This document shows, in pieces, positions 1 through 40,173 of a DNA stretch of 40,173 bases. Both the position numbers and the translations under genes were made by a program. The DNA comes from Gammaproteobacteria bacterium (GTDB taxonomy: Bacteria > Pseudomonadota > Gammaproteobacteria > S012-40): assembly GCA_029884425.1 (NCBI GenBank), contig JAOUHV010000025.1, positions 1 through 40,173 of the forward strand. Direction: 5' to 3'. The notes below the pieces were generated by a model. It searched no databases and was not told the origin of the DNA. It worked only from the letters and a program-made list of their open reading frames with translations. Position 1 is the first letter of the stretch. Every line of letters starts with the position of its first letter.

Positions 1-41
1 CAGGAAGTTATCTCAACCTCCCTCTCTCAAGCGAGGCGCGT

Positions 42-69
42 ATTCTACTGCCTCCGGCGTTTTTTTCAA
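42..69 (-). promoter_or_regulatory. strong sigma70 promoter, rRNA P2-like, pointing left
   Basis: Read on the minus strand there is TTGAAA (64-69), a 16-bp spacer and TAGAAT (42-47), followed by the GC-rich discriminator ACGCGCC. Upstream lie short A-tracts of five to seven A spaced about 11-12 bp apart (about 62-91), resembling an UP element or curved DNA. No protein gene follows within the remaining ~35 bases before the window edge. GC-rich discriminators after a near-perfect -10 are typical of stable-RNA promoters, so the target is probably an rRNA or tRNA operon outside the window. Confidence 0.6.
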
Positions 70-145
70 GGCTTTTTTCAAACCTTTTTCACCGCCCCGA
101 CCCGCTTGCCAATCTCTCAACCAGCCAACCCGTCAGGGAGCGCGC

Positions 146-173
146 ATTATAGGCACATCAAAATTTACCGCAA
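146..173 (-). promoter_or_regulatory. second sigma70 promoter, rRNA P1-like, tandem with the one at 42-69
   Basis: On the minus strand there is a perfect TATAAT (146-151), a 16-bp spacer and a weak -35 TTGCGG (168-173). The -10 is followed directly by GCGCGCTCCC, a discriminator of the kind linked to stringent control. Its -10 lies 104 bp upstream of the next -10 (42-47), the kind of spacing seen between P1 and P2 of gammaproteobacterial rRNA operons. That this is an rrn promoter pair is an inference. Confidence 0.5.
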
Positions 174-210
174 GCCCTAAATGCGCACTTCAAAACTGTT
201 CGATCAGAAA

Positions 211-672
211 CTAGGCACCCTGCCCCTGGTCATGCTTGCGAACTATACAAGAGAGGCGCACATACGGCCCCTTCAGCACTGGAGTCACCTCAAAGCGCAG
301 ACCATTGTGATCAGTAAATTTGGTAAGGTGGTGCTGGGCTGCAGACTTCACTACACGAGCAATTGCTGCGCGCTCAGTTTCAGAATCCGCCGACAGACCA
401 ATCTCACCCAGCGTCTCACACTGTTCGCGCGCCGCGACCTTCTGCTGCATATTAATGTAAGGGAGCATCATCTCGGAGCGCTCGTCCATGACATTGAGCA
501 ACAAGCCACGCATTGCCGACCGCGCCCGCCATCCGTCCTGCGCACTGTCCCAACCATCAATCTTGAATGTTGGATCCTTCATCAACGCCTGTTTGATTCG
601 ACCCGGGTCATAATCAGACCAGCCAGGTGACGATACCACCAACAGCGTCGCCGCAAGATAGCTCCAGCGCAT
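211..672 (-). CDS. small exported protein of unknown function
   Basis: A 153-residue protein from the ATG at 672; a TTG at 684 would add four residues (MGVG) and cannot be excluded. A G-rich stretch precedes the ATG. The N-terminus (MRWSYLAATLLVVSSPGWS) looks like a Sec signal peptide with a likely cut near residues 18-20, so the mature protein should be periplasmic. The rest is polar with scattered Met and charged helices and only two Cys (one in REQCETLG, one near the C-terminus). I recognise no domain. It stands alone, ending about 40 bases before the -35 of the left-pointing promoter at 146-173, so read-through into that RNA operon is possible. The signal peptide and absence of frame problems support a real gene. 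Confidence 0.6.
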   Translation of the reverse strand: MRWSYLAATLLVVSSPGWSDYDPGRIKQALMKDPTFKIDGWDSAQDGWRARSAMRGLLLNVMDERSEMMLPYINMQQKVAAREQCETLGEIGLSADSETERAAIARVVKSAAQHHLTKFTDHNGLRFEVTPVLKGPYVRLSCIVRKHDQGQGA

Positions 673-784
673 ACCCACCCCCAAACGAAGAAATCTTATT
701 GTTTATATTTTATTGCCGAGCCAGAAGGGTATTGCAGAGACCGCCGAGATGCAAGCGTTCAATTTATGATCAGATTATTTATTC

Positions 785-1036
785 TCAGGCATAGACATCA
801 ACAACACGGCCACGAGGCGGAACATACCAGGTTGCAACCTCCACCGCCTTGGCCACGAAGGCTCGTCCTGCCTCAGCTTGGTCCACCATGGCACTTGCCA
901 ACGCCTCACCATGTTCATGAGTCAGCAAATTCGCCCGCAAATCAGTCATATAGTGATTTGCCTGGCGATTATAAACCGGCAGTTGGCTATAGGCGTGAGA
1001 CACATTCAGTGTGCCAATGATCGATTTCGTAATCAT
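785..1036 (-). CDS. 83-residue hypothetical protein
   Basis: A minus-strand frame opens at ATG 1036 and ends at 785. The product has no signal peptide or membrane segment. Composition is protein-like: a helical, Ala-rich middle and a C-terminal segment AVEVATWYVPPRGRVVDVYA. The opposite strand also has open frames here, but their products are His/Pro/Arg-rich and look like shadows. I see no good Shine-Dalgarno sequence before the ATG, which lowers confidence. The gene sits between the tRNA-Ser terminator and the exported-protein gene, all on the minus strand. No family recognised. Confidence 0.45.
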   Translation of the reverse strand: MITKSIIGTLNVSHAYSQLPVYNRQANHYMTDLRANLLTHEHGEALASAMVDQAEAGRAFVAKAVEVATWYVPPRGRVVDVYA

Positions 1037-1115
1037 TGGGGGATAGTACTAAAAACAATTCCAATACACTGTGAACCACGTCTAAGAATCGCAACAAAAA
1101 CCGCCCCTGGAAAAC

Positions 1116-1150
1116 AAAAAAGCCCAACACTTTGAAATGTCGGGCTTTTT
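1116..1150 (-). terminator. rho-independent terminator after tRNA-Ser
   Basis: An inverted repeat AAAAAGCCC-a-ACA ... TGT-c-GGGCTTTTT forms a stem with one mismatch, with A/T runs on both sides, so it can end transcription in either direction. It begins 11 bases beyond the 3' end of the minus-strand tRNA. Confidence 0.8.
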
Positions 1151-1160
1151 TACTCAAATA

Positions 1161-1251
1161 TGGCGGAGGGGGAGGGATTCGAACCCTCGATACGCTATTA
1201 ACGTATACACACTTTCCAGGCGTGCGCCTTCAACCGCTCGGCCACCTCTCC
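1161..1251 (-). tRNA. tRNA-Ser (anticodon GGA)
   Basis: On the minus strand a 91-nt sequence begins GGAGAGGTGGCCGAGCGGTT, contains the anticodon loop CTGGAAA with anticodon GGA, a long class II variable arm, the T-loop GGTTCGAATCC and an encoded 3' CCA. The acceptor 5' GGAGAGG pairs with the 3' CCTCC region. GGA reads UCC and UCU serine codons. It has its own promoter (1264-1292) and terminator (1116-1150), so it is a monocistronic tRNA gene. Confidence 0.95.
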
Positions 1252-1263
1252 AAGAGGCCGCAG

Positions 1264-1292
1264 ATACTAAAACAAACCTGCTCGAGATTCAA
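1264..1292 (-). promoter_or_regulatory. sigma70 promoter of tRNA-Ser
   Basis: On the minus strand: TTGAAT (1287-1292), a 17-bp spacer, TAGTAT (1264-1269), then a GC-rich discriminator CTGCGGCC and the tRNA 5' end 12 bases further on. Spacing and position fit a tRNA promoter. Confidence 0.6.
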
Positions 1293-1374
1293 CTGCTATC
1301 CCCTTCAATTACAAACTTTTTCACCAACTCCCAACTGAAAGAAACAGGTGCGCGCCGACGGCAATTTACATAGA

Positions 1375-2286
1375 ATGGGTCGCATGGACAGCATTCACGC
1401 CACTTTCGCTCGACCTAGCGTCGCCACCCAGGGCGATTCGCAACTGATTGACCAGCTCAGTCGCAATAGCTCGCCCTATCATGATCCATTACTCAGGGTC
1501 CGGTGGGAGCAGCTTAACCAAAACAGCTTCTGGCTACCCGAGCCGGCAATCTCATTATATGGCTGCCCGGAATACGACAAACTCAGCCTCGAACAGCGTA
1601 AGACCCTGTCGCAATTTGAGTTTTTGAATTTCATCGAAGCAGGAATCTGGCTGGAAAGCCTGTTCATGGAACGCATCGCCCGCTCCCTTGGCAAACAAGC
1701 GCGCAACCTTGCTGAAGTCACTTATCACTTGCATGAAATGCGGGAAGAAGCCGGCCACAGCCTGATGTTTGTGGAATTGCTGCGACGCAGCGGGCCCCTG
1801 CTACCAAATACTCGCTTTCATCGCTTCGATATATCCAATGTATTAGCCAGAATTGCCCCATTTGAATCCGTCATCTTCTGGACGGCGGTGCTGATTGGCG
1901 AAGAAGTCCCCGATCGGATGAATCGCTTTGTGCGCAAACACCAGGATGCGGTCAATCCCGCGATTTTTGACATTGTCAGCGTGCATATCATTGATGAAGC
2001 CCGCCACATTGCCCACGCCAAAGACAGCATTGCCCAAGCCCTGAGTAATGCCAGCCCATTAAAACGTCGCCTGCTTAGCGCCATCATTAATCGAATGATT
2101 CGGGAGTTTGTTCGCGCCTTTTATCTGCCTGGTGCCCACATCTACGAGATGGCCGGACTTGCTCCAGGAACAGCATGGGCGCAGCGTGCGCGCAACAACC
2201 TGCACCGCAGCAGCTTCATTCATCAATGCACCGAACCTACCCTGCGCACGTTGCGCGGGCACGGTCTGCAACTGGACTGGAAATAG
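1375..2286 (+). CDS. AurF-like diiron oxygenase
   Basis: A 303-residue helical protein from ATG 1375; GTG 1348 or ATG 1384 are other possible starts, and no site has a clear Shine-Dalgarno. It matches the AurF (p-aminobenzoate N-oxygenase) family. Numbered from 1375, candidate ligands of a di-iron centre are Glu88 (FIEAG), Glu125/His128 (EEAGH), Glu176-177 (GEEVPDR), His204, Glu208 and His211 (HIIDEARH). Spacing closely follows the seven ligands of AurF. Such enzymes use O2 and two electrons to oxidise amines or hydroxylate substrates. The substrate here is unknown: no carrier protein, reductase or biosynthetic cluster adjoins it, and its neighbours are a tRNA and a convergent signalling pair. 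The C-terminal 30 residues are basic and His-rich. Family assignment is firm, role is not. Confidence 0.8.
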   Translation: MGRMDSIHATFARPSVATQGDSQLIDQLSRNSSPYHDPLLRVRWEQLNQNSFWLPEPAISLYGCPEYDKLSLEQRKTLSQFEFLNFIEAGIWLESLFMERIARSLGKQARNLAEVTYHLHEMREEAGHSLMFVELLRRSGPLLPNTRFHRFDISNVLARIAPFESVIFWTAVLIGEEVPDRMNRFVRKHQDAVNPAIFDIVSVHIIDEARHIAHAKDSIAQALSNASPLKRRLLSAIINRMIREFVRAFYLPGAHIYEMAGLAPGTAWAQRARNNLHRSSFIHQCTEPTLRTLRGHGLQLDWK

Positions 2287-2365
2287 GGAACCGTCTGCGC
2301 GATCGGCAGACTCGACTTACTGACAGGAAAAAACGAACTGCGTTTCTCGACTTGGCGAACAACGA

Positions 2366-2884
2366 CTAGAACAGGTCGATATCACCTTCGTCGTCAACCG
2401 TATCGGACAGAGCCTGCAGCGCTCGACCAATCGCTTCGTCTTCCGACAAACCTTGCAGCACCGCATCGAACAGCACGCGCTCATCCTTCATTGCCAACAC
2501 TGAGGTCAATTCAGCCGTGGCTCGCACGTCACCCACATCAAGAAAATGCTTGGCGTGCCTCAGTCGTTGCGAGACCCGATCATAAAACTGCAGCGCAACA
2601 ACCGTACTGGATATCATTGCCTGCGCCTCGCCCATGTGCTTGGCCAGCGAAGCCTGCGCTTTTTCATTGGCTGGCTGATCTTGCAATCTGGCAGCAGCCG
2701 ACTGAATATTCAACAATATCCCCTGTAACTGCGCGATACTCTGCGTCGCATTGGCCGAGGTCTGCTCGCCATCACGCACCGAGAATTCGATCCAGGCTTT
2801 GACTAGAGCAACAATCTTTGCGTCCACGCCTTCTTCGAAATGATGCAATTGTCCATCCTTTATCAAAACCTGGGTCACACTCAT
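2366..2884 (-). CDS. short CheZ-like protein (putative CheY-P phosphatase)
   Basis: A 172-residue, Cys-free, mostly helical protein. Start ATG 2884 has AAGGA eight bases upstream. Residues about 85-115 form a helix containing ALQFYDRVSQRL, where Asp102 and Gln106 have the D-x3-Q spacing of the CheZ active site (DLTGQ in E. coli). The protein ends in an acidic segment and DIDLF, recalling the acidic C-terminal CheY-binding tail of CheZ. It is shorter than enteric CheZ (about 214 residues). It lies 30 bases downstream of the HDOD gene on the same strand and is probably co-transcribed with it. No cheY or cheA is nearby. The motif and tail are seen in the sequence; phosphatase activity is inferred. 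It could instead be a non-enzymatic relative that binds receivers. Confidence 0.6.
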   Translation of the reverse strand: MSVTQVLIKDGQLHHFEEGVDAKIVALVKAWIEFSVRDGEQTSANATQSIAQLQGILLNIQSAAARLQDQPANEKAQASLAKHMGEAQAMISSTVVALQFYDRVSQRLRHAKHFLDVGDVRATAELTSVLAMKDERVLFDAVLQGLSEDEAIGRALQALSDTVDDEGDIDLF

Positions 2885-2914
2885 TGGAAAGTTCCTTAAG
2901 CTTAGACTATAGCA

Positions 2915-3796
2915 CTACAAACGTTGACGAGCCCCGGGAAGCAACAATTCCAATACCTCCAAAAACTGGAAAATGGCCTCGTGCAACATCGGCTTGATTC
3001 GCTCGGTTTCCAACCCCACCAGCGCCCATGCCTCGGCCTCGCATGCCGTATCCAATTCTTCTTCGTCACCTATTTCCAGCGCATGCGCCATAACGTTGGC
3101 CATGTGCACAATACTCACTTCCAGTTCATGCTGCTTTGTTTCGCGCGGGTTATGGTGATATTGCACCGCCGTCGCCAATGATTCCGACAAGCCCCAGTGG
3201 CGCAGCAGTTCCGCAGCCAGCTCACCATGATCAAACCCCAGCACCAACCGCTCTGCCGTCACCCCGTCATCCAACTGATGTTCATTTTCAACCGCCCATA
3301 TTTCATCGACTTGCTCTGGAAAACGGTGATAAATCACCAAACGGCCAATATCGTGCAGCAAACCAGCAACAAACAGCCGCTCGGGATGTAGCACGTTACA
3401 TTCGCGCGCCAGGATGCGCGCCAGTACGGCCGCGAAAATGCTGTGCCGCCAGAAGCTGGCCATGTTCACTTTATTGGCCGACAGCCCGGCAAACGTTTCC
3501 ACTGCTGTGGTTGCCCACACCATGTTCTGTAATTCTTTCAGGCCTATCATCAAAACCGCACGCGAAACGGTTTCAATTTTGGCCTCGAAGCCATACATCG
3601 GGCTGTTAACCAGCTTCAGCAAACGCAAGGTCAGCGCTGGATCCTTGCTGATAACATTGCCAATTTGATCTATGTCCGAGTTGGGATCATTGACGAGATC
3701 GTTAACGAGAAAACAAACTTCCGGAAGAGAAACCAGTCCATCCACACCGCGAACAAGCTCCTGCACCGAATTCGGAAACACCTTGCTCTCCGACAT
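2915..3796 (-). CDS. HDOD-domain signalling protein
   Basis: A 293-residue cytoplasmic protein made almost entirely of one HDOD domain (about residues 15-215). Hallmarks are SLPEVCFLVNDL, the ISKDPALTLRLLKLVNSP segment, FWRHSI (His118), LLHDIGRL (His148-Asp149), FDHGEL (His190) and QYHH (His214-215). Most metal-ligand positions of HD phosphohydrolases are therefore retained, although HDOD proteins generally have no shown catalytic activity and act as signalling or scaffold modules. Start ATG 3796 has an AGAGAGAG ribosome site. The gene heads a likely two-gene unit with the CheZ-like gene (30-base gap), suggesting a role near motility or chemotaxis, which is inference. Confidence 0.85.
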   Translation of the reverse strand: MSESKVFPNSVQELVRGVDGLVSLPEVCFLVNDLVNDPNSDIDQIGNVISKDPALTLRLLKLVNSPMYGFEAKIETVSRAVLMIGLKELQNMVWATTAVETFAGLSANKVNMASFWRHSIFAAVLARILARECNVLHPERLFVAGLLHDIGRLVIYHRFPEQVDEIWAVENEHQLDDGVTAERLVLGFDHGELAAELLRHWGLSESLATAVQYHHNPRETKQHELEVSIVHMANVMAHALEIGDEEELDTACEAEAWALVGLETERIKPMLHEAIFQFLEVLELLLPGARQRL

Positions 3797-3815
3797 AAAA
3801 CTCTCTCTGATTACA

Positions 3816-3844
3816 TTGACAACTAGTTGTTTTTGTTTAATATT
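3816..3844 (+). promoter_or_regulatory. promoter-like site overlapped by a palindrome
   Basis: TTGACA (3816-3821, perfect -35), a 17-bp spacer and AATATT (3839-3844, four of six matches to the -10) face the 36-residue ORF at 4030. The perfect 12-bp palindrome ACAACTAGTTGT (3819-3830) overlaps the -35 and could be an operator. The long distance to the ORF (about 180 bases) leaves the target uncertain; it also lies just upstream of the divergent HDOD gene. Confidence 0.4.
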
Positions 3845-4029
3845 TTCAGCAAACTTTCGTATTCGAAGTTATTGAATGTAACGTCCGCCCTGGTTGAATC
3901 TTTACCCTGCCGCGAGCAAAAATTCCCACACAAATTAATGAGGGCTGGGGACGATAATAAAAAAACTTGATGAGAGAATAGGATTCCGGCATCATCCAGA
4001 ATCCACAGTGTTTTCTCGGAGAAGAACAA

Positions 4030-4140
4030 ATGGGTTATACAGAGACTCTAACTTTCGCGATTTATGCAATTTCGGTTGTAGGCGTTATTCTTGGCGCTTT
4101 CACCATCGCGAAAATCTACAGCAAGGAAGGCTTTCGTTAA
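4030..4140 (+). CDS. 36-residue single-span membrane micro-protein
   Basis: ATG 4030 to TAA 4140 encodes 36 residues beginning MGYTETLTFAIYAI. Residues about 7-27 are an uninterrupted hydrophobic span (FAIYAISVVGVILGAFTIA), followed by a short basic tail with Lys28, Lys32 and Arg36. A good Shine-Dalgarno, GGAG, lies eight bases before the ATG. The stop codon lies inside a 9-bp perfect terminator hairpin (4125-4147). Start site, hydrophobic profile and terminator together argue for a real gene although it is very short. It could be a small accessory subunit of a membrane complex, but no partner gene adjoins it (neighbours are HDOD and purT). Family not recognised. Confidence 0.65.
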   Translation: MGYTETLTFAIYAISVVGVILGAFTIAKIYSKEGFR

Positions 4141-4147
4141 GCCTTCC
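4125..4147 (+). terminator. terminator hairpin overlapping the micro-protein stop codon
   Basis: GGAAGGCTT (4125-4133), loop TCGTT, AAGCCTTCC (4139-4147): a perfect 9-bp stem followed by TATTTCT. It contains the TAA of the 36-residue ORF and touches the last base of the convergent purT, so it may act on both strands. The U tract is weak. Confidence 0.6.
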
Positions 4148-5343
4148 TATTTCTGTGGCCTCACTCTTGAGGCCGCAAGCTTTGCCCGCTCGCGACAATC
4201 TTCCACATCATTCCCGTAGGCCAGCGCCACTCCCATTCGACGACGCTCGAAAGATTCGGGCTTGCCGAACAGGCGTAAATCCGTGTTTTCCACCGCTAAT
4301 GCCTTGTCCACATCGGCAAAGTGAATCCCTTTTTCTTCCATGCCGCCGTAAATCACCGCACTGGCACCGGCGCTGATACACTGGGTTGAGACTGGCAAGC
4401 CCAGAATCGCGCGGGCGTGCAGTTCGAATTCATTTTGCCGCTGGGTCGCCATGGTCACCATGCCGGTGTCATGGGGACGGGGGCTGACTTCGCTAAACCA
4501 GACCTGGTCATCACGAACAAACAACTCCACCCCAAACAAGCCACGCCCGCCCAAAGCCTCGGTCACTTTATGCGCAATTTCCTGGGCACGCTTGAGCGCC
4601 GCCGGCGTCATCGGCTGCGGCTGCCAGCTTTCGACGTAATCACCGTGCTTTTGGATATGACCAACGGGATCACAGAAGTAGGTAGTCACTTCGCCTTTGG
4701 CATTCTTTGCCCGGACAGTCAGCAGGGTAATTTCAAAATCAAAATCGATCACGCCCTCGACGATTACTTTGCCGTGATTGACTCGCCCGCCCTGCATGGC
4801 GTAATTCCACGCGGTTTCAACGTCCTCAGGATTACGAATCATCGATTGCCCCTTGCCCGACGATGACATCACCGGCTTGACGATACAGGGGTAGCCAATG
4901 CCACCATCGATCGCCATTTGCAATTCGTTCAACGACTGGGCGAACGCATAAGTGGAAGTCGGCAATTCCAGTTCTTCGGCAGCCAGGCGACGGATGCCTT
5001 CACGGTTCATGGTCAATTGGGTGGCGCGTGCCGTGGGAATGACTTCAGCCACGCCCTCGGCCTCGATTTGCGCCAACACGTCGGTGGCAATGGCTTCGAT
5101 CTCGGGCACCACCAGATGAGGCTTTTCGGATTCGATCAACTGACGCAATGCCTGGGGATCAGACATATTGATGGCATACGCACGATGGGCAACCTGATGC
5201 CCTGGCGCATTTTCGTAACGGTCCACGGCGATGACTTCCACGCCCAGACGCTGCAGGGCAATGATCACTTCCTTGCCAAGCTCGCCGGCACCCAGCATCA
5301 TCACTTTGGTCGCCGATGGCGATAGTGGCGTTCCAATACGCAT
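4147..5343 (-). CDS. purT: formate-dependent phosphoribosylglycinamide formyltransferase PurT
   Basis: PurT makes formyl-GAR from GAR, formate and ATP, the folate-independent third step of purine synthesis. The frame is open further upstream, but the family N-terminus [20 protein letters not shown] begins at ATG 5343, which has GGGGGAG just upstream; this gives 398 residues, close to the usual 392. Visible parts are the N-terminal nucleotide-binding loop GAGELGKEV, the ATP-grasp core ([16 protein letters not shown], about residues 150-165) and the C-terminal [11 protein letters not shown]. It follows the glycosyltransferase gene on the same strand after 53 bases. Nothing is missing or broken. 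Confidence 0.96.
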
Positions 5344-5396
5344 ATGTTTCTCCCCCAAAATTTTTTGCAGGATAGTACGCCGATAGCCCGCCGGAA

Positions 5397-6476
5397 TCAA
5401 AAAAACTGCGCTAAATGATCAGCAATCAATCGGGCACCGCTCGGCTCGGGGATGGCGGGCTTGGGAGTGTTCAATACTTGCTCAATCGCGTCCCGCAGTT
5501 CGCCAGAAAAAAACTGCTCACGACTGATTTCTTGTGCCTGACCATGCCGCAGCAGCCAGTCGACAATGAATGGTTCCTCCGCCCAGTCGCCACGACACAC
5601 GAACAACACGGGTTTGCCATTGCAGACGGCCTCGGTGGTCGTGCCATAGCCGGGCTTGGTCACCACCAGATCGCAACTGGCCAGCAAATCGGTAAATGTC
5701 AGCAGACAATGCTGGGCACACAACACATCCGGCCGGTCACTGTGCACTAACCAGGACGCCACCCAGCGCACGCCATCAATACGCGGCCAGCGCTCCAACG
5801 GGATGGCGGTTTCTATTCCGCCGGGAACGATAAACACCAAACGCTCCCCCTCGCCCAAACCCCAATGGCAATTGAGCCATTCGCGCTGATTGCTTCCCAG
5901 CTTGGCCAGGGGTGGCACATCCACGCCATTGACCAAATCCGCCATAGCCATGGAGGGTTGCGGTTTGAAAAACCAGCGGGCGCGATTGTAGGCTTCCAGC
6001 ATTTGCTGATGAATAGCGCGACTATCGGCGGTTTCGGCAAAACAGTCCCGATAAATGTCCGCCCAATTGAGCGAACACATCGCCACCGACGCCAATCCCG
6101 CCTGATGCGCCCCGGCCAGGGTGAGATAGGGCGCATTCGCCAACACCAGATCCGGCTTGAGAGCGCGCAATCGTTGCGATTCTTCGGTCACCCGCTCGGC
6201 CCAGTGGCGGTGCCATTGGCGGTAGCGTTCAGCACTGGCTGAGTAATCGATATCCAGCGCAGAGGTCATGTCCATACCAAAGTCTGCAACCTCGGCCAGC
6301 ACCTGCACATCCTCACCCAAGCGGGATTTGACCAATGCCTCGGGTAATTTTGTCCGCAATGTAATGCGTAGCTGGGAATAACGCTCGCGAAGTTCGTTGA
6401 GCACCAGCGCGGTCTGGGCAAAATGGCCATAGCCGTGCGCCGACACCGTCGCCAGCAAATGAAACGGTGCCAACAT
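5397..6476 (-). CDS. MurG-like glycosyltransferase
   Basis: Start ATG 6476 is favoured because it overlaps the stop of the upstream gene as TAATG, implying translational coupling; the product then has 359 residues and begins [20 protein letters not shown]. That N-terminal G/H-rich loop after a beta strand and the C-terminal block [20 protein letters not shown], with a following RGDWAEEP, are the acceptor and nucleotide-sugar sites of GT-B enzymes related to MurG/family 28. Similar sequences form the N-terminal part of some sugar kinases. The sugar donor and acceptor are not apparent. Flanking genes are a coiled-coil protein upstream and purT downstream. No signal peptide; probably cytoplasmic or peripheral to the inner membrane. 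Confidence 0.75.
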
Positions 6477-6916
6477 TATTCGTCGTCTGCCTGCTGATAC
6501 TGACTGTCCAGCAACGCTGCCCAACGCAATTCGTGAACTTCCAGAAACAGCAGCAGCGCCTGACGGAACTCCAGTAACTGACGCTCGAAGCGCTCCTGGT
6601 CGGCACTCGGCACAAGTGATACGACCGACCGCTCCACATCCAGCAAAGCATCGCGCAGCTTGACGCAGGTACCCAATGCGCTTTTGACCTGTTCACGCGG
6701 CTGTGGAATCCAGCTTCGGTCGGCCACTAACGCGGCCAGCACTTCACCCAGCTCCAGCAGGCGCTTGCGCAGGCGTGGCAGCGCGCCGATCTTGGCCAAC
6801 TGCACCTCGCCCCACACGGACAAGTCCAGCAACTCCAGCCATTGACGACGCAACTCACTCACCTGCGCCGAGTCAAACGCCATGGATTGCGCCACTTGTT
6901 GCGAGGAAATTGTCAT
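6476..6916 (-). CDS. coiled-coil-like hypothetical protein coupled to a glycosyltransferase
   Basis: A 146-residue, Cys-poor (one Cys), Leu/Glu/Arg-rich protein predicted by eye to be nearly all helix with heptad-like Leu spacing; no signal peptide or membrane span. ATG 6916 is preceded by GGAT seven bases upstream. Its TAA overlaps the ATG of the glycosyltransferase gene by one base, so the two are probably made together and may interact. A perfect -10 TATAAT lies upstream at 6953-6958. I do not recognise a family. Confidence 0.65.
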   Translation of the reverse strand: MTISSQQVAQSMAFDSAQVSELRRQWLELLDLSVWGEVQLAKIGALPRLRKRLLELGEVLAALVADRSWIPQPREQVKSALGTCVKLRDALLDVERSVVSLVPSADQERFERQLLEFRQALLLFLEVHELRWAALLDSQYQQADDE

Positions 6917-6952
6917 TTTTTATCCATATCAAACTGTTCACCTAGGGCGAAC

Positions 6953-6958
6953 ATTATA
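6953..6958 (-). promoter_or_regulatory. candidate -10 element for the coiled-coil/GT/purT unit
   Basis: TATAAT on the minus strand, 37 bases before the ATG at 6916. No recognisable -35 lies at 16-18 bp, so it may depend on an activator or be chance. Confidence 0.4.
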
Positions 6959-7023
6959 CAGAGGGGAAAGTCGGAAGGATCTAACAAATCAGGGAGCGCC
7001 GCCGATACCCGAAGCATCTCCCC

Positions 7024-7194
7024 ATGAATTTTCTGCTCATGAACAAACCCCTGCTTCAGGAGACAACATCGCATAAAGGCATCGCCGCATGGTGTCGGCG
7101 TTTGGGCGTCCTTGGGATTTTATTCTTTTTTATCAAGGGCCTGATTTGGATATTACTATTCATCATCCTGCCCTATCTGGGATTTAGCGACTAA
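7024..7194 (+). CDS. 56-residue membrane micro-protein
   Basis: ATG 7024 to TAA 7194. Residues about 27-52 are strongly hydrophobic (LGVLGILFFFIKGLIWILLF) with a single Lys in the middle, preceded by a basic CRR cluster at residues 24-26, which by the positive-inside rule puts the N-terminus in the cytoplasm. A second in-frame ATG at 7039 would shorten it by five residues. I see no clear Shine-Dalgarno. It ends 1 base beyond the end of the convergent murU gene (overlap 7191-7194). The opposite strand has no competing gene here. Short proteins with an FF-x-KGL-W type span occur beside other genes in gammaproteobacteria, but I cannot name a family with certainty. Confidence 0.55.
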   Translation: MNFLLMNKPLLQETTSHKGIAAWCRRLGVLGILFFFIKGLIWILLFIILPYLGFSD

Positions 7195-7853
7195 CCTCGC
7201 AGTTTCGCATCCAGCCGCATCAAGCGCTCCGGCGAACCAATGTCTTCCCATTTGCCCGTAAATTTCTGCCCCGTAACCTTCCCTTGATCCATGAAATCAC
7301 GTAGCAAAGGTGCCAGCGCTGCCCGTTCAGGAGCCATGCCGGCAAACAGTGCCGGAGAATAAATACCAATCCCGGAAAAAGTCAATTTCTGCACCCCGGT
7401 GGCACGCATCAACCCATCCTGGGCCAACATGAAATCGCCGGTGGGATTGTGCAGCGGATTAGGTACCACCACCAGATGGGCCAGACTGCCCGCGGGCAAT
7501 GCCAGCGTAGAAAAATCAAAATCGGTCCAGATATCGCCATTCACCACCAGGAACGGCTCTTTGCCCAGTAGAGGCAACGCCTGGATAATTCCGCCCGCCG
7601 TTTCCAGCGCAGTTTGTTCAGCAGAATAGGTTATTTTCACCTCCAACTGCGAACCATCCCCTAGGGCCTCCACGATCTGATGCCCCAGATGGGCATGATT
7701 GATCACCAGCTCGGTAATATTGGCCTTTTTGAGCCCCTCGATAATGTAAACAATCAAGCTTTTTCCGCCAGCCTTTAACAATGGCTTGGGGTGGCGGTCA
7801 GTCAATGGACGCATCCGTTCACCGCGTCCCGCGGCCAATATCATCGCTCTCAT
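7191..7853 (-). CDS. murU: N-acetylmuramate-1-phosphate uridylyltransferase MurU
   Basis: A 220-residue nucleotidyltransferase: the N-terminal signature MILAAGRGERMRPLTDRHPKP (residues 4-24) binds the nucleotide, VNGDIWTDFDF holds the metal-binding Asp, and GKWEDIGSPERL is the typical C-terminus. With AmgK it forms the recycling route that turns MurNAc into UDP-MurNAc without passing through the MurA/MurB steps; in pseudomonads this route gives intrinsic fosfomycin tolerance. Its ATG overlaps the amgK stop by four bases (ATGA), so the pair is translationally coupled. The position beside lptD is also known in Pseudomonas, which supports MurU over a generic sugar nucleotidyltransferase. Confidence 0.9.
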   Translation of the reverse strand: MRAMILAAGRGERMRPLTDRHPKPLLKAGGKSLIVYIIEGLKKANITELVINHAHLGHQIVEALGDGSQLEVKITYSAEQTALETAGGIIQALPLLGKEPFLVVNGDIWTDFDFSTLALPAGSLAHLVVVPNPLHNPTGDFMLAQDGLMRATGVQKLTFSGIGIYSPALFAGMAPERAALAPLLRDFMDQGKVTGQKFTGKWEDIGSPERLMRLDAKLRG

Positions 7854-8875
7854 CGTAACTTTCCTGTGGTCAACTCATACCGAGGCGCCACAACCTGATG
7901 AATCAACTTATTCAACGGTTGTAGCTCTACATAATCCTGTGTCACCTGCAACACATACCCCAAGGTTCGGGGAATATCTTTCAAATATCCGGGCTTGTTA
8001 TCCCGATGGTTAAGGCGGGCGAAAATGCCAATCGCTTTCATATGGCGCTGCACCCCCATCCAGTCAAACCAGCGGCGAAACGTACGACTATCAACGTCAC
8101 GCAACAACCCTTGCTCACTCAAGCGCAACCGATACGCTTCAGCCCATGCCTCGACTTGTGGCCTCGGCCAATCGACGTAGCAGTCACGCAGCAAGGACAC
8201 CAGGTCGTAAGTCACCGCGCCCACGACGGCATCCTGAAAATCCAGCACCCCCGGGTTGCCCTGATCCAATTTCATCAGATTGCGCGAATGATAATCGCGA
8301 TGCACCCAAACCTGAGGCTGCGCCAGCGCCGACTGCGCCAACTGCTCACTCACCTGAGCCAAGGCCGCCTGCTGATTGGCGTCCAGCATAATTCCCAAGT
8401 GTTTGCCCAAAAACCAGTCACGGAACAAATCCATTTCCCGTTGCAGCAACGCATAGTCATACGCCGGCAACGACAACGACGGCCTGGGCCCGGTCTGCAG
8501 ACGATACAACGCGTCCATGGCATCACCATACAAGGCATCGACCGTGCCAGGAGCCAACACCTGGGCATACTGCGTATCGCCCAAGTCCGATAGCAGCAGA
8601 AATCCGTTGCTCAAGTCTTCGCAGATAATCTCCGGCACGTGCAAACCTAGAGCTCCAAACGCCTTGGCGATACGCACAAACGGTGCGCAATCCTCCTTGT
8701 CCGGCGGCGCATCCATCGCAATTAAAGTGCGATCCGCCAGATGCACACGAAAATAGCGGCGAAAACTGGCGTCAGCTGAAGCCACGCTAATACGAAAGTC
8801 CGTCAACCCGGCAACTTCTTTTAACCATGATTGCAAGTGCTGCAAACGCAGATCAGACACGTCCCAACCTCTCAT
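7850..8875 (-). CDS. amgK: N-acetylmuramate/N-acetylglucosamine anomeric kinase AmgK
   Basis: A protein kinase-like (aminoglycoside phosphotransferase fold) enzyme that phosphorylates C1 of MurNAc or GlcNAc. The 341-residue frame starts at ATG 8875; a GTG five codons later (8860) has AGAGG seven bases upstream and may be the true start. Visible motifs: SFRRYFRV near residue 37, the hinge-like DLGDTQYAQ, catalytic HRDYHSRNLM (about residues 192-201) and the metal-binding DFQDAV. It is the first gene of the amgK-murU pair and is divergent from lptD across 138 bases. Confidence 0.9.
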   Translation of the reverse strand: MRGWDVSDLRLQHLQSWLKEVAGLTDFRISVASADASFRRYFRVHLADRTLIAMDAPPDKEDCAPFVRIAKAFGALGLHVPEIICEDLSNGFLLLSDLGDTQYAQVLAPGTVDALYGDAMDALYRLQTGPRPSLSLPAYDYALLQREMDLFRDWFLGKHLGIMLDANQQAALAQVSEQLAQSALAQPQVWVHRDYHSRNLMKLDQGNPGVLDFQDAVVGAVTYDLVSLLRDCYVDWPRPQVEAWAEAYRLRLSEQGLLRDVDSRTFRRWFDWMGVQRHMKAIGIFARLNHRDNKPGYLKDIPRTLGYVLQVTQDYVELQPLNKLIHQVVAPRYELTTGKLR

Positions 8876-9013
8876 TCCAATGTTGTTAATTCAAATTGCG
8901 TCACACATACTGGCCAAGATGCTAACATCCCAGCCAAGCAGCTCACCAGATGCCCTGCCCGACAAAATCACTTACAATGGCTTTTTATACAACCGTTTGC
9001 TGGCGTTTGACCT

Positions 9014-11146
9014 TTGACAAATAAACTCTCTGCCGTAAGCCTGTGGCTTAGCCTTGCAACTCTAGTTCCGTCTGCCACAAACGCAGCGCTGTGTGAGGAT
9101 GACGATCCGTTCCACCCCATTCCCATGCAGGCATTGCCCGCCGACAAAATTGTACTGCAATCCAATGATGGATATTCCCAGGATGGTCTGTATCAATTTT
9201 CCGGCCGGGTGCTCATGCAGCATGAAAACCAGCTGCTGCAAGCCGACGGCGCCCAGTTCGATGAAAAAAATCAACGCCTCCAGGCCAACGGCAATGTGCA
9301 GTTCCAGGTGCCCGGCCTGATTTCCCGTGGCGACGGCGCCCTGCTGCAACTCGACGAACACCGCGGCATCGTCAACGAATCACGCTACTTGCTCGAATAC
9401 ACCGGCGGCACCGGCCACGCAAAAAAAATTGAAGTCATCGGCGAAGTCGCCGAGCTGCAAGGCGCCAGTTACACCACCTGTCCAGGCACGCAACCCGCGT
9501 GGCAATTGGCGGCACAATCCATCACCCTGGACCGAGCCAACAACGAAGGCATCGCCCGCCACGTCGTGCTGCAACTGGGACAAGTGCCGGTCTTTTACGT
9601 CCCCTGGGCCAGCTTTGCGCTGCAAGGTCGTAAAACCGGCTTCCTCACCCCGGCACTGGGCTACTCGCGTATTCGCGGTGCGGACATCACCCTGCCGTAT
9701 TATCTCAATCTGGCCCCAGCCCAGGATGCCACCCTGTACCCACGCCTGATAGAAAATCGCGGCCCGCAACTGGGCGGCGAATATCGCTATCTGACGGCGA
9801 GCAGTGCCGGCCAGGTGTTCAGCGAATATCTTCAGGACGATCAACTGTACGGAGACAATCGCTCGCTGTTTTCATTCAAGCACCGCGCCCAACCTAATGA
9901 CCACTGGAGCTACAGCACGCAACTGGAGCAAGTCAGCGACCGCGATTATTTCAGCGACCTGGGCAGCAATCTCAGCACCAGCAGTCAGACACAACTGGAG
10001 CGCAATCTGCGCACTCAGTGGCGTGGTAAGAACTGGTGGGCCAGCGCAATGCTGCAAGACTACCAAATGCTCCGCAGCCACACCGCACCACACCGCCGCC
10101 TGCCGCAGCTGCAATATCGCCATCAAAGTCAGCACCGCTGGCTGCAAACCGAATTGCTCGGCGAATACAGTTATTTTCAGCACGACACACTGCTCAATGG
10201 CCATCGATTGCTGGTCGAGCCTGTTTTGACCACCGGCTATGATTCGCCCGGCGCCTACCTGCAGCCACGGCTGCGACTGCGCCACAACCGGTATTGGCTA
10301 CAGGACCAGCCGGACGACGGCGGCACCAATGCGGTGTTCAGTCTGGATTCGGGTCTGCGCTTTATCCGTCACGGCCAGCGCATCGACCAGACCCTGGAAC
10401 CGCGCCTGTTCTACACCTACAGCCCGTACCGCGACCAGCACTTGCAACCCATTTTCGATACCGGCGCACTGGATTTGAGTTTTGCCCAATTGTTCCGCGA
10501 CTTCCGCTACATTGGCGGCGATCGCATCGGTGACGAAAACCGTCTGAGTACCGGCCTGAGTTCCAGCTTTGTCCGTCAAACTGACGGCCGACAATTGCTG
10601 CGCCTCAGTCTGGCCCATGCCCGCTATTTCGCAGATCACCGCACCCAACTGCCCGCTGAGGAACCAACACTGGCGGGTGATAGACGTATCGCCGGCGAAA
10701 TTGCCAGTGAGTTTTTACCCGACTGGAGCTTTGCCACTACCCTGTTTCAACGCACCACCGATCGTCATCCGGACAAGCTGGCCACACGACTGAACTACGA
10801 CGGCGATCGGCAGGGCCTGGATTTGTCTGCCCGCTATCGGCAGAATTTGCTCAAACAAGTGGGTGCCGCCGGCTATGTTGAGCTTGGCCCCCATTGGCAA
10901 CTGGCGGCCAAGTGGACATATTCGCTGCAATATGAGCGCAGCAATGAAGCGGTCATCGGCGTACAATACCTCAGCTGCTGTTGGCGGCTGCGCACCGTTG
11001 CGCAACAATTCATCAAAAATGCCCAGGGCGAAACCGATCGCAGCATCGGTGTGGAAATCGAACTCACCGGACTAGCGACGGTCGGACGTAAAACCGAAGA
11101 CCGTCTGTCACGGGAAATCATGGGATACAAGAGCGAAGGTTTTTAA
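9014..11146 (+). CDS. lptD: LPS-assembly protein LptD
   Basis: The outer-membrane beta barrel that places LPS in the outer leaflet, together with LptE. A TTG start at 9014 is implied: an in-frame TGA lies two codons upstream, and the signal peptide (SLWLSLATLVPSATNA) begins at once; no ATG precedes it. The 710-residue product has an OstA/LptA-like periplasmic domain (about residues 45-140) and a C-terminal barrel (about 190-700). The Cys arrangement is that of E. coli LptD: one near the mature N-terminus (ALCEDD), one in TTCPGTQ and an adjacent pair in LSCCWRL, which form the inter-domain disulfides. First gene of lptD-surA-pdxA-rsmA; surA starts six bases after it. Confidence 0.97.
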   Translation: MTNKLSAVSLWLSLATLVPSATNAALCEDDDPFHPIPMQALPADKIVLQSNDGYSQDGLYQFSGRVLMQHENQLLQADGAQFDEKNQRLQANGNVQFQVPGLISRGDGALLQLDEHRGIVNESRYLLEYTGGTGHAKKIEVIGEVAELQGASYTTCPGTQPAWQLAAQSITLDRANNEGIARHVVLQLGQVPVFYVPWASFALQGRKTGFLTPALGYSRIRGADITLPYYLNLAPAQDATLYPRLIENRGPQLGGEYRYLTASSAGQVFSEYLQDDQLYGDNRSLFSFKHRAQPNDHWSYSTQLEQVSDRDYFSDLGSNLSTSSQTQLERNLRTQWRGKNWWASAMLQDYQMLRSHTAPHRRLPQLQYRHQSQHRWLQTELLGEYSYFQHDTLLNGHRLLVEPVLTTGYDSPGAYLQPRLRLRHNRYWLQDQPDDGGTNAVFSLDSGLRFIRHGQRIDQTLEPRLFYTYSPYRDQHLQPIFDTGALDLSFAQLFRDFRYIGGDRIGDENRLSTGLSSSFVRQTDGRQLLRLSLAHARYFADHRTQLPAEEPTLAGDRRIAGEIASEFLPDWSFATTLFQRTTDRHPDKLATRLNYDGDRQGLDLSARYRQNLLKQVGAAGYVELGPHWQLAAKWTYSLQYERSNEAVIGVQYLSCCWRLRTVAQQFIKNAQGETDRSIGVEIELTGLATVGRKTEDRLSREIMGYKSEGF

Positions 11147-11152
11147 TCTGCA

Positions 11153-12433
11153 ATGAAACGTCTAGTGAATTTATGCCTGCTAGCCGGGCTCAGTCTGCCC
11201 GTCATGGCCACCACCAGCGAAATTGATCGCATCGCGGCCATCGTCAACGATGACATCATCACCACCCAGCAGCTAGAGACCCAGCTGGAAACAATCTCCA
11301 AACAGCTACGCGCACAAAACACTCAACTGCCGCCGATGGACATTTTGCGTCGCCAGGTGCTGGAACGTGAAATCATCAAGGAAATACAACTGCAGTTGGC
11401 GAAAAACACCGGCATTATTGTCGATGACAACGCCCTCAACACCACCATCGGCAACATCGCCCAGCAGAACAAACTCTCGCTGCGTCAATTGCGTGATGTT
11501 CTGGAAAAAGATGGCTACGACTTTGCGCAGTACCGGGAAAACATTCGTCAGGAAATGATTATCGCCCGCCTGCAGCAACGCGAAGTACACAGCCGTATCA
11601 ATATTTCTGACGGCGAAATCGACAGTTTCCTCCACACCCAGTCGCTGCAAGGCGGACTGGATGAGGAATATCTGCTGTCGCATATTTTGGTTACTATTCC
11701 CGAAGCGGCCTCGCCAGCACAAATTGCCCAGGCCCGCAAAAAAGCCGAGGAAGTGCTGGCCCGCCTGAAAAAAGGCGATGATTTTGCGCAAATGGCGGTG
11801 AGTTATTCCGACGGCCAAAAAGCCCTCGAAGGCGGCAGCCTGGGCTGGCGCAAGGCCGGCGAACTGCCCACCCTGTTTGCCGAGGTGGTTACCCAGCTCA
11901 AACCCAATCAAATCGGCGAAATCATTCGCAGCCCCAGCGGTTTTCACATCATTAAGCTGATGGACAAACGTCGCGGTGAAAAGCACATCATTACCCAAAC
12001 CCTGGCCCGCCACGTTCTGATCCGCACCAACGAACTGGTCAGTAACATGGAAGCGCAGGAACGCCTGAAACATCTGCGCGAACGCATCCAAAACGGCGAT
12101 GACTTTGCCGAGCTGGCGCGCTCGCACAGTGATGATCCCGGCAGCGCCTCCAAAGGCGGCAGCTTGGGCTGGGTGGATCCCGGCGTGATGGTGCCCGAGT
12201 TTGAAGAGGTGATGAACAAAACCGCTCTGGGCAAAATCAGCGAACCGTTCCAAAGCCAATTTGGCTGGCACATTCTGCAAGTGCAGGAGCGACGCAATCA
12301 GGACAACAGCGACGCCTTCCGCCGCAATCAGGCGCGCGACTTTTTGCGCCAGCGCAAAATCGAGGACAACCTGGACACCTGGATTCGCCAGCGCCGCGAT
12401 GAAGCCTACGTCGAATACAAAACCGAGCGCTAG
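11153..12433 (+). CDS. surA: periplasmic chaperone SurA
   Basis: SurA escorts outer-membrane proteins, including LptD, to the Bam complex. The 426 residues begin with a signal peptide (MKRLVNLCLLAGLSLPVMA), then the N-terminal chaperone domain starting EIDRIAAIVNDDIITTQQLE, two parvulin domains (about residues 172-275, HILVTIPE to HIIKLMD, and 284-385, RHVLIRTNE to WHILQVQERR) and a C-terminal helix. Length matches the family (428 in E. coli). It lies 6 bases after lptD and 6 before pdxA. Confidence 0.97.
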   Translation: MKRLVNLCLLAGLSLPVMATTSEIDRIAAIVNDDIITTQQLETQLETISKQLRAQNTQLPPMDILRRQVLEREIIKEIQLQLAKNTGIIVDDNALNTTIGNIAQQNKLSLRQLRDVLEKDGYDFAQYRENIRQEMIIARLQQREVHSRINISDGEIDSFLHTQSLQGGLDEEYLLSHILVTIPEAASPAQIAQARKKAEEVLARLKKGDDFAQMAVSYSDGQKALEGGSLGWRKAGELPTLFAEVVTQLKPNQIGEIIRSPSGFHIIKLMDKRRGEKHIITQTLARHVLIRTNELVSNMEAQERLKHLRERIQNGDDFAELARSHSDDPGSASKGGSLGWVDPGVMVPEFEEVMNKTALGKISEPFQSQFGWHILQVQERRNQDNSDAFRRNQARDFLRQRKIEDNLDTWIRQRRDEAYVEYKTER

Positions 12434-12439
12434 TCTGCA

Positions 12440-13426
12440 ATGAGTCCGTTGCCCCGTCTTGCCATCACTGCCGGCGAACCCGCTGGCATTGGCCCGGATC
12501 TGTGTCTGATGCTGGCCAGCGAAGCTTTTGACGCCGAACTGATCATCCTGGCCGACATCGACACCCTGCGCCAGCGTGCCCAACAACTGGGCCTGAGCGT
12601 CACGCTCATTCCCTGGCAATACGGCCTGAATCAGCCGCATCAGCCAGGCACGCTGCAAGTGCTGTCATTACCGCAAACCGAACCCAGCATTTGCGGTCAG
12701 CTCAACCCGGCCAATGCTGCGGCGTTTCTCGCCAGCCTGGATCGAGCGGTGGATGGCTGCCTGAACGGTGAATTTGACGCGATGGTGACCGGGCCGGCGC
12801 AAAAGAGCGTGGTGAACGATGCTGGCATCGCCTTTTCCGGCCACACCGAATATCTGGCGGAGCGCTGCAAGGCTCCACTGCCAGTGATGATGCTGGCCAC
12901 CGAAGGGCTGCGTGTCGCCCTAGTCACCACCCATTTACCCTTGCGCGCCGTTGCCGATGCCATCACCCCGGACTTGTTGCGACAGATCATTCGCATTTTG
13001 CTGCGCGATCTGCGCAGTCAGTTCGCCATCCCGCACCCAAAAGTGCTGGTATGCGGTCTGAATCCTCATGCAGGTGAAGACGGTCATCTGGGTACGGAAG
13101 AGCGCGACTTCATCACCGCCGTGATCAACGAATTTCAGGCCCTGGGTGAAAACCTCATCGGCCCCTTGCCGGCAGACACTTTGTTCACGCCGAAAAATCT
13201 GCAAGGTGCCGACGCCGTCCTGGCCATGTACCACGACCAGGGCTTGCCGGTGCTAAAATACGTCGGCTTTGGCAACGCCATCAACGTTACACTGGGATTG
13301 CCCATCATCCGCACCTCGGTGGATCATGGCACCGCCCTGCCGCTGGCAGGCACCGGTCAGGCACAACCTGGCAGCCTGCGGCTCGCCATCCACACCGCCA
13401 TCGACATGGTAAAACGACGCTCATGA
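12440..13426 (+). CDS. pdxA: 4-hydroxythreonine-4-phosphate dehydrogenase PdxA
   Basis: NAD-dependent, metal-using enzyme of the DXP-dependent vitamin B6 pathway, yielding 3-amino-2-oxopropyl phosphate for PdxJ. The 328-residue product shows the family blocks [12 protein letters not shown] (residues 10-21), [23 protein letters not shown] and [12 protein letters not shown], the last two carrying metal-binding His. Its TGA overlaps the rsmA ATG (ATGA at 13423-13426), so the two are translationally coupled, as in other gammaproteobacteria. Confidence 0.96.
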
Positions 13427-14205
13427 AAGAACACAAAGCCCGCAAACGTTTCGGCCAGAATTTCCTGCACGATCCCAACGTCATCAATCGCATCGTCGCC
13501 TGTATCAATCCGAAAAAGGGCGACCGCATGGTGGAAATCGGCCCCGGCCAGGGGGCGATGACCACGCCACTGCTAGCAGCTCTGGGCGAAATCGACGTGG
13601 TGGAACTGGACCGCGATTTGATTCCGATTCTGCATCAACTGCTGGATGATAAAGGCACGCTGCGCATCCATAGTGCCGATGCCCTGAAATTTGATTTTGC
13701 CAGTCTGCGCCAAAGCGGTGAAAAGCTGCGCGTGGTTGGCAACCTGCCCTACAACATTTCCACGCCACTGATATTTCATCTGCTGGAACAGGCCGAAATC
13801 ATCCAGGACATGCATTTCATGCTGCAAAAAGAAGTGGTCGATCGCCTCGCGGCCGCGCCCGACAGCAAAGCCTATGGTCGCTTGAGTGTGATGGTGCAGT
13901 ATTACTGCGCGGTGGATAAATTATTCAACGTGGGCCCAGGCGCGTTCAAACCTGCGCCCAAAGTCGACTCCGCCATCGTCCGACTGGTGCCGCACGCCAA
14001 ACCGCCGGTTGAAGTCAAAGACATGCAGCTGTTCGCCGAGGTCGTCAATCGTGCATTTGGTCAGCGGCGCAAAACCTTGCGCCAGGCCATCAAAGGTCTG
14101 GTCAGCGCCGAACAAATGGAAAGTATTGGCATTGATTCCAACCGCCGCGGCGAAACCCTCAGCCTGGAGGATTTCGCCGCGCTGGCGAATCTGGTCAGCG
14201 GCTAG
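13423..14205 (+). CDS. rsmA: 16S rRNA (adenine1518/1519-N6)-dimethyltransferase RsmA
   Basis: Also called KsgA: it dimethylates two adjacent adenines in helix 45 of 16S rRNA during 30S maturation. The 260 residues contain [16 protein letters not shown] (residues 9-24), the SAM-binding [11 protein letters not shown] and the catalytic NLPYNIS. It is the last gene of the lptD operon. apaG and apaH, which often follow rsmA, are absent; a convergent yceI-type gene ends four bases away. Confidence 0.97.
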
Positions 14206-14208
14206 GCG

Positions 14209-14775
14209 CTATTCCTTGATGGCTTCCACCTGAAACCACAGGCGCATGTCATCGCCGATACCTGGCAGGCCGTATTTGCTGCCAAAATCGGAACGCTTGA
14301 TTTGCGTCTGCGCTTCAAAGCCGCAAGTATCTTTTTTGTTGATGGGATTAGTGCCACAACGAATTCGCGTCACTTTCAAATCCACCGGCTTGGTCACGCC
14401 CAACATGGTCAGGGTTCCCTTCACGTCGGCGCTGTTATCGTCGTTAATGCGCAGACTGGTTGATTCATACTTGATGTCCGGAAACTCCATGACATTGAGA
14501 AAATCCGGCGAACGCAAATGATCATCGCGTTTGCTGTTTCCGGTATCAATTGACACTGCGGAAATTTTTACCGAAACAAAGCCGTTGTTATTTTTTCGGT
14601 CGATCATCAGCCGACCATGAGTTTGATTAAAACGACCGTACAAAGTTGAAAAGTTAAGGTGATCGATCGCAAAGTGCGGATAGCTGTGGTCAGGATCAAG
14701 ATTATAGTACTCCGCCGCAGCCTGCGCGCCCACAGGCACAGTCAGCGCGGCCACCAACGCCAAAATCTTTCTCAT
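14209..14775 (-). CDS. YceI-family exported lipid-binding protein
   Basis: ATG 14775 is chosen because AAGGAGG lies five bases upstream and a Sec signal peptide follows (MRKILALVAALTVPVGAQA); a longer open frame to 14844 lacks both. The 188-residue precursor has the YceI lipocalin-like pattern: YNLDPDHSYPHFAIDHLNFS at the mature N-terminus, GRFNQTHGRL, then NVMEFPDIKYEST and the C-terminal SDFGSKYGLPGIGDDM. Members bind polyprenoid or other long lipids in a beta barrel in the periplasm. Two Cys (CGTNP and DTCGF) could form a disulfide. Single gene, convergent with rsmA. Confidence 0.88.
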   Translation of the reverse strand: MRKILALVAALTVPVGAQAAAEYYNLDPDHSYPHFAIDHLNFSTLYGRFNQTHGRLMIDRKNNNGFVSVKISAVSIDTGNSKRDDHLRSPDFLNVMEFPDIKYESTSLRINDDNSADVKGTLTMLGVTKPVDLKVTRIRCGTNPINKKDTCGFEAQTQIKRSDFGSKYGLPGIGDDMRLWFQVEAIKE

Positions 14776-14859
14776 CCCATCCTCCTTATATGTTGTATTT
14801 TTCAGGATGGTTAACACGTTACACCGATTGATAGGATGATTCAATATCCTTGCACAAAG

Positions 14860-17800
14860 CTAAACCATCTCTGGTTGCTCCGCTGATCGACGTAACACTT
14901 GGCGCTCAAACTCACTCGCTGACAGCGGCTCGCTATAAAGATACCCTTGCACCTCATCACAACCATATTGCAGCAAAAACTGGCGCTGCGCCTCTTGCTC
15001 AACCCCTTCGGCAATCACGCGCAATCGCATGTTTTGCGCCAGCACAATCACTGCGCGCGCAATCGCCTCATCATCCTGACTAGTGGTGATATCACGAATA
15101 AACGACTGATCAATTTTCAATTTGTCCACCGGCAAATAACGAAGCTGCCTGAGCGACGAATACCCGGTTCCAAAATCATCAATGGAAATTTGCACACCCA
15201 AGGTTTTAAGCTGATTCAGGGTCTCAATTGCTCGCTCAGGGCGTTTCAATATAACGCTTTCAGTGATTTCCAATTCCAGACTGGCACCCGACAAACCGGA
15301 TTCCGCCAGCGCAGCTTGAACTTCAAGTCCAATATCACCTTGCGTAAACTGCCAGCCCGAAACATTCACTGCAACTACCGGCAAACAAAAACCCGCGTCT
15401 TGCCAGCGGCGCATTTGCCTGCAAGCCTCCCGCAACACCCAGTAACCTATACGTGAAATCAAACCACAATCTTCGGCAAGTGAAATAAAGTCTGCCGGAA
15501 GTACCTGACCTCGCAACGGATGATTCCAGCGGATCAGTGCCTCAGCACCCACCAGATGATTGTCATGCATGCGATATTGTGGCTGAAAATAGAGCTCGAA
15601 CTGATTGTCATCCAGCGCCTTGCGCAACTCACTCTCCATAATCAACCGCTCGTACACCACGTCGGTAAGATCAGAAGAATATAAATGACAACTATTGCGC
15701 CCAAACTCCTTGGCCCGATACATTGCCGTATCTGCATTGCGAATCAAGGTTTCCGGGGTATCACCATCGTTGGGAAAAACACTGATACCTATACTTGGGG
15801 TTACAAAAAGAACGTTTTGTTCAATGTGGAAACTGCTGGAAAATGCTTCAAGTATTTTTTTAGACAGCGTCAGCAAATCATCTATCGCTCGACAATTCTC
15901 GATCACCAACACAAATTCATCTCCACCCAGGCGGGCAACGGTATCTTCGCCGCGTACAGAATAAAACAGCCGTTCGGCCACTTTTTCCAACAATCTATCA
16001 CCTACACTATGCCCCAAACTGTCATTGATATTTTTAAATCTGTCCAGGTCCAGAAACATCACTCCCACCATCGACTGTGTCCGCTTAGCCGACTTAATCG
16101 CCTGCGCCAAACGATCGTTCAGCAACAGTCGATTTGGCAGGCGCGTCAGCGAATCATGATAGGCAAGAAAATCTACGCGCTCCTGAGACTGTTTCAGTTT
16201 GGTGATGTCCGCAATTACCACCACATAATTAGTGATCTCGTCATGACCATTGCCCGCAGCACTAACCGTACACCAAGTTGGCAGCAGCTGCTTTTGCTTG
16301 GTTACCAGCCATAACTCGCCTTGCCAGGGATTATTCGTCGAGATATCCCGCCAAATATGACAATAAAACTCCTCATCATGACGTTGACTACACAACATAC
16401 TGATGGACCTCCCCAGCAGCTCTGCTTCGGTAAAACCGGTCATTGCAGAAAATGCTTTATTGAGCGTCAGAATATTTTTTCCAGCATCAACCATGGCAAC
16501 GCCTTCAGCGGTTGCATCAACAACCGCAGCGGCCTGACGCAGCTTTTGTTCCGCAATTGCCCGATCGCTGACGTCACGGGCCACGGCAATAATTCGGGAT
16601 TCATCACGAACATTCATGCAAGTCATCCTGACCTCGACCGGAAAGCGGATGCCATCCTTACGCTGATGTTCGGTTAACAAGTCAACATATTCTTTTTGGC
16701 CACTAATCAACACATCGAATACATCCCAAATTTTTTGTTCGGAATAGTCCGGCTTGATATCCTGCGGCCCCATATTGAGAATTTCTTCATAGCTGTAACA
16801 CAGCATTTTCATCGCACTGAAGTTGCAATCAACAAACTTCATGGACTCTGGATCAATCATAAAAATATTATCTTCGGTGGCATCCAGAGCCAAGCGAAAC
16901 AAAGATCGCTCATTCTCCATTTGTTTCTGTTTGGAGATATCCTCAACACTCGACCAAATAAAACTTTGACCATCACGCCTCAACAACAAGCCCTGCAACC
17001 GGACCGCCACCTGCCGACCGGTCTTATGAACATACTTTTTTTCCACTGGCCCATACCGCCCCTTCTCCGCCAGCTTACTAAACATATCCCATTCTTGATC
17101 TTCATATTCACGCGGGGTAAGTTTCCAATAGTCAAGCCGCACCAACTCGGCCAGGGTGTAGCCTGTGATTTTTACATAGGCTTCATTGGCATCAACAACT
17201 TTCCCTGCCATATCGCACAACACCAAACCAATGGGAGAATGCTCAAACAACATGCGATTATAGCGTTCACTTTGTCGCAATAATTTTTCGGCTTTTTTTC
17301 GCTGACTGATATCCCGTATTCCATGAATCATGCCACCATAATTTGATTGCTCCGAAATGGGAGAAAGGGAATACGTATAAAATTCTTCGCCTCCATGCCA
17401 TGGCAACTCCAGACCATCTGTCGCCATGGTTTTAGCAATTTTTTTACATATAGGGCATTGCTGCTCGGCCACATCCACCCGATGAAATAAGGTATGGCAT
17501 TTTTTGCCCACAACATCCGTAGTGCCCGCCAATCTCGCCGCCATTTCCAGCGCCTTTCTATTGGCCTGGCGAATAATACCTTCGCGATCCACAACCAATG
17601 TAACTTCAGGAATGGCATCATAGGTACTGGCGACCCTGGACATGGCCAAAAATGGCGACTGTAAGACGGTGCGAATGAACGCTACAAAAATTAGCCAATA
17701 GGAAAAAAACTTGAATATATGTCCACCGACATTAACGTAATCATAGACATCCGCATAAAATGTGAATGCCACCTCGGCACATACCGTCAACAAAATAGAG

Positions 17801-18438
17801 GCTTGTAATAGGGAAAAGATTTTGTTTTCGACTTTCGCTTTGTTTACCCACAGCGACATTGATGCTGCCAGCAGAATAGCAATAATCAGGTATTCCGCGT
17901 AAATCTTGCTTGATGTCAAGCCCTCACCCTCCACAAACCACAAGGGAAACTGGCCTTGCTCTTTCATCACAACCATCAATAAAAAATACATCCCTCCCAA
18001 TAAAAAAACTGCCCGCCGATTCAAATTTCTGGTCAGGAAAAGTGGAGAAAACAGCAACACCATCGCTTCTAATAAACGGGCACTGAGCCAGTATTGAATC
18101 CCGACATTGGCCCCGCCATCAGCAAACACACCCATACCCTTGTAATTTAGCGTGTGCATTAAATCCAGCATCGCCACCCAAATGTAGCCCGCGCTCAAAA
18201 ACATCAGATAATTGTTTTTTGTGAATGGGTACATTTGCCATGCAACCACACTCAGGGTGACGGCTACAGCAATTGCAAATAATTCAGCCAGCGTGTGAAA
18301 TAAAAGAAAATTGACCTCGCTTGCCACCCATAACCCAACAGCTATTACCAATGGCAGCAACCAAATCCAGCGATCGGACCGCAAAACATCATCTGCAGAC
18401 TTTGCGATAAAGGCGGGTGATAACAATCGATTGTGCAT
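14860..18438 (-). CDS. MASE3-PAS(x4)-GGDEF-EAL c-di-GMP turnover protein
   Basis: From ATG 18438 the protein has 1192 residues; TTG 18480 or an internal TTG just after AAAGG would add a few. Order: MASE3 membrane sensor (about 20-265, seven or so spans, NFLLFHTLAELFAI), PAS1 (272-375, with Cys314-His315 and CPIC), PAS2 (393-505), PAS3 (512-625), PAS4 (633-745), GGDEF (755-925) and EAL (935-1185). The cyclase site LGGDEF is intact and RGED five residues before it is the product-inhibition site. The EAL half keeps EALIRW, ELEITES, IDDFGTGYSSL, KIDQSFI and EGVEQ, so both synthesis and hydrolysis of c-di-GMP look possible. It stands alone. A second MASE3 protein lies at 32913. Confidence 0.93.
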   Translation of the reverse strand: MHNRLLSPAFIAKSADDVLRSDRWIWLLPLVIAVGLWVASEVNFLLFHTLAELFAIAVAVTLSVVAWQMYPFTKNNYLMFLSAGYIWVAMLDLMHTLNYKGMGVFADGGANVGIQYWLSARLLEAMVLLFSPLFLTRNLNRRAVFLLGGMYFLLMVVMKEQGQFPLWFVEGEGLTSSKIYAEYLIIAILLAASMSLWVNKAKVENKIFSLLQASILLTVCAEVAFTFYADVYDYVNVGGHIFKFFSYWLIFVAFIRTVLQSPFLAMSRVASTYDAIPEVTLVVDREGIIRQANRKALEMAARLAGTTDVVGKKCHTLFHRVDVAEQQCPICKKIAKTMATDGLELPWHGGEEFYTYSLSPISEQSNYGGMIHGIRDISQRKKAEKLLRQSERYNRMLFEHSPIGLVLCDMAGKVVDANEAYVKITGYTLAELVRLDYWKLTPREYEDQEWDMFSKLAEKGRYGPVEKKYVHKTGRQVAVRLQGLLLRRDGQSFIWSSVEDISKQKQMENERSLFRLALDATEDNIFMIDPESMKFVDCNFSAMKMLCYSYEEILNMGPQDIKPDYSEQKIWDVFDVLISGQKEYVDLLTEHQRKDGIRFPVEVRMTCMNVRDESRIIAVARDVSDRAIAEQKLRQAAAVVDATAEGVAMVDAGKNILTLNKAFSAMTGFTEAELLGRSISMLCSQRHDEEFYCHIWRDISTNNPWQGELWLVTKQKQLLPTWCTVSAAGNGHDEITNYVVVIADITKLKQSQERVDFLAYHDSLTRLPNRLLLNDRLAQAIKSAKRTQSMVGVMFLDLDRFKNINDSLGHSVGDRLLEKVAERLFYSVRGEDTVARLGGDEFVLVIENCRAIDDLLTLSKKILEAFSSSFHIEQNVLFVTPSIGISVFPNDGDTPETLIRNADTAMYRAKEFGRNSCHLYSSDLTDVVYERLIMESELRKALDDNQFELYFQPQYRMHDNHLVGAEALIRWNHPLRGQVLPADFISLAEDCGLISRIGYWVLREACRQMRRWQDAGFCLPVVAVNVSGWQFTQGDIGLEVQAALAESGLSGASLELEITESVILKRPERAIETLNQLKTLGVQISIDDFGTGYSSLRQLRYLPVDKLKIDQSFIRDITTSQDDEAIARAVIVLAQNMRLRVIAEGVEQEAQRQFLLQYGCDEVQGYLYSEPLSASEFERQVLRRSAEQPEMV

Positions 18439-18679
18439 AACCAACAATGTCACCTTTGATAGCAGTACCGTGGCCAACAACGGTCGATTTAAACGTTAAA
18501 ACACCTATAACGTAAACCTCAATTAAATCGCGCTTTTTCACGCTTTGGCAGAACATCACTGCTTTTTCACATACGGAGCCACTTAGTTTCAATGCAAATG
18601 ACGATCATTCAAACACTTCAAGTATAGATTCATAACGCTGCCTCAGACCTTATTGATTCCTCATAAATTCCACGCAATA

Positions 18680-18706
18680 AAAAAGGCTGCCATCGGCAGC
18701 CTTTTT
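18680..18706 (-). terminator. rho-independent terminator after the pirin gene
   Basis: AAAAA GGCTGCC ATC GGCAGCC TTTTT: a 7-bp GC-rich stem with three-base loop and A/T runs on both sides. It lies 20 bases beyond the pirin stop and can also act on the opposite strand. Confidence 0.85.
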
Positions 18707-18725
18707 AACATCCATCACAACGCAA

Positions 18726-19565
18726 CTAATCAGTTAATCGTCCCGCGCGATAGTCACGCAATGCCTGTTCAATTTCCTCGGCCGTATTCATCACAAACGG
18801 ACCATACTGCACAATTGGCTCGTTCAGCGGTTTGCCTGCCAAAACGATTGCTCGACTATGCTGTTCACCTTGCATTTCCAGCACGCCCTGACGAGACAAT
18901 ACTGCAAGCTGACCCGCACGAATATTCTGACCCGCAATCTGCACACTGCCTTCATATACATACACCAACGAGGTATGGCCTTCGGCAATCTGTAGAGTAA
19001 CCTGCGCCTGCGGGGCGAAATGGACATCGACATACAGTGGGTCCGTGGACAACCCAAGCACAGCACCACGCAAGCGCTCATCGCCTACATCCTGCTCGCC
19101 AGCGATCAGTTTGAACGTGGTGCCATTCACCGTTCGCGTTGGAATATTCGCCGCTGAAATATCCCGATAACTGGGATCTTTCATTTTTTCTGCCGCCGGC
19201 AAGTTCACCCACAACTGAAAACCACTCATTCGGCCTTCTTCCTGCTGCGGCATTTCGGAATGAATGATCCCCCGCGCCGCCGTCATCCACTGCACATCGC
19301 CATTTTGCAGCAAGCCGCGATTGCCCAGATGGTCCTCGTGCAACATGCGACCTTCCAGCATGTAAGTCACCGTCTCAAAGCCGCGATGCGGATGCGAAGG
19401 AAAACCGGCGATATAATCCGTCGCTTCCTCCGAACCAAAATGATCGAGCATCAAAAACGGATCGTACTTCTGCGGATTGTGTCCGCCAAAAATACGATTC
19501 AAACGCACCCCGGCACCGTCAGAGGTCGGACGACCGGTTTCTATGTTTAGCACTTTTCTGTTCAT
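18726..19565 (-). CDS. pirin-family bicupin protein
   Basis: ATG 19565 has GGGGA eight bases upstream. The product (279 residues) has two cupin domains. The N-terminal one carries the metal-site residues of pirins: FPSHPHRGFETVTYMLEG (two His), HEDHLGN, and Glu in HSEMP (numbering about 54-105). Pirins bind Fe or other metals; some, such as E. coli YhhW, have quercetin 2,3-dioxygenase activity. The native substrate is usually unknown and so it is here. It stands alone between the MASE3 cyclase gene and lptG, with its own terminator. Confidence 0.9.
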   Translation of the reverse strand: MNRKVLNIETGRPTSDGAGVRLNRIFGGHNPQKYDPFLMLDHFGSEEATDYIAGFPSHPHRGFETVTYMLEGRMLHEDHLGNRGLLQNGDVQWMTAARGIIHSEMPQQEEGRMSGFQLWVNLPAAEKMKDPSYRDISAANIPTRTVNGTTFKLIAGEQDVGDERLRGAVLGLSTDPLYVDVHFAPQAQVTLQIAEGHTSLVYVYEGSVQIAGQNIRAGQLAVLSRQGVLEMQGEQHSRAIVLAGKPLNEPIVQYGPFVMNTAEEIEQALRDYRAGRLTD

Positions 19566-19616
19566 CGGCAATTCCCCGATAGTTCAAAATGACCTGCAAC
19601 AGCTGATAATCAGCGA

Positions 19617-20687
19617 TTATCGCACTCGCCGCAACAAATGCAGCGCCGCCAACAAAAACACCACCGTTGGCGTCATTGCCGCGATAACGGGATTAATTTC
19701 AAACACCAAACCTACATAGCCAAATACCTGCGACAACAGGTAAAAACCGATACCGACCATGGTGCCTATCAGAATTCGGTGTCCTGCGGTCATGGTTCGC
19801 GTCGAACCAAAAATAAACGGAATCGCCAGCAGCACCATCACCAGGGTTGATAGCGGCGAAACAATTTTGCTCCACATCGCTTGCTGATATTTGCGTGATT
19901 CCAAACCATTGGCTTGCAGGTAATCTACGTAATGATACAGGTCCACAATGGACATTGCTGACGGCTCGACCACCACCACATCCAGCATTGCCGGACTGAG
20001 CATGGTATCCAGATCGACCTGTTTCTCCCGCTGAATCTGCACGCCTTGCTCAGACAAGCGATATTGCTGATAGTTGTGCAATCGCCACTGATTTTGGCCA
20101 ATCTGGAAAAAGGCATCATCGGCCTGCGTCACCGTCGACAACTGATTGCTTTGATCAATCTCGTAGATATTCAGCTTGCGCACATGGCCGCCTGCAAGCA
20201 TTTCTCCGATATTGATCACCCGGCTTCCATCGCGTACCCATAAACCTGTTTTGGTCTGCAGTGACACTTTCTGGCTTTGCGCCAGCGACCGCAGCGTTTC
20301 GCCATATTGTTGCGCCATCGGCGCCAGCCATTCACCAATGGCGAACACCAGCAGCATCAGCAGTACTGCCAGTCGCAACAAACCCCGAACAAGTTTGGCC
20401 AATGAATAGCCCGACGCACGCATCGCTGTCAGTTCGGAATTTCCCGCCAGCGTACCCAAACCCATCATGGTGCCAATCAACGTTGCCGACGGAAATAAAT
20501 CGTAGGCCATGCCCGGCATCATCGACACGCTGTACACCAATGCCTCATAGGCACCATACGTTCCCTTGCCGGTATCGCCCAATTCATCGGCGAACGCAAA
20601 AAACGTAAACAGCGCCAGCAGTACGCCCATCACCGTCAGCGTGGCAAAAACAATGTGCGACGCAACATAGCGATCAAGAATGCTCAT
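19617..20687 (-). CDS. lptG: LPS export permease LptG
   Basis: The family N-terminus MSILDRYVASHIVFAT begins at ATG 20687, whose ATGA overlaps the lptF stop by four bases; the open frame upstream of it is not part of the gene. The 356-residue product has six membrane segments split three and three around a periplasmic beta-jellyroll domain (about residues 130-265). With LptF and the ATPase LptB it extracts LPS from the inner membrane. The coupling helix region GNSELTAMRASGYS follows span 2, as in the family. Confidence 0.95.
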   Translation of the reverse strand: MSILDRYVASHIVFATLTVMGVLLALFTFFAFADELGDTGKGTYGAYEALVYSVSMMPGMAYDLFPSATLIGTMMGLGTLAGNSELTAMRASGYSLAKLVRGLLRLAVLLMLLVFAIGEWLAPMAQQYGETLRSLAQSQKVSLQTKTGLWVRDGSRVINIGEMLAGGHVRKLNIYEIDQSNQLSTVTQADDAFFQIGQNQWRLHNYQQYRLSEQGVQIQREKQVDLDTMLSPAMLDVVVVEPSAMSIVDLYHYVDYLQANGLESRKYQQAMWSKIVSPLSTLVMVLLAIPFIFGSTRTMTAGHRILIGTMVGIGFYLLSQVFGYVGLVFEINPVIAAMTPTVVFLLAALHLLRRVR

Positions 20688-21778
20688 GCCCGTCTCAGCC
20701 TCAGCGTTTCCGTCACCCAGCGGATACCTAATTGCTGCACCAGCAAAAGCCCCACAGCCAGCAGCATCAAACCATGCACCCACCACATGCCAACCGCTGG
20801 CGACACCACACCCTCTTTCACCCAGGCATTGGCCATGGTCAGCAGGTAGAAATAAACGATGTACATCATCAGCGCCACGAACAGCTTGGCGAATCTGCCC
20901 TGGCGAGGATTAGTGCGACTCATCACCACCGCCAGCAAGGTGAGCAATACGCACGAGATCGGCATGGACATCCGCCATTGCCACTCAGCCATATCTGCCG
21001 CATTGGCCGTCGCGAATAATTGTGCGCTTGTCCAGGCCTTGCGTGGCCGACCTTCTGCCTGCACATCCTGCGGAGAAACACGAATCCCGCTGCGTTGATA
21101 TTGATGCAGACGAAATCCGCTGCCGCCGGGCAAGGCTTCATAACGGGAACCGTCTTCCAGCACGATGTAGTGCGAGCCATCATCATCGCTACGCTGTACG
21201 CCGCGCTGGGCAACGAAAACATTTTGACTGCGATTTTCACCGCGTAGAAAAACGAACACATTTTCCATGTGCGACTTGTCCTCGGACATTGCCTCCACAT
21301 AGAACACGCCATCGCCACCGCGAATTTCATGAAACCTGCCCGGCGCCAAAAAACTGAATTCAGATTTGACCTTGGCCAGGTCACGCAAATCATATTGTCG
21401 TTTTTCTGACCACGGCGCGCCCCACAGCGACAAACCACCCACCAGCAGCGCCAGCCCGACCGAGATGCTCAGCGTGATGCGCATGATGCGCGGAATACCT
21501 ATGCCGCACGCTTCCATCGCAGTAATTTCGCAATCTTTGTACAACCGTCCCATGGCCACCAGCACCGCAATAAACAGTGCAAATGGAATAATCATGGGCA
21601 AATAGCTCAGGGTGAACAGCAGCAGCAATTTCAGAATCATCTCGGTCGGCAAAGTACCAGCCGCCGCATCGGACATGTAGCGGACGAAATGTTTGCTCAT
21701 GAAAATCAGCAGCAATACGCTGAGGACGCCGGAGAGCGACAAGCTGATTTCTCGCAAAAAATATCGTTGAATAATCAC
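20684..21778 (-). CDS. lptF: LPS export permease LptF
   Basis: A GTG start at 21778 gives MIIQRYFLREISLSL, the expected LptF beginning; no useful ATG lies near. The 364 residues have spans at about 15-35, 55-75 and 100-120, a periplasmic domain (about 125-265) and three C-terminal spans. The cytoplasmic coupling segment reads CEITAMEACGIG. It is the first gene of lptF-lptG and is divergent from pepA across 150 bases, an arrangement conserved in gammaproteobacteria. Confidence 0.95.
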   Translation of the reverse strand: MIIQRYFLREISLSLSGVLSVLLLIFMSKHFVRYMSDAAAGTLPTEMILKLLLLFTLSYLPMIIPFALFIAVLVAMGRLYKDCEITAMEACGIGIPRIMRITLSISVGLALLVGGLSLWGAPWSEKRQYDLRDLAKVKSEFSFLAPGRFHEIRGGDGVFYVEAMSEDKSHMENVFVFLRGENRSQNVFVAQRGVQRSDDDGSHYIVLEDGSRYEALPGGSGFRLHQYQRSGIRVSPQDVQAEGRPRKAWTSAQLFATANAADMAEWQWRMSMPISCVLLTLLAVVMSRTNPRQGRFAKLFVALMMYIVYFYLLTMANAWVKEGVVSPAVGMWWVHGLMLLAVGLLLVQQLGIRWVTETLRLRRA

Positions 21779-21928
21779 TCGGTGTATCGCTGTAATGGCT
21801 GCTCAAAGACCGACGGAGGTGCAGGTGCAAAGCCGGGGGCTTTCATTTAAACTAGGATTCTAACATAGCCCAGGCTCCTGCTAGGCACTCCATCATAGCC
21901 GCTTTTTGTACTTTTGCTGAGGAACCCC

Positions 21929-23422
21929 ATGGAATTTGCTGTTAAACAAGCAAGCATCACCAATACAAAATCGCACTGTTTGATCGTGGCCATCGGCGAC
22001 AGTGGAAAACTGCCTGCCAATACCGCTGCACTGGATGACGCCTGCGGCAAAATTATCAGCAAAGTCATTTCCCAGGGCGACATCAAAGGTAAAAGTGGCG
22101 AAACTCTGTGGCTGCACCAACCCGAAGGCGTCAGCTGCCCGCGCATTCTGCTGGTCGGCACCGGCAAAGACAGCGAGCGCAACGACGCCGCGTTCAACAA
22201 ACTGATGAACAAAATATGCGCAGCCCTCAAAACCAGTGGCGCCAGCCAGGCACACTGCTTCATCGAAGACTTTCTGCCGCAAAATCGCGATGTGAACTGG
22301 AGCGTCCGCCAGGCCACACTGCTGGCCAGCAACAGCCAATACCGTTTTGACCAACTCAAAAGCAAGAAAAACGACGACAAACCCAATCTCAGCAAAATCA
22401 TCTGGGCACTGAGCGATGCCGACAGCGTCAAATCTGCCGAAGCCGCCGTCAGCCAGGGTGCAGCTATTGCCAAAGGTATTACCCTGACCCGTGATCTGGG
22501 CAACTTGCCGGGCAACATCTGCACTCCGACTTACCTGGAAACCCAGGCCGAATCCATGGCCAGCAACTATGCCAAAATCTCCACCAAGGTTCTGCAGGAA
22601 AATGACATGGCGCAGTTGGGCATGGGCTCGCTGCTGTCAGTATCCCGTGGCAGTCGCCAGCCGGCCAAGCTGATCATCATGCACTACAACGGCGGTGCCA
22701 AAGACGACAAACCCATCGTCCTGGTCGGCAAAGGTCTGACCTTTGACTCCGGCGGCATTTCCATCAAGCCCGGCCCGCAGATGGATGAAATGAAATACGA
22801 CATGTGCGGCGGTGCCAGCGTGTTCGGCACGTTGACGGCCATCGCCGAAATGGCCCTGCCGATCAACGTGATCGGTGTCGTACCCGCCTCGGAAAACATG
22901 CCCGACGGCGATGCCAACAAACCTGGCGACATCGTCACCAGCCTGTCCGGTCAAACCATTGAAATCCTCAACACCGACGCCGAAGGTCGCCTGATCCTGT
23001 GCGATGCGCTCACCTACGTCGAGCGCTTTGACCCGGCAGTAGTCATCGATATCGCCACCCTCACCGGCGCTTGCGTTATCGCGCTGGGCAAGCATGCCAG
23101 CGGTCTGTTCAGCAATGATGAGGCGCTAAGCACCGAGATTCAGCAAGCCGGCCATGAAACCTTCGACCGAGTCTGGCCTATGCCATTGTGGGACGATTAC
23201 CAGGATCAACTGGACAGCAACTTCGCCGACATGGCCAATGTCGGTGGTCGTGAAGCGGGAAGCGTCACCGCCGCCTGCTTCCTGGCCCGCTACACCAAGA
23301 AATTCAAATGGGCCCACCTGGACATCGCCGGCACAGCCTGGGTCGGTGGCGGCGAAAAAGGCGCAACCGGTCGACCTGTCGCCTTGTTGACACAATTTGT
23401 GCTCAATCGTTGCGCAAAGTAG
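21929..23422 (+). CDS. pepA: leucyl aminopeptidase PepA
   Basis: ATG 21929 has GAGGA five bases upstream; a TTG at 21914 is less likely. The 497-residue protein belongs to the M17 family. The catalytic domain shows KGLTFDSGGISIKPG (metal-binding Lys and Asp), KYDMCGGASVFGT and the family signature NTDAEGRL. PepA is a hexameric di-metal peptidase; in E. coli it also binds DNA (carAB control, Xer recombination). The N-terminal domain (about 1-165) is present, so a DNA-binding role is possible but cannot be read from sequence. First gene of pepA-holC. Confidence 0.95.
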   Translation: MEFAVKQASITNTKSHCLIVAIGDSGKLPANTAALDDACGKIISKVISQGDIKGKSGETLWLHQPEGVSCPRILLVGTGKDSERNDAAFNKLMNKICAALKTSGASQAHCFIEDFLPQNRDVNWSVRQATLLASNSQYRFDQLKSKKNDDKPNLSKIIWALSDADSVKSAEAAVSQGAAIAKGITLTRDLGNLPGNICTPTYLETQAESMASNYAKISTKVLQENDMAQLGMGSLLSVSRGSRQPAKLIIMHYNGGAKDDKPIVLVGKGLTFDSGGISIKPGPQMDEMKYDMCGGASVFGTLTAIAEMALPINVIGVVPASENMPDGDANKPGDIVTSLSGQTIEILNTDAEGRLILCDALTYVERFDPAVVIDIATLTGACVIALGKHASGLFSNDEALSTEIQQAGHETFDRVWPMPLWDDYQDQLDSNFADMANVGGREAGSVTAACFLARYTKKFKWAHLDIAGTAWVGGGEKGATGRPVALLTQFVLNRCAK

Positions 23423-23471
23423 GGCATAATTATTGCCTGATTAGATATTCCGGAAACAGGAATAACCATTG

Positions 23472-23906
23472 ATGGCGCGTATCGATTTCTACATTCTGGC
23501 AGGCTCGTCCCCGCAAAACCGGGAACGCTTCGCCTGTCGCCTTGCAGAAAAAGCCTATAAGAGCGGTGTGCCGACCTTTCTGCGCACCGAGAACGCCCAT
23601 CAAAGTCAGCGCCTGGACGATTTATTGTGGACATTTCGTCCGGGCAGCTTTGTGCCGCACGGTCTTGCGCCGCAGGCCACCCCGACACCCGTCCACATCG
23701 GCGAACAGGCAGAAAACGACCCACGCGCCGACACCCTGGTCATTAATCTTTGCCAAACACCGTTCAGCCCATCACCAACCACCGCGCGCATAGCCGAACT
23801 GGTTGACGATGATCCGCAGCAACGGCAACTGGCCAGAGACCGTTTTCGCGCCTATCGCGCCCAAGGGCACGAAGTCAACACTCACGAAGTACGAGCAGAC
23901 AGGTAA
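23472..23906 (+). CDS. holC: DNA polymerase III chi subunit HolC
   Basis: A 144-residue product from ATG 23472 (TTG 23469 is directly upstream; AGGA lies about 11 bases before). It begins MARIDFYILAGSSPQNRERF and continues with ACRLAEKAYKSG and LDDLLWTFRPGSFVPHGL, the chi pattern. Chi links the clamp loader to SSB. It sits 49 bases after pepA, its usual neighbour, and five bases before the next gene. Confidence 0.93.
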   Translation: MARIDFYILAGSSPQNRERFACRLAEKAYKSGVPTFLRTENAHQSQRLDDLLWTFRPGSFVPHGLAPQATPTPVHIGEQAENDPRADTLVINLCQTPFSPSPTTARIAELVDDDPQQRQLARDRFRAYRAQGHEVNTHEVRADR

Positions 23907-23911
23907 GCATC

Positions 23912-25036
23912 ATGAGCAACTCCAACTTTGAACCCCAGCGCAACAAAAAGTCAGACGACCTAGACAGCATTCTGGGTGATCTGTCCGGTTTGAGCGAGCT
24001 CATTGATGACGATAGAAGCCCCACCGTAGGCAGCGTAAACCCGCAGGCCATTCCAGATGGCGCACTGCTAGGCGACCTGTCTCTACTGGAAGAAAGTCAC
24101 GATGAACCACTCACCGGTGGTGGCCAACCCATGACGGATGACGTTAACGTCACCAACTGGGGCCTGGATGACATGGATGAGCTTCGTGCCGTTGCCGGCC
24201 CGCAGGCCCTGGACGACGATGACAATATCCCGATGTTGACCGACACCGTCGATTTCGATCTGCCGACCCAATTTGCCGCCGCCCCCGCCAACACCGTTCC
24301 CTTGCTGGACGAGCGAGTCTCGGCATTTGCCAGCCAGCCGGCGATAGACAAGGATCAATTTCTGTTGTCTGAACTGGAAAACATTGCCTCCCAGCTCAGC
24401 ACTCCCTTGGTGGACAACGATCTCGACGAGCCAATCAAAACTGACATCACTCCCACACCCGCATCAATGCCAATCACCGAACCGGCGATGAGCATCGACA
24501 GCAATGAAGAGTTGCTGCTCAACGCCATGCTGGATCTGCCGATGTCCGTCGCCAGCACCGAGCCGCTGCAGGAAGTGGCCGCCCCAGCCCTGGCTGCAGA
24601 AATCAGCACCAGCGAATTCAATGCCGAAGAATATCAGCAACTGATGGATGCCATAGACACTGAGCTCAGTGGCAACACAACCCCAGCCACTCCGCCGGTT
24701 GACAGTGTTGAGACTCAGCCAACAGAACAAGCCGCACAGACCACTGCGGCAGCCGCTGCCGCAGTCCAGGCAAGTGCATTCACCAACGAATTACACACCC
24801 AGCTGGCGCGGCAAATCGACGCGCTATTGGTAACCGCCATCAATACGCTCAGCGACCGATTGAACCAGCACATGGCTGAGCGCATGGAAAAATTGTTACT
24901 GGATGCCGTCGACGATGCGATGCCGACGCTGATGGAGCAGTTATCTCAGGGCTTGCGTACCGAAGTACAAACGCAGGTTAAGTCGCAACTGCCCAGTATC
25001 GTCAATGACATGTTGGGTAACCTCAACGCCAAGTAA
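23912..25036 (+). CDS. acidic, partly disordered hypothetical protein
   Basis: A 374-residue cytoplasmic protein starting ATG 23912, five bases after holC. Residues 1 to about 285 are rich in Asp, Glu, Pro, Ala and Thr with no membrane span and look largely disordered, with an all-Ala run (TTAAAAAAVQA) near 280. The last 85 residues (ELHTQLARQIDALL to the end) form amphipathic helices. Cys is absent. Proteins of this layout occur after holC in some gammaproteobacteria, but no function is established that I know of. The acidic N-terminus and helical end suggest a scaffold or tether, which is speculation. Confidence 0.7.
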   Translation: MSNSNFEPQRNKKSDDLDSILGDLSGLSELIDDDRSPTVGSVNPQAIPDGALLGDLSLLEESHDEPLTGGGQPMTDDVNVTNWGLDDMDELRAVAGPQALDDDDNIPMLTDTVDFDLPTQFAAAPANTVPLLDERVSAFASQPAIDKDQFLLSELENIASQLSTPLVDNDLDEPIKTDITPTPASMPITEPAMSIDSNEELLLNAMLDLPMSVASTEPLQEVAAPALAAEISTSEFNAEEYQQLMDAIDTELSGNTTPATPPVDSVETQPTEQAAQTTAAAAAAVQASAFTNELHTQLARQIDALLVTAINTLSDRLNQHMAERMEKLLLDAVDDAMPTLMEQLSQGLRTEVQTQVKSQLPSIVNDMLGNLNAK

Positions 25037-25046
25037 CTGCAGTTGT

Positions 25047-25079
25047 CCCCGGCGCAACGGACTAGTCCGTTGCCTGGGG
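25047..25079. repeat. long inverted repeat between convergent genes
   Basis: A perfect 20-base palindrome, GCAACGGACTAGTCCGTTGC (25054-25073), is flanked by CCCC (25047-25050) and GGGG (25076-25079), extending the possible stem. It sits between the acidic-protein gene and the convergent kinase gene, whose stop codon (25062-25064) is at its centre. There is no U tract on either side, so it is not a classical terminator, though it could still stop transcription or protect 3' ends. Confidence 0.6.
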
Positions 25080-26456
25080 CAATAACAGCGTCACAGTTGT
25101 CCCCATCCCCGGCGTTGAGCGCAGCACTACGTGGCCGTTAGCACCATGCAAAATGCCATGCACCACCGCCAACCCCATCCCGGAGCCTTCGGTTGAAATT
25201 TTGGTAGTGAAAAAAGGCTCAAACACCCGCTGCGCCACCTCTGGCTCCATCCCTCGCCCTGTATCGGCGACATGTACACAAACGTACTCACCACTCAGCT
25301 CTGCCGAACACGAACTGCATCGCTGCTGCGAAAAAGTGGACAATTCCAGCGACAACTTAATTTCACCACTCATCTGACCAATGGCATCACGTGAGTTAAT
25401 CACCACATTGACCAATGCCTGCTGGAACTGCACCACATCGATTTTCACCCGCAGCGGCAAACCATCGGGCTGCCAACGCAAGACTATACTGCTGGGAATA
25501 CTCGCCCGCAGCAATCCTGCCACAGCCTCCAGCACATTTTGCAAAACCACGGTCTGTAGATTGCCGCCGCGATTGCGGCTATAGGCCAGTAACTGCCTCA
25601 CCAGCGTCTGAGCTCGGCGTCCTCCCTCAATCACTTCGCGCAGATAATCAGACAATTCGCCACTCGGGTCCAACTTGCCGTACTTGCGTTGAGCCAACTG
25701 ACTGAATCCATTAATTCCTGCCAGAATATTATTGAAATCGTGCGCAATACCGGCAGTCAACTGCCCCACCGATTCCAGTTTTTTCGCCTGTAACAACTGA
25801 GATTGCAACTCATGCTGATCTCGCAGGGCCCGACGACGCACCTGCAGACTATGTAAGATCAACCAGCCCATCATCAGAATCAGAAAGACCTCAACCACCA
25901 CCAGCACAAATCGCCAAAAATGGTAGCGATTAATTTGCTGCTGCTCTTGATGGACAAAAACATCTTCCTCCCACTCCAACTCCCCCAACCCCCGACGTAT
26001 TTCCATCAGCATGGTGTGAATAAATTGGGTTTGAATTCGCTCTATGCTCAATGCCCGTGAACCACGCTTGACGGAGTCCAACACCTCATCCATCTCAACA
26101 AAGGCCGCCTTGATCTGGACTTCCAACACATTTAACAGTGATACATCTGGATGATGCGAATGACTATGCTGCTGTAACAAGAGAATCACGCCCTGATACT
26201 GCCGGCGTGCCAGCTCATATCGATGCAAATAATCCTCGTTACCGGTCAGCACATAGCCCACCATCCCGGACTCGCCATCCAGAATAGAGGTATACAAACT
26301 GGTAATTTGCCGCTGAAACTCGATCGCCTTCTGCAAACGATAGCTCACCTGACTGTCCTGCCAGCCCAGCCAGCTATTCAAGCCGACCAGAGCCAGTAGC
26401 AGCACGCCAGCAAGATAAAACAACCGCTGCACCAGTCGATCTTCTCGGCTATCCAT
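25062..26456 (-). CDS. CHASE3 sensor histidine kinase
   Basis: 464 residues. Span 1 (about 12-30), a periplasmic CHASE3 domain (about 35-180; LDGESGMVGYVLTGNEDYLHRY) and span 2 (about 183-204) are followed by a HisKA domain with phospho-acceptor His239 (GIAHDFNNILAGI) and a HATPase_c domain with NSRDA (N box), DTGRGM, FEPFFTTK and GSGMGLA. A Cys-rich insert RCSSC (379-383) precedes the G1 box, a feature of many HDFNN-type kinases and a possible metal or redox site. No receiver domain and no adjacent regulator, so it is an orphan kinase. Together with the next gene it separates holC from valS. Confidence 0.9.
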   Translation of the reverse strand: MDSREDRLVQRLFYLAGVLLLALVGLNSWLGWQDSQVSYRLQKAIEFQRQITSLYTSILDGESGMVGYVLTGNEDYLHRYELARRQYQGVILLLQQHSHSHHPDVSLLNVLEVQIKAAFVEMDEVLDSVKRGSRALSIERIQTQFIHTMLMEIRRGLGELEWEEDVFVHQEQQQINRYHFWRFVLVVVEVFLILMMGWLILHSLQVRRRALRDQHELQSQLLQAKKLESVGQLTAGIAHDFNNILAGINGFSQLAQRKYGKLDPSGELSDYLREVIEGGRRAQTLVRQLLAYSRNRGGNLQTVVLQNVLEAVAGLLRASIPSSIVLRWQPDGLPLRVKIDVVQFQQALVNVVINSRDAIGQMSGEIKLSLELSTFSQQRCSSCSAELSGEYVCVHVADTGRGMEPEVAQRVFEPFFTTKISTEGSGMGLAVVHGILHGANGHVVLRSTPGMGTTVTLLLPQATD

Positions 26457-26761
26457 CGTTCTTGCCTGCTTGCTCTTCGTTCAACACAACCGGCCACCTA
26501 TTTTTTGTCCACGAACACCTCTGTCACATAAAACTGCTTACGGCAATTTGTTGTTCGGCAGCGACGCCGAATTCCGCATGGCAGTTCAAAGCAAATTCCT
26601 CCCTATCAAGTCTTGATACCCAAGTTTTTTTTGCTGTTTACGCGGATTAAACAAATTCACTGCGAAAACTGTGACTGATATCGCGCAAAACCAGACCGCC
26701 GGGACGAAACCTCAGGGTAAGCACTGTCGCTATTTGTTTACCACAACGGACGGATATACCC

Positions 26762-28018
26762 ATGAAAACCCTGCGCCCCATTATCACCGTCAGCAGTCTG
26801 GCCTCCATCATCGCCCTGTCAGGCTGCGGAGTTTCCTTGCCCGAAGAGAACAACCAACCCAATGACAAAAGTTCGTTCGTCACCACCATCAAGGTTGACG
26901 ATCAAACAGAGCAGCAAGATGACGCCCCCGGCACAACCGACACCAGCGGCAACGCCAATAGCACCGATAGCAACAGCGGAACCGGTGTCGAAGTTGTTAT
27001 CGTCCCGCCCGTAGCTGGAACTACCGATGGTACAACTGGTGGCGGTACTACCGGCGGTACTACTGGCGGTACTACTGGCGGTACTACCGGTGGGACAACC
27101 GGTGGGACAACTGGTGGCACTACTGGCGGAACTACCGGTGGTACAACCGGTGGCACTACTGGCGGAACTACCGGCGGGACGACTGGTGGCTCCGTAGGTA
27201 CTGTCACCCCAGTAAATACCGCCCCCGTTGCCTTGGCTGATGGCGTGCTGGGCAAAGAAGATCAGGCAGCCATCATCAGCGGCGTATTAAACAATGACAG
27301 CGACGCCGATGGCGACACGCTATCAATCACCGCCTACAGCCAGGGCAGCAACGGCTCGGTGACACAGATCGGCGCTGATCAATTCAGCTACATCCCAAAG
27401 ACCAACTTCAACGGCGTAGATTACTTCACCTACGAAATTTCCGACGGCAACGGTGGCTTCGCCAACGCCAAAGTCACCATCACCGTCGCCTCGGTGGATG
27501 ACATTCCCGTCGCCAAGCCAGACAGCTACACCATGGACCAAAACATCAGCCAAATCCTGTACCTCACCGTGAACGACACCGGACTGGGTGATGCCGCGCA
27601 ATTGTCGGTAATCGGTAATCCCGGCAACGGCACTGTCACGGTACTTGCTGATGGCAGCGTCGACTACACGCCCAACAGCGGATTTTTCGGCACCGACAGT
27701 TTCACCTATCAACTGCTCGACAGCGACGGTGACATCTCCATCGCCAGCGTCAGCCTGAACATTGTGTGTGTCAGCAATTGCGTCACCAACCACACCTTCC
27801 AACTGAGCTGGGATGCCAGCATCAGCCCCAACGTCACTCAATACAAGCTCTACGTCGGCACCCAGCCTGGCGTGTACAGCACGGTGATTGATGTTGGTAA
27901 CTCCTTGAACTACGCTCATATCGTGAGCAGCAAAGGCACCTATTACTTCGCCGTCACGGCTGTCAGCGACCAGGCACTCGAGTCCGATTACTCCATCGAG
28001 CAGTCTGCCGCGTTCTGA
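26762..28018 (+). CDS. lipoprotein with Thr-Gly repeat linker and tandem-95/cadherin-like domains
   Basis: 418 residues. Signal peptide with lipobox LSGC (Cys22), so probably a surface or periplasmic lipoprotein. After an acidic stretch, a linker of 12 TTGG units (about residues 96-143) leads to two tandem-95/VCBS-like modules: DGVLGKEDQAAIISGVLNND to VTITVASV, and AKPDSYTMDQN to SVSLNIV, each with FxGxDxFTY near its end (FNGVDYFTY, FFGTDSFTY) and Ca-type Asp motifs (NDSDADGDTL). A C-terminal fibronectin-III-like domain (about 335-418; FQLSWDASISPNVTQYKLYV) contains VCVSNCV just before it, two Cys that could pair. Such domains mediate adhesion or polysaccharide contact; the role here is unknown. 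A terminator follows. Confidence 0.8.
   Translation: MKTLRPIITVSSLASIIALSGCGVSLPEENNQPNDKSSFVTTIKVDDQTEQQDDAPGTTDTSGNANSTDSNSGTGVEVVIVPPVAGTTDGTTGGGTTGGTTGGTTGGTTGGTTGGTTGGTTGGTTGGTTGGTTGGTTGGTTGGSVGTVTPVNTAPVALADGVLGKEDQAAIISGVLNNDSDADGDTLSITAYSQGSNGSVTQIGADQFSYIPKTNFNGVDYFTYEISDGNGGFANAKVTITVASVDDIPVAKPDSYTMDQNISQILYLTVNDTGLGDAAQLSVIGNPGNGTVTVLADGSVDYTPNSGFFGTDSFTYQLLDSDGDISIASVSLNIVCVSNCVTNHTFQLSWDASISPNVTQYKLYVGTQPGVYSTVIDVGNSLNYAHIVSSKGTYYFAVTAVSDQALESDYSIEQSAAF
27047..27190 (+). repeat. 12 tandem copies of a 12-base unit encoding Thr-Thr-Gly-Gly
   Basis: Twelve in-frame 12-bp units from ACTACCGGCGGT to ACGACTGGTGGC encode (TTGG)12. Third codon positions vary freely (ACT/ACC/ACA/ACG, GGT/GGC/GGG/GGA), and units 7-9 and 10-12 look like a duplicated 36-base block. 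Synonymous drift with an unchanged protein repeat suggests selection on the linker, but slippage variation in unit number is still likely between strains. Confidence 0.95.
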
Positions 28019-28043
28019 TCCCGGCGCCAATGCGCCACTTACG

Positions 28044-28074
28044 GGCCAGTCTCCGCGAGGAGCTGGCCTTTTTT
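28044..28074 (+). terminator. terminator after the lipoprotein gene
   Basis: GGCCAG (28044-28049) pairs with CTGGCC (28063-28068) around an inner CTCC/GAGG helix, followed by six T. It lies 26 bases after the lipoprotein stop and before the valS promoter region. Confidence 0.8.
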
Positions 28075-28102
28075 GCGTGCCCCATATTCCCGCCTTCTAG
28101 GC

Positions 28103-28108
28103 TATAAT
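28103..28108 (+). promoter_or_regulatory. candidate -10 of the valS promoter
   Basis: A perfect TATAAT 38 bases before the valS ATG, followed by a GC-rich CCGGCCCC discriminator. No -35 is found at 16-18 bp. Confidence 0.5.
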
Positions 28109-28145
28109 CCGGCCCCTGTCCCTTAAAACCATCAGTATTGAAGCC

Positions 28146-31013
<2,868 letters not shown>

Positions 31014-31017
31014 AAAC

Positions 31018-31045
31018 AAAAAGCCCGGCAGATGCCGGGCTTTTT
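31018..31045 (+). terminator. bidirectional terminator between valS and the lone receiver gene
   Basis: AAAAA GCCCGGC AGAT GCCGGGC TTTTT: seven GC pairs with A/T runs either side, 4 bases after the valS stop and 3 before the end of the convergent receiver gene. Confidence 0.9.
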
Positions 31046-31047
31046 CG

Positions 31048-31473
31048 TTACTGATTGCCAGGGGATCCCAGCAACTGACTAACCGTATCGAGAAACTCGC
31101 CCATGTCCAGCGGCTTGGTAAAAAAGGCTTTAATGCCTATAGCCAGCGCCGCCTCCTTGTCGATAGTGGCACTAAACCCGGTACACAGAATAACCGGAAA
31201 ACCCGGCTTCAATCGCATAACCGTCATTGCCAGTTCACTACCACTCATCCCTGGCATGGTTTGATCCGTCACCATCAAACTGTACGCCTGCGGATCACGC
31301 TCAAACGCGGCCAATGCATCGCGAGGATCATGAAACACCTCCGACACAAAGCCATCGACTTTGAGCAACTCTTGTATCAGCTTGGCAACTGTCAGTTCGT
31401 CATCAACCACCATGACGCGCGTGCTCAAAGAATCCACCACTTCAATGCTCCAAAAAAAACAGGACTGGGTCAC
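31048..31473 (-). CDS. stand-alone CheY-like receiver protein
   Basis: A single REC domain with no output domain. The longest frame begins at GTG 31473 (141 residues); a GTG at 31440 (130 residues), with GGAG seven bases upstream, fits the domain better. Conserved sites: acidic DDE in VMVVDDE, phospho-acceptor Asp in MVTDQTMPG, Thr in CTGFS and Lys in FTKPL. The sequence resembles the C-terminal receivers of hybrid kinases of the HDFNN type rather than CheY. Such a partner could serve the CHASE3 kinase at 25062 or the MASE3 hybrid at 32913; both are within 6 kb, but no gene pairing shows which. It could also be a target of the CheZ-like protein. Confidence 0.88.
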   Translation of the reverse strand: MTQSCFFWSIEVVDSLSTRVMVVDDELTVAKLIQELLKVDGFVSEVFHDPRDALAAFERDPQAYSLMVTDQTMPGMSGSELAMTVMRLKPGFPVILCTGFSATIDKEAALAIGIKAFFTKPLDMGEFLDTVSQLLGSPGNQ

Positions 31474-31600
31474 GAGCCGATTCCTATCAGCCCGGCCGAT
31501 TCGTATAATCCCTTATCGTATATAGTCTGCTGTTCCTGAGCATGACACAGTATTTCTACCGGAAAAATACTACACCAAAAGTAATGTATTGGGCAAAAGC

Positions 31601-32755
31601 ATGACTAATAAACCTTCATTGAACCACATGTTGCAACAGCTTATCGCCACGCCGTCGATGAGCAGTGTCAGTCCCGAATACGATGTCAGCAACCGGCCGG
31701 TCATTGATTTGCTGGCCAGCTGGATGGAGGATTTCGGCTTTGAAGTCGAAGTCATTCCACTGCGCGCCCAGCCGCATAAGGCCAATCTGCTGGCCCGACT
31801 GGGCAAGGCCAACGAACACAGCGAAGGTCTGATGTTTGCTGGCCATACCGACACGGTGCCCTATGACGCCCACCTGTGGAATTTTGATCCATTCAAACTG
31901 ACCGAAGCCGATGGTCGCTACTATGGCCTGGGCACCTCCGACATGAAGGCCTGGTTTGCCATTGTGCTGGATGCGCTGCGCGATGTTGATCCGACCCAGC
32001 TCAAACAACCGATCTACATTCTCGCCACCGCCGATGAAGAAAGCTCCATGGACGGCGCCAAAGAGTTGGTCGAACGCGGCTGCCCGAACGTGAAATATGC
32101 GGTAATTGGCGAACCCACCGGCCTCACGCCGGTCCACGCCCACAAAGGCATTATCATGGAATCGATCCGTCTGACCGGACGTTCGGGCCACTCCAGCGAT
32201 CCCAGCCTGGGCAACAACGCCATGGAACACATGCACAAAGTCATCGGCGACATTTTGTTATGGCGCACGGAGCTGCAGAGCAAGTACAAAGACGATCAAT
32301 TCGCCGTGCCCGTTCCCACCCTGAATCTGGGACACATTCACGGCGGCGACAACCCCAACCGCATTTGCGGCGAGTGCGAGCTGCACATTGATCTGCGTCC
32401 GTTGCCCGGCATGGAGCTACAAGAACTCCGCGAGGAATTACGCCTACGCCTGCACAACACCCTGAATAACGACATCCAGTGGAGTTTAACCTCGCTGATT
32501 GATGGCACCTCGCCCATGCACACGCCCAAGCAGTCACCGCTGGTGCAGGAAGCAGAAAAGCTCTGTCATCGCCAAAGTCATGCGGTGGCGTTCTGTACCG
32601 AAGGTCCGTACCTGAACCATCTGGGCATGGACACCATCATCCTCGGCCCCGGCGATATTGATCAGGCCCACCAGCCCGATGAATACCTGGCATTGGCACG
32701 GATCAGCCCCATGCAGCAGGTCATTCGCGATCTATGTAAACGCTTCTGCTTTTAG
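31601..32755 (+). CDS. argE: acetylornithine deacetylase ArgE
   Basis: An M20 metallopeptidase-type enzyme that removes acetate from N-acetylornithine to give ornithine for arginine synthesis. From ATG 31601 (TTG 31589 would add four residues) it has 384 residues, the usual length. Metal-site motifs: FAGHTDTVP, GTSDMKAW, the catalytic DEESS, and the late HLGMDTIILGPG followed by DIDQAHQPDEYL. The dimerisation domain lies at about 180-290. It is monocistronic here; no other arg gene is present. Confidence 0.92.
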   Translation: MTNKPSLNHMLQQLIATPSMSSVSPEYDVSNRPVIDLLASWMEDFGFEVEVIPLRAQPHKANLLARLGKANEHSEGLMFAGHTDTVPYDAHLWNFDPFKLTEADGRYYGLGTSDMKAWFAIVLDALRDVDPTQLKQPIYILATADEESSMDGAKELVERGCPNVKYAVIGEPTGLTPVHAHKGIIMESIRLTGRSGHSSDPSLGNNAMEHMHKVIGDILLWRTELQSKYKDDQFAVPVPTLNLGHIHGGDNPNRICGECELHIDLRPLPGMELQELREELRLRLHNTLNNDIQWSLTSLIDGTSPMHTPKQSPLVQEAEKLCHRQSHAVAFCTEGPYLNHLGMDTIILGPGDIDQAHQPDEYLALARISPMQQVIRDLCKRFCF

Positions 32756-32912
32756 GGTACAAACCACTTTTTCTAAAAACATCAAAAAACTAGTTTAAAT
32801 AGTTAATTAATTTACTTGGAATATACCGCCATAATGTTTTACATTCTGCAAAGCGTGCGACTGTACATGGATGTGCACAAGCAGAGTTAACTCAATTTGA
32901 TGGACCCAACGC

Positions 32913-35564
32913 ATGCCCAGCATTCCAAAGGACGCATTCAGCCCGAATCTGTTTAGCCGCTCTTTGCCATTGGGCCTGGCCATTGCCTTCATCGCTTGCA
33001 GCCTGCTCAACTACCTGCTGTTTCATACCCTGATTGAGCTAACCACTGTCGCGATTGGCGTTATGATGTGCATAGCAGCCTGGCACACTCGCCATTTATT
33101 GCGCAACAACACCATGCTGTTTCTCGGATACGGCTATCTTTGGGCCAGTCTGCTGAATCTGACCCATGTACTGACGTTTCCCGGCCTTCAGATCTTTCCT
33201 CTTTTAGGGGCCGAAGTTTCAATTCAGTTTTGGCTGGCCAGTCGAATAACAGAAGCACTGGTTTTATTCGGCACAACGTTACTACTGATCAAACAAAACC
33301 AGCAAATTATCCAGGGTTTTATCTGGCTGGGTGTGGCCAGTCTTTTGTTGCTGGTAATGATTACTGACCAATTGATTAATGTGAACATTCCGCAGTCAGC
33401 CATTACCACATTTAACAACGTCAGCATTTATGCCGTCATTGGTATTCTTCTCTACTGTTTGTGGCTGCAATATCGTCATCGACAGCAACTATCATCCTAT
33501 CTCTATCGGTTCATTTTTATCGCCACCATTTTTGCGCTGCTGGCCCAGGTGTTTTTTAGCATTGCGCCACCAAACGCCCCCCCTGTCGCAGCCAATGTGT
33601 TTGGCCACATATTCGAATTTCTATCGTACTGGACGCTTTTTCTCGCGGTCGTCAAACACACCCTGGAGCGTCCCTTTGCCCAAATGGCACGCGACGCCAG
33701 CAGTTACGACGCCATCCCCGAAGCCACGCTCATTGTTGATAATCGCGGCATCATCCGTCAGGTAAACCAAGCCACGCAGCGACTGGCCAAGCAACCAGCG
33801 ACCAACCTCATTGGTCATCATGTCCATCCGCTTTTTCATTCGAAGCTGATGAGCGAACAAGACTGTCCCGTTTGTCGCAACACCCGCCATCAAGCTCAAA
33901 CGCAACATTTTCAAATGCATCACAGCAATAATGTTTGGTGGGATATCTGCGTCTACCCTATCTCCAGCGGCAAAACCCAAGCCGCCACCGTCCAGGTGAT
34001 TGTCGATCTGTCTGATAAAATCGCTGCGGATACGCGTATCCAGCAGCTCACCACTCTCATCGAACAAGCACCGGATGTCATCGCTATCTGCACACCACAA
34101 GGCGCTCTGCAATACATCAATCCTGCCGGCCGGGCATTGCTCAAACCCGATCCGCTAGCACACACCGATTCGGTCACACTGCTTTCACGGTTTGAGCAAT
34201 TTGCCTCGCAAATGACCATGGAACAACTGATTCAGCACTGTACCTTGTTCGGCAACTGGACCGACGAATGCCAATTTGTCGGTGCCGATAACAAAACAAT
34301 TATTTTCCATCTCACCCTGATCGCGCATTACACCCAAAACGACAGTCTCGACTACATTTCACTCATCGCCCGCGATATCAGTGAACAAAAACAGCAACAA
34401 CAAATTATTCGCCACTCACAAAAAATGGAAGCAGTGGGCCAACTCACCAGCGGCGTCGCCCACGACTTCAACAACATTCTGTCGGTGATACTTGGTTACA
34501 GCCAAATGCTGGAAAGAAAGCTGCCTGATCTGCCCCAGTTACGCGCCTACAATCGGGAAATTTTTCTCGCCAGTGAACGCGCCTGTCGATTGACCGCCCA
34601 GCTACTCGCATTTTCACGAAAAACCGATAGCCGAAAACAGTTGGACAACGTCAATGCTGTCATCACTAAAATGCAAGACATGCTTCAGCAAACCCTCAAC
34701 CGCAACATCAGCATTCTTACCCAGCTCGAAAAAGCCCCTTGGCCCACCTACATAAACAGGGATGAACTCGAAGACAGTCTGCTCAACATGGCCATCAATG
34801 CCATGCACGCCATGCCCGATGGCGGCCAACTGACTATCCGAACCAGCAACCGCAATATCACGCCAGAGCTGGCGCGCCAACTGAATATCAGTTCCGGCGA
34901 CCATATCACTATTGAAGTGGCTGACACCGGCTGTGGGATTGACGAAAAAATTCTCCCACGCTTGTTTGAGCCGTTCTTTACTACCAAAGGTGAGCGCGGC
35001 ACAGGTCTGGGACTGAGTCAGGTTTTTGGTTTTGCCAAACGCTGCCAGGGAACGGTGCAAGTCCATTCCATCGTCGGCCAGGGCACCACATTTACGCTGT
35101 ATTTCCCTCGCTCCGTCAACCAGGCCAATCCGGCCCCACCCCACGACGAAGTCACGCAAATATCATCTCCGCGCAAATCTCACATATTGCTGGTCGACCC
35201 AGACCCTGCTGTGTGCCGCGTTGCCAGCGATGTGCTTTCCAGCAACGGTCACTACGTTACCACTACCTACAGCAGCGCCCAGGCAAAACTGTTGTTATCC
35301 GAGGAAATTCAACTACTCATCTGCGACAGCATCATGCCCGGCGAAAGCGGTTTGGCGCTCGCGCAATATTGCTCTCAACAGCATCCCGACCAACTTCGGG
35401 TCATTTTGCTATGCGCCCACCAAATGGATGCTGCAAATCTTGATGCGCAACTGCCCGATAACGCCGTCGTGCTGTGCAAACCTTTTACCCGACAAACATT
35501 GCTGGCATTGGTCGATCAGCAATTGCAGACAAATCCAACCGATTCAATCCTCACTCCTGCCTAA
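32913..35564 (+). CDS. MASE3 hybrid histidine kinase (MASE3-PAS-PAS-HK-REC)
   Basis: 883 residues from ATG 32913. MASE3 membrane sensor (about 15-255), PAS1 (265-370, with HHVHPLFHS and CPVC at 318-321), PAS2 (380-492), HisKA with His517 (GVAHDFNNILSVI), HATPase_c (Asn629 in NMAINA, DTGCGI, FEPFFTTKG, GTGLGLS) and a C-terminal receiver (755-872) with Asp762/764, phospho-acceptor Asp805 (ICDSIMPG) and Lys856. The usual Thr/Ser after the fourth strand is Cys834 (ILLCAH), so the receiver may signal atypically. N-terminal 300 residues resemble those of the GGDEF-EAL protein at 14860. It stands 122 bases upstream of the flagellin gene, with a hairpin between. Confidence 0.92.
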   Translation: MPSIPKDAFSPNLFSRSLPLGLAIAFIACSLLNYLLFHTLIELTTVAIGVMMCIAAWHTRHLLRNNTMLFLGYGYLWASLLNLTHVLTFPGLQIFPLLGAEVSIQFWLASRITEALVLFGTTLLLIKQNQQIIQGFIWLGVASLLLLVMITDQLINVNIPQSAITTFNNVSIYAVIGILLYCLWLQYRHRQQLSSYLYRFIFIATIFALLAQVFFSIAPPNAPPVAANVFGHIFEFLSYWTLFLAVVKHTLERPFAQMARDASSYDAIPEATLIVDNRGIIRQVNQATQRLAKQPATNLIGHHVHPLFHSKLMSEQDCPVCRNTRHQAQTQHFQMHHSNNVWWDICVYPISSGKTQAATVQVIVDLSDKIAADTRIQQLTTLIEQAPDVIAICTPQGALQYINPAGRALLKPDPLAHTDSVTLLSRFEQFASQMTMEQLIQHCTLFGNWTDECQFVGADNKTIIFHLTLIAHYTQNDSLDYISLIARDISEQKQQQQIIRHSQKMEAVGQLTSGVAHDFNNILSVILGYSQMLERKLPDLPQLRAYNREIFLASERACRLTAQLLAFSRKTDSRKQLDNVNAVITKMQDMLQQTLNRNISILTQLEKAPWPTYINRDELEDSLLNMAINAMHAMPDGGQLTIRTSNRNITPELARQLNISSGDHITIEVADTGCGIDEKILPRLFEPFFTTKGERGTGLGLSQVFGFAKRCQGTVQVHSIVGQGTTFTLYFPRSVNQANPAPPHDEVTQISSPRKSHILLVDPDPAVCRVASDVLSSNGHYVTTTYSSAQAKLLLSEEIQLLICDSIMPGESGLALAQYCSQQHPDQLRVILLCAHQMDAANLDAQLPDNAVVLCKPFTRQTLLALVDQQLQTNPTDSILTPA

Positions 35565-35570
35565 CGCCAA

Positions 35571-35599
35571 CCCGGTCACAATTTTTTCCTGTGACCGGG
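35571..35599 (+). other. strong hairpin between kinase and flagellin genes
   Basis: CCCGGTCACA (35571-35580), a 9-base loop ATTTTTTCC, TGTGACCGGG (35590-35599): a perfect 10-bp stem starting seven bases after the kinase stop. The T run is in the loop, not after the stem, so it is not a standard terminator. It may stop transcription weakly or stabilise the kinase mRNA. Confidence 0.6.
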
Positions 35600-35686
35600 C
35601 TAGCAAAGCACACATTTTGACTATTTAATCTGGCCGCCATCCGCCGCAAACGCAGTTATGCATACTTGCGAGTAACGGTGCCCCCT

Positions 35687-37123
35687 ATGAAAATCAATAC
35701 AAATACCAGTTCAATCAATGCTCAGCACAATTTGAACAAGACCAAACTGGAAACCCCGCTGGAGCGCCTATCGTCAGGAAAACGCATCAACAGCGCCAAA
35801 GATGACGCTGCAGGCTTGGCCATTGCGGCACGCATGACCACACAAATCCTGGGCACCAATGTTGCGATTCGAAACGTTAACGATGGTATTTCCCTGGCAC
35901 AAACTGCCGAAGGCGGCCTGGATGAAGCCAGCAATATGCTGCAACGCATTCGCGAACTGGCCATACAATCCGCCAATGCCACCAATTCATCTTCGGACCG
36001 CCAGGCTCTGCAAGCCGAAGCCAGTCAGTTGTCCGCTGAACTACACCGTTTATCCAACAGCACCGAATTCAACGGTAAAAAACTGCTGGATGGCAGTTTC
36101 GCCAACGCATTGTTTCAGGCGGGCGCCAATGCAGGACAAACCATCAATGCCACCAGTGGCAATTTCCAAACTGATCAATATGGCAATCACCAGGTAGCGG
36201 GTAACGAATCCTCCGTCGCCGCCACCGATCGAATCATTGCCGCTGGCAGCCTGGACATCATCAGCTCTGCCGGCACCACCACCGTCAATTACGACGCCGG
36301 CGCATCTGCCCAGGATGTTGCTGCCGCCGTTAATCAGCAAGCCGATGCCACCGGTGTCAGTGCCACAACCAGCACCCAGACCGATATCACGTTCAGCGCT
36401 GCAGGCAGTTACAGTTTGAACATCAGCGCTGACAACGGCACAGTGCAAACCGTCAGCTTCACCCTGGACGCCTCCAGCGGCGCCCAGGCCCTGTCACAAG
36501 CCGTGACAGCCTTTAACGAACAAAGTGCCACTACCGGCGTCATCGCCAGCGTCAACGGCGATGGCAGCGGCATCACGCTCAATCATTTTTCTGGGGAAAC
36601 AATCACCGTCAGCGACACCAGCAATGCCAACGCCGGTGACGTTACCGTCAACGCCGGCGCAACCAGTCGCACCCTCACCGCCGATGCGGTCAGTGATGCC
36701 GCAGTTGTTACTGGCCAAGTGAAGTTCAACTCGGACAGCAATTTCACAGTCACAGGCACGGCCGCTGCCGTTACCACCAACGCCAGTGAAGCCTCAGCGC
36801 TGCAAGCCGTCGCTCAGTTGGATATCAGCAGCGTCGATCAGGCCAATAGTGCCTTGTCGATTATCGACGCCGCGATTGCCAACGTATCTGCCCAACGCGC
36901 CAATTTTGGTGCGCTGCAAAGCAAATTCGAATCTTCTGTGCGCAACTCGGAAACGTACAGCGTCAATCTGTCTGGCGCACGCAGTCGCATTGCCGATGCG
37001 GATTACGCCAAGGAAACCTCCGAGCTAACCCGCGCTTTGATTTTGAAGAAGAGCGGCCTGGCCATGCTCGGTCAAGCCAACATGATTCCGCATGTCGCAC
37101 TGGGTTTGCTCAACCAGCGCTAA
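35687..37123 (+). CDS. flagellin
   Basis: 478 residues from ATG 35687 (family start MKINTNTSSINAQ; a longer frame to 35666 has no flagellin character). D0/D1 N-terminal part (1-140; RLSSGKRINSAKDDAAGLAI, NDGISLAQTAEGGLDE) and C-terminal part (about 390-478; SRIADADYAKETSELTRALI and ending LLNQR) are complete. The middle is a Thr/Ala/Asp-rich variable surface domain with flagellin-IN-like stretches. No Cys. The ribosome site is weak. No fliD, fliS, flaG or second flagellin adjoins it, so it is a solitary flagellin, with no sigma28 promoter that I can defend. Confidence 0.95.
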   Translation: MKINTNTSSINAQHNLNKTKLETPLERLSSGKRINSAKDDAAGLAIAARMTTQILGTNVAIRNVNDGISLAQTAEGGLDEASNMLQRIRELAIQSANATNSSSDRQALQAEASQLSAELHRLSNSTEFNGKKLLDGSFANALFQAGANAGQTINATSGNFQTDQYGNHQVAGNESSVAATDRIIAAGSLDIISSAGTTTVNYDAGASAQDVAAAVNQQADATGVSATTSTQTDITFSAAGSYSLNISADNGTVQTVSFTLDASSGAQALSQAVTAFNEQSATTGVIASVNGDGSGITLNHFSGETITVSDTSNANAGDVTVNAGATSRTLTADAVSDAAVVTGQVKFNSDSNFTVTGTAAAVTTNASEASALQAVAQLDISSVDQANSALSIIDAAIANVSAQRANFGALQSKFESSVRNSETYSVNLSGARSRIADADYAKETSELTRALILKKSGLAMLGQANMIPHVALGLLNQR

Positions 37124-37146
37124 AAGTAATCCCAAACCACAAACCC

Positions 37147-37173
37147 AAAAGGGAAGGCATAGCCTTCCCTTTT
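37147..37173 (+). terminator. bidirectional terminator between flagellin and quinone oxidoreductase
   Basis: AAAA GGGAAGGC ATA GCCTTCCC TTTT: an 8-bp stem, three-base loop, A and T runs on both sides. It ends flagellin transcription 23 bases after the stop and abuts the end of the convergent gene. Confidence 0.9.
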
Positions 37174-38166
37174 TTATTCCACCATCAACACCACCTTGCC
37201 CGACGGGTGCTGTCGTTCCAGATAGCGCTGCGCATCGGCGGCGGCCGTCAGCGGAAATGTTTTTGCCACCTGTACGTGCAACTTTCCTTCGTCCATCAAG
37301 CCGGCACAACGCTGCAAAATTTGCGCGTGATGCCGCTTGAGTTCCGGCAGATTGAGCATTACCGCCGAAAGCATTAATTCAAAACTAAAGCGCACGTTTC
37401 GCAGCCTTGCTTCGCCCCAGTTAAAATCCGGGACAGGCTGGAGAATGGTCACCACATCTCCACAGAGGCGAACATAAGCCATGCTGTCCTGCAGCACTTG
37501 TCCACCCACCGTATCCAGCACCACATCCACACCACCCGGACTCCATGCCATCACCTCATCACAGACGTTTTGCTCGCGATACAGTATCGTTTTGTCCGCC
37601 CCCAGCGACGTGAGCCACTCGGCTTTTTCACGACTACTCACGGTGGTGGCGACACTGGCGCCGGCGAGCTTGGCCAGTTGCACTGCCACGTGACCCACGC
37701 CACCCGCGCCAGCATGAATCAACACTCGTTGCCCCGCCTGTAAACGCGCGCGATCGTGCAGCGCCTCCCAGGCCGTGATCAGCACCAGCGGTGCCGCAGC
37801 GGCCTGAACAAAACTGATGGCACGAGGCTTGTGTGCCAGCAGCAATGCATCCACGCTCACATATTCCGCATATGTTCCCTGCCAGCCCGCCAATCCCGGC
37901 TGAGAAAAATACACTTCATCACCGACTTTGAAATCAACCACACCCGCCCCTACCGCCGAGATGATACCTGCCGCATCACAGCCAATCACCAGCGGTAATT
38001 GCACAGGGAAACGCTCCGGTGCCGCGCGCAGTTTGCAGTCAATCGGGTTAACACCGATGGCTTTAACCTGCACCAGCACCTGACCCGCCGAGATCTCAGG
38101 TTTCGGCCAATCACTCAGCGTCAATACTGACGCGTCACCACCTTGCTTAATCATCATTGCTTTCAC
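37174..38166 (-). CDS. NADPH:quinone oxidoreductase-like MDR protein
   Basis: 330 residues from GTG 38166 (GAGGG about seven bases upstream; ATG codons 4 and 5 are further options). A zinc-free medium-chain reductase: N-terminal GroES-like half (GVNPIDCKLR near 40, GCDAAGIISAVG, FKVGDEVYF) and Rossmann half with HAGAGGVGHVAVQLAK (about 152-167). The zinc ligands of alcohol dehydrogenases are absent, which points to quinone or enone reduction with NADPH. Its start is 165 bases from the divergent L-serine dehydratase start. Confidence 0.88.
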   Translation of the reverse strand: MKAMMIKQGGDASVLTLSDWPKPEISAGQVLVQVKAIGVNPIDCKLRAAPERFPVQLPLVIGCDAAGIISAVGAGVVDFKVGDEVYFSQPGLAGWQGTYAEYVSVDALLLAHKPRAISFVQAAAAPLVLITAWEALHDRARLQAGQRVLIHAGAGGVGHVAVQLAKLAGASVATTVSSREKAEWLTSLGADKTILYREQNVCDEVMAWSPGGVDVVLDTVGGQVLQDSMAYVRLCGDVVTILQPVPDFNWGEARLRNVRFSFELMLSAVMLNLPELKRHHAQILQRCAGLMDEGKLHVQVAKTFPLTAAADAQRYLERQHPSGKVVLMVE

Positions 38167-38330
38167 TGCACACCCTCTTTGATTTGCTTACCGGAGATTT
38201 CTACCGCGCACTCGCAACTGCATTTTGCTCTTGCCAAACTGCGCCTGCAAAAAAATGCATTATTCAACTGGACTTTCCCGCGCAGCCGTTCGATATTGCG
38301 ATATATCCTTCACACAAAGTATGTCTGCCT

Positions 38331-39698
38331 ATGTTTATCAGTGTTTTGGATTTACTCAAAGTAGGCATTGGCCCCTCCAGCTCCCACACCATGGGACCAA
38401 TGGTCGCGGCCCATCTTTTTTTACAACAGTTGCGCACCTTCGGTTTGCCAGACACCTCGCGCATCAAATGTACACTCAAAGGCTCGCTGGCCTTTACCGG
38501 CAAGGGCCACGCCACCGATCAGGCCATTGTGCTCGGGCTGCATGGCTATCTGCCGGCCAATCTAATCAACACCGACGTCAGCACACTGATCGCGCAGTTA
38601 ATGCATCAGTCGCAAATCAGTACGCCGCACAATCAAACGCTGCTGTTTGATCCGACGCAAGACATTCATTTTGATCTTGGCCCGGCACTACCTGAGCATC
38701 CCAATGGTTTGATTTTTGAACTCGTCGACAGTCACCAGCAGACGTTAAAAAAAGAAACGTATTTTTCCATCGGCGGCGGCTTCGTCAGCACCTTGCAAGA
38801 GATTAAACAACTGCACGCACCGCTGCACATGGAGGACAACGATCTTTCACCCTTTGGTTTCAATTCTGCCAGGGAAATGCTGTTGATGTCCGCCAGCAGT
38901 GGTCAATCCATTGCACAGATGAAACGCCAAAATGAATTGACGCGCATGAGCGAACGCAAACTCAAAATGGGACTGGATCAGATCTGGACAGCGATGCAAC
39001 AGTGCATCAACAACGGCCTAAACGCCGATGGGCTGCTGCCCGGCGGCCTGAACGTCAATCGACGCGCCAAGCACCTCCACCAGCAACTGGTCAATGCGCC
39101 ACAGCAGTGCTCGCTCAATGAATGGCTGTGCGCCTACGCCATGGCCGTCAACGAAGAGAATGCCGCCGGCCACATGGTGGTCACCGCACCAACCAACGGC
39201 GCTGCGGGTGTGATCCCTGCGGTGCTGTATTACGCGGTCAAACACGAACACGCCAGCAACGATGACGTCCACACATTCCTGCTCACCGCAGCAGCGATTG
39301 GCGGCATCATCAAACACAACAGTTCGATTTCCGGTGCAGAAGTGGGTTGCCAAGGTGAAGTCGGTTCCGCCGCCGCCATGGCTGCCGCCGGTCTGTGTGC
39401 CATCAAAGGTGGTTGCAGCGCGCAGATTGAAAACGCCGCCGAGATTGCCCTGGAGCATCACCTGGGCATGACCTGCGACCCGGTCAAGGGACTGGTTCAG
39501 GTGCCGTGCATTGAGCGTAATGGCTTTGGTGCCATCAAGGCGTATACGGCAGCGACGCTGGCGCTACGGGGATCTGGTCAACACATCATGCCGCTGGACG
39601 CATGCATTGCCGCGATGAAACAAACCGGCCAGGAGATGTCACACAAATTCAAGGAAACATCCCTGGGCGGGCTGGCCGTCAGCATCACCGAGTGCTGA
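38331..39698 (+). CDS. L-serine dehydratase (iron-sulfur type)
   Basis: Start ATG 38331 gives [20 protein letters not shown], the family N-terminus; the open frame back to 38157 is not part of the gene. The 455-residue product, matching E. coli SdaA length, has the beta domain ([25 protein letters not shown]) and the alpha domain with iron-sulfur ligands in EVGCQGEVG and in [12 protein letters not shown] (Cys spaced 11 apart). It converts L-serine to pyruvate and ammonia and is O2-sensitive. No clear Shine-Dalgarno. It could equally be labelled sdaA or sdaB; sequence alone does not decide. Confidence 0.93.
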
Positions 39699-39716
39699 TA
39701 CATATCCCTGTTTTTT

Positions 39717-40121
39717 TTAATACAATGACGATCGCATCACCGTCGCGATTGTGTTGTATGCCATTTCCCATACCAGTCTGGTTTCAGCATCAAAACCGTC
39801 TTTTAATTCATCCGCCAGAGTTTTCATCAAGGCCTGACGCACGGTTTCAAAATCCTTCTCCTTGATACCGTATTGGGTGTGTCGCCGTCCTGCGGCAACC
39901 AACGGCACGATATAGCGCTGGCTTTCTCCCATGTAATCCACCACCGTGGAAAACATGCTATAGAGTTTTTTCCCCTGCATTCCCATACTGCGCCTGAATA
40001 AGGTTCGCAGCTCGGGATCAAGTTCAAACACATTGGCGTAGAATTTTTCCGTAAATTTGTCTGGACTCACCGTGGCCGCAGCCCAGCTTTGTTGTAAGCG
40101 TTTGATTTCATCCGCTGTCAT
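39717..40121 (-). CDS. single-domain haemoglobin-like globin
   Basis: 134 residues, ATG 40121 with GGGGG seven bases upstream. It is a single-domain globin with no reductase domain. By comparison with Vitreoscilla haemoglobin: B10 Tyr28 in FYANVF, CD1 Phe42 in LRTLF, distal E7 Gln49 in GMQG and proximal His81 in RRHTQYG. Roles of such proteins are O2 or NO handling. Three Met precede the heme side (46, 48, 56). Convergent with the serine dehydratase gene; only 18 bases separate them and a T8 run follows. Confidence 0.9.
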   Translation of the reverse strand: MTADEIKRLQQSWAAATVSPDKFTEKFYANVFELDPELRTLFRRSMGMQGKKLYSMFSTVVDYMGESQRYIVPLVAAGRRHTQYGIKEKDFETVRQALMKTLADELKDGFDAETRLVWEMAYNTIATVMRSSLY

Positions 40122-40173
40122 ACTGCCCCCTGGTTACAACATGACATTCCAAGCGCCCGCTTCATAAAAACGC

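Follow-up and report, generated by a model that had tools for sequence, protein, structure and literature searches.

CheZ is a long helical hairpin that dimerizes into a four-helix bundle. In the Escherichia coli protein, Asp143 and Gln147 form the catalytic pair. The proteins CheC, CheX and FliY do the same job on phosphorylated CheY (CheY-P) using an E-x3-N motif and an alpha/beta fold. To our knowledge, no biochemical function has been agreed upon for the HDOD domain. CheZ features an AXXFQ motif that is paired with DXXXQ (PMC7750401). Swimming phenotypes are described for the HDOD proteins PSPTO_4229 (PMC11813219) and PFL_0554 and PFL_5871 (PMC11004494). These motility-linked proteins have the HDOD domain in common with the HDOD protein studied here and are of similar size; a CheZ-like partner is not mentioned in the passages about them. 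No paper joining HDOD with a CheZ-like partner was found in the open-licence literature, a weak sign of novelty.

The locus described below lies in a 40,173-nucleotide window (the whole stretch of DNA that was analyzed) from a gammaproteobacterial genome. It holds a minus-strand pair of genes, the first of which (2915-3796) is a 293-aa ORF for an HDOD-domain protein and the second (2366-2884) a 172-aa ORF for a CheZ-like protein (CheZL) that belongs to no Pfam or NCBIfam family. Taken as a whole, we think it likely that the latter is a remote phosphatase of the CheZ superfamily, from a family used in three ways, and that it is under HDOD control here.

The gene pair and its surroundings

The two ORFs are on the same strand, separated by 30 bp, with the CheZ-like gene downstream. 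Both begin with ATG, and AAGGA is located a few bases 5' of this codon in the 172-aa ORF. The product of 2915-3796 was matched by PF08668 (E 6.6e-61; 205.7 bits compared to a cut-off of 22.9); by this match, its identity as an HDOD protein is certain. The original observation of an HDOD gene paired with a gene for a 172-aa protein is confirmed. No che gene is present in the operon.

Upstream of the pair is a conserved neighbor, purT (4147-5400, minus strand; TIGR01142, E 8e-172). Counting this one, three GTDB families have purT next to CheZ-like genes, whether HDOD is present or not; the other two are represented by L055/L057 and L126. On the other side, a gene for an AurF-type diiron oxygenase (1348-2286; PF11583, E 1e-44) is convergent with the pair, and L030 and L033 have similar-looking genes in the corresponding position.

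An unnamed family with invariant residues

When whole genomes were searched with the single protein, relatives were found in 13 of 56 sampled genomes. A profile search of whole genomes was positive in 72 of the 369 genomes of the class, a count that takes in chemoreceptors bearing the domain. As judged from these searches, the 172-aa protein is a member of a widespread, unnamed CheZ-like family. It is indeed shorter than CheZ, as had been pointed out; however, 150-220 aa is the usual length in this family.

Pfam and NCBIfam scans of the 172-aa protein and its relatives returned only chance coiled-coil matches, none above cut-off. PF04344 (CheZ) gave no match to the window protein at E<=10, and the 25 families listed for the 17 members aligned (the window protein and 16 relatives) did not include CheZ. 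Unlike CheZ, the family falls below every curated cut-off, and curated CheZ membership fails because the window protein misses that of PF04344. Membership in CheC/CheX/FliY was not found either: there was no Pfam match, and the window protein has D-x3-Q instead of E-x3-N and an all-helical model instead of an alpha/beta fold.

The codons from Asp102 to Gln106 (2567-2581, minus strand) specify the D-x3-Q motif within A97-L-Q-F100-Y-D102-R-V-S-Q106-R107-L-R-H110, and the C-terminal peptide GDIDLF is encoded at 2369-2386 (minus strand). The predicted residue pair and protein end are therefore present, and they go beyond chance: among 45 distinct stand-alone relatives, D102, Q106 and F172 were each found in 45/45. 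Nearly as constant were Q99 and F100 (44/45 each), H110 (43/45) and R107 (42/45), and G145 was near-invariant. The family consensus for the end is acidic-[IV]-E-L-F, and a second conserved block reads Y/F-T-M-[ED]-[ED]-[ED]-R.

Predicted structure

An AlphaFold2 model of the 172-aa protein was calculated as a monomer from an eight-sequence input. The mean pLDDT was 78.6, with block means of about 82-94 across residues 21-110. The model features a long hairpin (helices 20-69 and 74-98/100-117) followed by three short helices, and its ends are disordered. The D-x3-Q pair is placed in helix 100-117, as had been proposed. On a helical wheel, a single polar strip at 80-220 degrees contains D102, Q99, Q106, H110, R103 and R107 and faces away from a hydrophobic side composed of A97, F100, V104, L108 and L115. 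D102 and Q106 are 40 degrees apart and share this conserved polar face; the original prediction would have been contradicted had they been on different ones. Since the strip is invariant, it is as expected of an active or binding face, not of a buried core.

This arrangement (hairpin, linker and C-terminal segment) is consistent with that of the CheZ monomer. A fold search of the PDB was unspecific, with CheZ (1kmi) at rank 49 and E 0.57; because the comparison cannot tell long hairpins apart, the modeled fold is consistent with CheZ and does not prove a relationship. A sequence profile search of the PDB gave no match below E 0.03.

Homology to CheZ

Profiles were compared using hhalign, and the E-values quoted are those of single pair comparisons. 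The stand-alone family matched alphaproteobacterial CheZ with E 2e-5 (reversed, 0.039), and a combined profile, made of the stand-alone family and the C-terminal domains fused to chemoreceptors, did so with E 4e-7 (reversed, 0.02); D and Q were in register in both. The stand-alone family compared to gammaproteobacterial CheZ alone was not significant (E 0.17-0.25). The stand-alone family and the chemoreceptor-fused domain matched one another with E 7e-16, and the latter matched gammaproteobacterial CheZ with E 5e-6, FQDRVSQIL being aligned on FQDITGQII. When the combined profile was compared to gammaproteobacterial CheZ, the alignment covered 114 columns along the hairpin with a score of 31.9, and the maximum in 60 column shuffles was 22.1. 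Sub-threshold matches of the Pfam CheZ model were obtained to two fused copies (L004, 1.3e-5; L109, 5.7e-4). In the suggested check with CheZ and CheX profiles, neither gave a Pfam match to the window protein, and profile-profile comparison linked its family to CheZ.

The likeness to CheZ (PF04344), especially to alphaproteobacterial CheZ such as that of A. caulinodans (PMC7750401), resides in A-x2-F and D-x3-Q on one face. In the stand-alone family, A-x2-F adjoins D-x3-Q, with position 97 being A in 28/45 and G in 10/45. The Gln of AXXFQ is replaced by Tyr or Phe in this family, and FQ is retained in most of the chemoreceptor-fused copies. Both CheZ and, according to its model, the window protein are helical hairpins, and both have an acidic C-terminus (often DIDALF in alphaproteobacterial CheZ; GDIDLF here). 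The family differs from CheZ at the linker, in place of which it has short helices and a conserved M-[KED]-[DE]-E-R block. It also differs in its company, being found as a partner of HDOD or as part of a chemoreceptor and not always beside cheY/cheA.

Relatives in chemotaxis operons and chemoreceptors

About 15 members are located within che gene clusters. Twelve of them are directly 5' of cheR on the same strand (L017/L043, L065, L066, L075, L076, L118, L121-L125 and L127), often preceded by chemoreceptor and STAS genes and followed, past cheR, by cheD and cheB. A CheY-like gene adjoins CheZL in L028, where CheZL is between cheY and cheD, and in L116. In L117, CheZL follows cheD-cheA (the name cheA was read from the sequence), and in L190, from another class, the order is cheA-STAS-ParA-CheZL.

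The domain was also found at the C-terminus of chemoreceptors of ~400 aa (L004/L046, in this genome, and L095-L114). A motif of the F-x-D-x3-Q type is retained in 21/21 of these fused copies, and in 18 of the 21 loci a receiver (CheY-like) gene is immediately downstream on the same strand. The fused copies share three motifs with the stand-alone family (LQFQDRVSQIL, a Y-[TA]-M-x-[ED]-[EQ]-R block and an acidic tail, here ending in FF); they differ in being joined to a chemoreceptor signaling domain and in having a CheY-like gene next to them. On contig 16 of this genome, the order is chemoreceptor-CheZL, CheY, STAS, CheA, chemoreceptor, CheW, CheW, CheR and CheB (the names other than those of CheA and the receiver were read from the sequence). 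According to its published description, VC1394 of Vibrio cholerae resembles the fused chemoreceptors in topology and position (PMC7534058). No description of chemoreceptors fused to a CheZ-like domain was found in the open-licence literature.

Three uses of the family emerge: an additional gene in che operons, a C-terminal domain of chemoreceptors and a companion to an HDOD protein. A chemotaxis phosphatase family absent from current profile libraries would explain why many gammaproteobacterial che operons hold a gene with no annotation and why an unannotated tail recurs on chemoreceptors encoded beside CheY.

Three long proteins (1,100-1,200 aa) from another class of the phylum (L187:2630-5980, L188:2938-6537 and L191:2638-6234) have a C-terminal stretch that matches the CheZ-like profile. 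Downstream of each come a receiver-like gene and a CheA gene (the latter checked with Pfam in L187). Pfam gave no match to the long protein of L187.

The C-terminal tail

The DIDLF end had been offered as a sign of CheY binding. The tail is acidic in the family; however, CheD proteins of the class end alike, in [GS]-x-[IV]-[DE]-LF, both in genomes that have the CheZ-like family and in those that lack it. The tail of the contig-16 CheD of this genome is GDVELF, and nearly all of the gammaproteobacterial CheD proteins that were read (L186:6550-7176; L194-L223) end in G-x-[IV]-[DE]-L-F. Because CheD proteins have this ending, a tail of the DIELF type was dropped as a CheZ-specific mark of CheY binding, and it is probably a docking tag shared by chemosensory proteins. 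Its presence puts the window protein among these and does not single out CheY as the binder.

Proposed mechanism

Homology and context speak for a CheZ-type interpretation of the 172-aa protein, the evidence being the invariant D-x3-Q, the profile homology to CheZ, the hairpin model and the chemosensory company. Weighing against it are the missing PF04344 match, the non-significant comparison to gammaproteobacterial CheZ alone, the unspecific PDB fold search, the tail shared with CheD, the operon devoid of che genes and the full CheZ that the genome already carries. On balance, this part of the original prediction stands; the phosphatase activity that went with it is putative. The family probably switches off chemotaxis-type signal proteins. 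In the proposed mechanism, the 172-aa protein would act as a dimeric helical-hairpin phosphatase that accelerates dephosphorylation of a CheY-type receiver. Taking the roles of Asp143 and Gln147 in E. coli CheZ, Asp102 would touch the receiver's conserved Lys/Mg2+ site and Gln106 would hold the attacking water in place. The HDOD protein most likely controls the phosphatase by binding or recruiting it, such that a signal sensed by HDOD would change the phosphorylation level of one of the cell's chemosensory CheY proteins.

The protein could instead be an adaptor with the CheZ fold and no phosphatase activity, whose D-x3-Q face only binds a receiver or array component and tethers HDOD to chemosensory arrays. 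The conserved strip is broader than the D/Q pair (Q99, R103, Q106, R107 and H110), the Y/F-T-M block and the docking-like tail point to binding functions, and CheD, itself no CheZ, has the tail as well. D and Q are nevertheless strictly invariant and aligned with the catalytic pair of CheZ, a pattern that is difficult to account for if no chemistry is involved, and we regard the adaptor as unlikely compared to a phosphatase.

Pairing with HDOD

An HDOD gene followed by a co-directional CheZL gene was found in six genomes of the GTDB family (the window, L006, L007, L008, L009 and L011), with two tandem CheZL copies after HDOD in L008. In L020, which also belongs to this GTDB family, the HDOD gene is convergent with CheZL. 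In other GTDB families, HDOD is divergent from CheZL in L051 and L126, and an EAL-HDOD gene overlaps CheZL in L058; in L028, HDOD is two genes from CheZL. With about 4-16 HDOD genes per genome, HDOD was the immediate neighbor at three of roughly 41 loci outside the GTDB family (P of about 0.002-0.01 in an approximate binomial calculation).

These arrangements bear on the idea that the adjacency has no function, the two genes being merely neighbors in the purT region and the CheZ-like protein acting alone on the flagellar CheY. Because purT is beside HDOD-less CheZ-like genes in L055 and L057, the location may be ancestral. The spacing within the GTDB family is nonetheless close and co-directional (-16 to 115 bp), and HDOD recurs beside CheZL elsewhere in other arrangements (L051, L058 and L126); we judge a meaningless adjacency to be unlikely as well.

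The recurrent pairing hints at a job for HDOD. Tentatively, HDOD proteins in at least some bacteria may control a dedicated CheZ-type phosphatase, tuning the phosphorylation level of a chemosensory receiver, and thus motility, independently of chemoreceptor signals. If this were true, the HDOD domain would gain a biochemical output. The pairing offers a direct test of the role of HDOD, several HDOD proteins being described as altering swimming (PMC11813219, PMC11004494), and a co-directional gene for a putative receiver phosphatase is a concrete candidate mechanism for such effects.

Most of the HD-type histidines are kept in the partner HDOD genes (including 2915-3796), with HE for HD in L034, and the usual last Asp is Asn or Ala in most; such losses make enzymatic activity doubtful. 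In L031, tandem duplicate CheZ-like genes (8063-8707 and 8761-9369) are behind a single HDOD gene, and both have D-x3-Q and the IELF tail.

The target receiver

This genome has three CheA genes and already carries a full canonical CheZ, and a chemosensory CheY is therefore the probable target of the 172-aa protein. The non-chemotaxis target of the original prediction is unproven given these genes and the chemoreceptor that bears the same domain and is followed by a receiver. The particular candidate named, a lone receiver at 31048-31473, is genuine (PF00072, E 1.4e-20), and the HDOD-CheZL pair is outside any che operon; however, this receiver is 28 kb from the pair, none of its kind is alongside the pair in relatives, and CheZ-like members with informative neighbors are mostly among chemosensory genes, such that the link was rejected for want of a conserved neighborhood and a non-chemotaxis receiver as the target is very improbable.

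A second stand-alone CheZ-like paralogue is present in the same genome (L002:1441-1974; G000:C4:44931-45401), also outside any che operon.
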